Shown here: positions 1-64,000 of the stretch, one piece after another | Position numbering within the stretch: the first letter of the stretch is position 1 | How the letters are laid out: every line of letters begins with the position of its first letter | Origin: Microbacterium sp. AG238 | Lineage (GTDB): Bacteria; Actinomycetota; Actinomycetes; Actinomycetales; Microbacteriaceae | DNA length: 64,000 nucleotides | Assembly: GCF_003610405.1 (NCBI RefSeq) | Contig: NZ_RAQC01000001.1 | Location: 682,001-746,000 of the forward strand | Direction of reading: 5' to 3' | Notes under the pieces: model-generated | The model's database searches: none | Seen by the model: the letters and a program-made list of their open reading frames with translations, nothing else | Told to the model about the DNA's origin: nothing | Made by a program: the position numbers and the translations under genes

Positions 1-2
1 AG

Positions 3-1109
3 AAGTACCAGATCCCGGTCCACTTCGCCGCCGAGGCGATCGTGCGACCCGAGACCGTGCTCGAGCGCCCCGTTTCCAAGCGCCTCGACCCGGCGTCGCA
101 GTTCGCGATGGTCGCGGCGATGGAGGCCTGGGCGGATGCCGGCAGCCCCGACGTCGATCCCGAGCGTCTCGGCGTCGACTTCGCGACCGGCATCGGCGGG
201 GTGTGGACCCTGCTCGACGCGTGGGACACGCTTCGCGAGAAGGGGCCGCGCCGGGTTCTCCCGATGACGGTCCCGATGCTGATGCCGAACGCCGCCGCGG
301 GCAACCTGTCGCTGCATTTCCGCGCACGAGCGTTCGCCCGCACCGTGGCGAGCGCGTGCGCGTCGAGCACCGAGTCGATCGTGAACGCGATCGAGCATAT
401 TCAGGACGGTCTCGCCGACATCGTCATCGCGGGTGGCACCGAGTCGGCGATCCACCCCATCACGATGGCGTCGTTCTCGTCGATGCAGGCGCTGTCGCGT
501 CGTAACGACGACCCGGCGACCGCCTCGCGTCCGACGAGCGTCGACCGCGACGGCTTCGTCATGGGCGAAGGCGCCGGAGTGCTCATCCTCGAGACCGAGG
601 AGCACGCCAAGGCTCGAGGCGCGAAGATCTACGCCTACGCGGTGGGCGGCGGCGTCACCGCCGACTCGTACCACATCACGGCCAACGACCCCGAGGGCGC
701 GGGAGCATCGCGCGCGGTCCGCGCGGCTCTCGAGCAGGCGGACGCCTCGCCCGACGACGTCGCGCACATCAACGCGCACGCGACCTCGACGCCCGTCGGC
801 GACCCCAACGAGTACCAGGCGCTGCGCAACGTCTTCGGCGACCGCATCGACGAGATTCCCGTCTCGGCGACCAAGGCGTCGACCGGTCACCTGCTCGGCG
901 GCACCGGGGCACTCGAGGCGATCTTCACGATCCTGGCCCTGCGCGAGCGCATCGCGCCGCCGACGATCAACATCAGCGAGCAGGACCCGGCCGTCCCGTT
1001 CCGGGTGTCGGGTGAGACCCAGAGCCTCGGCGAGGGTGACCTCCTGGCGATCAGCAACTCGTTCGGTTTCGGCGGCCACAACGCGGTCGTCGCGTTCCGA
1101 TCGGCCTGA
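3..1109 (+). CDS. fabF: 3-oxoacyl-ACP synthase II (KAS II), 5' partial
   Basis: Condenses malonyl-ACP with a growing acyl-ACP in type II fatty acid synthesis, in the cytosol. The reading frame is open from base 3, so the N-terminus lies outside the window; the GTG at 42 is internal. The thiolase-fold catalytic triad is visible: the nucleophile Cys in ASACASSTES (codon 357-359), the first His in NAHATST (codon 777-779) and the second His in KASTGHLLGG (codon 888-890). The C-terminal NSFGFGGHNA motif is also intact. It ends 20 bases before a strong hairpin terminator, so it is probably the last gene of a fatty acid synthesis operon that begins upstream of the window. Confidence 0.95.
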   Translation, partial: KYQIPVHFAAEAIVRPETVLERPVSKRLDPASQFAMVAAMEAWADAGSPDVDPERLGVDFATGIGGVWTLLDAWDTLREKGPRRVLPMTVPMLMPNAAAGNLSLHFRARAFARTVASACASSTESIVNAIEHIQDGLADIVIAGGTESAIHPITMASFSSMQALSRRNDDPATASRPTSVDRDGFVMGEGAGVLILETEEHAKARGAKIYAYAVGGGVTADSYHITANDPEGAGASRAVRAALEQADASPDDVAHINAHATSTPVGDPNEYQALRNVFGDRIDEIPVSATKASTGHLLGGTGALEAIFTILALRERIAPPTINISEQDPAVPFRVSGETQSLGEGDLLAISNSFGFGGHNAVVAFRSA

Positions 1110-1128
1110 ACCGCGGCTACCGACGAAA

Positions 1129-1170
1129 CAGGCCCCCGCGGACGCGCTCTGCGGGGGCCTGTTCTTCTTT
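1129..1170 (+). terminator. Rho-independent terminator of fabF
   Basis: An 11-bp perfect GC-rich stem (1129-1139 pairing with 1151-1161) is followed by the U-rich run TTCTTCTTTC on the plus strand. It sits 20 bases after the fabF stop. Confidence 0.85.
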
Positions 1171-1266
1171 CGGGTCAGCCGTCCCGTACGTGCTCCCGTC
1201 CCCCGGGATCATTCCACCGGGGCTCGGTACGGACGCACGGGCCGACTGGGTCTGTGTGGTCGCGTG

Positions 1267-1770
1267 TCAGCCGACCTTGTGGAGCCACACGACGGCAGCG
1301 TCGTCGCCTGCGTGACGGAACGGCTCGAGTTCTTCGTCCCAGGCTGCCCCGAGGGCGACGTCGAGCTCGCGCTGGAGCTCACGGGCGTCGCCGGCCGCGA
1401 TCTCGACGGCGTAGCGGATGCGGTCCTCGCCGATCACGACATTGCCCGACGCATCGGTCTGGGCGTAGTGGATGCCGAGGCTCGGCGTGTGCATCCACCG
1501 CCCCCCGTCACTGCGCGGCGTCGGATCTTCCGACACCTCGAATCGCAGATGCTCCCAGCCGCGTATCGCGGTCGCGAGCGCAGCACCGGTTCCGGCGGGG
1601 CCTTCCCAATAGAACTCCGCGCGGCGGCTGCCGTCGAGCACCGGCTGGTCTTCCCAGTCGAAGCTGACCGCGCGGCCGAGCGCGCGTCCTGCCGCCCACT
1701 CGAGGTGCGGGCACAACGCGCGTGGCGCGGAGTGGATGAAGATCACTCCACGCGCCTGTGGTGTCGCCAT
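1267..1770 (-). CDS. DUF3145 domain-containing protein
   Basis: A 167-residue soluble protein that I recognise as the actinobacterial DUF3145 family, whose biochemical function is not known. It begins MATPQARGVIFIHSAPRALC and has several conserved Trp residues. It has no signal peptide and no membrane segment. In actinobacteria this family is often found beside the fabD-fabH-acpP-fabF genes, and here it is convergent with fabF. A role linked to lipid synthesis is therefore possible, but rests only on position. The ATG at 1770 gives the family's usual N-terminus. Confidence 0.85.
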   Translation of the reverse strand: MATPQARGVIFIHSAPRALCPHLEWAAGRALGRAVSFDWEDQPVLDGSRRAEFYWEGPAGTGAALATAIRGWEHLRFEVSEDPTPRSDGGRWMHTPSLGIHYAQTDASGNVVIGEDRIRYAVEIAAGDARELQRELDVALGAAWDEELEPFRHAGDDAAVVWLHKVG

Positions 1771-1974
1771 GACTTCTCCGTTTCATCAGGTACGTCTTCC
1801 CCTACGACCTGAGCCCGGATGCCGGCGTTGTTCGGTTATGGCGTCGATTATCGCGTACGAACCTGGAGAATCACAACCGTGTCACGATTTTGACCGCCAT
1901 CCGATGTCAAGCGCCTTCCCCGCGGAGGAGGCGGCCGACAGGCTGGACGTCACATACCGAGGAAAGGATGCCGC

Positions 1975-2166
1975 ATGTCCGACAGCACTCCCCACCACCG
2001 CGACGCCGATGACGCGCACGCCGACGACGCCGCACCGACCGATGCCGCCAGCGACGAGGTCAAGGCCGATGCGGCGCGCGCCGGCTCCGACCGGGGTGAC
2101 ATCGATCTCGAGGCCGGCGACGACAACACCGGCTTCCCGCAGGACCCCGCGATCACGCACCCCTGA
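1975..2166 (+). CDS. small acidic hypothetical protein
   Basis: A 63-residue protein with no recognised domain. The composition is strongly biased: about a quarter of the residues are Asp or Glu and Ala is abundant, so it is probably disordered and strongly acidic. A good ribosome site (GAGGAAAGG, about 1960-1968) precedes the ATG and a hairpin follows the stop, which supports real expression. It stands alone between the divergent DUF3145 gene and a tRNA. Short unstructured Asp-rich proteins of this kind occur in Microbacteriaceae, but I cannot name a family. The coding call is moderately sure and the function unknown. Confidence 0.6.
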   Translation: MSDSTPHHRDADDAHADDAAPTDAASDEVKADAARAGSDRGDIDLEAGDDNTGFPQDPAITHP

Positions 2167-2184
2167 CGCCGCACACCTCCGCAT

Positions 2185-2214
2185 GCGAATGGCCGCCCGC
2201 GGGCGGCCATTCGC
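2185..2214. terminator. palindromic hairpin between a small gene and a tRNA
   Basis: A perfect dyad (GCGAATGGCCGCCCGC against GCGGGCGGCCATTCGC) lies between the stop at 2166 and the 3' end of the convergent tRNA at 2218. It may end transcription from both sides. There is no clear U tract. Confidence 0.6.
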
Positions 2215-2217
2215 GTG

Positions 2218-2291
2218 TAGGGCGGGTGGGACTTGAACCCACGATCGTCGGGTTATGAGCCCGCTGCCTTGACCAGCTTGGCCACCGCCCC
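2218..2291 (-). tRNA. tRNA with CAU anticodon (tRNA-Met, or tRNA-Ile2)
   Basis: The 74-base cloverleaf folds on the minus strand: acceptor GGGGCGG against CCGCCCT (first pair G-U), discriminator A, anticodon arm GCGGG-CTCATAA-CCCGA with CAT, and T arm GTGGG-TTCAAGT-CCCAC. There is no encoded CCA. CAT is shared by elongator Met, initiator Met and the TilS-modified Ile2 tRNA. Initiator is unlikely because the three G-C pairs typical of its anticodon stem are not in the usual place. I cannot separate elongator Met from Ile2 by eye. Confidence 0.9.
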
Positions 2292-2340
2292 CTGTCGTAA
2301 CGAGCCTAGCGCGCGGACCGCACGGCGTCGGTGCCGCGGC

Positions 2341-3333
2341 TCAGTCGTCGTCGCGGAGACGGCCCTTGCTGCCCCGCGGTATCGGCAGCTGCTGACTGTC
2401 GAGCACGACCTGGGGGTGGTTCCGCGCGAGGGACGTGACTCCGTACACCGCGATGGCACCCGCGACGACGAATCCGACGAACGCCGGCCAGGGTGCCGTC
2501 GCTGCCTCGCGGAGGATGACGATGCCGATGATGACGGCGACGATCGGGTCGATGACGGTGAGGCCTGCGATCACGAGATCGGGCGGACCGACGGAGTAGG
2601 CCGTCTGGACGAAGTAGGCCCCGACCGCCGTGGCCGTGATCAGACCGACGAGGCACAGCAGCGTCAGCCACTCGAAGTCGCCGTTCTGGATGCGGGAGAT
2701 GACGACCTTCGCCAGGGTCGCGACGAAGCCGTAGATGATGCCCGAGGCTGCGATGTAGAAGAGCGGCTTCGCCCCCTTGCGTACGAGCATCCAGACCACT
2801 GCCGAGATGAGCAGCACGCCGGCGAGCAGGGCGAGGATCGTGATGAGCTGTCCCTGGTCGATCGGCTCTTCTGTTGCGACGAGCGCCGCAACCGTGACGA
2901 ACGCGAGGATGCCCCCGACGCACAGGATGATCGAGAGGACCGACCGTCGGGTGGGCTTGACGCCCGTGATCCGCGCATTGAGCAGAGTGGTGATGACGAG
3001 CGAGATGGCGCCGAGCGGCTGCACGAGGATGAGCGGGGCGAAGGTGAGGGCGGCGAGCTGGCACACGATCGCCAGACCCAGCATGACGGTGCCGACCACC
3101 CACGACGGACGCTTGAGGAGGCTCAGCAGCTGCGAACCGTTCAGGCCCGCGCTGCCGGACGAGTTGGTGAGCCTCTCGACCTTCTGCACACCCCGGTGCT
3201 GGTAGAGCGCCCCGAAGGACATGAACACGGCGCCGAGCAGCGCGAGCGGGATTCCGATGAGGATTCTGGGTTCGCGGAAGACTCCGATCAGCTGATCGGT
3301 GACGTCATCGAGGGACGCGACAAACGGAATCAC
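2341..3333 (-). CDS. DMT-superfamily (EamA/NIPA-like) membrane transporter
   Basis: A 330-residue integral membrane protein with about nine or ten hydrophobic segments arranged as two repeats, as in the drug/metabolite transporter superfamily. The first helix follows a short soluble N-terminus, and a polar tail ending in RLRDDD is cytoplasmic in style. The motif GAVFMSFGALYQHRGVQ and the spacing of helices resemble the NIPA/DUF-type magnesium or metabolite transporters more than classical EmrE drug pumps. The substrate cannot be read from sequence. It starts with GTG at 3333 and is divergent from def, with 43 bases between them. Confidence 0.75.
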   Translation of the reverse strand: MIPFVASLDDVTDQLIGVFREPRILIGIPLALLGAVFMSFGALYQHRGVQKVERLTNSSGSAGLNGSQLLSLLKRPSWVVGTVMLGLAIVCQLAALTFAPLILVQPLGAISLVITTLLNARITGVKPTRRSVLSIILCVGGILAFVTVAALVATEEPIDQGQLITILALLAGVLLISAVVWMLVRKGAKPLFYIAASGIIYGFVATLAKVVISRIQNGDFEWLTLLCLVGLITATAVGAYFVQTAYSVGPPDLVIAGLTVIDPIVAVIIGIVILREAATAPWPAFVGFVVAGAIAVYGVTSLARNHPQVVLDSQQLPIPRGSKGRLRDDD

Positions 3334-3376
3334 CTATCGACCATAACGGCGATGCGGGCTCGATTAGGCTCGCAAC

Positions 3377-3943
3377 GTGCCCGTTCTTCCGATTCGCATC
3401 ATGGGCGACCCCGTGTTGCACGCCCCCGCCGAGCCCGTCACCGAGATCACGGACGAGATCCGTCAGCTCGTGACGGACATGTACGACACGATGGACGCCG
3501 CCCCCGGAGTCGGGCTCGCGGCGCCCCAGGTGGGCGTCGGCCTGCGCATCTATGTCTACACGTACCAAGACGACGACGGTCAGGCGTGGCGCGGTGAGAT
3601 CATCAACCCCGAGCTCTGGATGCGCCCGCTCGAGCCCGGCTCCCCCGACCCCGACGACGAGTCGGAGGGCTGTCTCTCCTTCCCCGGCGAACGGTTCCCG
3701 CTGCGCCGCTCCGACGAGGTTCTCGTCACGGGCACCGACCTCACCGGCTCCCCCGTCGAGATCCGCGTCGACGGCTGGCGCGCCCGCATCATGCAGCACG
3801 AGTTCGATCACCTCGACGGCATCCTCTACATCGATCGTCTCGACGACTCCGATTGGAAGACGACGCAGAAGATCGCGAAGAAGCGCGGATGGGGTCGTCC
3901 GGGCGTCGCCTGGATGCCGGGCGTCGACGACCTGGACGCCTGA
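3377..3943 (+). CDS. def: peptide deformylase
   Basis: Removes the formyl group from the N-terminal Met of new proteins. This 188-residue protein has all three family motifs: GVGLAAPQVG at about 44-53, EGCLS with the metal ligand Cys99, and QHEFDH with His141, catalytic Glu142 and His145. An insertion rich in Asp and Pro before EGCLS is normal for actinobacterial enzymes. It starts at GTG 3377, 11 residues before the conserved GDPVL segment. The downstream glutaminase begins four bases after the stop, so the two are probably cotranscribed. Confidence 0.95.
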   Translation: MPVLPIRIMGDPVLHAPAEPVTEITDEIRQLVTDMYDTMDAAPGVGLAAPQVGVGLRIYVYTYQDDDGQAWRGEIINPELWMRPLEPGSPDPDDESEGCLSFPGERFPLRRSDEVLVTGTDLTGSPVEIRVDGWRARIMQHEFDHLDGILYIDRLDDSDWKTTQKIAKKRGWGRPGVAWMPGVDDLDA

Positions 3944-3947
3944 CCAC

Positions 3948-4874
3948 GTGAGCGCAGCCGACGATCCCCGCGAATACGACCTCGACGCGTTGCGTCGGCG
4001 GCTCCTTCCCGAACGGGCCGGCGAACGCTCCACGAGCATCCCCGAGCTCGCCGGAGCCGACCAACACCTGTGCGCGATCGCTCTCGCCTTGCCCGATGGC
4101 TCGGTCCGTTCGTCGGCCGACGGTACGAAGCGTTTCAGCATCCAGTCGGCCGTCAAACCGTTCCTCTTCGCGCTCGCCCTCGCCGACACCGACGGGGGCG
4201 CTCTCGATCACCTGGGCATCGAGCCGACGGGTGAGGCGTTCGATGCGATCAAGCTCGAGAGCGGCACGGGACGACCCCCGAATCCGATGGTCAACGCCGG
4301 CGCGATCCTGACGTGCGCTCTCGTCGACGGTGACGGTCCCGAGGAACGTGCTGCCAGGATCGTGACGGGACTCTCGGCATTCGCGGGCCGTGCGCTCCAG
4401 GTCGACGACGACGTCTCGCGCAGCGAGCATCTGCTCGGCGACCGCAACCACGCGCTCGCCCACCTGATGCGCGACGAGGGCACCCTCGAGGCCACCGCGG
4501 ACGACGCCGTAGCCGTCTACGCGCGCGCCTGCGCCGTGCTCGTCGACGCGGAGATCCTGGCCGTCATGGGGGCGACCCTCGCGATGGGCGGCGTGAACCC
4601 CGTCACTGGCGAGCGCGTCGTCTCCGCACGGATCGCGCGGGATGTCGTCGCCGTGATGGCCACGTGCGGCGTCTATGACGGATCTGGGCGGTGGATGCGA
4701 GCCGTCGGCGTCCCGGCGAAGTCGAGCGTCTCCGGAGCGATCGTCATGTCTGCGCCCGGAACGCTCGGAGCCGCGATCGTGAGCCCGCCGCTCGACGAAC
4801 TCGGGACGAGCGTGCGCGGCCGTATCGGCGCGGAGGCCCTCAGCGCCGACCTCGGGCTGCACCTCTTCGGCTGA
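3948..4874 (+). CDS. glsA: glutaminase A
   Basis: Hydrolyses glutamine to glutamate and ammonia. The 308-residue protein has the serine beta-lactamase-like fold of the family: the catalytic Ser-x-x-Lys is in FSIQSAVK (Ser67, Lys70), and the conserved PPNPMVNAGAI segment follows at about 105-115. C-terminal glycine-rich motifs (VPAKSSVSG) also match. The open frame extends far upstream inside def, but GTG 3948, four bases after the def stop, gives the expected family length. Unlike human-type enzymes there is no regulatory domain. A hairpin at 4930-4956 follows. Confidence 0.9.
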   Translation: MSAADDPREYDLDALRRRLLPERAGERSTSIPELAGADQHLCAIALALPDGSVRSSADGTKRFSIQSAVKPFLFALALADTDGGALDHLGIEPTGEAFDAIKLESGTGRPPNPMVNAGAILTCALVDGDGPEERAARIVTGLSAFAGRALQVDDDVSRSEHLLGDRNHALAHLMRDEGTLEATADDAVAVYARACAVLVDAEILAVMGATLAMGGVNPVTGERVVSARIARDVVAVMATCGVYDGSGRWMRAVGVPAKSSVSGAIVMSAPGTLGAAIVSPPLDELGTSVRGRIGAEALSADLGLHLFG

Positions 4875-4929
4875 ACCGCCGCCTGCCGACATGTCTTCGG
4901 CGTGCCGTCGATGCGCCGGCACACGAGTA

Positions 4930-4956
4930 AAGGCCCGGGGTGGAAGCCCGGGCCTT
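4930..4956. terminator. bidirectional hairpin between glsA and tRNA-Asn
   Basis: A 10-bp perfect stem (AAGGCCCGGG and CCCGGGCCTT) with a 7-base loop lies between convergent glsA and tRNA-Asn. A-rich and T-rich flanks are short. Confidence 0.7.
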
Positions 4957-4991
4957 CGGTGAGAGCCGCGGTAGATAACGCGGGTCTCTCG

Positions 4992-5064
4992 CTCCCCGGC
5001 TTGGACTCGAACCAAGAACCTATCGGTTAACAGCCGATTGCTCTGCCAATTGAGCTACCGAGGA
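4992..5064 (-). tRNA. tRNA-Asn (GUU)
   Basis: A 73-base cloverleaf on the minus strand: acceptor TCCTCGG with CCGGGGA and discriminator G, D arm AGCTCAATTGGCAGAGCA, anticodon loop CTGTTAA with GTT, and T arm CTTGG-TTCGAGT-CCAAG. No CCA is encoded. Confidence 0.97.
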
Positions 5065-5093
5065 TCAGTCACCCGCTCGCGCAGGGCAACCCC

Positions 5094-5102
5094 TCTATAT
5101 TA
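5094..5102 (-). promoter_or_regulatory. possible -10 region for tRNA-Asn
   Basis: The minus strand reads TAATATAGA here, the only AT-rich patch in this stretch, about 30 bases upstream of the tRNA 5' end. No good -35 is visible, so this is a weak call. Confidence 0.35.
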
Positions 5103-5157
5103 GCAAAGCTCCGGGGGTGCTCACGACATCGACCGCTCCCCGGGCGGGTCGCGCCTC

Positions 5158-5925
5158 TCAGGACGCCCGTGACCGGCCGTCGGGAGTCCACACCACGTCG
5201 GACGCCGTCGGCCCGTACCCCACGGGGCGGCCACCGTGCAGCACGAGGGCGGCGGCGTCGAGCTCGTCGGCGGTCTCCACGTCGTTCGTCGCGATGACGA
5301 TCGCCATTCCGGTGTCGTCACGACGTGAGAGGAGCGCCTCACGGGCGGCGATGCGGACCTCGATGTCGAGGTTGGCGTACGGGTCGTCACCGATGAAGAC
5401 TTTCGGGTCGAGCACGAGAGCGCGCGCCAACGCGACCCGCTGGCGCATACCGGCGCTGAGCTCGTAGGGATACTGCGACGCTGCGCCGAGCGGGAGGTGC
5501 AGTTCGTCGAGGAGGGATGCGACCCGCAGCGACAGCGCGCGCTGACTCACCCGGCGGTCGCGCGAGGTGATCGGCTCGGCGATGACCTCGGCCACCGTCA
5601 GACGGGCCGGGAGCGCGGCGCCGGCTGCCTGCGGCATGTGGCCGGCGTAGTAGGTGAGCATGCGCCGGGATCGGCCACCCTTGCGGACCGAGAGCCCGGC
5701 CACCTCCGCCGTGCCGCCCACGACGCCCACGTCAGCCGGAGCGGTTCCGGCGAGAACGGAGAGCAGCGTCGACTTGCCCGAGCCGGTCGCACCCATCACC
5801 GCGAGGGCCTCGCCGGCGCGGACGGTGACGCTCACCCCTTCGACGACGCGATCGGAGTCGCCTGTGCGCGCGATCGAGAGATCGTCGCAGAGCACCGCGA
5901 TTTCCGCGTCGGGTCGTCGGGACAT
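5158..5925 (-). CDS. orphan ABC transporter ATP-binding protein with altered Walker B
   Basis: A single nucleotide-binding domain of about 255 residues. Walker A is canonical (GATGSGKST, about residue 40), but the signature reads LSAGM rather than LSGGQ, and the Walker B segment is VFIGDDPYANLD, with Asp where the catalytic Glu of ABC ATPases normally stands. The D-loop and a switch region (IATND) are present, with Asn where the switch His is usual. No permease is next to it: neighbours are tRNA-Asn and dnaG. ATGs at 5934, 5931 and 5925 are all possible; 5925 is best spaced from the upstream AGG. The role is unknown. Confidence 0.75.
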   Translation of the reverse strand: MSRRPDAEIAVLCDDLSIARTGDSDRVVEGVSVTVRAGEALAVMGATGSGKSTLLSVLAGTAPADVGVVGGTAEVAGLSVRKGGRSRRMLTYYAGHMPQAAGAALPARLTVAEVIAEPITSRDRRVSQRALSLRVASLLDELHLPLGAASQYPYELSAGMRQRVALARALVLDPKVFIGDDPYANLDIEVRIAAREALLSRRDDTGMAIVIATNDVETADELDAAALVLHGGRPVGYGPTASDVVWTPDGRSRAS

Positions 5926-5978
5926 GCGCATCATCCTGCCGTCTTCATCGTTCGACCGCTACTCGCCGCCGCTGGTGG

Positions 5979-7874
5979 CTATTCCGATTCCATGAGTTGC
6001 CGCAGCCGGAGATCGAGATCGCGGATCGCGACGCCGATGGAGCGGAACTCCGGCGACCCCGGCTCGAGACGCTGCTGCGCGCTTCTGAGCTCTGCCTTCT
6101 CGCGCTCGAGCGCCCGCTGGCGCAGCTTGCGCAGCGACTCCATCGCCGTCGTCTGGGCGATGCGCTCGGTACCCGCGGGGAAATCCGCGGTGAGCAGTTC
6201 GATCGCCAGCGTCCGGTACGGCTCCCGCGTCGCGTCGACCGCGGCCGACGTCCACCCGGGACGCGTGAGGTCGGGCTGCATCGACACCGCCTGCCGCACG
6301 GCCTCGAGCGCCGGGTGCGGCATCGGCAGCCCCAGCGCGATGCCGACGGCCTGCTTGTCGAGCAGATGCCCGTACTGCAGCACACCCATCAGAGCGCGCT
6401 TCTCGAGCTCGAGCGCCGGAGGAAGGGAGGCGAGGGTGACACGCACCGAAGCGGGCGTCGGTTCGGCGGCACCCCCGGACACTCCGGCGGAGTCGGCACG
6501 ACCCGCGGTCGTGGTCTCTCCCCGGGTACGCTCTCCCCCACCCGTCGATGCCGCTGCACGGCGGGCGGCGCGATCGACCTCGGGTTTCACCTCAGACAGG
6601 TCGAGACCGAGCTTGCCGGCGAGCACCCGCGTGTAGCCCGGGCGGAGAGCGGTGTCTCGGATGTCGGCGACGATCGGCGCAGCCGCACGCAGCGCGCCGA
6701 TCCGCCCCTCGACGGTCGACAGGTCGAATGTGGACAGACGCTGATCCATGACGAACTCGAACATCGGCGCCTTGGCGTCGATCAGCGACCGCACCGCCGC
6801 GTCGCCGCGGTTGAGTCGCAGATCACACGGATCCAGCCCTTCGGGCGCGACCGCGACATAGGTCTGCGCCGCGAAACGCTTCTCTTCGCCGAACGCCCGC
6901 AGCGCCGCCTTCTGACCGGCGGCATCCGGGTCGAACGTGAAGACCACCTCGCCCGCGCTTCCCTCGCTGTCCCCCATCACGCGTCGGAGCACCGTGATGT
7001 GGTCGGTTCCGAACGCGGTGCCGCACGACGCGATGGCCCCGGTGACTCCGGCGAGATGACAGGCCATGACATCGGTGTATCCCTCGACGACGACGACGCG
7101 ATGCTCACGCGAGATCGACTTCTTCGCCAGGTCGAGACCGTAGAGGACCTGGGCCTTCTTGTAGATCGGGGTCTCGGGCGTATTGAGGTACTTCGGTCCC
7201 TGGTCGTCGTCGTAGAGGCGGCGAGCGCCGAAGCCGATCGTCTGCCCCGCGACGTCGCGGATCGGCCACACGACCCGTCCGCGGAACCGGTCGTAGACCC
7301 CCCGCTGCCCCTTGGAGACCAGCCCACCGGTCAGCAGTTCCTCGTCGGTGAAGCCTTGCGAGCGAAGCGCGTCGCGAAGCGCCGACCATCCCTGCGGGGC
7401 GTACCCGACACCGAAGTGGGCCGCAGCACCGGCGTCGAAGCCCCGCTCCCCGAGGAACTGGCGGGCGGCCTGCGCGTCGGGGGCCGACAGCTGCGAACGG
7501 TAGAACTCCGCCGCCGCGGTGTGCGCGGCGTACAGCCGGGAGCGACCACTCGTCTCGGGAGCCGCCGCGCCGTCTTCGTAGTGCAGCGAGTAGCCGATAC
7601 GCGCGGCGAGGCGCTCGACCGCCTCGGTGAACGAGAGGTGGTCCATCGCTCGCAGGAACGAGTAGACATCGCCCGACTCACCGCATCCGAAGCAGTGGTA
7701 GTACCCGACCTGCGGCCGGACGTGGAAACTCGGGCTGCGTTCGTCGTGGAAGGGACACAGCCCCTTCAGCGAGCCGACGCCGGCGGACTTCAGCGCGACA
7801 CGTTCACCGACGATGTCGCCGATGTTCGTGCGCGCCTTGACCTCTTCGATGTCGGTCTGCCGGATCCGTGCCAT
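5979..7874 (-). CDS. dnaG: DNA primase
   Basis: Synthesises RNA primers at the replication fork. The 631-residue protein begins MARIRQTDIEEVKART. It has the N-terminal CHC2 zinc ribbon (CPFH and CFGC, about residues 40-65), the catalytic core with TOPRIM motif VVVVEGYTDV near residue 260, the DPDAAGQKA acidic motif, and a C-terminal DnaB-binding helical region. The longer open frame upstream belongs to the dgt frame overlap and is not used: the ATG at 7874 shares its A with the dgt stop (TGATG), indicating translational coupling. It ends 53 bases before the orphan ABC ATPase. Confidence 0.97.
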   Translation of the reverse strand: MARIRQTDIEEVKARTNIGDIVGERVALKSAGVGSLKGLCPFHDERSPSFHVRPQVGYYHCFGCGESGDVYSFLRAMDHLSFTEAVERLAARIGYSLHYEDGAAAPETSGRSRLYAAHTAAAEFYRSQLSAPDAQAARQFLGERGFDAGAAAHFGVGYAPQGWSALRDALRSQGFTDEELLTGGLVSKGQRGVYDRFRGRVVWPIRDVAGQTIGFGARRLYDDDQGPKYLNTPETPIYKKAQVLYGLDLAKKSISREHRVVVVEGYTDVMACHLAGVTGAIASCGTAFGTDHITVLRRVMGDSEGSAGEVVFTFDPDAAGQKAALRAFGEEKRFAAQTYVAVAPEGLDPCDLRLNRGDAAVRSLIDAKAPMFEFVMDQRLSTFDLSTVEGRIGALRAAAPIVADIRDTALRPGYTRVLAGKLGLDLSEVKPEVDRAARRAAASTGGGERTRGETTTAGRADSAGVSGGAAEPTPASVRVTLASLPPALELEKRALMGVLQYGHLLDKQAVGIALGLPMPHPALEAVRQAVSMQPDLTRPGWTSAAVDATREPYRTLAIELLTADFPAGTERIAQTTAMESLRKLRQRALEREKAELRSAQQRLEPGSPEFRSIGVAIRDLDLRLRQLMESE

Positions 7875-9223
7875 CAGAGCCCTTCGATGGGCTCGGGGAG
7901 GGCGAAGTGACTCGGCGCCGTGGCGCGCGGGTCGGAGGACCACAGACCCAGCTCGCGGAGATCGACCGGACCGACCAGACGCCCGTGCCATTCGATGGCG
8001 AAACGGTCGGTGAGGGTGGCGACCTGATCGACGACGACACGGCGGCGGGCGGCGTCGGTCACCGCCGCGGCGAAGTCTTCGGCGTGCAACGCGTCGAGGT
8101 GCTCGGGACGCGCCCACAGGGCGTCCGCGAGGCGGCGCAACACGCGGCGCTGCTCCTTGTAGAGCCCCTTCCGACCTTCGATCGAGACGACGAAGGCTCC
8201 GATGACGCCCTTGAGGACGGCCATCTCGACCTCGATCACACGGGGCACGATCACGCGGCCCCGGAAGCGCGTCAGGACGGGGATGTCGTAATGCTCACGG
8301 GTCGCCGCGGTCGCGGCGCGTGCGAAGCGTCCGATGAGGTCGGAGGTGAGGTTCTTCAGCCGCGCCATCGCGGCGCGCGAGCCGTCGTACGACTCGAGCC
8401 ACTCGGGAAGCAGCGTCAGGCGGTACAGCGCATCGCCGAGCTCGTCCTTCGTGAATCCGTAGCCGACCCAGCTCTGGATCGCGGTGAGCAGCGCCTCGCG
8501 CTCGCGCGGATCGCCGAGCCGCGCCGGATCGAGGTAGCCGTTCAGCACGGCGTCTTCGAAGTCGTGCACCGAGTAGGCGATGTCGTCGGAGAGGTCCATG
8601 ACCTCGGCCTCGATACAGCGCAGGCGTCCCGGGGCGCCTTCGCGCATCCACTGGAACACCGCCTCGTCTTCGGGGTAGACGCCGAACTTCTGGCGCCCGC
8701 CCGGGTCGGGGATCGCGTGCTCGACGGTCCACGGGTATTTGCAGGTCGCATCGAGGCTCGCTCGCGTGAGGTTGAGGCCCGCGCTCTGCCCGAACGCGTC
8801 GACGACCTTCGGTTCGAGCCGCGAGAGGATGCGCAGCGACTGGGCGTTGCCCTCGAACCCGCCGATGTCTTCGGCCCAATCGTTGAGAGCCCGCTCGCCG
8901 TTGTGACCGAAGGGCGGGTGTCCGAGGTCGTGGCAGAGGCAGGCCGTGTCGACGACATCCGGTGAGAGCTCGAGCGCGATGGCGAGCTCGCGCCCCACCT
9001 GGGCGACCTCGAGGGAATGGGTCAGGCGGTTGCGTGCGAAATCGGCGGGACTGGCCGGGCTCAGCACCTGCGTCTTGGCGGCGAGACGGCGGAGGGCGCC
9101 CGAGTGCAGGACGCGGGCGCGATCGCGCGCGAAGCTGTCGCGGCGCGAGCGGTGTTCCTCGCGGTGGAAGCGGGCGGCGTCGTGATCGTCGTAGCCGGAG
9201 GGGCGTCCCGCCGAGACGCCCAC
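7874..9223 (-). CDS. dgt: dGTPase-like HD-domain triphosphohydrolase
   Basis: Hydrolyses dNTPs (classically dGTP) to the nucleoside and triphosphate, and so influences dNTP pools. The 449-residue protein carries the HD metal site: TH in NRLTHSLEVA and HD in CLCHDLGHPPFGHNGE, typical of the dGTPase branch. GTG 9223 was chosen because it lies about 9 bases after a GAGG ribosome site formed at the dusB stop, and the following residues lead into the conserved FHREEHRSRRDSFARD segment. The gene order dusB-dgt-dnaG is common in actinobacteria, and it is coupled to dnaG by a one-base overlap. Confidence 0.93.
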   Translation of the reverse strand: MGVSAGRPSGYDDHDAARFHREEHRSRRDSFARDRARVLHSGALRRLAAKTQVLSPASPADFARNRLTHSLEVAQVGRELAIALELSPDVVDTACLCHDLGHPPFGHNGERALNDWAEDIGGFEGNAQSLRILSRLEPKVVDAFGQSAGLNLTRASLDATCKYPWTVEHAIPDPGGRQKFGVYPEDEAVFQWMREGAPGRLRCIEAEVMDLSDDIAYSVHDFEDAVLNGYLDPARLGDPREREALLTAIQSWVGYGFTKDELGDALYRLTLLPEWLESYDGSRAAMARLKNLTSDLIGRFARAATAATREHYDIPVLTRFRGRVIVPRVIEVEMAVLKGVIGAFVVSIEGRKGLYKEQRRVLRRLADALWARPEHLDALHAEDFAAAVTDAARRRVVVDQVATLTDRFAIEWHGRLVGPVDLRELGLWSSDPRATAPSHFALPEPIEGL

Positions 9224-9236
9224 ACCGCTCGTGACC

Positions 9237-10400
9237 TCAGCCCCCACTGTTCTCGATCTCCGCTGCAGCGATGGCCGACGACTCGGCCGCGTCGACGTCA
9301 CGCGATTCCAACCAGCGATCCGGCAGGGCCGGGCGCTTGGGAGTTCCCGCACGTCCGCGCTGTCCCTCCGCGGCCGCGCCGGGGTACGGCGCCGACCAGT
9401 CCAGCGTCGCGAGGATGTCGTCGATCTCGGCGAGGCTCGACGCGGTAGCCAGACGCGCGCGCGTGTCACCGCCCACCGGATAGCCCTTGAAGTACCACGC
9501 GACGTGCTTGCGGATGTCGCGACAGCCACGACCCTCGTCCTCGAAGAACTCCACGAGCAGCTCGGCATGGCGGCGGAAAGCCGTCGCCACGAAACCGAGC
9601 GTCGCGTCGACCTCGGGACCGGCCGAGCCGGGCTCGCCCAACGCCCGCGCGAGGTCTCCGAACAGCCACGGACGACCGAGGCACCCTCGTCCCACGACGA
9701 CCCCGTCGCAGCCGGTCTCGGCCATCATGCGGACCGCGTCCTCGGCGGACCAGATGTCACCGTTGCCGAGAACCGGGACGCTCGTGACGGCTTCTTTCAG
9801 CGCCGCGATCGCAGACCAGTCGGCGTTTCCCGAGTAGAACTCCGCGGCGGTGCGCGCGTGGAGGGCGACGGCCGACACCCCGGCGTCCTCGGCGATGCGG
9901 CCCGCGTCGAGGTAGGTCAGGTGGTCCGAGTCGATGCCCTTGCGCATCTTCACCGTCAGCGGCACGTCGCCCGCGGCGCGCGCGGCGCGCGTCACGATGT
10001 CGCGGAACAGGTCGAGCTTCCACGGCAGAGCCGCTCCCCCGCCCTTGCGCGTCACCTTGGGCACGGGGCACCCGAAGTTGAGGTCGATGTGATCGGCACG
10101 ATCCTCCTCGACCAGCAGACGCACGGCGGCCTCGGTCGTCGCGGGGTCGACGCCGTAGAGCTGGATGGAGCGCGGCTTCTCGGACTCGTGATGGGTGATC
10201 AGGCGCATCGTTGTGGCGTTGCGCTCGACGAGGGCCCGCGTCGTGATCATCTCGCTGACGTAGAGCCCTGCCCCGTACTCGCGGCAGAGCCGGCGGAACG
10301 CGGTGTTCGTGATCCCGGCCATCGGGGCCAGCACGACGGGGGCGTCCAAGGCGATCGGGCCGATCCGCAGACGCGGCGAAGCGGACAGGACGGTACTCAC
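9237..10400 (-). CDS. dusB: tRNA-dihydrouridine synthase B-type
   Basis: Reduces uridine to dihydrouridine in tRNA D-loops with FMN and NADPH. This 387-residue TIM-barrel protein shows the family landmarks APMAGITNTAFRR near residue 28, the catalytic Cys in NFGCPVPKVTRKGGG near 112, and GNGDIWSAEDA and VGRGCLGRPW in the C-terminal half. GTG 10400 follows a GGGAG ribosome site. The long upstream open frame is antisense to the glutathione peroxidase gene and is not coding. It is first gene of the dusB-dgt-dnaG operon, divergent from the peroxidase with 57 bases between. Confidence 0.95.
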   Translation of the reverse strand: MSTVLSASPRLRIGPIALDAPVVLAPMAGITNTAFRRLCREYGAGLYVSEMITTRALVERNATTMRLITHHESEKPRSIQLYGVDPATTEAAVRLLVEEDRADHIDLNFGCPVPKVTRKGGGAALPWKLDLFRDIVTRAARAAGDVPLTVKMRKGIDSDHLTYLDAGRIAEDAGVSAVALHARTAAEFYSGNADWSAIAALKEAVTSVPVLGNGDIWSAEDAVRMMAETGCDGVVVGRGCLGRPWLFGDLARALGEPGSAGPEVDATLGFVATAFRRHAELLVEFFEDEGRGCRDIRKHVAWYFKGYPVGGDTRARLATASSLAEIDDILATLDWSAPYPGAAAEGQRGRAGTPKRPALPDRWLESRDVDAAESSAIAAAEIENSGG

Positions 10401-10457
10401 CAGATCATTCTCCCAGAAGGACGGACACCGGAAGGCGGCCGGGCGTAGCCTGGGGAC

Positions 10458-10958
10458 GTGACCGAAGCGACCACCGACATCCGTTCGATCCCGTTCTCCG
10501 CTGCGGACGGCACCGCTACCACGCTCGACGACCTCGGAGACGGTGTCCTGCTCGTCGTCAATGTCGCCTCCAAGTGCGGGCTGACGCCCCAGTACGAGCA
10601 GCTCGAGCAGCTGCAGCGGACATATGGCGAGCGCGGTCTGCAGGTCATCGGGTTCCCCTGCAATCAGTTCATGGGGCAGGAGCCGGGTTCGATGGAGGAG
10701 ATCCTCGACTACTGCGCGATGACCTGGGGGGTGAGCTTCCCCATCATGGACAAGATCCGGGTCAACGGCTCTCACGCCGCTCCGCTGTACAAGGCGCTGA
10801 AGAAGATCCGCAATGAGGAGGGCGCTCGCGGCCCCGTGATGTGGAACTTCGAGAAGTTCGTGATCACACCCGACGGCGAGGTGCACCGGTTCCGTCCGCA
10901 GACGAAGCCGGATGCGCCCGAGATCGTCGCCGTGATCGAGGCGAACCTCCCGCGCTGA
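10458..10958 (+). CDS. glutathione peroxidase-family thiol peroxidase
   Basis: Reduces hydroperoxides, in bacteria of this type probably with thioredoxin rather than glutathione (family knowledge). The 166-residue protein has the peroxidatic Cys40 in NVASKCGLTPQY, the FPCNQFMGQEPG segment with the catalytic Gln, and the Trp-Asn pair in MWNFEKF. Cys replaces selenocysteine. It starts with GTG 10458 and has no signal peptide, so it is cytosolic. It is convergent with a DsbA/FrnE-like gene whose end is 18 bases away, which puts two thiol-redox genes side by side. Confidence 0.93.
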   Translation: MTEATTDIRSIPFSAADGTATTLDDLGDGVLLVVNVASKCGLTPQYEQLEQLQRTYGERGLQVIGFPCNQFMGQEPGSMEEILDYCAMTWGVSFPIMDKIRVNGSHAAPLYKALKKIRNEEGARGPVMWNFEKFVITPDGEVHRFRPQTKPDAPEIVAVIEANLPR

Positions 10959-10976
10959 TCCTGCCCGCGCGCCCGC

Positions 10977-11654
10977 TCAGCCCGCGGCTTCGACGCCGCT
11001 GCGCTCAGCCCACACCTGACGGGCGATCTGCGCGAAGGCTTCGGCGGGCTGCGCGCCCGAGACCCCGTAGCGCCCGTCGATGACGAAGAACGGGACCCCG
11101 TTGATGCCGTAGGCGCGCGCCTGGTCCTGATCTGCGCGGACGGCCGGCAGGTGCTCGCCCGATTCGAGCGCGGCACGGATGGCGTCGCGGTCAAGGCCGA
11201 CCTCGCCGGCGAGCTCGACGAGATCGTCGATGCGTCCCACGTGGCGCCCTTCGGTGAAGTACGCCGCCATCAGGCGCTCGGCCATCTCATGCTGACGACC
11301 CTGCGCCTTCGCGGCGTGCAGCAGCTCGTGCGCCTTGACCGTGTTGGTGTGCTTGAGGATGTCGAAGTGGTATTCCAGCCCCGCATCCTTCGCGACGCCG
11401 GTGACATTGTCGAGCATCTGCTGCACCTGCTCGCGCGGCATTCCCTTGTGGGTCGACAGGAAGTCGAGTTCGTCCCCTTCGAAGTCGACGGGGGTGTCGG
11501 GCGAGAGCTCGAACGAATGGAAGGTCACCTCGACGCGCGGTGCGTCGTCGTCGTCAGCCGTGGCGGCGAGGCCAGACTCCAGGTTGCGCTTGCCGATGTA
11601 GCACCACGGGCAGGCGATGTCGCTCCACACGTCGATCTTGATTGCGTCCGTCAC
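10977..11654 (-). CDS. FrnE-like DsbA-family oxidoreductase
   Basis: A 225-residue cytosolic thioredoxin-fold protein of the DsbA/FrnE branch. The redox motif CPWC is at about residues 13-16 (WSDIACPWCYIGKRNLE), followed by the helical insertion and the cis-Pro motif GVPFFVIDGRYGVSGAQ near 180. There is no signal peptide, unlike periplasmic DsbA. FrnE proteins in other bacteria act as disulfide isomerases or in oxidative stress. GTG 11654 gives the canonical N-terminus; the longer frame upstream overlaps uppS. It lies 46 bases after uppS on the same strand. Confidence 0.9.
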   Translation of the reverse strand: MTDAIKIDVWSDIACPWCYIGKRNLESGLAATADDDDAPRVEVTFHSFELSPDTPVDFEGDELDFLSTHKGMPREQVQQMLDNVTGVAKDAGLEYHFDILKHTNTVKAHELLHAAKAQGRQHEMAERLMAAYFTEGRHVGRIDDLVELAGEVGLDRDAIRAALESGEHLPAVRADQDQARAYGINGVPFFVIDGRYGVSGAQPAEAFAQIARQVWAERSGVEAAG

Positions 11655-11700
11655 ATCGGGTGCAACGTCGCAGTCCGCGCGGGCTATTCCCGGTCGGACG

Positions 11701-12504
11701 TCACGCGGTGGGAGCGTCGACGGCACCGCCGAAGCGGCGGTCGCGCGAGAGGTACAGCTGGATCGCTCCCCAGAGGTCGGACCTCGAGAAGTCGGGCCAC
11801 AGGGTGTCGAGGAACACCATCTCGGCGTACGCCGCCTCCCACAGGAGGAAGTTCGAGGTCCGCTGCTCTCCACTCGATCGGATGAAGAGGTCGACGTCGG
11901 GCATGTCGGGCACGTAGAGGTGCCGGCGCAGGGCCTTCTCCGTGATGGCGGACGGCTTCATCCGGCCGGCAGCGATCTGTTCGCCCATGGCCCGCATCGC
12001 GTCGATGATCTCGTGCCGACCGCCGTAGTTGACGCACATCGTGAGCGTCAGGATGTCGTTGCCCTGCGTGAGCTGCTCGGCGTACTGGAGCTCGGAGATG
12101 ACCGACCCCCACAGACGGGGCTTCCGACCCGCCCAGCGAACGCGGACGCCCCATTCGTTGAGCTGGTCGCGCCGACGATGGAGGACATCGCGGTTGTACC
12201 CCATGAGGAATCGCACCTCCTCGGGCGACCGCGACCAGTTCTCGGTCGAGAACGCATAGACGCTGAGGTGCTTGACCCCCGCCTGGATGGCTCCGGCCAC
12301 GACGTCGAGCAGGACTTCCTCGCCCGCCCGGTGTCCCTCGATGCGGGTGAGGCCACGACGGTTCGCCCATCGGCCATTGCCGTCCATGACGATCGCCACG
12401 TGGTTCGGCACTCCGCCTCGCGGGAACACCGGTGGGTACACCCCGGTCCAGTCGAGCGGGCGATACGGGACCGCGTCGCGGTGCGTGTACGGCTTGGGAC
12501 TCAT
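11701..12504 (-). CDS. uppS: cis-prenyl diphosphate synthase (undecaprenyl/decaprenyl diphosphate synthase)
   Basis: Extends allylic diphosphates with isopentenyl units to make the C50-C55 lipid carrier for cell wall synthesis. The 267-residue protein has [13 protein letters not shown] with the catalytic Asp near residue 41, the FSTENWSR motif near 90, and the C-terminal [19 protein letters not shown] substrate-binding segment. Chain length cannot be read from sequence. It follows recO on the minus strand by 42 bases, an order common in actinobacteria. Confidence 0.95.
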
Positions 12505-12546
12505 CGGTTCGAGCCTAGGCGTTCGAGCCGGCCGGCACCGCCGCGT

Positions 12547-13275
12547 TCAGCGCGCCGCGCCGATGTGCCCGAGCGAACGGATGCCGCGCTCGAGATGCCA
12601 CTGCGCGTATGCCGCGATGAGGCCCGATGCCGCGTTGGCCGTGCGGGGACTGCCGGCGTCGACCGTGTCCCACTCGCCGGCGATGAGGGCGCGCAGTCGC
12701 ACGCCCGTCTCGGGGGCGATGCGGGCCGACCCCGCCGGTGCGCAGGACGGGCAGACCGCCCCGCCCAGTGGTGCGACGAAACCGTCGTGCGGCCCCGGAG
12801 CGCCGCAGCGGGCGCAGGCGTCGAGCGACGGGGCCCAGCCCGAGAGCGCCATGGCTCTCAGCAGGTACGAGTCGAGCACGGCGCGACTGTCGTGGTCGCC
12901 GCGAGCGAGGGCGCGGAGACCGCCGACGAGCAGCAGGTACTGCTGCGGCGTCGTCTCCGCTTCGTTCAGGCGGTCGGCGGCCTCGACCATCGCCGAGGCG
13001 GAGGTGTAGCGGTCGTAGTCGGTGGCGATGTCGGCGCCGTACGATCCGAGCGACTCGGCCTGCTGCACGATGTCGAGCGAGCGCCCCTTGTACATCTGGA
13101 CGTCGGCGACCATGAAGGGCTCGAGCCGCGCACCGAAGCGCGACGACGTGCGGCGCACTCCTTTCGCGACGCCTCGGAGCTTGCCGTGCCGCCGGCTGAG
13201 CATCGTGACGATGCGATCCGCCTCACCCAGCTTGTGGGTGCGAAGGATCACGACCTCGTCGCGGTAGGTGGGCAC
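12547..13275 (-). CDS. recO: DNA repair protein RecO
   Basis: Helps load RecA on SSB-coated single strands in the RecFOR pathway. The 242-residue protein has the N-terminal OB fold ([23 protein letters not shown]), the conserved [12 protein letters not shown] segment, and a zinc-finger region CARC...CPSC at about 177-202. GTG 13275 gives the family N-terminus; the longer open frame upstream is antisense to the channel gene. It is divergent from that gene, with only 36 bases between starts. Confidence 0.94.
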
Positions 13276-13311
13276 CCTCCAATTATCGCGCTGACCGACG
13301 ACAATGGTCCC

Positions 13312-13998
13312 GTGACCCAGTCTCAGTTCGTGATCCCGCTGTGGGCGGACCTCACCGCCGTCGGCCTCGGCGGGGTCCAGGGCGCTCTGTTCGCTTCCGG
13401 GTTCGTCGGCAAACAGCGGCTCGATCCGCTCGGCGTCGTGATCATCGGCATCCTCATCGGGATGGGCGGCGGCCTCATCCGCGACCTGCTCCTGGGGGTG
13501 CAGCCGGTCACGCTGCAGAGCAACTGGTATCTGATCACCGCGACGTCGGCCGCGTTGGTCGGGATGCTGCTCTCGAACGTCTTCCGACGGCTCAACGCCG
13601 TCATCATCGGCCTCGACGCGGTCGTCATCGGCCTGTTCGGCGCGTTCGGAACGAGCAAGGCGCTCGTGCTCGGGCTGCCGATCGTGCCCGCCATCTTCAT
13701 CGGCTCGTGCGCGGCCGTCGGCGGTAGCATGCTTCGCGACGTCATCCTCGGCCTCCCCGTCGCCATCATGCACGTCGGTTCGCTCTATGCCATCGCCGCA
13801 GCCGCGGGATGCGCGGTGCTCGCCGGCGCCTCCACGATGGGAGCCCCCATCGTGGCATCTGCCATCATCGGCATCGCCGTCACCACCGTCATCCGTCTGC
13901 TTGCCGTCGTCTTCGACATCTCGCTGCCGGAGCAACGCGCCCTGCACCGTCGCAAGGTCGCCGCCGAGACGGCGTCGATCCCGATCGTCAGGCCCTGA
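13312..13998 (+). CDS. TRIC-type cation channel family protein (UPF0126)
   Basis: A 228-residue membrane protein with about seven hydrophobic helices built from two homologous halves. Each half carries the family hallmark, [11 protein letters not shown] near residue 56 and [11 protein letters not shown] near 138. Prokaryotic TRIC proteins form trimeric potassium-permeable channels; the role here is inferred from family. GTG 13312 starts it, since the upstream ATG at 13304 is out of frame. A strong hairpin follows at 14029. Confidence 0.88.
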
Positions 13999-14028
13999 GC
14001 GGGGCGGGGAGCGCCCGCGTCAACGACG

Positions 14029-14052
14029 AAGGCCCCGCCGAAGCGGGGCCTT
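14029..14052. terminator. bidirectional terminator between channel gene and rpmE2
   Basis: A perfect 10-bp stem AAGGCCCCGC / GCGGGGCCTT with the tetraloop CGAA sits between two convergent genes. Confidence 0.85.
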
Positions 14053-14066
14053 GATCGAAGAACGGC

Positions 14067-14318
14067 TTACTTGGAGCCGAAGTTCTTGAAGCGCTGGTTG
14101 AACTTCTCGACACGGCCGGCCGAGTCCATGATGCGCTGCTTGCCCGTGTAGAACGGGTGCGAGGCGGACGAGATCTCGACGTCGATGACCGGGTAGGTCT
14201 CGCCGTCCAGCTCGATCGTCTTGTCGCTCGAGACCGTCGAACGGGTCAGGAAGGTCTCACCGGAGCCGAGGTCGCGGAAAACGACGGCGCGGTACTCGGG
14301 GTGGATGTCAGTCTTCAT
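14067..14318 (-). CDS. rpmE2: 50S ribosomal protein L31, type B (zinc-independent)
   Basis: The 83-residue protein begins [16 protein letters not shown] and has the type B extension ending in [10 protein letters not shown]. It has no Cys residues, so it lacks the CxxC zinc site of type A L31. In many bacteria the type B paralogue replaces the zinc form under zinc limitation. The ATG at 14318 is chosen over the longer frame because it gives the exact family start with AAGGA just upstream. I see no clear Zur-box palindrome, only a hairpin in the leader. Confidence 0.95.
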
Positions 14319-14335
14319 GGGATTCCTTACGTGGT

Positions 14336-14355
14336 GCCCTGGATTTTGCCAGGGC
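14336..14355 (-). terminator. hairpin upstream of rpmE2
   Basis: A 7-bp stem GCCCTGG / CCAGGGC with a 6-base loop lies 17 bases before the rpmE2 start and after the upstream ABC ATPase gene. It could end that gene's transcript or be a leader structure. No U tract is seen. Confidence 0.4.
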
Positions 14356-14402
14356 GAGGGAAGTCTGCGATGCGTTCGCACCAACGAGCGATCTTATCAG
14401 GT

Positions 14403-15188
14403 TCAGGAAGCCGCCCGCGCCGCATAACGTCCGTCCTCGGAGGCGAGCGTGATGGGCAGCCCGAAGGTGTCGGAGAGGTTTTCGGCTGTGAGCGTCTCGG
14501 CCAGCGGGCCGGCGGCGACGACTCCGCCCTCGCGGAGCAGAAGCACGTGGGTGAACCCCACGGGGATCTCCTCGACGTGATGGGTCACCATGATCATCGC
14601 GGGCGTGGTGGGCGCCTGGGCGTACCCGCCCAAGAGCGCCAGCAGCTCTTCGCGGGCGCCGAGGTCGAGACTCGCCGTGGGCTCGTCGAGCAGCAGGAGC
14701 TCGGGGTCGGTCATGACGGCGCGAGCGATCTGCACGCGCTTCTGCTCACCGTCGGAGAGGGTGCCGAACGTCCGCTCGGCCAGTCCATCGAGCTTCCACT
14801 CCGCGAGCACGCGCATCGCGCGCCGCTCGTCGATGTCTTCGTAGTCTTCGCGCCAGCGCCCGGTCACCGCGTACGCGGCCGTGAGGACCACGTCGAGCAC
14901 AGTCTCCTCCGCGGGGATGCGTCGCGCCATCGCCGACGACGCGAAGCCGATACGCGGGCGCAGTTCGAACACGTCGGTTCGGCCGAGCCGCTCCCCCAGG
15001 ATCTCGACGGTTCCCGAGGTGGGGTGCAGGAGGCTCGCGGCGAGCTGCAGCACCGTCGTCTTGCCCGCGCCGTTGGGGCCGAGCACCACCCAACGCTGAT
15101 CATCGGACACCGACCAGTCGACCCGGTCGATGATGTTCCGGGCGTTTCGGCGGACGACGACGTCGGAGAACTCCAGGACCTGCGGCAT
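14403..15188 (-). CDS. ABC transporter ATP-binding protein
   Basis: A 261-residue single nucleotide-binding domain with intact motifs: Walker A GPNGAGKTT near residue 38, signature LSDGEQKR near 142, Walker B LLLLDEPTASLD near 162 and switch His in MVTHHVEEIP. No permease is nearby. Its start is 9 bases after the glgA stop, so the two are probably cotranscribed. Solitary ATPases of this type resemble YlmA-like or ModF-like proteins and the exported substrate, if any, is unknown. Confidence 0.85.
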   Translation of the reverse strand: MPQVLEFSDVVVRRNARNIIDRVDWSVSDDQRWVVLGPNGAGKTTVLQLAASLLHPTSGTVEILGERLGRTDVFELRPRIGFASSAMARRIPAEETVLDVVLTAAYAVTGRWREDYEDIDERRAMRVLAEWKLDGLAERTFGTLSDGEQKRVQIARAVMTDPELLLLDEPTASLDLGAREELLALLGGYAQAPTTPAMIMVTHHVEEIPVGFTHVLLLREGGVVAAGPLAETLTAENLSDTFGLPITLASEDGRYAARAAS

Positions 15189-15197
15189 GTGTTCAGC

Positions 15198-16391
15198 CTA
15201 GCGGCCGAGCCCCGCCACCCTCGCGTACAACGCGGCGGTCTCGTCCGCGATCGCAGCCCAGCTGAACGACCGTGCCGCACGCTCTCGTCCCGCGGCGCCA
15301 TAGCGTCGCGCCGTGTCGGGATCCGAGACGACCTCGGTGAGGGTGGCCGCGAGGTCGGCGACGAACTTCTCGGGATCGAGCGGGGTCCCGGTGCCGTCGT
15401 CGGACTGCTCGATCGGCACGAGGCGTCCGGTCTCGCCGTCGACCACGACCTCCGGGATGCCGCCGGTCGCGGTCCCGACGACTGCGGCGCCGCACGCCAT
15501 CGCCTCGAGGTTGACGATGCCGAGCGGTTCGTAGACCGACGGGCAGACGAACGTCGTCGCGGCGGTGAGGATCGCGCACAGCTCGTCGCGCTGGAGGAAC
15601 TCCTCGATCCACACGACACCCGAGCGCTCGGCCTGCAGCTCACGGACGAGTCCCTGCACCTCCGCCATGATCTCGGGGGTGTCCGGCGCGCCGGCGCACA
15701 GGACGACCTGGACGTCCGCGGGAAGCAGACGGGCAGCACGCAGAAAGTACGGCAGCCCCTTCTGTCGCGTGATCCGTCCGACGAAGACCACCGAGGGGCG
15801 CGCGGGGTCGATGCCGTGGCGCTCGAGGACGGCGGGATCATCGACGGGCCGCCACGACTCGACGTCGATGCCGTTGTAGATGACCGAGACCTTCTCGGGG
15901 TCGAGACCGGGATAGCTGCGCAGGATGTCGCGGCGCATCCCGTCGCTGACCGCGACGATGGCCGCGGCGTTCTCGTACGCGGTCTTCTCGATGTAGCTCG
16001 ACACGGCGTAGCCGCCGCCGAGCTGCTCCGCTTTCCACGGGCGCAAGGGCTCGAGCGAGTGGGCGGTGACGACGTGCGGGATGCCGTGGAGGAGAGAGGC
16101 GAGGTGCCCGGCGAAGTTCGCGTACCAGGTGTGGCTGTGCACGACGTCCGCTCCGGCGACGTCTCCGACGATCTCGAGGTCGGTGCCGAGCGTCTGGAGT
16201 GCCGCGTTGGCGTCCGCGAGTTCGACGGGCGTCTCGTAGGAGGTCGTGTCCGGCTCGTCGCGGTCGGCTCCGAAGGCCCGCACCTGCACCTCGATCGTCT
16301 CGCGCAGGGCGCGGACGAGCTCGGTGACGTGCACCCCCGCTCCCCCATAGATCGCGGGAGGATACTCCTTCGAGACGATGTCTACACGCAT
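15198..16391 (-). CDS. glgA: actinobacterial glycogen synthase / GT4 glucosyltransferase
   Basis: The 397-residue GT4 enzyme transfers glucose from a nucleotide sugar in alpha-glucan synthesis. The N-terminal glycine loop is YPPAIYGGAGVHV near residue 10; the C-terminal half has FVGRITRQKGLPYF and the E-x7-E motif in CPSVYEPLGIVNLEAM. In mycobacteria the homologue (GlgM) makes maltose-1-phosphate for the GlgE route, so the acceptor here may be glucose-1-phosphate; this is inference. It is divergent from glgC across 47 bases, which suggests a shared control region. Confidence 0.93.
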   Translation of the reverse strand: MRVDIVSKEYPPAIYGGAGVHVTELVRALRETIEVQVRAFGADRDEPDTTSYETPVELADANAALQTLGTDLEIVGDVAGADVVHSHTWYANFAGHLASLLHGIPHVVTAHSLEPLRPWKAEQLGGGYAVSSYIEKTAYENAAAIVAVSDGMRRDILRSYPGLDPEKVSVIYNGIDVESWRPVDDPAVLERHGIDPARPSVVFVGRITRQKGLPYFLRAARLLPADVQVVLCAGAPDTPEIMAEVQGLVRELQAERSGVVWIEEFLQRDELCAILTAATTFVCPSVYEPLGIVNLEAMACGAAVVGTATGGIPEVVVDGETGRLVPIEQSDDGTGTPLDPEKFVADLAATLTEVVSDPDTARRYGAAGRERAARSFSWAAIADETAALYARVAGLGR

Positions 16392-16438
16392 GGCTCGAAC
16401 GCTAGTACACGAGCGTTCGGCGGGCCTAGTGTGGTGCC

Positions 16439-17683
16439 ATGCCAGCAGCGCCCAAGGTCTTCGGAATCGTTCTCGCCGGCGGCGAGGGAAAGCGCCTCAT
16501 GCCGTTGACGGCAGACCGCGCCAAGCCCGCCGTGCCGTTCGGCGGACAGTACCGCCTGATCGACTTCGCGATCTCGAACCTGATCAACTCGGGCCTGCGT
16601 CAGGTCGTCGTCCTGACCCAGTACAAGTCGCACAGCCTCGATCGGCACGTCTCGCAGACCTGGCGGATGTCCGCGCTGCTCGACTCCTACGTCGCGTCCG
16701 TGCCCGCGCAGCAGCGTCTGGGCAAGCGCTGGTTCTCGGGCTCGGCCGACGCAATCCTCCAGTCGCTGAACCTCATCAACGACGAGAAGCCCGACATCGT
16801 CGTCGTGATCGGCGCCGACCACGTCTACCGCATGGACTTCCGTCAGATGCTCGATGCGCACATCGCATCCGGCGCCCGGGCGACCGTCGCCGGCATCCGT
16901 CAGCCCATCGGTCTCGCCAACCAGTTCGGCGTGATCGACGTCGATCCCGCCGATGAGAGCCGCATCCGCGCCTTCCTCGAGAAGCCGCAGGAACCCGCGG
17001 GGCTGCCCGACTCCCCCCACGAGGTGCTCGCATCCATGGGCAACTACATCTTCGACACGGACGCTCTGATCGAGGCGGTCGAGGCCGACGGCGAGCTTCC
17101 CACCTCGAACCACGACATGGGCGGCGACATCATTCCGTACTTCGTCGACCGCGGCGAGGCCGCCGTGTACGACTTCAAGCGCAACGACGTCCCCGGCTCC
17201 ACCCCGCGCGATCGCAACTACTGGCGTGACGTCGGCACGATCGAGTCGTTCTTCGACGCGCACATGGATCTCATCTCGACTCTGCCGATCTTCAACCTGT
17301 ACAACACCGATTGGCAGATCCACTCGCAGGCCGTGAACTCGCCGCCGGCGAAGTTCGTGCGCGACAGTGTGGGACGCATGGGCAACGCGATCGACTCGAT
17401 CGTCTCGCTCGGATCCGTGCTGTCGGGCACCCACCTCGAGCGCAGCGTCGTGGGTCCGTGGACGCTCTCCGGCGGTGGGGCCACCATCACCGACTCGGTG
17501 CTGTTCGACTACGTCAGCGTCGGAGCGGGGGCGCGCGTGCATCGCGCGATCCTCGACAAGAACGTCGTGCTCGAAGACGGTGCCACCGTGGGCGTCGACC
17601 GGGAGCGCGACCTGGCCCGTGGTTTCACGGTGACCGACACGGGCATCACCGTCGTGGGCAAGAACGCACGCGTCGAACGCTGA
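16439..17683 (+). CDS. glgC: glucose-1-phosphate adenylyltransferase
   Basis: Makes ADP-glucose from ATP and glucose-1-phosphate, the committed step of glycogen synthesis. The 414-residue protein has the N-terminal nucleotidyltransferase motif [16 protein letters not shown], the [14 protein letters not shown] segment, the catalytic ADHVYRMD motif near residue 123, and a C-terminal left-handed beta-helix domain ([18 protein letters not shown]). Its position opposite glgA fits coordinated glycogen metabolism. serB follows after 26 bases. Confidence 0.97.
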
Positions 17684-17709
17684 CACCCGTTCCCGCTAGC
17701 GTGGTGGGC

Positions 17710-18345
17710 ATGCCCCACGCGCGCTTCCTCGTCGTCTTCGATGCCGACTCGACCCTGTTGCAGAACGAGGTCATCGAGCTCATCGCCGACGAAGCGGGAC
17801 GCGGGGCGGAGGTCGCGGCCGCGACCGAGGCGGCGATGCGCGGCGAGGTCGACTTCGCCTCGAGCCTGCGGTCACGCGTGTCTCAGCTCTCCGGGGTGCC
17901 GCTCGCCGCGTTCGACCGCGTGCGCTCCCGTGTCGAGCCGACGCCGGGCGCACGCGAGCTCATCGCCGCGATCCACGAGCGCGGGGGCGTCGCCGCCGTC
18001 GTGTCGGGCGGCTTCCACGAGGTGCTCGATCACATCGCCCCCGGACTCGGGGTCGACGTGTGGCGCGCCAATCGGCTCGGCACCGACGGCTCGACGCTCG
18101 ACGGGACAGTCGACGGCGACGTCGTCGACGCGGAGGCCAAGGCCGCGTCGCTGCGCGAGTGGGCCGGCGCCCACGGGGTCTCTCTCGCGCGAACGATTGC
18201 TGTCGGCGATGGCGCGAACGATCTGCGGATGATGGCGGTCGCGGGCCTCGGCGTCGCGTTCAACGCCAAGCCGGCGGTGCGCCGTCAGGCGGATCTCGTC
18301 GTCGGCCCCGTCGACCTGCGGGAGCTCGTCGCGCTCCTTCCCTGA
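17710..18345 (+). CDS. serB: phosphoserine phosphatase
   Basis: Removes phosphate from phosphoserine in serine synthesis. The 211-residue HAD protein has the DxD nucleophile motif in VVFDADSTLLQNEVIE, motif II VSGGFHEVLD, and motif III/IV IAVGDGANDLRMM. It lacks the N-terminal ACT domain found in some homologues. The start ATG 17710 is preceded by a purine-rich site; the longer frame upstream is inside glgC. It is probably cotranscribed with glgC. Confidence 0.92.
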   Translation: MPHARFLVVFDADSTLLQNEVIELIADEAGRGAEVAAATEAAMRGEVDFASSLRSRVSQLSGVPLAAFDRVRSRVEPTPGARELIAAIHERGGVAAVVSGGFHEVLDHIAPGLGVDVWRANRLGTDGSTLDGTVDGDVVDAEAKAASLREWAGAHGVSLARTIAVGDGANDLRMMAVAGLGVAFNAKPAVRRQADLVVGPVDLRELVALLP

Positions 18346-18388
18346 CCGTGCGCTGTCGGCTGTCCGCGCCGAGCGCTACGGTCGGGTC

Positions 18389-19078
18389 ATGGACGTGATC
18401 CTCATCCCGGGCCTCTGGCTCGACGCCTCCTCGTGGGACGACGTGGTCCCGGCGCTCCGAGACGCCGGGCATCGTCCCCATGCCCTCACACTGCCCGGAG
18501 TCGGCAGCACGGCCGGAGCATCGCGAACGACGCTCCGCGATTGGGTCGATGCGGTGGTCGCCCGCATCGACGATCTGCCGGGGCAGGTCGTCCTCGTCGG
18601 GCACAGTGGCGGCGGGAATGTGGCATGGGGAGCCGCCGACCGACGCCCCGATCGCATCGCACGCGTCGTGTTCGTCGACACGCTCCCGCCGTCGCCCGGC
18701 GCGGAGATCTCGGAGTTCCCGGTCGTCGACGGCGCGGTGCCTTTTCCCGGGTGGGATTTTTTCGACGAACCGGATGTCGCTGACCTCGACCGCGACACGC
18801 GCGCCCGCTGGACGCCACGCACGCATCCGGTTCCGGCCGCTGTCCCCACCGACGCCGTCGACCTGACCGACGACCGCCGACACGGCATCCCCGTCACGAT
18901 CCTCTCGGGGTCGGCCGACGAGCGAGGAGTCCGCGAGATGCTTGCAGGGTGGCCGCGATTTCTCGCCGAGTTCGACGCCCTCGAAGATGTCTCCGTCGTC
19001 GAACTGGGCTCAGGCCACTGGCCGCAGTTCTCGCAGCCCCACCGACTCGCCCGCGAGATCGTCGCCGCGCTGGCGTGA
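18389..19078 (+). CDS. alpha/beta-hydrolase
   Basis: A 229-residue alpha/beta-hydrolase. The nucleophile elbow is GHSGGG near residue 71 (VVLVGHSGGGNVAW), the acid is probably in the segment VTILSGSADER, and the C-terminal catalytic His is in GSGHWPQFSQP. There is no signal peptide. It resembles small esterase-like proteins whose substrates are not known. It lies 43 bases after serB and is convergent with fabG. Confidence 0.88.
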   Translation: MDVILIPGLWLDASSWDDVVPALRDAGHRPHALTLPGVGSTAGASRTTLRDWVDAVVARIDDLPGQVVLVGHSGGGNVAWGAADRRPDRIARVVFVDTLPPSPGAEISEFPVVDGAVPFPGWDFFDEPDVADLDRDTRARWTPRTHPVPAAVPTDAVDLTDDRRHGIPVTILSGSADERGVREMLAGWPRFLAEFDALEDVSVVELGSGHWPQFSQPHRLAREIVAALA

Positions 19079-19092
19079 CGCCGGTCGGCGCT

Positions 19093-20356
<1,264 letters not shown>

Positions 20357-20398
20357 GACCGGCCTCCCCCGACCACCCGGGCGTATCCTTGATGCACC

Positions 20399-20749
20399 GT
20401 GAAGCATCAGCCCGCAACACCGTCGGCGACCTCGCTCCCACGAGCTCCGCACGACGACTCCAACCGCCGCATGACGAAGTACTTCATCATGATGGCGGTG
20501 CGGGTCGTGTGCTTCGTGCTGATGGTCGTCATCGCCCCGTACGGCTGGCACACGGCGGCCCTGGCGGTCGGAGCGATCTTCCTCCCGTACTTCGCGGTGG
20601 TGATCGCGAACGTCGGCGACGACGTGCGCGAGCCCGCGGCCGTCTCACCTCTGGCAGCCCTTCCCGAGCGCCCGAGCGAGGTGCCCAGCTCGCCGGAAGC
20701 ACCCGCGAAGCCGACCGTGATCGAGATTCGGGAGTCGCGGCCGGAGTGA
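20399..20749 (+). CDS. DUF3099 domain-containing membrane protein
   Basis: A 116-residue protein with two adjacent transmembrane helices at about 27-70 and a polar Pro/Glu-rich tail. I recognise the DUF3099 pattern MTKYFIMMAVRVVCFVLMVV. The function is unknown, but the family is commonly beside SURF1 in actinobacteria. It starts with GTG 20399, and its stop overlaps the next gene by four bases (GTGA). Confidence 0.85.
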   Translation: MKHQPATPSATSLPRAPHDDSNRRMTKYFIMMAVRVVCFVLMVVIAPYGWHTAALAVGAIFLPYFAVVIANVGDDVREPAAVSPLAALPERPSEVPSSPEAPAKPTVIEIRESRPE

Positions 20750-20961
20750 ACGACATCGAGTGCTCCCGCGCCGGATGCCGCGCGTCGGCACGGTGGCGGG
20801 TCATCTGGCGCAATCCGCGCATCCACTCCGCCGATCGGCGGAAGATCTGGGTGGCATGCGACGACCACGTCGCGTACCTGCGCGAGTTCGTCGCCGCGAG
20901 GGACTTCCCCGTGAGCGTCGAGCCTGTCACCGTCGAGACCAGCGGAGCGGGCGGATCATGA
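20746..20961 (+). CDS. small Cys-rich protein, possible zinc site
   Basis: A 71-residue protein coupled on both sides: it overlaps DUF3099 by four bases (GTGA) and SURF1 by four bases (ATGA). It has the pattern Cys-x4-Cys (CSRAGC) near the N-terminus, then CDDH about 40 residues on, which could bind one zinc. It is rich in Arg and Trp with no membrane segment. I do not know the family's function. The position suggests a role with cytochrome oxidase assembly or its regulation, as inference only. Confidence 0.75.
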   Translation: MNDIECSRAGCRASARWRVIWRNPRIHSADRRKIWVACDDHVAYLREFVAARDFPVSVEPVTVETSGAGGS

Positions 20962-21884
20962 GGGCGAAGACGGCTCTGCGCTGGAGCGGCTACGTCGCGG
21001 TCGCCATCGCCTTCGCGATCGCCTGCGCCTATCTGTCGAACTGGCAGTTCACGCGCAACGAGGAGCGCAGTGCGCAGCTCGAGCTCGTCGAGCGCAACTA
21101 CGACGCCGATCCGGCCGCGCTTTCCGACGTCCTCCCCCCGGGGAGCGAGCTCGATCCGACCGACGAGTGGCACCCGGTGGAGCTGACCGGACGGTACCTC
21201 GCCGACGACCAGGTGCTCGTGCGGAACCGTCCGCACGGGGGCACATCGGCTTTCGAGGTGCTCGTCCCGTTCGAGACGAACGACGGGCGCGTGTTCGTCG
21301 TCGACCGCGGGTGGGTGCCCCCGGCGTCCGACGCCCCCGAACCCGCGTCGATCGCCGCTGCGCCGTCCGGCACCGTGACGGTCGTGGCCCGCCTGAAGCC
21401 CGCCGAAGCCGCACCCACCTCGGGCCGCTCGGCTCCGGACGGGCAGGTGCCGACGATCAACATCGACCTCGTCGTCGACGAAGCCGGCCTCACCGGCGAC
21501 GTCGTGACATCGGCCTACGGGCTGCTCGTCTCGGAGGACCCCGCCCCCGCCGAGACGCTCGGAGCCATGCCGGTCCCCTCGGAGGACCCGGGTCCGCACC
21601 TGTCCTACGCGATCCAGTGGATCCTGTTCGCGATCATGGGCTTCGTCTTCATCTGGTACATGATCCGCACCGAACGCCGCCACCGGCGTGAGGACGAGGA
21701 GGATGCCGCCGCTGCCGCCGCACTCCTCGCGCCGTCGTCGGGCGACGAGCTGGTCGCTGCCGTCACGGCATCCGGTCCTCGCGAGACGTCGGTCGTCCCC
21801 GCCAGCCTCCGTCGACGACGCGACACCAAGCGCGATCGCGACATGGAGGACGAGGACGCGATCCTCGACTCCAGCCGAAACTGA
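20958..21884 (+). CDS. SURF1 family cytochrome oxidase assembly protein
   Basis: A 308-residue protein with the SURF1 layout: a transmembrane helix at about 10-28, an extracytoplasmic domain containing the LSNWQFTRNEER, VLVRNRPHGG and VVDRGWVP segments, and a second helix near 215-240, followed by a long charged cytoplasmic tail that is not part of the core family. SURF1 aids heme a insertion into cytochrome c oxidase. The ATG 20958 overlaps the preceding stop. Its function fits ctaA and ctaB located at about 34-37 kb. Confidence 0.92.
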   Translation: MRAKTALRWSGYVAVAIAFAIACAYLSNWQFTRNEERSAQLELVERNYDADPAALSDVLPPGSELDPTDEWHPVELTGRYLADDQVLVRNRPHGGTSAFEVLVPFETNDGRVFVVDRGWVPPASDAPEPASIAAAPSGTVTVVARLKPAEAAPTSGRSAPDGQVPTINIDLVVDEAGLTGDVVTSAYGLLVSEDPAPAETLGAMPVPSEDPGPHLSYAIQWILFAIMGFVFIWYMIRTERRHRREDEEDAAAAAALLAPSSGDELVAAVTASGPRETSVVPASLRRRRDTKRDRDMEDEDAILDSSRN

Positions 21885-21902
21885 CTGCGGGGCCCCGAAC
21901 GC

Positions 21903-23501
21903 TCAGGCCAGGGTGATGAGCTCGAGGTAGTCGCGTCCCCAGATGTCCTCGACGCCGTCGGGCAGGATCAGCACACGCTCCGGATTCAGCGCCTCCACGG
22001 CGCCCTCATCGTGGGAGACGAGCACGACAGCGCCCTCGTAGTGCGCGAGCGCACCGAGGATCTCGTCACGCGAAGCGGGGTCGAGGTTGTTGGTCGGCTC
22101 GTCGAGGAGCAGCATGTTCGCCGATGACACGACGAGCGTCGCGAGCGACAATCGGGTCTTCTCACCGCCGGAGAGGACGCCCGCGGGCTTGAGGACGTCG
22201 TCACCGGTGAACAGGAACGAACCGAGCACCTTCCGAGCCTCGGTCTCGGTGATGTCGGGCGCGGCCGACATCATGTTCTGCAGCACCGAACGGGAGACGT
22301 CGAGGTTCTCGTGCTCCTGCGCGTAGTAGCCGATGCGCAGCCCATGACCCGGCTCGAGCATGCCGGTGTCGGGCTGGTCGACACCGGCGAGGATGCGCAG
22401 CAGCGTCGTCTTACCGGCCCCGTTCAGCCCGAGCACCACGACCTTCGACCCGCGGTCGATGGCGAGATCGACGTCGGTGAAGATCTCCAGCGAGCCGTAC
22501 GACTTCGACAGCCCGGACGCCATGAGGGGCGTCTTGCCGCACGGCGCGGGCTTGGGGAACCGGAGCTTCGCGACGCGGTCTTCCTGCCGCACCTCGTCGA
22601 GACCGGAGAGGAGCTTCTCGGCTCGCGCGACCATCTGGTGCGCCGCGGCGGCCTTGCTCGCCTTCGCGCCGAAGCGGGCGGCCTGCTGCTGCAACGCCGT
22701 CGCCTTCTTCTCGGCGTTGGCGCGCTCTTTCTTGCGCCGCTCCTCGTCCGCGACCCGCTGGCGCAGGTAGTTCTTCCAGTTCATGTTGTAGACGTCGATG
22801 ACCTGGCGCATCGCGTCCAGGTAGAAGACCCGGTTGACCGTCTCGCCGACGAGCTCGACATCGTGGCTGATGACGATCAGCCCGCCCTTGTATCCCTTCA
22901 GAAACTCCCGAAGCCACACGACGCTGTCGGCGTCGAGGTGGTTCGTCGGCTCGTCGAGGATCATCGTCTGGGCGTCCGAGAAGAGGATGCGGGCCAGCTC
23001 GATGCGTCGCCGCTGACCGCCGGACAGCGTCTTCAACGGCTGGTCGAGGATGCGGTCCGGCAGCGACAGGTTGTGCGCGATGGACGCCGCCTCAGCCTCG
23101 GCGGCGTATCCGCCGAGGGCCTCGAAACGCTCCATGAGGTTGCCGTAGCGGCGCATCGCTTTTGCAGCGGCCGCTTCATCGTCCGCGCCCATCTCGAGCG
23201 ACGCGGTCTGCATGTCCACGGCGATGGTCCCGAGCCCGCGGGCATCGAGGATGCGGGTGCGCGCGAGCATCTCCGGGTCGCCCGATCGGGGATCCTGCGG
23301 CAGGTAGCCCAGCTCGCCCGAGCGTTCGACCTTGCCGTCGCTGGGCAGGAGGTCGCCGGCGAGCACCTTGGTGAGCGTGGTCTTGCCCGCTCCGTTACGT
23401 CCGACGAGGCCGATCTTGTCGCCATCGGAGACACGGAACGACACGTCCGCCATCAGCGTGCGCGCGCCCACGCGGATTTCGAGGTCGTGCACGGCGAGCA
23501 C
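21903..23501 (-). CDS. ABC-F family ATPase
   Basis: A 532-residue soluble protein with two ABC domains and no membrane part, as in ABC-F translation factors. Domain 1 has GRNGAGKTT, LSGGQRRRIELAR and DEPTNHLD; domain 2 has GLNGAGKTT, LSGGEKTRLSLA and DEPTNNLD. Between them is a charged, Lys/Arg-rich linker (about 245-310) that in this family reaches into the ribosome. It belongs to the general EttA/Uup-like group; resistance function cannot be claimed. It is convergent with SURF1 and divergent from the siderophore operon by 191 bases. Confidence 0.9.
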   Translation of the reverse strand: MLAVHDLEIRVGARTLMADVSFRVSDGDKIGLVGRNGAGKTTLTKVLAGDLLPSDGKVERSGELGYLPQDPRSGDPEMLARTRILDARGLGTIAVDMQTASLEMGADDEAAAAKAMRRYGNLMERFEALGGYAAEAEAASIAHNLSLPDRILDQPLKTLSGGQRRRIELARILFSDAQTMILDEPTNHLDADSVVWLREFLKGYKGGLIVISHDVELVGETVNRVFYLDAMRQVIDVYNMNWKNYLRQRVADEERRKKERANAEKKATALQQQAARFGAKASKAAAAHQMVARAEKLLSGLDEVRQEDRVAKLRFPKPAPCGKTPLMASGLSKSYGSLEIFTDVDLAIDRGSKVVVLGLNGAGKTTLLRILAGVDQPDTGMLEPGHGLRIGYYAQEHENLDVSRSVLQNMMSAAPDITETEARKVLGSFLFTGDDVLKPAGVLSGGEKTRLSLATLVVSSANMLLLDEPTNNLDPASRDEILGALAHYEGAVVLVSHDEGAVEALNPERVLILPDGVEDIWGRDYLELITLA

Positions 23502-23625
23502 AGCGATCGTCCAATCGTCGGGAACAGGGAGGGCGGCCGAACGGCCAGCCTCTCATCCTACTCGCTGTCCACGGGCATCCGCCGCAGACCGCACCCCCGA
23601 CCACCTTCAGCCGGGCTGCAGCGGA

Positions 23626-23655
23626 TTGGCACGATGGACATCGCCGACGTAAAGT
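23626..23655 (+). promoter_or_regulatory. promoter of the siderophore uptake operon
   Basis: A -35 like TTGGCA (23626-23631) and a -10 like TAAAGT (23650-23655) are 18 bases apart, upstream of the lipoprotein gene. The match is 5 of 6 and 4 of 6 to the sigma-70 type consensus. The -10 overlaps the iron box. Confidence 0.55.
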
Positions 23656-23668
23656 AAGCCTGCCCTTA
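23650..23668 (+). promoter_or_regulatory. DtxR/IdeR-like iron box
   Basis: The 19 bases match 16 of 19 positions of the DtxR/IdeR consensus TWAGGTWAGSCTWACCTWA. A dyad AGTAAG-N6-CTTACT is also present. It overlaps the predicted -10, so iron-loaded regulator would block transcription of the operon. Confidence 0.75.
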
Positions 23669-23692
23669 CTCACCTCTCCTCTGGAGGACACT

Positions 23693-24733
23693 GTGCCCCG
23701 CATCCGCACAGCCGCCGCAGCCATCATCGCAGCCACGCTGCTCCTCGCCGGCTGCGGTTCGACCGCGGCTCCCGATTCGGCTCCCGCCGCTTCCGGAGAC
23801 GCGTCGTCCGACGCGTTCCCCGTCACCATCGACCACGCGTTCGGCCAGACCACGATCGACAGCAAGCCCACCCGTGTCGCGACCGTCTCCTGGGGAAACC
23901 AGGAGGCCGCGCTCGCCCTCGGCGTCGTCCCGGTCGGCATGCCCGCCGTCACCTGGGGAGACGATGACGGCGACGGCATCCTCCCGTGGGTGAAGGACAA
24001 GCTCGACGAGCTCGGCGGCGACACCCCGGTGCTGTTCGACGAAGCCGAGGGCATCGACTTCGAGGCCGTCGCCGATACGCGGCCCGACGTCATCCTCGCC
24101 GCCTACTCGGGCCTGACTCAGGACGACTACGAGACTCTGAGCAAGATCGCCCCCGTCGTCGCGTACCCCGACATCGCGTGGGGCACCAGCTGGCAGGAGC
24201 TCACCGTTATGAACGGCACGGCGCTCGGCCTCAAGGACGAGGCGGAGACGCTCGTCGACGACCTCACGACCCACCTGGACGAGCTGACGGGCGCATACCC
24301 CGACATCGCCGGCAAGACGACGCTGTTCAGCTCCTTCGACGCGACGGATCTCAGCCAGATCGGCTTCTACTCGACCGCCGACCCGCGACCCCTCTTCCTC
24401 GAGGACCTGGGGCTCACCCCGGCCGCGACCGTCGCGGAGCAGTCGAAGGGCACCGACCAGTTCTGGATCACCAACAGCACGGAGGAGATCGAGCGCTTCT
24501 CCGACCTCCAGGTGCTCGTGACCTACGGCGACGACGCCACGCTCGCCGCGATGCAGGCAGACCCGCTGCTCTCGCGCATCCCCGCCGTCGCATCCGGAGC
24601 CGTCGTGGTGCTCCCCGCGTCGAACGACCCGCTCGCCGCAGCGGCTAACCCCAGCCCCCTCTCGATCACCGATCCCCTCACGTCGGAGTACGTCGACATG
24701 ATCGGCGCGGCCGCCGCGAAGGCGAGCTCGTGA
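23693..24733 (+). CDS. iron-siderophore ABC transporter substrate-binding lipoprotein
   Basis: A 346-residue extracellular lipoprotein: positive start, hydrophobic segment and lipobox LLAGC with lipidated Cys near residue 19, then a Ser/Ala/Pro-rich spacer. The mature part has the type III periplasmic-binding fold of FepB/FhuD-like proteins (VATVSWGNQEAALALGV, TRPDVILAAYSG). It captures ferric siderophores and delivers them to the permeases that follow. GTG 23693 follows a GGAGG site. It is first gene of an operon with an iron box in its promoter. Confidence 0.93.
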   Translation: MPRIRTAAAAIIAATLLLAGCGSTAAPDSAPAASGDASSDAFPVTIDHAFGQTTIDSKPTRVATVSWGNQEAALALGVVPVGMPAVTWGDDDGDGILPWVKDKLDELGGDTPVLFDEAEGIDFEAVADTRPDVILAAYSGLTQDDYETLSKIAPVVAYPDIAWGTSWQELTVMNGTALGLKDEAETLVDDLTTHLDELTGAYPDIAGKTTLFSSFDATDLSQIGFYSTADPRPLFLEDLGLTPAATVAEQSKGTDQFWITNSTEEIERFSDLQVLVTYGDDATLAAMQADPLLSRIPAVASGAVVVLPASNDPLAAAANPSPLSITDPLTSEYVDMIGAAAAKASS

Positions 24734-24758
24734 TCGCAGGCGAACTGCGTCGGATGCC

Positions 24759-25808
24759 GTGAGCGCTCCGACCATGACGACGGCCGCCGCCGTGAGCGCG
24801 CCCCCGCGGCGCAGCTTCCGGCGGCGGCGCGTCGTCTGGCTCATCGTCCTGGCGCTCCTCGTCCTCGCGGCGAGCGTCGTCTCGGTGACCTTCGGCACGC
24901 GCGCGGTCTCATTCGACGACATCATCGCCGGACTCAGCGGAAGCGTCGAGACCACCTCCGCGGCGGCGGTCTCCAAGCGCGTTCCGCGCACCGTCCTCGC
25001 CCTCATCGTCGGGGCCGCCCTGGCGGTGTCGGGCGCCGTGATGCAGGGTGTGACGCGCAACCCCCTCGCAGATCCTCAGATCCTCGGCATCAACGGCGGC
25101 GCGTCTCTTGCGGTCGTCATCGGGCTCGCGTTCTTCGGCGTCACCAGTGCGTTCGGCTACATTTGGCTCGCCATGCTCGGCGCAGCGATCGCCGCGGTCT
25201 TCGTCTACACGATCGGCTCGCTGGGCCGAGGCGGCGCGAGCCCTCTCAAGCTCGCTCTCGCCGGGGCGGCGACCGCGGTCGCGTTCAGCTCGCTCATCAG
25301 CGCCATCCTCCTCCCGCGCATCGACGTCATGAGCGTCTTCCGGTTCTGGCAGATCGGCGGAGTCGGCGGCGCGACCGCCGAGAAGATCGTGCTCGTGCTC
25401 CCCTTCCTCGCCGTCGGCACGATCGTCTGCCTCGCGGCCAGCGCAGCGCTGAACTCCCTCGCACTCGGGGATGAGCTCGCAGCGGGCCTCGGCGAGCGCG
25501 TACGCACCGCGCGTCTGATCGCCGCGCTCGGCGCCGTCATCCTCTGCGGAGCAGCGACCGCCGTCGCCGGTCCCATCGGATTCGTGGGACTCATCGTTCC
25601 CCACATCTGCCGCCTCCTCGTCGGCCCCGACCACCGCTGGCTCCTCCCCGTCTCCGCCCTCGTGGGCGGGGGCCTGCTGATCGTCGCCGACGTCGTCGGT
25701 CGTGTCATCGCCCGCCCCCAGGAGGTCGAGGTCGGGATCGTGACCGCGCTCATCGGCGCGCCGTTCTTCATTGCGATCGTCCGCCGACAGAAGATGCGGG
25801 CCCTATGA
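24759..25808 (+). CDS. FecCD-type siderophore permease 1
   Basis: A 349-residue integral membrane protein of the BtuC/FecCD family, with about nine or ten helices. Family hallmarks are RVPRTVLALIVGAALAVSG, GVTRNPLADPQILGINGGA, and the C-terminal GPIGFVGLIVPHICRLLVG coupling segment. It starts with GTG 24759, 25 bases after the lipoprotein gene. With the next gene it would form the transmembrane heterodimer. Confidence 0.93.
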   Translation: MSAPTMTTAAAVSAPPRRSFRRRRVVWLIVLALLVLAASVVSVTFGTRAVSFDDIIAGLSGSVETTSAAAVSKRVPRTVLALIVGAALAVSGAVMQGVTRNPLADPQILGINGGASLAVVIGLAFFGVTSAFGYIWLAMLGAAIAAVFVYTIGSLGRGGASPLKLALAGAATAVAFSSLISAILLPRIDVMSVFRFWQIGGVGGATAEKIVLVLPFLAVGTIVCLAASAALNSLALGDELAAGLGERVRTARLIAALGAVILCGAATAVAGPIGFVGLIVPHICRLLVGPDHRWLLPVSALVGGGLLIVADVVGRVIARPQEVEVGIVTALIGAPFFIAIVRRQKMRAL

Positions 25809-26854
25809 CCGCGCCCGGAGCATCCCGTTCGACGATCGACGTGGTCGTCGCCGGGCGCCGGCGTCGCGCCTGGCGCCGACGTGTCGTGCTCGGCTCCCTG
25901 CTGGCCGCCGTCATCGTCATGTACGCGGTCTCGCTCATGGTCGGGCAGACCTTCTACTCCCCCACCGAGGTGTGGGGTGTCGTCACCGGCCAGACGGTTC
26001 CGGGCGCCTCGTTCACCGTCGGCGAGCTGCGCCTGCCTCGCGCCACCGTCGCGCTCCTCACGGGTCTCTGCTTCGGCATGGGCGGCGCCGTCTTCCAGAC
26101 GATGCTGCGCAATCCGCTGGCCAGCCCCGACATCATCGGCGTCAACGCGGGCGCGAGTGCCGCCGCTGTCGTCGGAATCGTCTTCCTCTCGCTCAGCGAG
26201 GCGGGCATCTCGCTGCTGGCCACGGTGGCCGCCCTCGTGACGGCCCTGATGATCTACCTCCTCGCTTTCAAGGACGGAGGTGCCGGCGCGCGCTTCATCC
26301 TCATCGGCATCGGAGTGGCCGCGATCTTCAACAGCGTCGTCTCGTACGTGCTCTCGCGAGCCGCCGAGTGGGATCTCCAGGCCGCGATGCGGTGGATCAC
26401 GGGCAACCTCAACGGAGCTTCGTGGGACCAGGCGATCCCCCTGGCGCTCACGATGGTCATCGTCGTACCCGCATTGCTGTGGCTCACTCGCGATCTCGAG
26501 CTCATGCGACTCGGCGACGACACGGCCGCCGCCCTCGGGGTCGCCGTCGAACGCCGCCGCGTCCTGCTGATCATCGCCGCCGTCGCGCTCCTGGCCTTCG
26601 CCACCGCCGCCGCGGGGCCGATCTCGTTCGTCGCGTTCCTGTCGGGCCCGATCGCCGCACGGATGCTGGGCCCCGTCGGGTCCCCCGTCCTCGCTGCAGG
26701 CCTCTTCGGGTCGCTCCTCGTGCTCGTCGCCGACCTCACCGCGCAGTATCTCCTCGGCATCCGGCTGCCCGTCGGAGTGGTGACCGGCGTACTGGGCGCC
26801 CCGTACCTCATCTTCCTGCTCATCCGCAGCAGCCGCTCAGGAGGCTCACTATGA
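25805..26854 (+). CDS. FecCD-type siderophore permease 2
   Basis: A 349-residue permease homologous to the preceding gene: LRLPRATVALLTGLCFGMGG, MLRNPLASPDIIGVNAGA and GPISFVAFLSGPIAARM. Note that the usual PHI/PHxxR part of the coupling motif is replaced by SGPIAAR, as in the second subunit of many heterodimeric systems. The start ATG 25805 overlaps the previous stop by four bases (ATGA). Confidence 0.93.
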   Translation: MTAPGASRSTIDVVVAGRRRRAWRRRVVLGSLLAAVIVMYAVSLMVGQTFYSPTEVWGVVTGQTVPGASFTVGELRLPRATVALLTGLCFGMGGAVFQTMLRNPLASPDIIGVNAGASAAAVVGIVFLSLSEAGISLLATVAALVTALMIYLLAFKDGGAGARFILIGIGVAAIFNSVVSYVLSRAAEWDLQAAMRWITGNLNGASWDQAIPLALTMVIVVPALLWLTRDLELMRLGDDTAAALGVAVERRRVLLIIAAVALLAFATAAAGPISFVAFLSGPIAARMLGPVGSPVLAAGLFGSLLVLVADLTAQYLLGIRLPVGVVTGVLGAPYLIFLLIRSSRSGGSL

Positions 26855-27693
26855 CCGCGGACCGCTCCCTCGAAGCACGCGGAGTCCGCCTCGGCTACGG
26901 CGACCGCGTCATCGTCGACGAGCTCGACCTCGTCGTGCCCGGCGGCCGCATCACGGCGATCGTCGGCGCCAACGCCTGCGGCAAGTCGACTCTGCTGAAG
27001 TCGATGGCACGGTTGCTCACGCCGAGGGCGGGCAGCGTGCTGCTCGATGGCAAGGACATCCATCGTCTGCCCACGAAGCGGGTGGCGCGCGATCTCGGGC
27101 TCCTGCCGCAGTCGCCGATCGCACCCGAGGGGATCACAGTCTCCGATCTCGTGAGCCGCGGCCGGACGCCGCACCACGGGCCCTTGGCGCGCTGGACCCG
27201 GGCAGACGACGAAGCCGTCGCGTCGGCACTGGACGCCACCGACACCGCTGCCATCGCCGATCGATCGGTCGACGAATTGTCGGGCGGACAGCGTCAGCGC
27301 GTGTGGATCGCGATGGCCCTGGCCCAGCAGACCGACGTACTGCTGCTCGACGAGCCCACCACGTTCCTCGATGTGAGCCATCAGATCGACGTCCTCGACC
27401 TGCTCACCGACCTCAACCGCGACCGCGGGACGACGATCGTGATGGTCCTCCACGACCTCAACCTCGCCGCCCGGTATGCCGACCACCTCGTCGCCATGGC
27501 CGGAGGCCGCCTCTACGGCGCCGGCGACCCGGGCGACGTGTTGACGGCCGAGACCGTCCGCGCGGTGTTCGGACTCGACAGTCGCGTCATCCCCGACCCG
27601 CTCACCGGACGGCCGCTCGTGCTGCCCATCGGCCGTCACCACGTGCCCGCAGAGCTGACCACCCCTGACGTCGACGGCTCACACGCCGGCTGA
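26851..27693 (+). CDS. siderophore ABC transporter ATP-binding protein
   Basis: A 280-residue ATPase of the FepC/FhuC type with Walker A GANACGKST (Cys where Gly is usual), signature LSGGQRQRVWIAMALAQ, Walker B LLLDEPTTFLD and HDLNLA switch. It energises the two permeases. ATG 26851 overlaps the previous stop (ATGA) and has GGAGG just upstream. The longer open frame upstream is inside the permease gene and is not used. Confidence 0.94.
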   Translation: MTADRSLEARGVRLGYGDRVIVDELDLVVPGGRITAIVGANACGKSTLLKSMARLLTPRAGSVLLDGKDIHRLPTKRVARDLGLLPQSPIAPEGITVSDLVSRGRTPHHGPLARWTRADDEAVASALDATDTAAIADRSVDELSGGQRQRVWIAMALAQQTDVLLLDEPTTFLDVSHQIDVLDLLTDLNRDRGTTIVMVLHDLNLAARYADHLVAMAGGRLYGAGDPGDVLTAETVRAVFGLDSRVIPDPLTGRPLVLPIGRHHVPAELTTPDVDGSHAG

Positions 27694-27703
27694 TTGGAAC
27701 ACC

Positions 27704-28609
27704 ATGACTCGACCCGCCCTCGACTTCTTCCGCGTCTCCGTCGCGGACATCACCGACCTCACGCCGAGCTTCCGACGGTTCACCTTCCACGGCGACGACC
27801 TCGCCGACTACGGCGACCCCGGATTCGACCAGCGCGTGAAGATCCTGTTCCCCACCGACACCGCGTCCATCGACACCATGCCGACGGGCGACGATTGGTA
27901 CGACGGCTGGCGCGCCCTCTCCCCCGAGGCGCGCCCCGTGATGCGGACGTACACGACACGCGCCGTCCGGCCCGCCCTGCGCGAGGTCGACATCGACATG
28001 GTCGCCCACGATGTCCTCGGTCCGGCGTCGGCGTGGATCGCCGGCGCCCGCGTCGGTGACGAGGTGCTCATCCTCGCCCCGACGACCACGCACACCGGCG
28101 TGAGCTACGGGATCGACTTCGTCCCGCCCGCCGACACCGACGCCATCCTCCTCGCCGGTGATGAGACCGCCGCGCCGGCGATCGCCGTCATCCTCGAGCA
28201 GCTGCCTCCGGAGGCGCGCGGCACCGTGGTGCTGGAGGTCCCCACCGAGGCCGACCTCGACTACCTGCCGCACCATCCCGGGTTCGAGCGCCGGATCGCC
28301 GCGCGCTGTGGTGACGGCGAACGTCACGCGCATCTGATCCCGGCGGTCGAAGACACCGCCGCGCGTCTCGCTCCCGCCGGAATCGGCGCCGAGGTCGAAG
28401 AGATCGACATCGACGCCGACATCCTCTGGGAAGTGCCGCGCACCGCCAAGGGCGGCGCCGCCCTCAAGCGCGCGCCGCTCTACGCCTGGCTCGCCGGCGA
28501 GGCGTCGGCGATCAAGACTCTGCGACGCCACCTGGTCAGCACCGTGGGCGTCGACCGCCGAGCCGTTGCCTTCATGGGCTACTGGCGGCTCGGGCGCTCC
28601 GAGAACTGA
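27704..28609 (+). CDS. siderophore-interacting protein (FAD-dependent ferric reductase)
   Basis: A 301-residue flavoprotein of the ViuB/SIP family that reduces Fe(III)-siderophores to release iron in the cytosol. The FAD-binding motif RTYTTRAVRP is near residue 84, and the NAD(P)H-binding region contains ILLAGDETAAPAIAVILEQL. The C-terminal WxLAGE segment (YAWLAGEASAIK) and GYWRLGRSEN end are typical. It starts 10 bases after the ATPase gene and completes the uptake operon. Confidence 0.94.
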   Translation: MTRPALDFFRVSVADITDLTPSFRRFTFHGDDLADYGDPGFDQRVKILFPTDTASIDTMPTGDDWYDGWRALSPEARPVMRTYTTRAVRPALREVDIDMVAHDVLGPASAWIAGARVGDEVLILAPTTTHTGVSYGIDFVPPADTDAILLAGDETAAPAIAVILEQLPPEARGTVVLEVPTEADLDYLPHHPGFERRIAARCGDGERHAHLIPAVEDTAARLAPAGIGAEVEEIDIDADILWEVPRTAKGGAALKRAPLYAWLAGEASAIKTLRRHLVSTVGVDRRAVAFMGYWRLGRSEN

Positions 28610-28623
28610 CGAAGCCCGGACGA

Positions 28624-28681
28624 CGAGTCGCCAAGATTCGCGGGTGCGAGGAGCTCGGCATCCGCGTTCCTTGGCGAGTCG
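28624..28681. terminator. long imperfect hairpin between convergent genes
   Basis: Outer arms 28624-28635 and 28670-28681 pair over 12 positions with one mismatch; inner arms 28639-28647 and 28658-28666 pair over 9 with one G-U. It lies between the siderophore operon and the MalY-like gene. No U tract, so it may be a REP-like element rather than a terminator. Confidence 0.5.
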
Positions 28682-28694
28682 AGCGTGATGCGGC

Positions 28695-29873
28695 TCACCC
28701 GCGGGCAAGCACCGTCTGACGGGCGAACGCGCCGACGCGGCCGACGGCCTCTCGCAGGACCTCGGGCCCGCAGCCGAAGTTCAGACGCACGTGCCCGACG
28801 CCCTCCGTTCCGAAGAACGGCCCATGGTGGAGCGCGACGCGCGAGCCGTCACGGATCGCGTCGGCCGGGTCGTCGCCCCAGCCGTACGCCGACACGTCTA
28901 TCCACGCGAGGAATCCCGCGTCTGGGATGCGATAGCGCGCCCGCGGGAGATGCTCGGCCAGCAGCTCACCCAGCAGCCGCCGATTGAGGTCGAGCCGAGC
29001 GAGCAGACCGTCGAGCCACGCATCCGACTCCGGAGAGAACGCGGCGATCGTCGCCAGCGCGCCGAACAGACCGGTGCGCCATTCGACCTCCCAGGGCAGG
29101 CCGCGCACGACATCGGCGTTCGCCTCGGATGCCGTCACCATCACGGCGCACTTCAGACCGGCGAGGTTGTAGGCCTTGGACGCGCTCGTCACGGCGTACC
29201 CGACCGCGGCGGCCTCCGACGATGCCGTGAGAAATGGGGTGAACACGACGTCAGCCGCGGCGAGCGGGCCGTGGATCTCGTCGCTGATCACGACGGCGTC
29301 ATACCTGCGCGCGATCGCCGCGAGCGCGCGGAGAGACTCGAGCGAATGGACCGTTCCCGTCGGATTGTGAGGGTTGCACAGCAGCACGGCCCGGGCACCG
29401 GCGGCGAGAGCCCGCTCGATACCGTCGATGTCGAGCTCCCAGGCCGACCCCGTATCGACGAGCGACACCTCCTCGACGATGGCCCCCGCCTCGGCGACCG
29501 TGTCGAAGAACGGCGGGTAGACCGGAGGATTGACCACGACCCGATCTCCGGGGGCGACCGTGGCACGCAGGAGCTCGACGACGCCCATCATGACGTCTCC
29601 GGTCCAGCGGACGCGGTTCGGGTCGACCGTCCATCCCCACCGCCGCTGGGCGAATCCGACGAACGCCTCCGCGATGCCGGGCTGCGGGGGCGTGTAGCCG
29701 GTGTCACCGATCTCGACCGCTTCGCGAAGCGCACGCGTGATCGGCTCGGCCAGCGCGAAGTCGGTCTCGGCGACGAACATCGGGATGACGTCGTGCGGAT
29801 ACGATCGCCATTTCGTGCTCGACCGTCGCCGCAGCGTCTCGAGCGGGAGGGCGTCGAGGGGCTGGATGTTCAT
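28695..29873 (-). CDS. MalY/PatB-like PLP-dependent aminotransferase or C-S lyase
   Basis: A 392-residue fold-type I PLP enzyme. The PLP lysine is in SASKAYNLAGLK near residue 230, with CNPHNPTGTVHS and VISDEIHGPL motifs and the C-terminal Arg in RLNFGCG. The N-terminus LRRRSSTKWRSYPHDVIPMFVAETDF is typical of the MalY/PatB group, which act as cystathionine beta-lyases. It may provide homocysteine and pyruvate from cystathionine, but other C-S lyase substrates are possible. It stands alone, with a hairpin on each side. Confidence 0.87.
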   Translation of the reverse strand: MNIQPLDALPLETLRRRSSTKWRSYPHDVIPMFVAETDFALAEPITRALREAVEIGDTGYTPPQPGIAEAFVGFAQRRWGWTVDPNRVRWTGDVMMGVVELLRATVAPGDRVVVNPPVYPPFFDTVAEAGAIVEEVSLVDTGSAWELDIDGIERALAAGARAVLLCNPHNPTGTVHSLESLRALAAIARRYDAVVISDEIHGPLAAADVVFTPFLTASSEAAAVGYAVTSASKAYNLAGLKCAVMVTASEANADVVRGLPWEVEWRTGLFGALATIAAFSPESDAWLDGLLARLDLNRRLLGELLAEHLPRARYRIPDAGFLAWIDVSAYGWGDDPADAIRDGSRVALHHGPFFGTEGVGHVRLNFGCGPEVLREAVGRVGAFARQTVLARG

Positions 29874-29925
29874 TCGGCGAGCCTAATCGCGGCGCCGGTC
29901 GGTCCGCCGGAAGGTGTCGCCGCAT

Positions 29926-29973
29926 GACGAAAGCCCCCGTCGCCGCCGAGGGGCGGTCACGAGGGCTTTCGTC
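29926..29973 (-). terminator. hairpin after the suf operon
   Basis: An 11-bp stem (29926-29936 with 29963-29973, GACGAAAGCCC and complement) begins 13 bases after the sufT stop on the minus strand, just upstream of the MalY-like gene's start. No long U tract is seen. Confidence 0.6.
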
Positions 29974-29985
29974 TCCGGAGTTCCG

Positions 29986-30315
29986 TCAGATCGCGAAACC
30001 GAGGGCGCGCATCATGTCGCGGCCGTCGTCGGTGATCCGCTCGGGGCCCCACGGCGGCATCCACACCCAGTTGATGCGAAAGCGATCCACGACGTCGTCG
30101 AGGGCCTGTGCTGTCTGCTCCTCGAGGACGTCGGTCAGCGGGCAGCCCGCCGACGTCAGCGTCATGTGGATGATGAGAGCGTCGTTCTCGTCGTCCCACG
30201 CGAGGTCGTAGATGAGACCCAGGTCGACGACGTTGATCCCCAGCTCGGGGTCCATGACGTCCTTGAGGGCCTCGGTGACCTCGTCGTACTTCTCGGGCGC
30301 GAGTGTTGCGGTCAT
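29986..30315 (-). CDS. sufT: SufT-like Fe-S assembly factor (DUF59/MIP18)
   Basis: A 109-residue MIP18-family protein with the hallmarks DPELGINVVDLGLIYD near residue 22 and TSAGCPL near 55, the Cys being conserved in the family. In other bacteria it helps mature or traffic Fe-S clusters. It starts 9 bases after the sufC stop, making it the last suf gene. There are no genes for SufS or SufU between them. Confidence 0.9.
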   Translation of the reverse strand: MTATLAPEKYDEVTEALKDVMDPELGINVVDLGLIYDLAWDDENDALIIHMTLTSAGCPLTDVLEEQTAQALDDVVDRFRINWVWMPPWGPERITDDGRDMMRALGFAI

Positions 30316-30324
30316 GTAACGATC

Positions 30325-31095
30325 TTACGCGTCGACGGGGGCGTCGGCGTCGAGGAAGCGGTCGTAGCCCTCTTCTTCGAGTCGGTCGGCGAGCTCGGGG
30401 CCGCCTTCCTCGACGATACGGCCCTTGACCATGACGTGGACGAACTGCGGCTGGATGTAGCGCAGGATGCGGGTGTAGTGCGTGATCAACAGCACGCCCA
30501 GGTCGGTCTCGGACTTCGCCCGATTCACGCCCTCGGAGACGATCTTGAGCGCGTCGACATCGAGACCGGAGTCGGTCTCGTCGAGCACCGCGATCTTCGG
30601 CTTGAGCAGCTCGAGCTGGAGGATCTCGTGGCGCTTCTTCTCGCCGCCCGAGAAGCCCTCGTTGACGTTGCGCTGCGCGAACTTCGGGTCCATGCGCAGG
30701 TTGGCCATCGCCTGCTTGACATCCTTCGTCCACGACCGGATCGCCGGCGCCTCTCCCGCGACGGCCGTCTTGGCGGTACGGAGGAAGTTCGTGACCGTGA
30801 TGCCGGGCACCTCGACCGGGTACTGCATCGCGAGGAAGAGGCCCGCACGAGCGCGCTCGTCGACGGACATCTCGAGGACGTCCTCGCCGTCGAGCGTGAT
30901 CGAGCCGCCGGTGACGGTGTACTTGGGGTGACCGGCGATCGCGTAGGCGAGCGTCGACTTGCCGGAGCCGTTGGGCCCCATGATCGCGTGGGTCTCGCCG
31001 GTGCGCACCGTGAGGGTGACACCGTTGAGGATCGGGGTGGGCCCCGCCTCGGTCTCGACCGTCACGTGCAGGTCGCGGATCTCGAGAACAGACAT
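30325..31095 (-). CDS. sufC: Fe-S assembly ATPase SufC
   Basis: The 256-residue ATPase of the SufBCD scaffold. Walker A is GPNGSGKST near residue 40, the signature is the SufC-type FSGGEKKRHEILQ rather than a plain LSGGQ, and Walker B is IAVLDETDSGLD, with the unusual but family-typical Thr in place of Pro. It lies 15 bases after the Rieske gene on the minus strand. Confidence 0.96.
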   Translation of the reverse strand: MSVLEIRDLHVTVETEAGPTPILNGVTLTVRTGETHAIMGPNGSGKSTLAYAIAGHPKYTVTGGSITLDGEDVLEMSVDERARAGLFLAMQYPVEVPGITVTNFLRTAKTAVAGEAPAIRSWTKDVKQAMANLRMDPKFAQRNVNEGFSGGEKKRHEILQLELLKPKIAVLDETDSGLDVDALKIVSEGVNRAKSETDLGVLLITHYTRILRYIQPQFVHVMVKGRIVEEGGPELADRLEEEGYDRFLDADAPVDA

Positions 31096-31110
31096 GTCGG
31101 GTTCCTTACT

Positions 31111-31440
31111 TCACTTCACATCGCGGGTCACGGCGGGATCGATGAGGATGTCGTCCCCGTCGATCGTGACCTCGTAAACGGGGACCGGCTCGTAGGCCGG
31201 GAGATTCAGCGGTGCGCCGGTGCGCAATGAGAACGCCGAGCCGTGGGCCCAGCACTCCAGCGTGTCACCTTCGACGAAACCCTCGGCGAGCGAGATGTCG
31301 CCGTGGGTGCAGGTATCGCCGATCGCGTGCACCTCGCCGTTGCCGTCGAGCACGACGGCCATGGGGACTTTGTCGATGACGACGCGCACAGCGGTGTCCT
31401 GCTCGAGCTCGCTGAGCTTCAGGACCTTCTGCGCGGTCAC
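31111..31440 (-). CDS. Rieske [2Fe-2S] ferredoxin-type protein of the suf operon
   Basis: A 109-residue single-domain Rieske protein. The cluster ligands are C-x-H in GDTCTHGDISLAEG and C-x2-H in LECWAHGSAFSL. It has no signal peptide. Its GTG start overlaps the sufD stop by four bases (GTGA), so it is translationally coupled. A Rieske gene inside suf operons is usual in many actinobacteria; an electron-transfer or regulatory role in cluster assembly is suspected but not shown. Confidence 0.92.
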   Translation of the reverse strand: MTAQKVLKLSELEQDTAVRVVIDKVPMAVVLDGNGEVHAIGDTCTHGDISLAEGFVEGDTLECWAHGSAFSLRTGAPLNLPAYEPVPVYEVTIDGDDILIDPAVTRDVK

Positions 31441-32621
31441 GCGCCGGCTCCGGCGGCGAGCTCGGCCTCGATGGCCTCCAACAGCTCGTCGGCCAGCTCG
31501 TCGACGCCCATCTTCTGGACGATCTCGGCGAGGAAGCCGAGCACGACGAGACGACGCGCCTCAGCCTCGGGGATGCCGCGCGCCTGCAGGTAGAACAGCT
31601 GCTGGTCGTCGAATCGTCCGGTCGCGCTGGCGTGGCCGGCGCCCCGGATGTCACCGGTCTCGATCTCAAGGTTCGGGATCGAGTCGGCTCGGGCGCCGTC
31701 GGTGAGGACGAGATTGCGGTTCGCCTCGTACGAGTCGGTGCCCACGGCATCCGGGCCGATCAGGACATCGCCGATCCACACACTGTGGGCGCTCTCGCCT
31801 TGCAGCGCGCCCTTGTAGAGCACGTCGCCGACGGTCTGCGGGCCCTTGTGATGGAGGTAGACCTGGCTCTCGAGATGCTGTCCCGCATCCGCGAACGACA
31901 GTCCGTACATGCGTCCCTCGGCGCCGGAGCCCGCGAGTTCGAGCGACGGGTTCACGCGGACCACCGCGCCGCCGAGGCTCACCACGACGTGGGTGAGCGA
32001 GGCGTCGCGGTCGACGCGCGCCTGGTGCGCCGCGGCGTGCACGGCGTCGTCATCCCAGCGCTGCAGCGAGACGACCGTCAGGGCCGAGCCGTCGCGAGCG
32101 ATGATCTCGACGTTCTGCGCATGTGCGGCGGTGCCCTCGTGGCGCAGGATCACCGTTCCGCGTGCGTTCGGCATGGCCTCGATCACGACGTGGGCGTGCG
32201 CGAGTCCGCCGTTGCCCCGAAGGCTGACGACCACCGGCTCGCTCAGTTCGACGCCGGCCGGGATCCGCAGCAGCGGAGCCTCGTGCTCCTGCGACCACGC
32301 GATGGCACTCGGCAGATCCTCCGGACGGAACACCTCGCCCCGGGGCGCGTCGCCGACACGGAGCCGAGCCTGCTCGACCTCCGCCGGCGCGCTGACCTCG
32401 ACGGACACGACCCCCGTCGGGCCGGGCTCGTCCACCAGCAGCGGAGCCAGTCGATCGATCGGTGTGTGCTTCCAGTTGACCTCGCGGCCCGTCGGGGTGG
32501 CGAAGTCGGCCGGGTCGTACGACGCCGGCCGCTCGGACCGCGTCTGGATCGGCACGAATGCCGCCGCAGGGTCGATGTGGCCCTTCTCGCCGGTGGCGGG
32601 GGCCTGGGTGACGCTCGTCAT
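31437..32621 (-). CDS. sufD: Fe-S assembly protein SufD
   Basis: A 394-residue partner of SufB in the SufBCD scaffold, with the right-handed beta-helix core (long runs of VSLQRW, LSFADAGQHLESQVYLHHKG-type repeats) and the C-terminal conserved segment containing FYLQARGIPEAEARRLVVLGF. The N-terminal MTSVTQ is taken at ATG 32621, one base after the sufB stop. The longer upstream frame is inside sufB and rejected. Confidence 0.93.
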   Translation of the reverse strand: MTSVTQAPATGEKGHIDPAAAFVPIQTRSERPASYDPADFATPTGREVNWKHTPIDRLAPLLVDEPGPTGVVSVEVSAPAEVEQARLRVGDAPRGEVFRPEDLPSAIAWSQEHEAPLLRIPAGVELSEPVVVSLRGNGGLAHAHVVIEAMPNARGTVILRHEGTAAHAQNVEIIARDGSALTVVSLQRWDDDAVHAAAHQARVDRDASLTHVVVSLGGAVVRVNPSLELAGSGAEGRMYGLSFADAGQHLESQVYLHHKGPQTVGDVLYKGALQGESAHSVWIGDVLIGPDAVGTDSYEANRNLVLTDGARADSIPNLEIETGDIRGAGHASATGRFDDQQLFYLQARGIPEAEARRLVVLGFLAEIVQKMGVDELADELLEAIEAELAAGAGA

Positions 32622-32622
32622 A

Positions 32623-34041
32623 TCAGCCGACGCTGCCTTCCATGCCCATCTCGATGAGCTTGTTGAGTTCGAGGGCGTACTCCATCGGGAGCTCACGCGC
32701 GATCGGCTCGATGAACCCGCGCACGATCATGGCCATCGCCTCGTCCTCGGGCATGCCGCGGCTCATGAGGTAGAACAGCTGCTCCTCGGAGACCTTCGAC
32801 ACGGTGGCCTCGTGGCCGAGCTGGACGTCGTCGACGCGGATGTCGATCGCGGGATAGGTGTCGGATCGCGAGATGGTGTCGACGAGCAGGGCATCGCACC
32901 GCACGGTGTTCGCCGAGTGATGCGCGTTCGCATCGACCCGCACCTCGCCGCGGTAGCCGGCCCGGCCGCCGCCGCGTGCGATCGACTTCGACACGATCGA
33001 CGACTGCGTGTACGGCGCCATGTGGATCATCTTGGCGCCCGCGTCCTGGTGCTGACCGGGACCGGCGAAGGCCACCGAGAGCGTCTCGCCCTTGGCGTGC
33101 TCGCCCATCAGGTAGATCGACGGGTACTTCATCGTCACCTTCGATCCGATGTTGCCGTCGACCCACTCCATCGTCGCGCCCTCGTGCGCGACCGCACGCT
33201 TGGTGACGAGGTTGTACACGTTGTTCGACCAGTTCTGGATCGTCGTGTAGCGAACGCGGGCGTTCTTCTTGACGATGATCTCGACAACCGCCGAGTGGAG
33301 CGAGTCGCTCTTGTAGATCGGCGCGGTGCATCCCTCGATGTAGTGGACGTAGCTGTCCTCGTCGGCGATGATCAGCGTCCGCTCGAACTGGCCCATGTTC
33401 TCGGTGTTGATCCGGAAGTAGGCCTGCAGCGGGATCTCGACGTGGACGCCCTTGGGGACGTAGACGAACGACCCGCCCGACCAGACGGCCGTGTTCAGCG
33501 CGGCGAACTTGTTGTCGCCGGCCGGGATGACGGTGCCGAAGTACTCCTCGAAGAACTCCGGGTGCTCACGGAGCGCTGTGTCGGTGTCCATGAAGATGAC
33601 GCCCTGCGCCTCGAGGTCTTCGCGGATCTGGTGATACACGACCTCGGACTCGTACTGCGCCGCGACACCGGCGACGAGGCGCTGCCGCTCGGCCTCGGGG
33701 ATGCCGAGCTTCTCGTACGTCTCGCGGATCTCAGCCGGGAGGTCTTCCCATGACTGCGCCTGCTTCTCCGTCGAGCGCACGAAGTACTTGATGTTGTCGA
33801 AGTCGATGTCGCTGAGGTCGGCGCCCCATGTCGGCATCGGCTTGCGGCCGAACAGCTGATAACCCTTCAGACGGGTCTTCAGCATCCACTCCGGCTCGTT
33901 CTTGAGAGCCGAGATCCCGCGGACGACGTCCTCGTTGATGCCGCGTTGCGCGACAGCGCCTGCGGCATCCGTGTCGTGCCAGCCGAACTCGTACACCCCC
34001 AGGCCTTCGAGTTCCGGTCGGTCGATCAGCACATCCGACAT
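32623..34041 (-). CDS. sufB: Fe-S assembly protein SufB
   Basis: The 472-residue scaffold subunit on which clusters form. It has the [20 protein letters not shown] segment, the conserved EGCTAPIY motif with the scaffold Cys, and a C-terminal domain shared with SufD ([21 protein letters not shown]). It is first gene of the operon sufB-sufD-Rieske-sufC-sufT. No sufR regulator precedes it: upstream is the divergent ctaA, 246 bases away, and I saw no clear operator there. Confidence 0.96.
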
Positions 34042-34287
34042 GACTTTCCTCCTCTTCGCACCGCAACGGTGTCATCCGTCCCGGCATTCCCGACTCCGAC
34101 GGGAGTCACGTGGACGGGGATGCCGATTCGCGGGCCTGATGGACGCGGATGCCGCGCCTAGACTGTGAGGGACGACGTGCACACGCGCCGCCATCCCGAA
34201 CACACCCGATTCTACAGGCAACGCCCCCACCCGCGGGCCTGCCCGGAACGTACGAGGCGCGAATCGAGCGCCTCGCGGAGGACTCCG

Positions 34288-35256
34288 ATGACACAGGTCC
34301 GAACCCGCCCCGGACTCGTCGCGACGATCATGCCGACCGCCATCACGCGCTGGACGCGCGTCATGGGGTGGCTACTCGTCATCACGAACATCGGGATCGT
34401 CGGCACCGGCGGCCTCGTTCGCCTGACCGGGTCGGGCATGGGATGCGAGACCTGGCCCTACTGCACTGAGGGCTCGCTCACCCCGACCCCTGAGATGGGC
34501 ATCCACGGCGTCATCGAATTCGGCAACCGCACCCTCACCGGCGTGCTGGTCGTCGTCGCATTACTGGCGTTCCTCTCGGTGATCCGACTGCGTGCGACAC
34601 GACGCGAACTCCCCGTGCTGAGCTTCCTCGTCGGACTCGGGATCATCGTGCAGGCCGTCGTCGGGGGCATCACGGTGTGGCTGCACCTGCACCCCAGCAT
34701 CGTGGGCCTGCACTACCTCATCTCGGCCGCCCTGGTCGCGCTCGCCACCGCGTTCCTCGTGCGCCTCTACGCCACCCCCGGACCGCGGGTGCGCATCGTT
34801 CCCCGCGCGTACGCCATCGCCACGCACGCCACGACGCTCGCCGTCACGGTGACGGTCGTCGTCGGCATCCTCCTCACCGGGGCGGGCCCGCACGCCGGCG
34901 ACGACGCCGCGGCGCGCAACGGCCTCGACCCGATCTTCTGGCAGCACGTGCACAGCTGGCCGGCCTACGTCACGCTCGTGCTGACGCTCGTGCTGGTCTC
35001 GGGGGCCATCCGCCTCCCCCGCACGACCGGTCTGCAGCGCTGGACCGGTCTGCTGCTCGGCGTCGAGTTGCTGCAGATCGCGGTCGGGCTCTGGCAGGCG
35101 CGCACGGGGCTGCCGATCGTGCTCGTCAACATCCACATGGTGCTCGCGGTCGCGCTGGTGGCTGCGATGGTCGCCGTCGTGATGTCGCTGAAAGCTCCGC
35201 TGTCGAGCGCCACGCCCGCCGCCGAACGAGAGGTCGCGCGCACAGAAGCCTCATAG
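34288..35256 (+). CDS. ctaA: heme A synthase (COX15/CtaA)
   Basis: Converts heme O to heme A for cytochrome c oxidase in the membrane. The 322-residue protein has eight hydrophobic helices in two four-helix bundles. Conserved elements are GLVRLTGSGMGCETWPYCTEGS near residue 33 with its Cys pair, IEFGNRTLTG, and His residues in HYLISAALV and in WQHVHSWPAY. ATG 34288 has CGGAGG just upstream; the longer open frame upstream is not used. ctaB is on the other side of the repeat region, divergent. Confidence 0.93.
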   Translation: MTQVRTRPGLVATIMPTAITRWTRVMGWLLVITNIGIVGTGGLVRLTGSGMGCETWPYCTEGSLTPTPEMGIHGVIEFGNRTLTGVLVVVALLAFLSVIRLRATRRELPVLSFLVGLGIIVQAVVGGITVWLHLHPSIVGLHYLISAALVALATAFLVRLYATPGPRVRIVPRAYAIATHATTLAVTVTVVVGILLTGAGPHAGDDAAARNGLDPIFWQHVHSWPAYVTLVLTLVLVSGAIRLPRTTGLQRWTGLLLGVELLQIAVGLWQARTGLPIVLVNIHMVLAVALVAAMVAVVMSLKAPLSSATPAAEREVARTEAS

Positions 35257-35335
35257 GCTTCGTATGGGGCACGCAGAGGTCGACCCCGCAGAGTGTTCGA
35301 GGCCGCCGACAGCGGTCGCGACACGAAGGAGCACC

Positions 35336-35842
35336 ATGACCGTTCACCCCCGCCTCGTCCGCAGCATCCCGTTCTGGATTCTCGTCGCCGGATCGGTTGC
35401 CGCGATCGGCGGTGGCGCCTACATCCTGGTCGAGAAGCTCAGCAACATGGAGGCGACCATCCTCGACAACACCGCCACGGGAGTCGACGTGTACGTCGGC
35501 CAGATCTGGGGCGTGTTCGGCGGCATCCTCGTCGGTGCCGGCGTCGTCGGGCTGGCCCTCGCCCTCGCCGCCGCGGCTGTGAGCTCGGCGATCCCGACCT
35601 CCGCGCGCGGCGCCGGCAAGCGCGAGCGCGGCGCTTCCGCCCCGGACGCCACGACTCCCGTCGCGTCGGAGCCCGTCGCCTCGGAGCCCGTCGCCTCGGA
35701 GCCCGTCGCCTCGGAGCCCGTCGCCTCGGAGCGCGTCGTCTCGACCGAGACGACCGCGGTGCCCGCCGCTGGCATCTCGGCACACGACACGGCCGCGACC
35801 TCGACCCTCGAGTCGCCGTCCGATGACGCGCAGCAGCGCTGA
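35336..35842 (+). CDS. small membrane protein with tandem PVASE repeat
   Basis: A 168-residue protein of unknown function. It has two transmembrane helices (about 13-33 and 62-85), joined by an extracytoplasmic loop, then a long acidic, Ala/Ser/Thr-rich cytoplasmic tail. In the tail five copies of Pro-Val-Ala-Ser-Glu run in tandem (bases 35657-35731) with a sixth, decayed copy. A GAAGGAG ribosome site precedes ATG 35336. It follows ctaA by 79 bases and may be cotranscribed. I recognise no domain. Confidence 0.7.
   Translation: MTVHPRLVRSIPFWILVAGSVAAIGGGAYILVEKLSNMEATILDNTATGVDVYVGQIWGVFGGILVGAGVVGLALALAAAAVSSAIPTSARGAGKRERGASAPDATTPVASEPVASEPVASEPVASEPVASERVVSTETTAVPAAGISAHDTAATSTLESPSDDAQQR
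35657..35746 (+). repeat. 15-bp in-frame tandem repeat
   Basis: Five near-identical 15-base units coding Pro-Val-Ala-Ser-Glu run from 35657 to 35731, followed by a degenerate unit (Arg-Val-Val-Ser-Thr). The unit is in frame, so copy-number change would lengthen or shorten the protein without frameshift. Confidence 0.85.
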
Positions 35843-35859
35843 CCAGCGCCGCTGACATC

Positions 35860-35916
35860 CAGAACGGCCGTCCTTCGCGCCGCCCGGGCCCCCGGGTGCG
35901 GAGGGCGGCCGTTCTG
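35860..35916 (+). terminator. hairpin after the small membrane protein gene
   Basis: An 11-bp perfect outer stem (35860-35870 with 35906-35916) and a GC-rich inner palindrome CCGGGCCCCCGG lie 17 bases after the stop. U tract is weak. Confidence 0.6.
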
Positions 35917-36027
35917 CTCGTGTGCCCGTAGCCCGAGCCCTCCGTCGCGCCTCCTCACCCCGAAGCGGCATCACCCGCCACGTGGGCCCGCCGATCCCGC
36001 GGTTCATGTGTCACCGAGCGCCCCAAC

Positions 36028-36244
36028 CACCCCGCGAAGCGGCGCCAACCGCCAACCGAGCCCAACCCCGCGAGCTCACCCGGCAGCACACGCCCCCACC
36101 CACCCCGCGAAGCGGCGCCAACCGCCAACCGAGCAACCCGGCGAGCTCACCTGGCAGCACACGCCCCCACCCACCCCGCGAAGCGGCGCCAACCGCCAAC
36201 CGAGCCCAAACCCGGCGAGCTCACCTGGCAGCACACGCCCGCAC
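36028..36244. repeat. intergenic tandem repeat, three copies of about 71-73 bp
   Basis: Three direct copies start at 36028, 36101 and 36172. Each contains GAAGCGGCGCCAACCGCC, then CAACCGAG, a GAGCTCACC segment and GGCAGCACACGCCC. Copies 2 and 3 share CACCTGGCAG where copy 1 has CACCCGGCAG; small indels separate them. There is no spacer structure as in CRISPR. It fills most of the 467-base gap between the membrane protein gene and ctaB, together with hairpins at its ends. No supported gene lies in it. Confidence 0.9.
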
Positions 36245-36277
36245 AGGGCCGCGGAGCGGGCAGCAGCTGCCAGGTGA
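36221..36277. repeat. inverted partial copy of the repeat, forming a stem-loop
   Basis: TCACCTGGCAGC in repeat copy 3 (36221-36232) is exactly complementary to GCTGCCAGGTGA at 36266-36277, a 12-bp perfect stem with a 33-base loop, ending 33 bases before the ctaB stop. Confidence 0.7.
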
Positions 36278-36309
36278 AGAGCGAAGCCAGCGCGCAGCCG
36301 GGGGCGGCG

Positions 36310-37254
36310 TCAGAAGGGCAGCAGCGGGTCGACCGCGATGGCCACGAAGACGAGCGTCAAATACGTGATCGACGCATGGAAGACGCGCATCGGACGAGCC
36401 TGCTCGCCGCGGACCGCACGGTTGTACAGGCGGTGCGACTCGTAGAGGAACCAGCCGCCGAAGACGATCGCCGACACGCTGTACACGAGTCCCATGGGCG
36501 CGACCGGGATGAGCAGCAACGAGCACACCACTGTCGCCCACGCGTAGAGGATGACCTGGAGTCCGACCTGCGAGCCGTTGCGTGTGGCGCCCAGCATGGG
36601 CACGTCGACCTCGTCGTAGTCGTTCTTGTACTTCATCGACAGCGGCCAGTAGTGCGGCGGTGTCCAGAGGAACACCAGCACGAACAGGATGAGCGCCGCC
36701 CACGAGAGCGATCCGGTCACGGCGGACCAGCCGATGACGACCGGGAAGCACCCCGCGATGCCGCCCCAGACGATGTTCTGCTCGGTACGACGCTTGAGGA
36801 TCATCGTGTAGATCACGACATAGAAGAAGATGGCGAAGACGCTGAGGGATGCCGCGACCCAGTTGGTCGTCGCGGCGAGCCAGACGGTGGATGCCACGGC
36901 GAGCGTCCACGCGAAGACGAGTGCTCCGCGGGCCGAGACCTCGCCGGTCACGATCGGACGGTTCTCGGTGCGCTTCATGTGCGCGTCGATGTCGCGGTCG
37001 AGGTACATGTTGAACGCGGCGGCGGATCCGGCGCTCATCGCTCCCCCGACCACCGTCGCCAGCACGAGCCACAGGTTCGGCAGGCCGCCGGCGGCGAGGA
37101 TCATCACCGGCACGGTCGTCACCAGCAGAAGCTCGAGCACGCGCGGCTTGGTGAGGGCGACGTAGGCGCGCACCGTGGCACCGAAGGACGTTCCGCGAGA
37201 AGTGTCGACAGAGGCCGAACGCGCAGTCGTCGTGATGTCCATCGCTCCCCGCAT
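36310..37254 (-). CDS. ctaB: heme O synthase (protoheme IX farnesyltransferase)
   Basis: Adds a farnesyl group to heme B to make heme O, the step before ctaA. The 314-residue UbiA-family membrane protein has about eight or nine helices. The two Asp-rich motifs are present: [19 protein letters not shown] near residue 90 and the second [11 protein letters not shown] near 215. It starts with ATG 37254 and is divergent from tkt, with 211 bases between them. Confidence 0.95.
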
Positions 37255-37465
37255 CTCACCGCTGTGAACCTGTTCAGTCTAGGGCATCCGCCGACGACGT
37301 CCTCCGCCGGGCCGCCCGTACCACGACCGTCACAAGACGACGTCCGCGCCCCGGCAGCCTGACGTCATCGCTATGCTGAACACATACGCGCGCCGGCGCC
37401 GAAACCCTCCCTTCCTGACTGCGGAGCGGCATGCGCAGGCGCTGCCTCTCGAGAAAGGCGACCGA

Positions 37466-39544
37466 GTGTCGGAACTTCGTTGGGACGAGATCGATCGGCG
37501 CGCGGTGGACACCGCCCGCGTCCTGGCCGCGGATGCGGTGGAGAAGGTGGGCAACGGCCACCCGGGTACGGCCATGAGCCTGGCCCCTGCCGCCTACCTC
37601 CTCTATCAGCGCGTGCTGCGCCACGATCCGGCGGACACCGACTGGCTCGGACGTGACCGCTTCATCCTGTCGGCCGGGCACTCCTCGCTCACGCAGTACG
37701 TGCAGCTCTATCTGGGCGGCTTCGGACTCGAGCTCGACGACCTCAAGGCGCTGCGCACGTGGGGGTCGCTGACTCCCGGACACCCCGAGTACGGCCACAC
37801 CAAGGGCGTCGAGATCACGACCGGCCCCCTCGGTCAGGGCCTGGCGACGTCCGTCGGCTTCGCCTACGCGGCGCGTTACGAGCGCGGACTGTTCGACCCC
37901 GAGGCGCCGGCGGGCACCTCTCCGTTCGATCACTTCATCTATGTGATCGCGAGCGACGGCGACATGCAGGAGGGCATCACGGCTGAAGCCGGATCGCTCG
38001 CCGGACACCAGCAGCTCGGCAACCTGATCGCGATCTACGACGCGAACCAGATCTCGATCGAGGATGACACGAACGTCGCCTTCACCGAGGATGTCGCCGC
38101 ACGCTACGAGGCGTACGGCTGGCACGTGCAGACGGTCGACTGGAAGAGCACGGGCGAGTACGTCGAAGACGTCGCCGCGCTCTACGCCGCGATCGAGGCC
38201 GCGAAGGGCGAGACCGACAAGCCGTCCCTCATCGTGCTCAAGACGATCATCGGATGGCCGGCTCCCGGCAAGCAGAACACCGGCAAGATCCACGGGTCGG
38301 CGCTCGGCGCCGACGAGCTCGCCGCTACCAAGAAGGTGCTCGGCTTCGACCCCGAGAAGAGCTTCGAGGTCGCCGACGACGTCATCGAGCACACGCGCGC
38401 CCTCGCCGAGCGCGCCGCAGCGGAGCGTGCCGAATGGCAGAAGTCGTTCGACGCGTGGGCCGACGCCAACCCCGAGCGTAAGGCGCTGCTCGACCGGCTC
38501 GAGTCCGGCGAGCTGCCGGCCGACGTCTCGGTCCCGGCATTCGAGGCGGGCAAGGCCGTCTCGACCCGCGCCGCGAGCGGACAGGTCATCAACGCCCTCG
38601 CCGACCAGCTCCCCGAGCTGTGGGGCGGCTCGGCCGACCTCGCCGAGTCGAACCTGACGACGATCAAGTCGGGCAAGAGCTTCATCCCCACCGAGTGGTC
38701 GACGCACGAGTGGTCGGGCGACCCCTACGGCCGCGTCCTGCACTTCGGCATCCGCGAGCACGCGATGGGTGCGATCGTCAACGGCATCGTCCTGCACGGC
38801 AAGACGCGCGCCTTCGGCGGCACCTTCCTCATCTTCAGCGACTACATGCGCCCCGCGGTGCGTCTGGCCGCTTTGATGAACATCCCCTCGATCTACGTGT
38901 GGACGCACGACTCCATCGCCCTCGGCGAGGACGGGCCCACGCACCAGCCGATCGAGCAGATCTCGTCGCTGCGCCTGATCCCGAACTTCACCGTCGTCCG
39001 TCCGGCCGACGCGAATGAGACGGCCGCGGCGTGGCACGAGCTGCTCCGTCGTCAGGGCGGCCCCGCTGGCATCGCGCTCACGCGTCAGAACGTCCCGGTC
39101 TTCCCCCGCGGTGAAGACGGCTTCGCGACCACCGACGGCGTCGCGAAGGGCGCCTACGTGCTCATCGACGCCGAGGGCGGTCAGCCCGACGTGATCATCG
39201 TCGCGACCGGGTCCGAGGTCCAGCTGGCGGTCGAGGCACGCGAGGCGCTCGCGGCGGACGGCATCCGGGCGCGCGTCGTCTCAGCGCCGTCGCTGGAGTG
39301 GTTCGCGGAGCAGGACGAGGCGTACCGTGAGTCGGTGCTCCCCGCCGCCGTTCGGGCGCGCGTGTCCGTCGAGGCCGGCGCCACCCCGCTGTGGCGCTCG
39401 ATCGTCGGCGACACCGGCCGTTCGGTCGGTATCGATCACTTCGGCGCGTCCGCCGACTACCAGACCCTGTTCGAGAAGTTCGGAATCACCACCGAGGCCG
39501 TCGTCGCGGCCGCCCGCGCAACTGTTGAGGAGAACAACGCATGA
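37466..39544 (+). CDS. tkt: transketolase
   Basis: Moves two-carbon units between sugar phosphates, with thiamine diphosphate, in the pentose-phosphate pathway. The 692-residue enzyme has [13 protein letters not shown] near residue 28, the ThDP/Mg motif SDGDMQEGI near 160, and [18 protein letters not shown] in the pyrimidine domain. The open frame starts earlier at 37373, but GTG 37466 has a purine-rich AAAGG site and gives the family N-terminus [15 protein letters not shown]. It leads the operon tkt-tal-pgi-zwf-opcA-pgl. Confidence 0.96.
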
Positions 39545-40647
39545 GCACGCCCACCCAGGATCTCTCCGACGCCGGCGTCAGCATCTGGCTCGACGACCTG
39601 TCGCGTCAGCGCATCACGACCGGCAACCTGCAGGAGCTCATCGACACCCGCAATGTCGTCGGGGTGACGACGAACCCCTCGATCTTCCAGGCCGCCATCA
39701 GCGCGGGCGTCGGATACGAGGAGGCCATCGAGGCGCAGGCGAAGGCCGGAGCGTCGACCGATGACACGATCTTCGAGCTGACCACGACGGACGTCCGCGA
39801 CGCGTCCGACATCTTCCGCCCGATCTTCGACAAGACCGGCGGCGTCGACGGCCGGGTGTCGATCGAGGTGTCCCCCGACCTCGCGCACGACACCGACGCG
39901 ACGATCGCCGAGGCGAAGAAGCTCGCGGCCGCGGTCGACCGGCCCAACGTCCTCATCAAGATCCCCGCGACCAAGGCCGGGCTCCCCGCGATCACCGAGG
40001 TCATCGCAGCAGGGATCAGCGTCAACGTCACGCTGATCTTCTCGCTCGAGCGCTACAGCGAGGTCATCGACGCCTACCTCGTCGGTCTCGAGCGCGCCCG
40101 CACGGCGGGCATCGACCTGGGCGGCATCCACTCGGTCGCCTCGTTCTTCGTGTCGCGCGTCGACACCGAGGTCGACAAGCGCCTCACCGCGATCGGATCG
40201 GATGCCGCGAACGAGCTGAAGTCGCTCGCCGGTGTCGCCAACGCACGCCTCGCCTACGAGCTGTTCGAGAAGAAGTTCGCCGAGCAGCGCGCCCAGGACC
40301 TCGTCGCGGCCGGCGCGAACCTGCAGCGTCCGCTGTGGGCCTCCACCGGCGTGAAGGACCCGGCCCTGCCGGACACCCTCTACGTCACCGAGCTCGTCGC
40401 TCCCGGCACCGTGAACACGATGCCCGAGAAGACGCTCGAGGCGACCTTCGACCACGGCGTGATCTCGGGCGACACCGTCACCGGAGCGTACGAGGCCGCA
40501 CATAAGGTCTTCGACGACCTCGCGGCCGTGGGCGTCGACCTCGATGACGTCACCCAGCTGCTGGAGGATGAGGGTGTCGACAAGTTCATCGCGTCGTGGC
40601 ACGACCTGCAGGGCACGGTGACCGCGGCTCTGGAGAGCGCCCGTTGA
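39541..40647 (+). CDS. tal: transaldolase
   Basis: Transfers dihydroxyacetone units between sugar phosphates. The 368-residue TIM-barrel enzyme has [14 protein letters not shown] near residue 40, the Schiff-base Lys in [12 protein letters not shown] near 142, and the family end [14 protein letters not shown] 39541 overlaps the tkt stop by four bases (ATGA). It belongs to the long actinobacterial/cyanobacterial transaldolase class. Confidence 0.95.
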
Positions 40648-42263
40648 GCTTCGAGATCCACGTCTCGGGGCACGTCTCCGAGGTCGTCGAGCAGACGCTG
40701 CCCCGACTCGTGAGCGATCTGGTGGCGAGCGGCATCACCGCGGGTGACGCCGACCTGTGGGGGCCGGATGCCGCGGACGAGGCGTCCCGCCGACTCGGCT
40801 GGGTGCAGGCCGTCACCGTGTCGCGCCCGCTCGTCGCGGAGATCGAGGCGCTGCGCGCCGAGCTCGTCGACCGAGGCATCACCCGGGTCGTGCTGGCCGG
40901 GATGGGCGGTTCGTCGCTCGCTCCCGAGGTCATCGCACGCACCCACGGTGTGCCGCTGACGATCCTCGATTCCACCGCGCCCGGGCAGGTCCTGGCGGCT
41001 ATCGACGGCGACGCCGAGACGGGCGGTCTCGCCGAGACCGTCCTCGTCGTGTCGTCGAAGTCGGGGTCGACCGTCGAGACCGACTCGGCCCGGCGCGCGT
41101 TCGCCGCGGCCTGGAGCGACCTCGGCATCGACCCGGCCGACCGCATCGTCGTCGTCACCGACCCCGGTTCGCCGCTCGAGGCCGAGGCCCGCGAAGCGGG
41201 GCACCGGGTCTTCACCGCCGACCCGACCGTCGGGGGCCGGTACTCTGCCCTGACCGCGTTCGGGCTGGTGCCGGCTGGTCTCGCGGGAGCCGACATCGGG
41301 CAGCTGCTCGATGAGGCCGACGCGACGCTGCTCGAGGTGGCCGTCGACGATCCGCGCAACCCCGCGCTCGTGCTCGCTGCGGCGATCGCGGGCGGAGAGC
41401 CGCGCCGCGACAAGCTCGCCCTCATCAGCGACGGCACCCACATCGTGGGTCTCCCCGACTGGATCGAGCAGCTGGTCGCCGAGTCGACGGGAAAGGCCGG
41501 CACCGGCATCCTGCCCGTCGTCGCGACGCCGCTCTCCCCCGAGCTCGATCTGCTGCCCGACGACCTGCAGGTCGTCAGGCTCGTCGGCGACGCCGTCCAT
41601 TTCCAGATCCTCGAGCAGCATCCCGGCGAGGTGCTCGTCAGCGGGTCGCTCGGAGCGCAGTTCCTCGTGTGGGAGTACGCGACCGCGATCGCCGGGCGTC
41701 TGCTCGGGATCAACCCGTTCGACCAGCCCGATGTCGAGGCGGCCAAGACTGCGGCGCGAGGTCTGCTCGATGCACAGCCTGCTCCCACCGCACCGCTGTT
41801 CGTCGAGAACGGTGTCGAGGTCCGGGTCTCCGACCCGTCGCTCGCGGCAGACCGCACGCTGGCGGGCGTCCTCGAGCACCTGTGGCAGAGCGTCCCGTCC
41901 GACGGGTACGTCGCCGTGCAGGCGTACGTCGATCGCACCTCGGTGCCGCAGCTGGCCGGTGTGCGCGAGCTGATCGCGGCGGACTCCGGCCGCCCGACCA
42001 CGTTCGGCTGGGGACCACGATTCCTGCACTCCACTGGTCAATATCACAAGGGCGGCCCCGCGAACGGCGTCTTCCTCCAGATCACCGAGCGAACCGATGT
42101 CGACCTCGAGATTCCCGGTCGGCCGTTCACGTTCGGCCGACTGATCGAAGCGCAGGCCTCCGGCGACGCCGCAGTCCTCGCCGAGCGCGGCCGTCCGGTC
42201 GTCACGCTCACCCTGACGGACCCCGCAACCGAGGTCCTCACCCTTTTCGAAGCCGCCCAGTAG
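40644..42263 (+). CDS. pgi: glucose-6-phosphate isomerase
   Basis: Interconverts glucose- and fructose-6-phosphate. The 539-residue protein has the sugar isomerase (SIS) fold: [12 protein letters not shown] near residue 92, [16 protein letters not shown] near 135 and the [16 protein letters not shown] segment near 358. The start is TTG 40644, overlapping the tal stop by four bases (TTGA); no other in-frame start fits. Its place inside tkt-tal-zwf is typical of Micrococcales. Confidence 0.93.
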
Positions 42264-42276
42264 GAAGACCCCTCCC

Positions 42277-43824
42277 ATGACCGTGGAGATCTCGCGCGCC
42301 CACAACCCTCTGCGCGATCCCGACGACCGTCGTATGAACCGCATCGCGGGGCCGAGCGCCCTGGTGATCTTCGGTGTCACCGGCGACCTGTCGCGCAAGA
42401 AGCTCATGCCCGCCGTGTACGACCTCGCCAACCGCGGATTGCTGCCCCCGGGGTTCGCCCTCGTCGGGTTCGCCCGACGCGACTGGGAGGACCAGGACTT
42501 CGCCGAGGTCGTGCACTCCGCGGTGAAGCAGTACGCCCGCACGCCGTTCCGGGAGGAGACGTGGAAGCAGCTCCTTCAGGGCATCCGCTTCGTCTCGGGC
42601 GAGTTCGGCGACGCCGACGCGTTCAGCCGGTTGCGCGAGACCGTCGAGAAGCTCGACGTGGATCGCGGGACGATGGGCAATCACGCGTTCTACCTGTCGA
42701 TCCCGCCGAAGGACTTCCCCATCGTCGCGAAGCAGCTGAAGGACTCGGGCCTGGTCGACGAGCACGCCGACGCCGACACCTGGCGGCGCGTGGTCATCGA
42801 GAAGCCGTTCGGCAGCGACCTGAAGACGGCACGCGAGCTGAACGCCGCGCTCGAAGTGGCCTTCCCGGCTGATTCGATCTTCCGCATCGACCACTACCTC
42901 GGCAAAGAGACGGTGCAGAACATCCTCGCCCTTCGCTTCGCGAACGAGATGTTCGAGCCGATCTGGAACGCGAACTACGTCGACCACGTGCAGATCACGA
43001 TGGCCGAGGACATCGGCGTCGGCGGGCGTGCCGGTTACTACGACGGCATCGGTGCAGCGCGCGACGTCATCCAGAACCACCTGCTGCAGCTCCTCGCGCT
43101 GACGGCGATGGAGGAGCCCATCTCCATGGAGGCCAACCACCTTCGTGCCGAGAAGGAGAAGGTCCTGGCGGCCGTCCAGCTGCCCGACGATCTGTCGACG
43201 GCGACCGCTCGCGGTCAGTACGCCGGCGGTTGGCAGGGCGGCGAAGAGGTGACCGGCTTCCTCGCCGAAGACGGCATGAACCCGGAGTCCACGACCGAGA
43301 CGTACGCGGCCATCAAGGTCGACATCGCCACACGGCGGTGGGCGGGCGTGCCGTTCTACCTGCGGACGGGCAAGCGTCTCGGCCGGCGCGTCACCGAGAT
43401 CGCCGTCGTGTTCAAGCGTGCGCCGCAGCATCTGTTCCTGCGCAACCAGACGACCGAGCTCGGGCAGAATGCCCTCGTCATCCGGGTTCAGCCGGATGAG
43501 GGCGTCACGATCCGTTTCGGGTCGAAGGTCCCGGGCGCCGCCACGGAGGTTCGCGACGTCACGATGGACTTCGGCTACGGCCACGCGTTCACCGAGTCGA
43601 GCCCCGAGGCGTACGAACGCCTGATCCTGGATGTCCTCCTCGGAGACCCGCCGCTGTTCCCGCGCCACGAAGAGGTCGAGCTGTCGTGGCGGATCCTCGA
43701 CCCCGTGGAGGAGTTCTGGGCGAAGCAGGGCGGCCCGCTCGAACAGTACGCCCCGGGCTCCTGGGGTCCCACTTCCGCAGATGAGCTGCTGGCCCGCGAC
43801 GGCCGCGTCTGGAGGCGTCCATGA
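42277..43824 (+). CDS. zwf: glucose-6-phosphate 1-dehydrogenase
   Basis: Oxidises glucose-6-phosphate to 6-phosphogluconolactone and gives NADPH. The 515-residue enzyme has the Rossmann motif FGVTGDLSRKKLMPA near residue 30, the catalytic EKPFGSDL, and the substrate-binding RIDHYLGKETVQN near 205. It starts 13 bases after pgi and overlaps opcA by four bases. Confidence 0.97.
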   Translation: MTVEISRAHNPLRDPDDRRMNRIAGPSALVIFGVTGDLSRKKLMPAVYDLANRGLLPPGFALVGFARRDWEDQDFAEVVHSAVKQYARTPFREETWKQLLQGIRFVSGEFGDADAFSRLRETVEKLDVDRGTMGNHAFYLSIPPKDFPIVAKQLKDSGLVDEHADADTWRRVVIEKPFGSDLKTARELNAALEVAFPADSIFRIDHYLGKETVQNILALRFANEMFEPIWNANYVDHVQITMAEDIGVGGRAGYYDGIGAARDVIQNHLLQLLALTAMEEPISMEANHLRAEKEKVLAAVQLPDDLSTATARGQYAGGWQGGEEVTGFLAEDGMNPESTTETYAAIKVDIATRRWAGVPFYLRTGKRLGRRVTEIAVVFKRAPQHLFLRNQTTELGQNALVIRVQPDEGVTIRFGSKVPGAATEVRDVTMDFGYGHAFTESSPEAYERLILDVLLGDPPLFPRHEEVELSWRILDPVEEFWAKQGGPLEQYAPGSWGPTSADELLARDGRVWRRP

Positions 43825-44762
43825 TCGTCGATCTGCCCGACACGACCGTGTCGAAGATCGCCCGCGAACTCGTCAACGTGCGAGAGGAGGGCGGCGCGGT
43901 CGCCCTCGGCCGCGTGCTCACACTGGTCATCGCGACCTCGCACGGACTCGAAGAAGACGCGATCGAGGCCGCGAACGACGCGTCCCGCGAGCATCCCATG
44001 CGCGTGATCGTGCTGATCACCAACCCGGATGGCGAGTCGAAGCTCGACGCGCAGATCCGGGTGGGCGGCGACGCCGGCGCGAGCGAGGTCATCGTCCTGC
44101 GCGCCAGCGGCGGAGCAGCAAGCAACGACGAGGCCCTCATCACGGGCCTGCTGCTCCCTGATGCCCCCGTCGTGGCATGGTGGCCCGATCACCCGCCGGC
44201 AGACCCGTCGCAGTCCCCCATCGGCCGCATCGCGCAGCGCCGCATCACGGATGCTGCCACCCTTCCCTACGACAGCGGACGACTCGCCGCTCTCGGTGCA
44301 GGCTACGCGCCCGGCGACACCGATCTCGCCTGGACCCGTCTGACGCACTGGCGCGAGCAGCTCGCCGCCGTGCTGGATCAGCCGCCCTACGACGCCGTGA
44401 CCGAGGTCGAGGTCATCGGAAGCGGCAGCTCCCCGTCGACGGGCCTGCTCGCCGCGTGGCTGTGCCTGATGCTCGATGTTCCGGTGAACTGGCAATATGC
44501 CCCTCGCGAGGAATGGGAGCACGGCATCCGCAGCGTGCGCCTGAAGCGCCCGAGCGGCGACGTCCTGCTCGAGCGGACGTCGACGGTCGACGCCACCCTG
44601 ACCCAGCCCGGCCAGCCGTCGCACGACCTCGTCCTCCCCCGCCGCACGCTCCGCGAGTGCCTCGCCGAAGAGCTACGGCGTCTCGGACCCGATGTCCTGT
44701 ACGGCCGTGTCATCACCGACGGCTGGGCGCAGCTGCACCGCTCACCGGCAGGAGACGCCTGA
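43821..44762 (+). CDS. opcA: G6PDH assembly protein OpcA
   Basis: A 313-residue protein that in actinobacteria and cyanobacteria aids assembly or redox control of G6PDH. It begins MIVDLPDTTVSKIARELVNV, has a central LPDAPVVAWWPDHPP segment, and no catalytic motifs. ATG 43821 overlaps the zwf stop (ATGA), matching its partner role. One base separates its stop from the next gene. Confidence 0.95.
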   Translation: MIVDLPDTTVSKIARELVNVREEGGAVALGRVLTLVIATSHGLEEDAIEAANDASREHPMRVIVLITNPDGESKLDAQIRVGGDAGASEVIVLRASGGAASNDEALITGLLLPDAPVVAWWPDHPPADPSQSPIGRIAQRRITDAATLPYDSGRLAALGAGYAPGDTDLAWTRLTHWREQLAAVLDQPPYDAVTEVEVIGSGSSPSTGLLAAWLCLMLDVPVNWQYAPREEWEHGIRSVRLKRPSGDVLLERTSTVDATLTQPGQPSHDLVLPRRTLRECLAEELRRLGPDVLYGRVITDGWAQLHRSPAGDA

Positions 44763-44763
44763 G

Positions 44764-45537
44764 ATGCCCACCGCCGAGAAACGCGTCGTCATCAGCCCCG
44801 ACGTCGACACCCTCACGGGCTCCATCGCATCGCGCTTTCTCGATCGCGTGGCGAAGTGGGGTGCGGACGGGAGAACCGTCAACGTCGGACTCGCCGGCGG
44901 CGGGATCATCGGCGATGTGCTCGAACGGCTGGGGGCCCACACCGATCGCGACAGCGTCGATTGGTCACGCGTTCACTTCTGGTGGGTCGACGAACGTTTC
45001 GTGCCGCGCGAGAGCGATGACCGGAACGAGGCGATCGCTCGCCGGGCATTCCTCGACACGATCGCCGTCCCCGCGGAGAACGTGCATCCGATCGCCGCGT
45101 CCGACGAGGTGCCGGATGCCGAAGCTGCCGCGACCGCCTACGCGGCGGAACTCGCCGCTGCGGGAGCGGACGACGTCGCCTGGCCCGTCTTCGACATCTG
45201 CTTCCTCGGCGTCGGTCCCGACGGTCACATCGCGTCGCTGTTCCCCGACCGCGGCGAGATCCGGATCACCGACAGCGCGGTCGCAGCCGTCCACGAGTCG
45301 CCGAAGCCGCCGTCTGACCGCGTGACCCTGACTCGTCCCGTGATCAACGCGTCCAAGCGCGTCTGGATGGTGCTGGCCGGGCCCGACAAGTCGGCGGCAC
45401 TGGGCCTCGCCCTCGCCGGTGCGAGCTATCACAGTGTCCCTGCGGCCGGGGCGAAGGGCACCCGCCGGACGATCCTGTTCACCGACGAGGCGACGGCGTC
45501 GCAGGTGCCGCCGGAGCTCATCGACGACCAGTACTGA
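44764..45537 (+). CDS. pgl: 6-phosphogluconolactonase
   Basis: Hydrolyses the lactone made by G6PDH. The 257-residue NagB-fold protein has VNVGLAGGGIIGDVLERL near residue 40, HFWWVDERFVPRESDDRNE near 77 and FLGVGPDGHIASLFP near 147. ATG 44764 is one base from the opcA stop. It ends the pentose-phosphate operon; a very strong hairpin follows. Confidence 0.95.
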   Translation: MPTAEKRVVISPDVDTLTGSIASRFLDRVAKWGADGRTVNVGLAGGGIIGDVLERLGAHTDRDSVDWSRVHFWWVDERFVPRESDDRNEAIARRAFLDTIAVPAENVHPIAASDEVPDAEAAATAYAAELAAAGADDVAWPVFDICFLGVGPDGHIASLFPDRGEIRITDSAVAAVHESPKPPSDRVTLTRPVINASKRVWMVLAGPDKSAALGLALAGASYHSVPAAGAKGTRRTILFTDEATASQVPPELIDDQY

Positions 45538-45550
45538 CACCGTCGACGAC

Positions 45551-45596
45551 ACGAACGAAGAGAGCGGATGCCGTGGCATCCGCTCTCTTCGTTCGT
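45551..45596. terminator. 22-bp perfect bidirectional terminator
   Basis: Bases 45551-45572 are perfectly complementary to 45575-45596, with only two unpaired central bases. It separates the convergent pgl and rbpA. One arm has AGAGAG and GATGCC segments and the other CTCTCTTCGTTCG, giving a pyrimidine-rich exit on both strands. Confidence 0.9.
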
Positions 45597-45611
45597 CGCG
45601 ACGGTGTCGCG

Positions 45612-45968
45612 TCAGTTGAGTCCGCGACGCTCGCGAAGCTGCTGCAGCGCCTCGTCGAGGAGCTGCTCGGCTTCCTCGTCGGTGCGCCGCTCCTTCACGT
45701 AGGCGAGGTGGGTCTTGTAGGGCTCGGTCTTGGCGACAGCGGGCGGATTCGCCTTGTCGCGGCCGGCCGGCAGCCCCGAATGGGGCGAGTCGATCGTTTC
45801 GGGGATCTCGTCGTCGGCGATACCGGCGGCGAAGTAGCGCACGGTCTCGTTGCCGAGGGCGTCCCAGTACGAGATCGCCACGCGATCAGCGTGGTGACCG
45901 TGGTCCTGCTCACCCATGGGGCCGGCGCCGACACGGGTGCCGCGGATCGCGTTGCCTCCGGTGGCCAT
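45612..45968 (-). CDS. rbpA: RNA polymerase-binding protein RbpA
   Basis: An actinobacterial transcription factor that stabilises the sigma-RNA polymerase holoenzyme. The 118-residue protein has the disordered N-terminal GGNAIRGTRVGAGPMGE, the core domain with HHADRVAISYWDALGNETVRYFAA, and the C-terminal sigma-interacting EEAEQLLDEALQQLRER. It uses the four-residue RVGAGP-type basic linker. Its ATG shares one base with the secG stop (TGATG), so the two are coupled. Confidence 0.96.
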   Translation of the reverse strand: MATGGNAIRGTRVGAGPMGEQDHGHHADRVAISYWDALGNETVRYFAAGIADDEIPETIDSPHSGLPAGRDKANPPAVAKTEPYKTHLAYVKERRTDEEAEQLLDEALQQLRERRGLN

Positions 45969-46216
45969 CAGAGCACCGTGAACTTCGTGATGAGCCCGAG
46001 GGCGACGATCGAGAGGAACCAGGCCAGGGCGAGGACGATCGTGAACCGGTTGAGGTTGCGCTCGGCGAGGCCCGATGAGCCCATCGCGGAACTCATCCCG
46101 CCGCCGAACATGTCGGACAGGCCGCCGCCACGCCCCTTGTGGAGCAGGATCAGCAACGTCAGGAGCAGGCTGGTGATGCCCAGAAGCACCTGCAGCACGA
46201 ACTCGAGGATCTGCAC
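45968..46216 (-). CDS. secG: preprotein translocase subunit SecG
   Basis: A small subunit of the SecYEG channel. The 82-residue protein has two hydrophobic helices with the family motif LLHKGRGGGLSDMFGGG between them. GTG 46216 is chosen because it gives the usual MxxLxxVLQVLLGI start and lies about 11 bases after GGAAAGG; the earlier GTG 46228 and the 102-residue frame are alternatives. Order tpiA-secG-rbpA is common in this group. Confidence 0.9.
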   Translation of the reverse strand: MQILEFVLQVLLGITSLLLTLLILLHKGRGGGLSDMFGGGMSSAMGSSGLAERNLNRFTIVLALAWFLSIVALGLITKFTVL

Positions 46217-46289
46217 GGTGGTCGTCACCTTTCCGGCGATCGTTCCGATCGCACGAGGGTCAAGTATATCCAGCACCTGCGCGGATACG

Positions 46290-46330
46290 CGTACGGCCCG
46301 GCGACCTGTCGTTGGTCGCCGGGCCGTACG
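46290..46330 (-). terminator. 17-bp hairpin between tpiA and secG
   Basis: Perfect 17-bp stem (46290-46306 with 46314-46330) and a 7-base loop, four bases after the tpiA stop. No U tract follows. It may end the gap-pgk-tpiA transcript or attenuate read-through into secG-rbpA. Confidence 0.75.
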
Positions 46331-46333
46331 ACG

Positions 46334-47122
46334 TCACACGCCGACGTGCTTCTGGTAGCGGATGATCGCTGCGAACTCGTCTGCGACGAGGCTCGCGCCT
46401 CCGACGAGGGCACCGTCGACATCGGGCTCGCGCATGAAGCCGGCGATGTTCCCGGACTTCACCGATCCGCCGTAGAGGATGCGGGTGCGCGCGGCGGCGT
46501 CCGCACCGAGCACCGATCCGACGACCTCGCGGAGCTTCGCGCACACGTCCTGCGCCTGCTGCGGCGTCGCGGCCTGGCCCGAGCCGATCGCCCAGACCGG
46601 CTCGTACGCCACGACGATGTCGGCATCCGCCGCCACGCCAGCGAGAGCGGTCTCGAGCTGCGCCACCGGAACAGCCGATGCGCCGTGCTTCTCGAGGTCT
46701 TCCGCGGTCTCGCCCACGCAGATCACGGGAGCGAGCCCGTGACGCAGGGCCGCCTGCACCTTGGCCGCGACGACCTCGTCCGTCTCCGCGTGGTACTCGC
46801 GCCGCTCGGAGTGACCGATGATCACGTAGCGGCAGTCGAGCTGCTTGAGGAACGCTCCCGAGATCTCACCGGTGTACGCGCCGGAGTCCTTCGTCGAGAG
46901 GTCCTGGGCGCCGAGGGCGAACGCGATCTTGTCGGCGTCGAGCAGGGTCTGCACCGTGCGCAGGTCGGTGAACGGCGGGAAGACCGCCACCTCGACGGAG
47001 TCGTCCTCGTGCTTGGCGTCCTTCAGCGTCCAGTGCAGCTTCTGCACGAACGCCACCGCCTGCAGGTGGTCGAGGTTCATCTTCCAGTTGCCCGCGATGA
47101 GGGGCATACGGTTCATGCCCAT
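46334..47122 (-). CDS. tpiA: triosephosphate isomerase
   Basis: Interconverts dihydroxyacetone phosphate and glyceraldehyde-3-phosphate. The 262-residue TIM barrel has GNWKMN near residue 11, IGHSERR with the catalytic His near 104, and AYEPVWAIGSG with the catalytic Glu near 178. ATG 47122 is best spaced from a GAGG site; ATG 47116 also starts in frame and overlaps the pgk stop exactly (ATGA), so the true start may be two residues later. Confidence 0.95.
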   Translation of the reverse strand: MGMNRMPLIAGNWKMNLDHLQAVAFVQKLHWTLKDAKHEDDSVEVAVFPPFTDLRTVQTLLDADKIAFALGAQDLSTKDSGAYTGEISGAFLKQLDCRYVIIGHSERREYHAETDEVVAAKVQAALRHGLAPVICVGETAEDLEKHGASAVPVAQLETALAGVAADADIVVAYEPVWAIGSGQAATPQQAQDVCAKLREVVGSVLGADAAARTRILYGGSVKSGNIAGFMREPDVDGALVGGASLVADEFAAIIRYQKHVGV

Positions 47123-48327
47123 CCGAGCACCTCCAGACCGGGCAGCTTCTTGCCCTCCAGGAACTCCAGCGACGCGCCGCCGCCGGTCGAGATGTGACCG
47201 AACGACGAGTCGGAGAACCCGAGCTGACGCACCGCGGCCGCGGAATCTCCGCCGCCGACGACGGACAGGCCGTCGACCTCGGTGAGCGCCTGAGCGACCG
47301 TGCGCGTGCCCGCGGCGAACGCCGGCATCTCGAACACGCCCATCGGACCGTTCCAGAACACCGTGCGCGAGCTGCGGATGGCTTCGGCGAACAGCTCCGC
47401 CGTCTTCGGCCCGATGTCGAGGCCCATGCCGTCGGCGCCGAACGCGGTGTCCTCCAGCGCATCAGCCGCGGCCACCACGTGGTCGGCATCCGCGGCGAAC
47501 CCGGAGGCCATCACTGCGTCGACGGGGAGCACGAGCTCGACGCCGCGCTCCTTCGCCGTGGCGATGTAGCCCTTCACCGTCTCGAGCTGGTCGCTCTCGA
47601 GGAGGCTCTTTCCGACCTTGTGTCCCAGCGCGGCCAGGAACGTGAACAGCATGCCCCCGCCGACGAGGATCTTGTCGGCGCGCGGCAGAAGGTGCTCGAT
47701 GACACCCAGCTTGTCGCTGACCTTCGACCCGCCGAGCACGACCGCGTACGGACGCTCCGGGTTCTCGGTGAGGCGGTCGAGGACGTCGACCTCCTTCTCG
47801 ATGAGGAAGCCGGCGGCCGACGGAAGGATCTCCGCGAGCTCGTAGACCGAGGCCTGCTTGCGGTGCACGACACCGAAGCCGTCGGAGACGAGCACGTCGC
47901 CGAGGGCGGCGAGCTGCTCGGCGAAGGCGCGACGCTCGGTCTCGTCCTTCGACGTCTCACCCGCGTTGAAGCGGAGGTTCTCGATCACCGCGACGTCGCC
48001 GTCGCCGAGCGAAGAGACGACCTGCTGCGCCGACTCGCCCACGGTGTCGCCGGCGAAGGCGACGGGCTTGCCGAGCAGCTCGGACAGACGCTGCGCGACG
48101 GGTTCGAGCGAGTACTTGGGGTCGGGGGAACCGTCGGGGCGGCCCAGGTGCGAGCACGCGATGACGCGAGCTCCCTGGCCGATGAGGTGGTCGATGGTGG
48201 GCAATGCCGCACGCACGCGGCCATCGTCCGTGATGACTCCGTCTTTCAGGGGGACGTTGAAGTCAACACGGACGATGACGCGCTTTCCTGCGAGCGGGCC
48301 CAGCGAATCGAGGGTTCGCAGAGCCAT
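47113..48327 (-). CDS. pgk: phosphoglycerate kinase
   Basis: Makes ATP from 1,3-bisphosphoglycerate. The 404-residue enzyme has RVIVRVDFNVPLKDG near residue 16, ACSHLGRPDG near 58, and the nucleotide-binding GGGDSAAAVRQLG near 370. The longer open frame upstream is within gap antisense and rejected. It starts five bases after gap and overlaps tpiA by ten bases. Confidence 0.96.
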   Translation of the reverse strand: MALRTLDSLGPLAGKRVIVRVDFNVPLKDGVITDDGRVRAALPTIDHLIGQGARVIACSHLGRPDGSPDPKYSLEPVAQRLSELLGKPVAFAGDTVGESAQQVVSSLGDGDVAVIENLRFNAGETSKDETERRAFAEQLAALGDVLVSDGFGVVHRKQASVYELAEILPSAAGFLIEKEVDVLDRLTENPERPYAVVLGGSKVSDKLGVIEHLLPRADKILVGGGMLFTFLAALGHKVGKSLLESDQLETVKGYIATAKERGVELVLPVDAVMASGFAADADHVVAAADALEDTAFGADGMGLDIGPKTAELFAEAIRSSRTVFWNGPMGVFEMPAFAAGTRTVAQALTEVDGLSVVGGGDSAAAVRQLGFSDSSFGHISTGGGASLEFLEGKKLPGLEVLGWA

Positions 48328-48332
48328 GGTCG

Positions 48333-49463
<1,131 letters not shown>

Positions 49464-49474
49464 TTATGACCCTA

Positions 49475-50095
49475 CTACGCGAGTAGGCCGGCCGTCTTCT
49501 CCCGAGCCGTCACAAAGCGCTCGGCGACGTTCTGCCAGTTGGCGATGTTCCACGCGGCCTTGACGTAGTCCGCCTTGACGTTGAGGTAGTCGAGGTAGAA
49601 GGCGTGCTCCCACATGTCGAGCTGGAAAATGGGGACGGTTCCCTGTGCGGTGTTCGACTGCTGGTCGAACAGCTGCTGGATGATCAGCTGGGCGCCGATC
49701 GGGTCCCAGCTGAGCACGGCCCAGCCGGAGCCCTGGATGCCTGTGGCTGCGGCGGTGAAGTGGGCCTGGAACTTGTCGAAGCCGCCGAAGAACTCGTCGA
49801 TCGCCGCGCGAAGCTCGCCCTCGGGCTCGCCGCCGCCCTCGGGCGACAGGTTCGTCCAGAAGATGGAGTGGTTGACGTGTCCGCCGAGGTTGAACGCGAG
49901 GTCCTTCTCGAGCTTGTTCACGTTGGCGAGGTTGCCGGTCTCGCGAGCCTCCGCGAGCTGCTCGAGGGCGGTGTTCGCGCCCGTCACGTAAGCCTGGTGA
50001 TGCTTGGAGTGGTGGAGCTCCATGATCTTGCCGCTGATGTGCGGCTCGAGGGCCGCGTAATCGTATGGGAGCTCGGGAAGGGTGTACTTCGGCAT
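49475..50095 (-). CDS. sodA: superoxide dismutase (Mn/Fe)
   Basis: Dismutes superoxide in the cytosol. The 206-residue protein has the metal ligands His in LHHSKHHQAYV near 27, His in NHSIFWTNLSPEGG near 80, and DMWEHAFYLDY near 162-172. The usual Gly-Gly pair before the end of the second segment is present; metal preference cannot be fixed by eye. It has no signal peptide. Confidence 0.95.
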   Translation of the reverse strand: MPKYTLPELPYDYAALEPHISGKIMELHHSKHHQAYVTGANTALEQLAEARETGNLANVNKLEKDLAFNLGGHVNHSIFWTNLSPEGGGEPEGELRAAIDEFFGGFDKFQAHFTAAATGIQGSGWAVLSWDPIGAQLIIQQLFDQQSNTAQGTVPIFQLDMWEHAFYLDYLNVKADYVKAAWNIANWQNVAERFVTAREKTAGLLA

Positions 50096-50250
50096 TCTCT
50101 ATCTCCTGTCAGCACCGCGCAGTGCGCGGCTCGTGCTGTCGAAGGCGCGCGACCGCGCACCTCGTGGACGTTTTCATCCTATTGAGGGGCAACGCTTTGC
50201 ACACCCCGTTGCTTCCCGTTCGGAATGCGGTGTAACGCGGCGGCGACCGG

Positions 50251-51228
50251 TCAGTCGGAAAGACCTGCGGGGACCGCCGACTCGGTGTCGGGCAACCCTT
50301 CGGCGGCGGCCTTCTTGTCGGCCATGGCGAGAAGGCGCCGGATGCGCCCCGCGACCGCGTCCTTGGTGAGCGGCGGGTCGGCGTGGTGGCCGAGCTCGTC
50401 CAGGCTCGCGTCACGATGCGCGAGACGCAGATCGCCCGCCTGCTTCAGGTGGTCGGGCACTTCGTCGCCCAAGATCTCGAGAGCGCGCTCCACCCGTGCG
50501 CAGGCTGCGACGGCGGCCTGCGCGGAGCGGCGCAGGTTCGCGTCGTCGAAGTTGACGAGACGGTTCACGCCGGCGCGCACCTCGCGACGCTGGCGCATCT
50601 GATCCCAAGTGTCCGCTGTGCGGGTGGCGCCCATCTCGGCGAGCGTCTGACGGATGGCTTCGCCGTCGCGGACGACCACGCGCGGGATCCCGCGGACCTC
50701 GCGCGCCTTCGCTGCGATACCCAGGCGGTGAGCCGCACCGACGAGCGCCATGGCGGCCTCCGGCGACGGGCACGAGATCTCGAGGGCGGCCGAACGGCCG
50801 GGGTCCGAGAGTGATCCGGCGGCGAGGAAGGCACCGCGCCACAGCGCGGCCAGGTCGGGACGCGATCCGGTGGTCAGGCGGTTGGGGAGCCCGCGCACCG
50901 GTCGGCGCCTCTGGTCGAGAAGGCCGGTCTGGCGCGCCAGGGTCTCACCGCCCTCGCGGACGCGGACCGCGAACGTCGCACCATCGCGTCCGCCGGAGGC
51001 TTGGATGCGCGCCAGCTCGGGGCGTACGCCGTAGATCTCGACGAGCTCTCGGGCCACGCGGCGCGCGAGGATCTCGGAGTCGACCTCGGCCTCGACGGCA
51101 ACCCGGCCTGCGATCGAGTGCAGACCGCCCGCGAAGCGCAGGATCGCGGTCACCTCGGCGACCCGCGCGGCGGGTCGAGGGTCGCGCATCGCAGCCAACT
51201 CGGTCTTGACGTCAGCGGTCAGCGGCAC
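50251..51228 (-). CDS. whiA: sporulation/cell-division regulator WhiA
   Basis: A 325-residue DNA-binding protein that controls division genes in Streptomyces and is conserved in Gram-positive bacteria. It has the degenerate LAGLIDADG-like N-terminal domain ([20 protein letters not shown] near 105) and the C-terminal helix-turn-helix ([25 protein letters not shown]). It lies 40 bases after rapZ on the minus strand. The usual neighbour yvcK is not between them. Confidence 0.95.
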
Positions 51229-51268
51229 GGCGCTCCTTCGGCAGGGGTTCGGGGGACGAAGGAACAGC

Positions 51269-52153
51269 CTACTCGCGACCGAGGTCGCGGTGTTTTAGTC
51301 GCACCGCCACACCCGGGAGCCCGGACAGCCGCTGAGCCAGCTCGCGCGCGGTCACGACGGAGCGGTGCTTGCCGCCGGTGCAGCCGACAGCAACCACCGA
51401 GTGCCGCTTGTTCTCCTCCTGGTAGCCCCGCATGACCGGGGCGAGGGCAGCGGCGTAGGCATCGATGAATTCGCGCGCGTTGTCGTGCGACAGCACTTCG
51501 TCACGCACTGCCTCGTCTTCGCCGGTGAGGGCCTTGAGGTCGGGATTCCAGAACGGATTCGGGAGGAAGCGCATGTCCGCGACGAGGTCGGCATCGGGCG
51601 GGAGGCCGTACTTGAATCCGAAGCTCATGACGGTGACGGTGTGCCGCGCTGCCCCGTCGTCGGCGAACAGGTCGGCGATGTAGGTCGCAAGCTGGTGGAT
51701 GTTGTCGCGCGAGGTGTCGACGATGACGTCGGCGCTCTCGCGGATAGGGGCGAGGCGTTCGCGTTCGCGGCGGATTCCGTCGACCAGCGTGCCGTCGCCC
51801 TGCAACGGGTGCGGTCGGCGCACCGACTCGAATCGGCGCACGAGCACCTCGTCGGCCGCGTCCAGAAAAAGGATCCGCAGAGCCCGCCCGTGCCGCAACG
51901 CCCGCGTGATGTCGGGCAGCGCGGCGAACAGCTCACCGCCGCGCACGTCGACGACCGCGGCGACACGCGGCAACGCATTGCCCGCGAGCTCGCTGAGCTC
52001 CAGGAGCGGGCGCAGCATCTGCGGCGGCAGGTTGTCGACGACATACCAGCCGAGGTCTTCGAGGGCGTTCGCCGCCGTCGTTCGTCCGGCCCCGGACATA
52101 CCCGTGACGATGAGAATCTCGCCCGCCGGAACCTCGTCGGTCACCGTCACCAC
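51269..52153 (-). CDS. rapZ: RNase adapter/nucleotide-binding protein RapZ
   Basis: A 294-residue P-loop protein of the RapZ/YvcJ family. The N-terminal loop is [10 protein letters not shown] (Arg in place of the usual Lys, as in other actinobacterial members), followed by the central YVVDNLPP segment and a C-terminal domain with [24 protein letters not shown] and the CTGGKHRSV motif. Its exact role in actinobacteria is not established. It begins 24 bases after uvrC's stop. Confidence 0.93.
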
Positions 52154-52177
52154 CCCTGTCGCTCGCCGACGTCCAGC

Positions 52178-54076
52178 CTATCCGTCCGCGAGGTGCCGAT
52201 GGATCGCATCGGCCAAGCGCGGCCCGATGCCCGGTAGCTCCTGGATCTCTTCGGGGGTGGCCTGCTTGAGCTTCGACACCGAGCCGAAATGGCGTAGCAG
52301 CGCCTTGATGCGCGCCGCCCCGAGCCCCGGGACCTCGGAGAGCACCGATGTGATGTCGCGTTTGCGGCGCTTGCGCTGATGGACGATCGCGAAGCGATGC
52401 GCCTCGTCGCGAAGACGCTGCAGCAGGTAGAGCGACTCGGATGTGCGCGGCAGGATCACGGGGTACTCCTCCCCCGGCAGCCAGATCTCCTCGAGACGCT
52501 TCGCGATGCCGCAGAGCGCGATCTCGGTGTGGCCGGCGTCCGCGAGTGCGCGAGCCGCGGCCTCCACCTGTGGCTTGCCGCCGTCGACGACCAGCAGCTG
52601 CGGGCGGTAGGCGAACCGGGGCCGCTTGCGTGCTGTGACGACCTCGCCGTCTGCGGTCGCGTCGGGCATGGGCTCGTCGTCCTCATCGGGTCGGTCGAGG
52701 TAGGCGAGGCGGCGCGTGAGCACCTGGTACATCGAGTCGGTGTCATCCGTCGTCTCGTTGACACCGAAGATGCGGTACTGGTCTTTCCGGGGCAGCCCGT
52801 CCTCGAAGACGACCAGCGAGGCGACCACGTTGGTGCCCGACAGGTGGGAGACGTCGTAGCACTCGATCCGCAACGGAGCCTCGTCGAGACCGAGGGCTTC
52901 CTGCAGATCGGTCAGCGCTTGACTGCGCGCGACGTAGTCGCTCGTGCGGCGCGTCTTATGGAGCATCAGGGCCTGCTGGGCGTTGATGCTCGCGGTCTTC
53001 ATCAGGTCGGCCTTGCGCCCGCGCTGCGCGACCTGGATCGTCACACGCTTGCCACGGCGCGTCTGGAGCCACTGCTCCAGCTCTCCTGCGTCGCCGGGCA
53101 GTGTCGGGACGAAGACGTGGCGTGGGATGTCGGCGGCGGCAGCATCCCCATATGTGCGCTGGAGCACCTGATCGACCAGATCGGCGCCCGAGATGTCGAT
53201 CTCCTTCTCGATCGTCGTCGCGCGGACACCGCGGATACGGCCGCCGCGCACGACGAAGTGCTGGACGGCGGCGGCCAGCTCGTCCTCGGCGATGCCGAAG
53301 AGGTCGGCATCCATGTCGTCGTCGAGCACGAGCGCGCTCTTGTTGAGGACGGCATCGATCGCCTGCAGCTTGTCGCGGTACACGGCGGCAGACTCGTAGT
53401 CCATCGCCGCGGCGGCCTCGCGCATGCGCGCGGTCAGGTCTCGAGCGAAACGCTGGTCACCGCCCGACATGAACGCCACGAAATCGTCGACCATCGCCCG
53501 GTGCTCCTCGATGGTGACCTTCATCGAGCACGGACCGCCGCAGCGGCCGATCTGGCCGGGGAAGCAAGGACGCCCCGAGGCCATCGCCTTCTTGTAGGAC
53601 GAATCGCTGCACGTGCGGATCGGGAAGACCTTGATCATCAGGTCGATCGTCTCGTGCACCGCCCAGACCTTGGGATAGGGGCCGAAGTACTTCGCGCCGG
53701 GAATCCGCCGGTTTCGGGTGACGATGACCCGCGGCGCTTCGTCGGCGAGGGTGATCGCCATGAACGGGTACGACTTGTCGTCGCGGTAGCGGACGTTGAA
53801 CGGCGGATCGAACTCTTTGATCCACATGTACTCCAGCTGGAGCGAATCGACGTCGGTCGCCACCACCGTCCACTCGACCGATGCCGCCGTCGTGACCATG
53901 CGGCGGGTGCGTTCGTGCAGGGTGTGGAGCGGCGCGAAGTAGTTCGACAGGCGCGCCCGCAGGTTCTTCGCCTTGCCGACGTACAGCACCCGCCCTTCCG
54001 CATCGCGGAAACGGTAGACGCCGGGGTCGGTGGGGATCTCGCCCGCTTTGGGTCGGTACGGGAGGACGTTAGCCAC
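52178..54076 (-). CDS. uvrC: excinuclease ABC subunit C
   Basis: Makes the dual incisions of nucleotide excision repair. The 632-residue protein has the N-terminal GIY-YIG nuclease ([21 protein letters not shown], near 15-36), the UVR domain, the second RNase H-like nuclease ([11 protein letters not shown]...VVDGGKPQ) and two helix-hairpin-helix motifs at the end ([12 protein letters not shown] and [11 protein letters not shown]). GTG 54076 is one base from the uvrA stop, so the genes are coupled; the longer frame upstream overlaps uvrA. Confidence 0.96.
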
Positions 54077-54077
54077 G

Positions 54078-56963
54078 TCAGCCCGCCTTGCGCGCCGCCG
54101 GGGCCCCCAGGATCTCGGCGAGGAACTGTCCGGTGTGGCTCTCGGCGACCCCCGCGACCTGTTCGGGTGTGCCGGTGGCAACGATCGTCCCGCCGCCGGC
54201 TCCGCCCTCGGGGCCGAGGTCGATGATCCAGTCGGACGCCTTGATCACATCGAGGTTGTGCTCGATCGTGATGACGGTGTTCCCCTTGTCGACGAGCCCG
54301 TTGAGGACCTCGAGGAGCTTGCGGACGTCTTCGAAGTGCAGACCGGTCGTGGGCTCGTCGAGCACGTAGATGCTGCGGCCGTTCGAGCGGCGCTGCAGTT
54401 CCGTCGCGAGCTTGACACGCTGCGCCTCGCCGCCGGACAGCGTCGTGGCGGACTGGCCGAGCCGGACGTAACCGAGCCCGACGTCGACGAGCGTCTTCAG
54501 GTAACGGTGGATCGCTTGGATCGGCTCGAAGAACTCCGCCGCTTCCGAGATCGGCATCTCGAGGACCTCGGCGATGTTCTTGCCCTTGTAGTGGACGGCG
54601 AGAGTGTCGCGGTTGTAGCGCTTGCCGTGACACACCTCGCAGTCGACGTAGACGTCGGGCAGGAAGTTCATCTCGATCTTGAGCGTGCCGTCGCCCGAGC
54701 ACGCCTCGCAGCGACCACCCTTGACGTTGAACGAGAAGCGGCCGGGCAGGTAGCCGCGGACTTTCGCCTCGGGCGTCTCACTGAACAGCGTCCGGATGCG
54801 GTCGAAGACGCCGGTGTAGGTGGCCGGGTTCGATCGCGGCGTGCGACCGATCGGCGCCTGGTCGACGTGGACGACCTTATCGAGGTTGTCGAGCCCGGTC
54901 ACACGGGTGTGCTTGCCCGCGACGCGGCGCGCACCGTTCAGGCGTGTCGCCAGCACCTCGTAGAGGATGCCGTTGACGAGGGTCGATTTGCCCGACCCGC
55001 TCACGCCCGTCACCGAGGTGAGCACGCCGAGGGGGAACTCCGCCGTGACGTTCTTCAGGTTGTTGGCACGGGCACCGACGACCGTCAGCATCCGCTTCTT
55101 GTCGATCTTGCGGCGCTTGGTGGGCGTCTCGAGCGAGCGACGCCCCGACAGATAGTCGCCGGTCATGGAGTTCTCGTCGGCGAGCAGCGCGTCGTAGGGG
55201 CCGGAGTGAACGACGTTTCCGCCCTCGACGCCGGCACGCGGCCCGATGTCGACGACCCAGTCGGCGGCGGCGATCGTCTCTTCGTCGTGTTCGACGACGA
55301 TCAGCGTGTTGCCCAGGCTCTTCAGCTTGACGAGTGTGTCGATGAGACGCCGGTTGTCGCGCTGGTGGAGTCCGATCGAGGGCTCGTCGAGGACGTAGAG
55401 AACACCCGTGAGTCCCGACCCGATCTGCGTAGCCAGGCGGATTCGCTGCGCCTCGCCACCCGAGAGCGAGCCGGCCGCCCGGCCCAGGCTGAGGTAGTTC
55501 AACCCGACCTCGATGAGGAAGTCGAGCCGGGCGCGGATCTCTCGCAGCACCGCCGCGGCGATCTTGGCCTCGCGATCGGTGAGCTCGAGGTGGTTGAAGT
55601 ACGTCTGGGCCTCGGCGAGGCTCAGACGCGCGACATCGGCGATGGAGCGCTCGTGGACGAGGACGGCGAGCACCTCCGGCTTGAGCCGGTCGCCGTCGCA
55701 CGCCGGGCACGGGACCTCGCGCAGGTACTCGGCCCAGCGCTGACGCTGCGTGTCGGTCTCGGCCTGGAGGTACTGGCGCTCGATGTACGGGATGACGCCT
55801 TCGAAGCCGGAGGCGTAGCGCATCTCACGTCCGTAGCGGTTCTTCCACTTGACCGTGACTTTGTAGTTCTCGCCGCGCAGCACAGCGTCCTGGACATCCT
55901 CGGGGAGGTCACGCCAGGGCGTCTTCAACGAGAACTTCAGGTCGGCCGCGAGCCCCTCGAGGAGTCGCTCGTAGTACTGGAAGAGTCCCTTGCCCTGAGT
56001 CGTCCACGGCAGCAGGACGCCCTCGGCGATCGAGAGCTCCTCGTCGCCCAGCATGAGCTCGGCGTCGACCGACATCCGGGTACCGAGGCCCGAGCACGTC
56101 GGGCATGCGCCGAACGGCGCGTTGAACGAGAAGGTGCGCGGCTCGATCTCGGTGAGCTGCAGTGCGTGCCCATTGGGGCAGGCGAGCTTCTCGCTGAAGC
56201 TCTGCCACGCGGCATCGCCTTCTTCGTCGACGAAGTTGATCTTGATCACACCACCGGCGAGGGCAAGGGCCGTCTCGACGGAGTCGGTGACACGGCCGAG
56301 CAGATCCGGGCCGGCCACGAGGCGGTCGACGACCACCGCGATGTCGTGCTTGTAGCTCTTCTTCAGCGTCGGCGGCTCGGCAAGCGAGACCACGTCGCCG
56401 TCGACGACGGCGCGGGCGTAGCCCTTTGCGCTCAGCTCTTTGAAGAGGTCGACGAACTCGCCCTTCTTCTGCGTCACCACCGGCGCCACCACCTGGTAGC
56501 GGGTGCGCTCGGGAAGCTCCATGAGCTGGTCGGCGATCTGCTGGACGGTCTGACGCTGGATGCGCTCACCGCACTCGGGACAGTGAGGCACCCCGATGCG
56601 TGCCCACAGCAGGCGCATGTAGTCGTGGATCTCGGTGATCGTGCCGACCGTCGAACGCGGGTTGCGGTTCGTCGACTTCTGGTCGATCGACACCGCTGGG
56701 CTGAGCCCCTCGATGAAGTCGACGTCGGGGCGATCGACCTGCCCGAGGAACTGCCGGGCGTAAGCGCTCAGCGATTCGACGTAGCGGCGCTGACCCTCGG
56801 CGAAGATCGTGTCGAAGGCGAGACTCGACTTACCCGAGCCGGACAGGCCGGTGAAGACGACGAGACTGTCGCGCGGGATGTCGAGATCCACGTCCTTGAG
56901 ATTGTGGACGCGGGCTCCGCGGACGCTGAGTTTCGATGAGGAAGCGACGGGGACGATGGGCAC
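54078..56963 (-). CDS. uvrA: excinuclease ABC subunit A
   Basis: The damage-sensing ATPase of excision repair. The 961-residue protein has two ABC modules: Walker [15 protein letters not shown] near 33 and [14 protein letters not shown] near 650, [12 protein letters not shown] and [12 protein letters not shown] signatures, and DEPSIGLH and DEPTTGLH Walker B segments. Zinc-finger Cys pairs are in CPNGHAL to CPTCSGLG and CEACSGDG to CEVCHGKR. I found no GAAC-N4-GTTC SOS box in the 52 bases before it. Confidence 0.97.
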
Positions 56964-57015
56964 CGCACAAGTCTAGGTGGGGCCTCCGACACCGGCTCCG
57001 AGGTTCGCCCTGGGC

Positions 57016-57480
57016 TCACTCGTGCGGTAGAGGCGACTGCTGCCGCGGCATCCGTCGGCCGGCGAACGGCTGCAGCCCGTCGCGCAGCGCCGTCACGTCG
57101 TCGACCGTCATGCCGACCGCCGCCATGACCTGGTCGGGCACGTGCACGGCATCGGCGCGCAGCGCGCGGCCGTCGGCCGTGAGTCCGATCTCGAGAACGC
57201 GCTCGTCGCCTTGACGACGCGTGCGCGTCACCAGCCCTTGGCTCTCGAGGCGCTTGACGAGCGGAGACAGCGTGGCCGGCTCCATCGCGAGATCCGATGC
57301 CAGCTCCCCCAGCGCCTGCGGTGACGCTTCCCACAGCGCGAGCATGACCAGGTACTGCGGATGGGTCAGGCCGAGCGGCTCGAGGATCGGCCGATAGATG
57401 GCCACGACGTTCCGGGCGGCGGTCACCAGCGCGAAGCAGAGCTGGTTGTCGAGCTTCAACATGTCGTCAGCGGAGTCCAC
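57016..57480 (-). CDS. MarR/OhrR-family transcriptional regulator
   Basis: A 154-residue winged-helix protein. The N-terminal LDNQLCFALVTAARNVVAIYR is typical of OhrR, with the peroxide-sensing Cys at about residue 15; the winged helix spans about 45-105 (GELASDLAMEPATLSPLVKRLESQGLV). OhrR represses organic-hydroperoxide genes, but no ohr gene is here: it lies between uvrA and a small divergent gene. A palindrome in the 36-base divergent space could be its operator. Confidence 0.88.
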   Translation of the reverse strand: MDSADDMLKLDNQLCFALVTAARNVVAIYRPILEPLGLTHPQYLVMLALWEASPQALGELASDLAMEPATLSPLVKRLESQGLVTRTRRQGDERVLEIGLTADGRALRADAVHVPDQVMAAVGMTVDDVTALRDGLQPFAGRRMPRQQSPLPHE

Positions 57481-57498
57481 GCTCGTATCCTATATGCC

Positions 57499-57509
57499 CT
57501 AATCGTTAG
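57499..57509. promoter_or_regulatory. possible operator in the regulator/microprotein divergent region
   Basis: The sequence CTAATCGTTAG is a perfect CTAA-N3-TTAG dyad between the two starts. It overlaps or adjoins the TACACT at 57510-57515 that could be a -10 for the rightward gene. The assignment to the MarR-type protein is inference. Confidence 0.45.
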
Positions 57510-57522
57510 TACACTGATGATC

Positions 57523-57759
57523 ATGACCGAGCACGACCGTCGCCCTCCCCTTCGCACGCGCGTCCGCGAGGCGGGCGGCTGGTACGCCTATCTCAACTCG
57601 CGCCTCATCCGCGCAGCCGGCCCCGCGTCGGTCGGGCCCTACGAGACCGAGCCCGAACCCGAACGCACGGGGCGTGCGTGCCCGTTGTGCGGCCACCCCA
57701 TGACCGAACACGACGTCGACCGCACCGGACCGAAGCCGCTGCTGCACTGCCCGCGCTGA
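57523..57759 (+). CDS. small protein with a CxxC zinc-like site
   Basis: A 78-residue protein (ATG 57523; ATG 57517 is two residues longer). It has CPLCGHPM in the middle of the C-terminal half and a final Cys-Pro-Arg (LLHCPR), so four sulfur or His ligands could bind one metal. It has an aromatic segment (GGWYAYLNSRLIRAAG) before it. There is no ribosome site upstream, so it may be leaderless. It is divergent from the MarR gene and convergent with uvrB. Function unknown. Confidence 0.65.
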   Translation: MTEHDRRPPLRTRVREAGGWYAYLNSRLIRAAGPASVGPYETEPEPERTGRACPLCGHPMTEHDVDRTGPKPLLHCPR

Positions 57760-57783
57760 GCGAGCGCGTCGGTCGGCGCACGA

Positions 57784-59865
57784 TCAGGCGTGCCCGGCCC
57801 GCTCCATCGCGCGCAGTTCCTTCTTGAGGTCTTGCACCTCGTCGCGCAGGCGTCCGGCCAGCTCGAACTTCAGTTCCGCGGCCGCGGCGAGCATCTGCTG
57901 CGACAGGTCTTCGATCGTCGACTCGAGCTGCTGAGCACCCTCCGCGGCGATGCCCTCGCGGCGCAACTGCGGCGTCGGGCTCTTGCCCTTGCCCGACTTG
58001 TTGCGAGCGGTCGCCTTGCCGTTGAGCAGATCGCGGGTGTCGGATGCCTCGCGCGCCAGCGCGTCGGTGATGTCGGCGATCTTCTTGCGCAGCGGTTGAG
58101 GATCGATGCCGTGCTCGAGGTTGTAGGCGATCTGCTTCTCACGACGACGCTCGGTCTCTTCGATCGCCGCGGCCATCGAGTCGGTGATCTTGTCGGCGTA
58201 CATGTGGACTTGGCCGGAGACGTTTCGCGCCGCACGCCCGATCGTCTGAATGAGCGAAGTGCCCGAACGCAGGAACCCTTCCTTGTCGGCGTCGAGGATC
58301 GCCACGAGCGACACCTCGGGCAGGTCGAGCCCCTCGCGAAGCAGGTTGATGCCGACGAGCACGTCATAGGCGCCCTGGCGCAGCTCGGTCAGCAGCTCGA
58401 CGCGTCGCAGTGTGTCGACGTCGGAGTGGAGGTAGCGCACCCGCACGCCGTGCTCGCCGAGGAAGTCGGTGAGCTCTTCCGCCATCTTCTTCGTGAGCGT
58501 CGTGACGAGCACCCGCTCGTCGCGCTCGACCCGCACCCGGATCTCCTCGAGCAGGTCGTCGATCTGGCCCTTCGACGGCTTGATGATGATCTCGGGGTCG
58601 ACCAGACCGGTGGGGCGGATGATCTGCTCGACGACGCCGTCGGCGATGCCCATCTCGTAGCGGCCGGGGGTCGCCGACAAGTAGACGGTCTGCCCGACGC
58701 GTTCCTTGAACTCATCGAAACGAAGGGGGCGATTGTCCATCGCGCTCGGCAGCCGGAACCCATGATCGACAAGGGTGCGCTTACGCGAGGCATCCCCCTC
58801 GTACATCGCGCCGATCTGCGGAACGGTCACGTGCGACTCGTCGATCACGAGGAGGAAGTCGTCGGGGAAGAAGTCGAGCAGCGTGTGGGGAGGATCGCCC
58901 GGGGACCGACCGTCGAGGTGCCGGGAGTAGTTCTCGATGCCGGAGCAGAATCCGAGCTGCTGGAGCATCTCGAGGTCGAACGTGGTGCGCATGCGAAGAC
59001 GCTGCGCCTCAAGCAGCTTGCCCTGGCTCTCGAACTCTTTCAGACGCTCGGCCAGCTCATGCTCGATCGTTCCGATGGCGCGCTGAACCGTCTCGGTGCC
59101 CGCCACATAGTGAGAGGCCGGAAACACCGGAACGCTGTCCATCTTCTGCACGATGTCGCCGGTCAGCGGGTGCAGCATGTAGAGCGCCTCGATCTCGTCG
59201 CCGAAGAGCTCGATACGGATGGCGTACTCCTCGTACACCGGGATGATCTCGATCGTGTCGCCGCGCACGCGGAAGTTGCCGCGCGAGAAGTCGACGTCGT
59301 TGCGGTTGTACTGCATCGCGATGAACTTGCGGATGAGCGCATCGCGGTCGTATCGCTCCCCCACCTGCAACGCGACCATGGCGCGCAGGTACTCTTCGGG
59401 CGCACCGAGACCGTAGATGCACGAGACGGTGCTCACGACCACGACGTCGCGGCGACTCAGCAGGGAGTTGGTGGTGGAGTGGCGCAACCGCTCGACCTCG
59501 GCGTTGATCGAGGAGTCCTTCTCGATGAAGGTGTCGGTCTGCGGAACGTATGCCTCAGGCTGGTAGTAGTCGTAGTAGCTGACGAAGTACTCGACCGCGT
59601 TGTTGGGCATGAGGTCGCGGAACTCGTTCGCCAGCTGCGCAGCGAGCGTCTTGTTGTGCGCCATGACGAGCGTCGGACGCTGCACCTGTTCGATGAGCCA
59701 CGCCGTCGTCGCCGACTTACCCGTACCGGTGGCACCGAGCAGTACGACGTCGGTCTCGCCCGCGTTGATCCTGGCCGCGAGATCGGCGATCGCCTGGGGC
59801 TGGTCACCGCTCGGGACGTATTCGCTGATGACCTCGAAGGGTCGCACGGAGCGCGTGGTCTGCAT
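57784..59865 (-). CDS. uvrB: excinuclease ABC subunit B
   Basis: The damage-verifying helicase-like subunit. The 693-residue protein has Walker [13 protein letters not shown] near 44, the [18 protein letters not shown] beta-hairpin region, the DESHVTVPQ motif, and conserved helicase segments including [19 protein letters not shown]. The C-terminal UvrC-binding UVR domain ([20 protein letters not shown]) is present. It is separate from uvrA and uvrC by the regulator and microprotein genes. No clear SOS box was seen before it. Confidence 0.97.
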
Positions 59866-59928
59866 GATTCCAGCGTAGGCGGGGCCACCGACACCGGGCC
59901 CGGTCTTCGCTCAGAGCGTGCGAGCGTG

Positions 59929-60537
59929 CTACAGCTCCGAGCCGGTGGTCAGCCGCTCCCACAGAGCATCCGCCTGCTGCTCGGTCGCCGAGATGTCGCC
60001 CGCGGTGTCGATGACGACGTCGGCGATCGCGAGGCGCTGTTCGTCTGAGACCTGTGCCGCGATCCGGCGATCGGCCTCCTCCGGCGTCATCCCGCGCAGG
60101 CGCTGCAGGCGTTCGCGGCGAACCGGCGCGGGAGCATGCGCGACGACGATCGCGTCCCAGGGGTCGTCGACGCGAGCCTCGACGAGCAGAGGCACGTCGT
60201 AGACGACGACGGTGCCGGGTCCCCGGCTGAGCGCCTCGTCGAACCGCCGCTGCGATTCTGCTCGAACCGCCGGGTGCACGATGGCATTCAGCGTGCGGAG
60301 CGCCTCCGGGTCGGCGAACGCGACCGAGGCCAGCGCAGCGCGATCGAGCTCGCCGTCGGCCGCGACCACCGCAGGCCCGAACGTGGCGCGGATGGCTTCG
60401 AGCACGGGCGACCCCGCGCGCTGGACGTCGCGCACGATCGCATCCGCGTCGACCACGACGGCACCGTGCTCGGCGAGCCGCCGTGCGATCGTGGATTTGC
60501 CCGAGGCGATCCCGCCGGTCAATGCGATCAGAGGCAT
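59929..60537 (-). CDS. coaE: dephospho-CoA kinase
   Basis: Last step of coenzyme A synthesis. The 202-residue P-loop kinase has GGIASGKST near residue 8, the VVVDADAIVRDVQ segment, and VVYDVPLLVEA near 118, with the LRGMTPEEADRRIAAQ lid helix. ATG 60537 gives the usual start MPLIALTGG; the longer frame upstream is not used. Order coaE-uvrB is common in actinobacteria. It is 91 bases from the divergent response regulator gene. Confidence 0.95.
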   Translation of the reverse strand: MPLIALTGGIASGKSTIARRLAEHGAVVVDADAIVRDVQRAGSPVLEAIRATFGPAVVAADGELDRAALASVAFADPEALRTLNAIVHPAVRAESQRRFDEALSRGPGTVVVYDVPLLVEARVDDPWDAIVVAHAPAPVRRERLQRLRGMTPEEADRRIAAQVSDEQRLAIADVVIDTAGDISATEQQADALWERLTTGSEL

Positions 60538-60628
60538 ACACCCGAGGATGCCATGGGCGCCAGGCCGGGCGCGAGGCCGCCCGATCGATACGATGGGATT
60601 CTGACAACCCGCGGAAGGTGGGATCACC

Positions 60629-61354
60629 GTGGAACGCACCGCCGTCATCGTCGAAGACCAGGCCGACATCCGCAGCCTGCTCTCGGCGATCCTCGAGTCG
60701 AGCGGGTTCGTCGTGCACGCGACCGACAACGGTCTCGACGGGGTCGAGCTCGTCCGGTCGGTCTCCCCCGACGTGACAACCCTCGACGTCAACATCCCGG
60801 GTATCGACGGGTTCGAGGTCGCGCGCCGCGTCCGCGAGTTCAGCGACACCTACATCATCTTCATCTCGGCCTTCGTCGAGCCCGGTGATGCGGAGCGCGG
60901 CAGAGCTGCGGGCGGCGACGAGTACCTCGGCAAGCCGTTCCGGCCGCGAGACCTCAAAGCGCGTCTAGCTGCGATCCCGTCGCGGCGGCGGCGCGATGAG
61001 GCACCGATCGACGACGTCGTTGCAGACGCGGCCGCCGGAGCCTCGCAGGACTCCTCTTTCGGCGACGTATCGGTGGTCGCGGGAGTCTTCCGCGTCTCGG
61101 GGGCTCCCCTCGACCTGTCTCCCCCCGAATCGACAGTGCTCCACGACCTGCTCATCGCGCACGGACGCACGCGCACGAAGAACGAGCTGGCCGTTGCGCT
61201 GCGTTCCCGGTCGCGGGGAGACGCTCCCGACGCCGATGAGGTCCGCGCCGTCGAGCGCACCGTCGAGTCGCTGCGCGGCAGGCTCGCCACCGCTGCCGCC
61301 ACCACACTCATCGTCTCGGATCAGGGGATCGGTTACCGGCTCGACCGGGGCTGA
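60629..61354 (+). CDS. OmpR-type DNA-binding response regulator
   Basis: A 241-residue protein. The receiver domain (1-120) has the acidic pair in VEDQADIR, the phosphoacceptor Asp in TTLDVNIPGIDGFE near residue 53 and Lys in YLGKPFRP near 100. A linker rich in Asp and Ala follows, then a winged-helix DNA-binding domain (about 150-240) with LDLSPPESTVLHDLL and a final GIGYRLDRG typical of OmpR/PhoB. GTG 60629 follows GGAAGGTGGG. Its end is 18 bases from the convergent GGDEF-like gene; the sensor kinase of the same region is a likely partner. Confidence 0.9.
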   Translation: MERTAVIVEDQADIRSLLSAILESSGFVVHATDNGLDGVELVRSVSPDVTTLDVNIPGIDGFEVARRVREFSDTYIIFISAFVEPGDAERGRAAGGDEYLGKPFRPRDLKARLAAIPSRRRRDEAPIDDVVADAAAGASQDSSFGDVSVVAGVFRVSGAPLDLSPPESTVLHDLLIAHGRTRTKNELAVALRSRSRGDAPDADEVRAVERTVESLRGRLATAAATTLIVSDQGIGYRLDRG

Positions 61355-61372
61355 CCCTGTCGCGTCATCCGA

Positions 61373-62536
61373 TCACGAGGGTTCGGCGAGGAGCACGGCT
61401 GACGCCACCCCGGATGAGGCGCGTGTCGCCGTCGCTGCGGCCATCTCGATCAGGGCATCCGCGTCGTATCCCACGACGTCGCTCAGAGCGACGCCGATGC
61501 CGATGGCGGGCAGGACTCCCCCTTCGACCGACGCGAGAGCCTCGAAGAGCGATCGGTACAGTGCCATCGCCTGCCGTCGCGCGTCGGCTGCTGAGCCCAC
61601 GACGGTGATGACACCGATCCGCTCGGAGCCGACCTCACCGAGGATCGCGAGCGTCGGCGCGTTGGCCGTCATCGTGTCGCGCCACGTCCGCACGACATCG
61701 TCGCCGACATCCAGGCCGAAGGCGGTGGCGATGTATTCGAGCCCGTCGAGCTCGATCACCCAGACCGCCATGAGCTCACGCCGCGCCTGGGCCCGCTGCG
61801 CGCTGACGGCGACGGCTCGCCGGAAGCCCGTCACCGTCACGATCTCACTGGGTCCGGCATCCCGGCCCTCCGGTGAATCGGAGCCGCGCACGCCCGCTCT
61901 GCCCGCGCGGAGCACGGACGCACTCACCACGGCGGTGATCGAGAGGGTGACGGTGAGGAAGCTGGCGGGGATCGAACCCGCCCACAGCAGGAAGACCTCG
62001 CCGTAGCCGAACATGGCGACCACCACGATGCGCGCGAAGTAGAACGCGGCCTGCACCCCGAACACGAGACCCAGCGGGAGCGCGGTCCGCGAGGCGCCGA
62101 GGGCGCCCCGGAAGCACTCCACCGAGGCAGCCGCCCCGACGACCCCGAGGGCCGCGAACATCACGAGCGAGCCCGACCAGTCGTTCCCGCCCGCAGCGAG
62201 CTCGACGGAGGCGGTCACGGCTGCGGCGAAGCCGGCGACGGCCACGAGCGCCCCCGGGCCGCGCACGCTGCGCCGATTGTAGGCACGGCAGCCGAGCCAC
62301 ATGAGCCCCGTGCCGACCACCGAGGCGGTGTTGCCGCAGACGACGGCCCAATCGGTCTCGGGGGCGCTCGCCCAGACGACGTAGAACAGCGTCGTCAGCA
62401 CGGCGCACAGAAACCCGACGGCCCAGAACCGTCCGCTCTGCTCGGGCCGGCGAAGCAGGGTGTCGAAGATGAAGAGCACCGCGCACACCAGCACCACCAG
62501 CGCGGTGATGAGGGATACCGAGAACTGGTCGATCAT
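61373..62536 (-). CDS. seven-helix membrane protein with degenerate GGDEF-like domain
   Basis: A 387-residue protein. About seven transmembrane helices fill residues 5-225. A C-terminal domain (about 255-387) follows the diguanylate cyclase pattern: VIELDGLEYIATAFGLDVGDD is the metal-site segment, but the signature GGDEF is replaced by GSERI (in GEVGSERIGVI), and no RxxD inhibitory site is seen. It should therefore be unable to make c-di-GMP, though it may bind nucleotide or protein. Its ATG overlaps the kinase stop by four bases (ATGA). Confidence 0.8.
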   Translation of the reverse strand: MIDQFSVSLITALVVLVCAVLFIFDTLLRRPEQSGRFWAVGFLCAVLTTLFYVVWASAPETDWAVVCGNTASVVGTGLMWLGCRAYNRRSVRGPGALVAVAGFAAAVTASVELAAGGNDWSGSLVMFAALGVVGAAASVECFRGALGASRTALPLGLVFGVQAAFYFARIVVVAMFGYGEVFLLWAGSIPASFLTVTLSITAVVSASVLRAGRAGVRGSDSPEGRDAGPSEIVTVTGFRRAVAVSAQRAQARRELMAVWVIELDGLEYIATAFGLDVGDDVVRTWRDTMTANAPTLAILGEVGSERIGVITVVGSAADARRQAMALYRSLFEALASVEGGVLPAIGIGVALSDVVGYDADALIEMAAATATRASSGVASAVLLAEPS

Positions 62537-64000
62537 GATGCCGCGGTTCCGGGGCGTCGGGCCGGGAGCGTCACCGAGAAGGTCGAGCCGACCCCGAGCA
62601 CGCTGCTCACGGTGATATCGCCACCGTGTCGACGGACGATGTCGCGACTGATGGCGAGCCCGAGCCCGTTGCCGGTGACGGCGGAGTCCCGCACGGCGGC
62701 TCCGCGGTAGTAGCGCTGGAACACAGAGCCGAGATCCTCCTCGTTGAGGCCCACGCCAGAATCCTGCACCGCGATGAGCGCCCACTGGTCGCCCACCGAC
62801 GTGGCGACGGACACTCGCCCACGCGGACGGTTGTACTTGACGGCGTTGGAGAGCAGGTTGTCGAGCACCTGCCGGATGCGGACCGGGTCGGCATACGCGC
62901 GTGCGGGCTCCACGCGCGACACGTCGATCGTGATCCCGCGCTCACCCGCGCTGACGAGGATCGACTCGACGGCGGCGTTGACGATCTCGACGAGGTCGAT
63001 GTCGGTGGGGGAAACCGTGAGTTGCGCGGCGGACTTGTTCTGACTCGACGCGGCGAGCACGTCGCCGACGAGTCGGAGCAGCTGGTCCGCGTTCCGGTCG
63101 GCCACGCGTAGGTTCTCCAGCGCCGCCTCGGGGACGCCCGGAGTGTCGATCGCGAGCTCGAGATATCCGAGGATCGAGGTGAGGGGCGTCCTCAGCTCGT
63201 GCGAGACGGACGAGACCAGCGCATCGCGTTCCCGCAACGCATCCGTCTCGGCGGTGATGTCTCGTGTGACGACGACCGCACCAGAGTCGCCGCCGTCCGG
63301 CTCGATGATGCGCCGCGCCGAGACGCTCAGCACGCGTCGGTCGTCACCATGACCCACCTGGATGCGCGCGTCCGTGAACGCCTCGCCGCGGCGAACGCGG
63401 GCGAGCGGATGGTCCTGCGGATCGAGCGGAGTCGCACCGTCCGCAGCGTAAACGTCGGGCTGACCGCTGGTGCGAGATCCTCGCTGCAACCGGGCATGCG
63501 CGTCGTTGATGATCGACGCCGACCCATCCGTCTCGATGCGAGCCACACCGAAGTCGACTCGATCGAGGGCCTCCGTGAGCACCTGCTCATGACGTCGCGC
63601 CCGCTCCAGCGACTGTGTCAGCACCGTCGCCTGACGGTCGAGGAGAAGGCGCTGCGCGCTGGCCCGTCTGCTGCTGAGATACGTCGAGGTGCTCACCGCG
63701 ATGAGGAGCAGCGGCAGCAGGAGGAAACCGAATGAGGATGGCGAGGAACGGATGACGACATCCGTCACGCCGTAAGCGCTCAGCGCGAGCAGGACGCCCC
63801 CGATCCACCCGACGGTGCCGAATCCCGCGGCGAGCCAGATGACCGGGAACACCCACAGCAGTCCGAAACCGGCGGTGGGCTCGGCGACGCGCATGACAGC
63901 GATCGCGAGGATGTCGCCCAGGGGGATCAGTGCCAGCCACAGTCTTCCGAGACTCCCCCAGGGAACGATGATCGCCGCCCCGGTGAGCACGAAGACAGCG
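62533..64000 (-). CDS. membrane sensor histidine kinase with PAS domain, 5' partial
   Basis: The frame runs open past the window end, so the N-terminus is missing; the first GTG seen, at 63990, is probably internal because the hydrophobic segment continues upstream. Visible parts are several transmembrane helices, a coiled stretch (RLLLDRQATVLTQSLERARR), a PAS-like domain, the HisKA box SVSHELRTPLTSILGYLE with the phosphorylated His, and the HATPase N, G1 and G2 boxes (DNLLSNAVKYN, DSGVGL, GNGLGLAISRDIV). It overlaps the GGDEF-like gene and lies near the response regulator. Confidence 0.9.
   Translation of the reverse strand, partial: AVFVLTGAAIIVPWGSLGRLWLALIPLGDILAIAVMRVAEPTAGFGLLWVFPVIWLAAGFGTVGWIGGVLLALSAYGVTDVVIRSSPSSFGFLLLPLLLIAVSTSTYLSSRRASAQRLLLDRQATVLTQSLERARRHEQVLTEALDRVDFGVARIETDGSASIINDAHARLQRGSRTSGQPDVYAADGATPLDPQDHPLARVRRGEAFTDARIQVGHGDDRRVLSVSARRIIEPDGGDSGAVVVTRDITAETDALRERDALVSSVSHELRTPLTSILGYLELAIDTPGVPEAALENLRVADRNADQLLRLVGDVLAASSQNKSAAQLTVSPTDIDLVEIVNAAVESILVSAGERGITIDVSRVEPARAYADPVRIRQVLDNLLSNAVKYNRPRGRVSVATSVGDQWALIAVQDSGVGLNEEDLGSVFQRYYRGAAVRDSAVTGNGLGLAISRDIVRRHGGDITVSSVLGVGSTFSVTLPARRPGTAAS

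Follow-up and report, generated by a model that had tools for sequence, protein, structure and literature searches.

What is a tandem repeat doing in the gap between a membrane protein gene and ctaB of Microbacterium sp. AG238? The first-pass annotation of the window, by which we mean the whole stretch of 64,000 nucleotides analysed here, had described three copies of a 71-73 bp unit, considering a small RNA locus, a protein-binding array, a copy-number-variable REP element or a trivial duplication. It is mainly from proteobacteria that extragenic palindromes are known. Here, we have found that the window array is one locus of a dispersed extragenic palindrome family of the Microbacteriaceae, the anatomy of which is well supported, while its function we infer.

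The window array in its palindrome register

Analysis with TRF revealed a tandem repeat at 36021-36244 with a period of 71, 3.1 copies, 94% matches and a score of 397, making it the top-scoring array of the window (23 rows; runner-up 153). With its direct copies (family D1) spaced 73, 71 and 74 bp apart, the array reported at first sight is real, but its phase had been read half a unit off the palindrome register. What recurs, every 71-74 bp, is an imperfect palindrome of 56 nt. The array extends from about 36003 to 36280 because this register adds a decayed first copy and a complete last one; the repetition claimed earlier thus stands, the number of copies being four instead of three, the last of them fully palindromic. 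Also borne out were the difference noted in copy 1 (CACCCGGCAG versus CACCTGGCAG), which is present in the sequence, and the gene-free character of the gap, our own codon-score script calling no gene across the array, though mechanical ORFs do overlap it. The features of the locus are as follows:

35264..35842, plus strand: left flanking gene, a membrane protein as named in the first-pass annotation; no Pfam match
35860..35916, no strand assigned: separate inverted repeat I1 with 22-nt arms (CAGAACGGCCGTCC...), 3' of the plus-strand gene
36003..36280, no strand assigned: whole array, copy starts 72, 71 and 74 bp apart
36003..36057, plus strand: decayed first copy of the 56-nt palindrome; R1 32.7 bits, R2 23.1 bits
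36075..36130, plus strand: palindrome copy 2 (CTCACCCGGCAG...CCGCCAACC); R1 57.2 bits
36146..36201, plus strand: palindrome copy 3 (CTCACCTGGCAG...CCGCCAACC); R1 65.4 bits
36218..36280, no strand assigned: palindrome copy 4, complete hairpin TCACCTGGCAG...CTGCCAGGTGA; fold -38.0 kcal/mol, z -5.2
36310..37254, minus strand: right flanking gene of the UbiA prenyltransferase family (ctaB by its earlier name); Pfam PF01040, E 4.7e-65

The left gene being on the plus strand and ctaB on the minus strand, the array lies in a convergent gap. Its first copy has mostly lost the left arm and overlaps the first member of D1. Copy 4, which in the 56-nt register spans 36220-36275, ends 30 bp from the ctaB stop and folds on the opposite strand as well (36213-36285; -41.2 kcal/mol, z -3.9); the inner copies 2 and 3 show no folding advantage over shuffled sequence (z 0.45 and 1.04). 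The inverted repeat at 35860-35916, which is also found in Microbacterium sp. SMR1 and stands outside the palindrome family, looks like the ordinary terminator of the left gene. The C-terminal part of that gene's product has a repeated VASEP-type peptide, encoded by a 15-bp tandem repeat at 35657-35743 (5.8 copies). A CRISPR array was rejected as an identity for the locus, the linkers within an array being near-identical rather than unique spacers.

A dispersed family with inherited positions

A DNA search of the AG238 genome returned 12 matches, the window included, at several unlinked places. With a first covariance model, built from 28 copies, 79 matches were obtained in AG238, many of which were one copy on both strands; counting one strand per copy in the fetched regions that were scanned, this comes to at least 46 palindrome copies at 18 places between genes, of which six carry arrays of at least four copies and ten a single copy. 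A second covariance model (R2), based on 47 diverse copies from seven genomes, adds one weak AG238 copy (L143:4968). In searches at E <= 0.001 with strict filters, this second model matches 102 of 295 Microbacterium genomes, AG238 and one genome of the same species included, and, across the Microbacteriaceae, 27 of 299 genomes and 19 of 85 genera, Microbacterium included; per-genome copy counts in these searches are lower bounds, at most 38 or 19 candidates being scored for each genome. Among the top-listed open-access papers, titles and abstract openings yielded no account of this family in Microbacterium or of helical REP spacing.

Palindrome positions are inherited across species, and arrays gain and lose copies even within a species. 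All 13 loci examined in SMR1, whose ctaB protein is 98% identical to that of AG238, have at least one flanking gene in common with an AG238 locus; genome G059 has three places in common with AG238, and G208 carries an array at the position of AG238 locus L134. From AG238 to SMR1, copy numbers change from 4 to 2 at the window locus and elsewhere from 5 to 1 (three times), 6 to 2, 7 to 4 and 2 to 6. Five of the 18 AG238 loci have no SMR1 counterpart among the matches; the one of these that was inspected, a single copy at L144:6559-6614, is present in AG238 and in G217 and missing in SMR1. At the matching SMR1 site (L174:6300-6430) only short CCAGGCGAA remnants are seen, and G059 has a different palindrome there. 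In the same AG238 region, the gene at L144:5472-6431 has no Pfam match, and relatives of it (54-62% identity or more) were found beside family palindromes in SMR1, G059, G139, G102 and G134.

G217 is a second genome of the same species as AG238, with aligned blocks 97.6-99.6% identical. Seven arrays measured in both differ in length by -168, +86, -320, -168, -66, +21 and 0 bp, some of these differences (-320, -66 and +21) not being whole units, and model-counted copies go from 5 to 3, 2 to 3, 6 to 3, 7 to 5, 4 to 3, 5 to 5 and 5 to 5. Among nine single copies compared in this way, two show changes of -15 and +31 bp and the other seven none; two further loci offered no anchor for the length comparison. 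Looking for the unit elsewhere and in related strains, with matching strains compared, thus revealed a dispersed family of differing copy number, and a trivial duplication, for which the unit would be absent elsewhere and fixed in number, is contradicted by its occurrence at other loci and its varying copy number. The arrays could serve as VNTR typing loci in Microbacterium.

For the placement analyses, genes were called throughout by our own codon-score script, and no predicted gene overlapped the 16 loci checked. The 18 AG238 loci comprise nine convergent, nine codirectional and no divergent gaps. Among gaps of 80-1500 bp, taken from AG238 regions chosen around elements plus the window, an element occurs in 0/20 divergent versus 18/52 other gaps (Fisher p 0.0016) and in 9/17 convergent versus 9/55 other gaps (p 0.008). 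In several genomes together, 34 loci are convergent, 41 codirectional and 6 called divergent, so that 75 of 81 show the convergent or codirectional placement of repeated extragenic palindromes; neither SMR1 nor three orthologues in G059 enter this count, and the other genomes were partly checked for orthology. Codirectional loci number 47 with orthologues included, and 45 of them are closer to the stop than to the next start; 13 single copies (12 without one orthologue) occupy convergent gaps no longer than about 112 bp. Single copies are, as intrinsic terminators are, hairpins close behind a stop codon. By eye, the elements have no fixed orientation relative to genes, and no obvious functional theme emerged among 20 flanking proteins scanned. 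At L132, a tRNA gene (about 5083-5150), recognised by eye in the sequence, begins within some 50 bp of the array, placing the array on its upstream side. G-rich runs of GGGTT and GGGGTT, which are possible quadruplex formers, directly abut two AG238 arrays (L011:2637-2687 and L009:2931-2978).

Dyad pairing and helical spacing

Both palindrome halves read roughly TTCASSTGGCAGN4YGCCSCNTC. Across the 47 diverse copies, T7, G8, C10 and C20 with their partners are invariant, and the variable dyad positions tend to differ between genomes. In the 19-pair dyad, 78.5% of cells are paired, and the arms covary, with 92 cells changed on both sides compared with 52.3 (sd 4.9) after shuffling and no more than 32 in slid controls; the copies had been collected with a model already containing 12 of the 19 pairs, and 47 of these 92 changes fall on the seven pairs absent from it. 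For AG238 copies alone, RNAalifold gave two small local stems without covariation, and the full dyad was weakly supported, strong covariation emerging once copies came from seven genomes.

Single copies pair better than members of arrays (0.81, n=36, versus 0.67, n=70; p 2e-7), also within AG238 and SMR1 only (0.80, n=18, versus 0.67, n=55; p 6e-4), related copies being counted separately in this test. Four single copies from the shortest convergent gaps fold on both strands at -41.1 to -54.7 kcal/mol, with z between -4.3 and -8.8. Since array members pair less and the inner window copies fold like shuffles, a hairpin function carries over poorly to arrays. At single copies, the hairpin covariation speaks for folding of the strand; in arrays, the weaker arms, together with the phasing described below, speak for duplex DNA.

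The distances between dyads are quantised in steps of about 10.5 bp, close to full turns of the helix. Dyad-to-dyad spacings in 36 arrays were strand-corrected, taken from the dyad position and transcribed by hand from search outputs; for R, each array was counted once and spacings below 125 bp were used. The phasing hypothesis came from a discovery set of 21 arrays, from which SMR1 and two orthologous G059 arrays had been removed; a second set of 15 arrays at other loci came from 10 genomes, two of which (G177 and G208) had also given other loci to the discovery set. Among the 73 spacings, 19 lie at 71-75 bp, 33 at 82-85 and 11 at 92-97, the gaps from 75 to 82 and from 85 to 92 being empty; the remaining 10 are 56, 104, 104, 110, 117, 137, 137, 143, 168 and 176 bp. 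R(10.5) reached 0.79 in the discovery set, 0.85 in the second set and 0.87 in the 11 arrays of the latter that lack shared flanks, with best periods of 10.3-10.6; in each of the three sets, none of 200,000 random-phase simulations, run per array, was as strong. Including all spacings, R was 0.78, 0.81 and 0.81. Off the grid are 56, 110, 143 and 176 bp, as well as 90 bp in the G217 copy of AG238 L139, outside both sets. Some arrays and copies are not independent by descent: L295 and L289 are mutual orthologues, L300 is orthologous to AG238 L134, and L288 and L291 have a flanking gene in common with AG238 L144. The second-set arrays comprise seven convergent, six codirectional and one divergent, with one lacking an assigned arrangement.

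Linkers of different loci display no clear homology among the 40 pairs listed (the lowest p, 0.03, belonging to an orthologous pair, the next being 0.035), which means that mere copying of sequence does not account for their common length, though ancient shared descent followed by decay of the sequence may do so. Arrays are mostly head-to-tail, those of at least four copies in AG238 all having a single orientation, and mixed orientation is seen in few, such as L137, L175, L192 and L198. The spacing rule points to selection on duplex DNA, and with it the question of whether such a family is selfish or functional becomes testable.

Possible roles and comparison with known systems

At a probability of roughly 0.5, we read the family as REP/BIME-like palindromes without a RAYT, single copies serving as two-way 3'-end hairpins and arrays being duplex sites that have multiplied while staying on the same side of the helix. 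A single copy would form a strong hairpin in a transcript arriving from either side and might act as a two-way 3'-end stop or insulator. Tandem duplication, via recombination or slippage, would give rise to arrays with locus-specific linkers, of which probably only those keeping the dyads on one helix face would persist, owing to joint occupancy of the double-stranded sites by a putative DNA-binding protein or topoisomerase. Counting against this reading are the poorer pairing of array members, separate hairpins resembling terminators near the array at the window locus and, judged by eye, near several others, the few divergent loci, the off-grid spacings, the length changes other than whole units, and the partly shared descent of arrays and copies. 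A bolder version, which we put forward tentatively and regard as rather unlikely, is that a putative Microbacteriaceae DNA-binding protein or gyrase recognises the duplex TGGCAGN5GCC dyad and, behind convergent genes, polymerises from one tandem copy to the next along a single face of the helix, forming a topological or transcription barrier tunable by copy number. If true, this would be a bacterial insulator of a kind, its linker length selected in whole helical turns and its linker sequence free.

Among the earlier proposals, the REP-like one is the best. The suggested copy-number-variable REP element comes close to the evidence, with dispersed palindromes and array lengths that differ within a species, though the RAYT-linked Y1 transposase was not found; the protein-binding array comes close as well through the helically phased spacing, the binding itself being predicted.

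Several known classes were tried and rejected. For a RAYT-linked GTAG REP or REPIN, the Y1/RAYT profile PF01797, on which alone the transposase search was based, matched none of 17 genomes, whether these carry copies or not, and 5 of 14 control genomes, and GTAG or CTAC stands near an end in 4 of 106 copies, the variant GTGG, as which part of the half-site can read, not being included. For a CGTC-tagged REP, 7 of 106 copies have CGTC or GACG close to one end. As for a parent insertion sequence with lone arms, none was seen with the exact pattern, 19 of 21 exact half-site matches sitting in family palindromes.

Of the rival explanations, the one that survives best, though we consider it unlikely, is that the palindromes are merely U-less (I-shaped) intrinsic terminators with conserved sequence, tandem copies being harmless duplications and the spacing a product of common descent. 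The 3' location and the strong two-strand hairpins in short convergent gaps would fit, as would the statement in a review that I-shaped terminators lacking poly-U, at most 50 bp from the stop, predominate at mycobacterial genes (PMC12288462). The same review, however, calls intrinsic terminators scarce in mycobacteria, with Rho-dependent termination dominant, and a title cited there holds that the mycobacterial polymerase requires a U-tract. Invariant half-site bases common to unlinked loci are needless for a terminator, array copies have weaker arms, and linker length classes are kept without clear sequence homology.

Less probable still is a selfish, REP/REPIN- or MITE-like mobile family with its transposase in trans and without host function. 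Genomes tend toward their own sequence version, the distribution is patchy, and L144:6559 is without an SMR1 counterpart, all of which would suit mobility; against this stand the missing PF01797 match, the lack of a constant GTAG or CGTC tag, the lack of lone arms as at IS ends, and the inherited positions. A plain minisatellite of MIRU/VNTR type, that is, neutral tandem duplication of intergenic DNA with an incidental palindrome, would account for the within-species differences in array length and for the GGGTT-type runs abutting two arrays, but is quite improbable for a dyad that is single-copy at 10 of 18 AG238 loci and covaries across species, and for spacings that are quantised. A small RNA transcribed from the array is hardly credible: the gap is gene-free and the last copy (36218-36280) folds well, but an Rfam search of 35800-36400 gave three matches, all below gathering scores, and the family sits behind unrelated genes on either strand.

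We return to the reading as REP/BIME-like palindromes. As in REP in general, there is an imperfect palindrome at many intergenic places, with at least 46 copies at 18 places in AG238, and, as in REP/BIME (PMC2817692), the palindrome is extragenic with compensatory arm changes, forming tandem clusters with inter-element segments unrelated between clusters and of strain-variable length. Unlike REP/BIME with RAYTs, the AG238 family has no Y1/RAYT match or constant GTAG head; its dyad is larger (56 nt), its arrays are mostly head-to-tail rather than alternating as in BIMEs, and its copies number tens rather than hundreds, the 46 R1 copies in AG238 staying below the more than 100 per genome usual for REPs (PMC2817692). 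BIMEs are also characterised by the binding of gyrase, IHF or Pol I. With the CGTC-tagged REPs (PMC3733652), it has in common palindromes apparently without a dedicated transposase, located mainly between unidirectional and convergent ORFs, and differs in the absence of the constant tag. MIRU-VNTR loci (mycobacterial interspersed repetitive units; see PMC3635867) are likewise actinobacterial minisatellites with strain-variable copy number, whereas the Microbacterium unit carries a covarying palindrome and a locus-specific linker. Mycobacterial I-shaped terminators (PMC12288462) are also GC-rich hairpins close behind stop codons, but the Microbacterium family has sequence-conserved half-sites and phased tandem arrays.

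RAYT transposition is a frequent explanation for extragenic palindromes; in this high-GC actinobacterial family, a RAYT was not found. Inter-element length, substantially variable in Stenotrophomonas (PMC2817692), is quantised by helical turn in the Microbacterium family, which is set apart within the extragenic palindromes by such spacing and by having no detectable RAYT, and in which positions are inherited, arrays vary within a species and dyads lie close to full helical turns apart.
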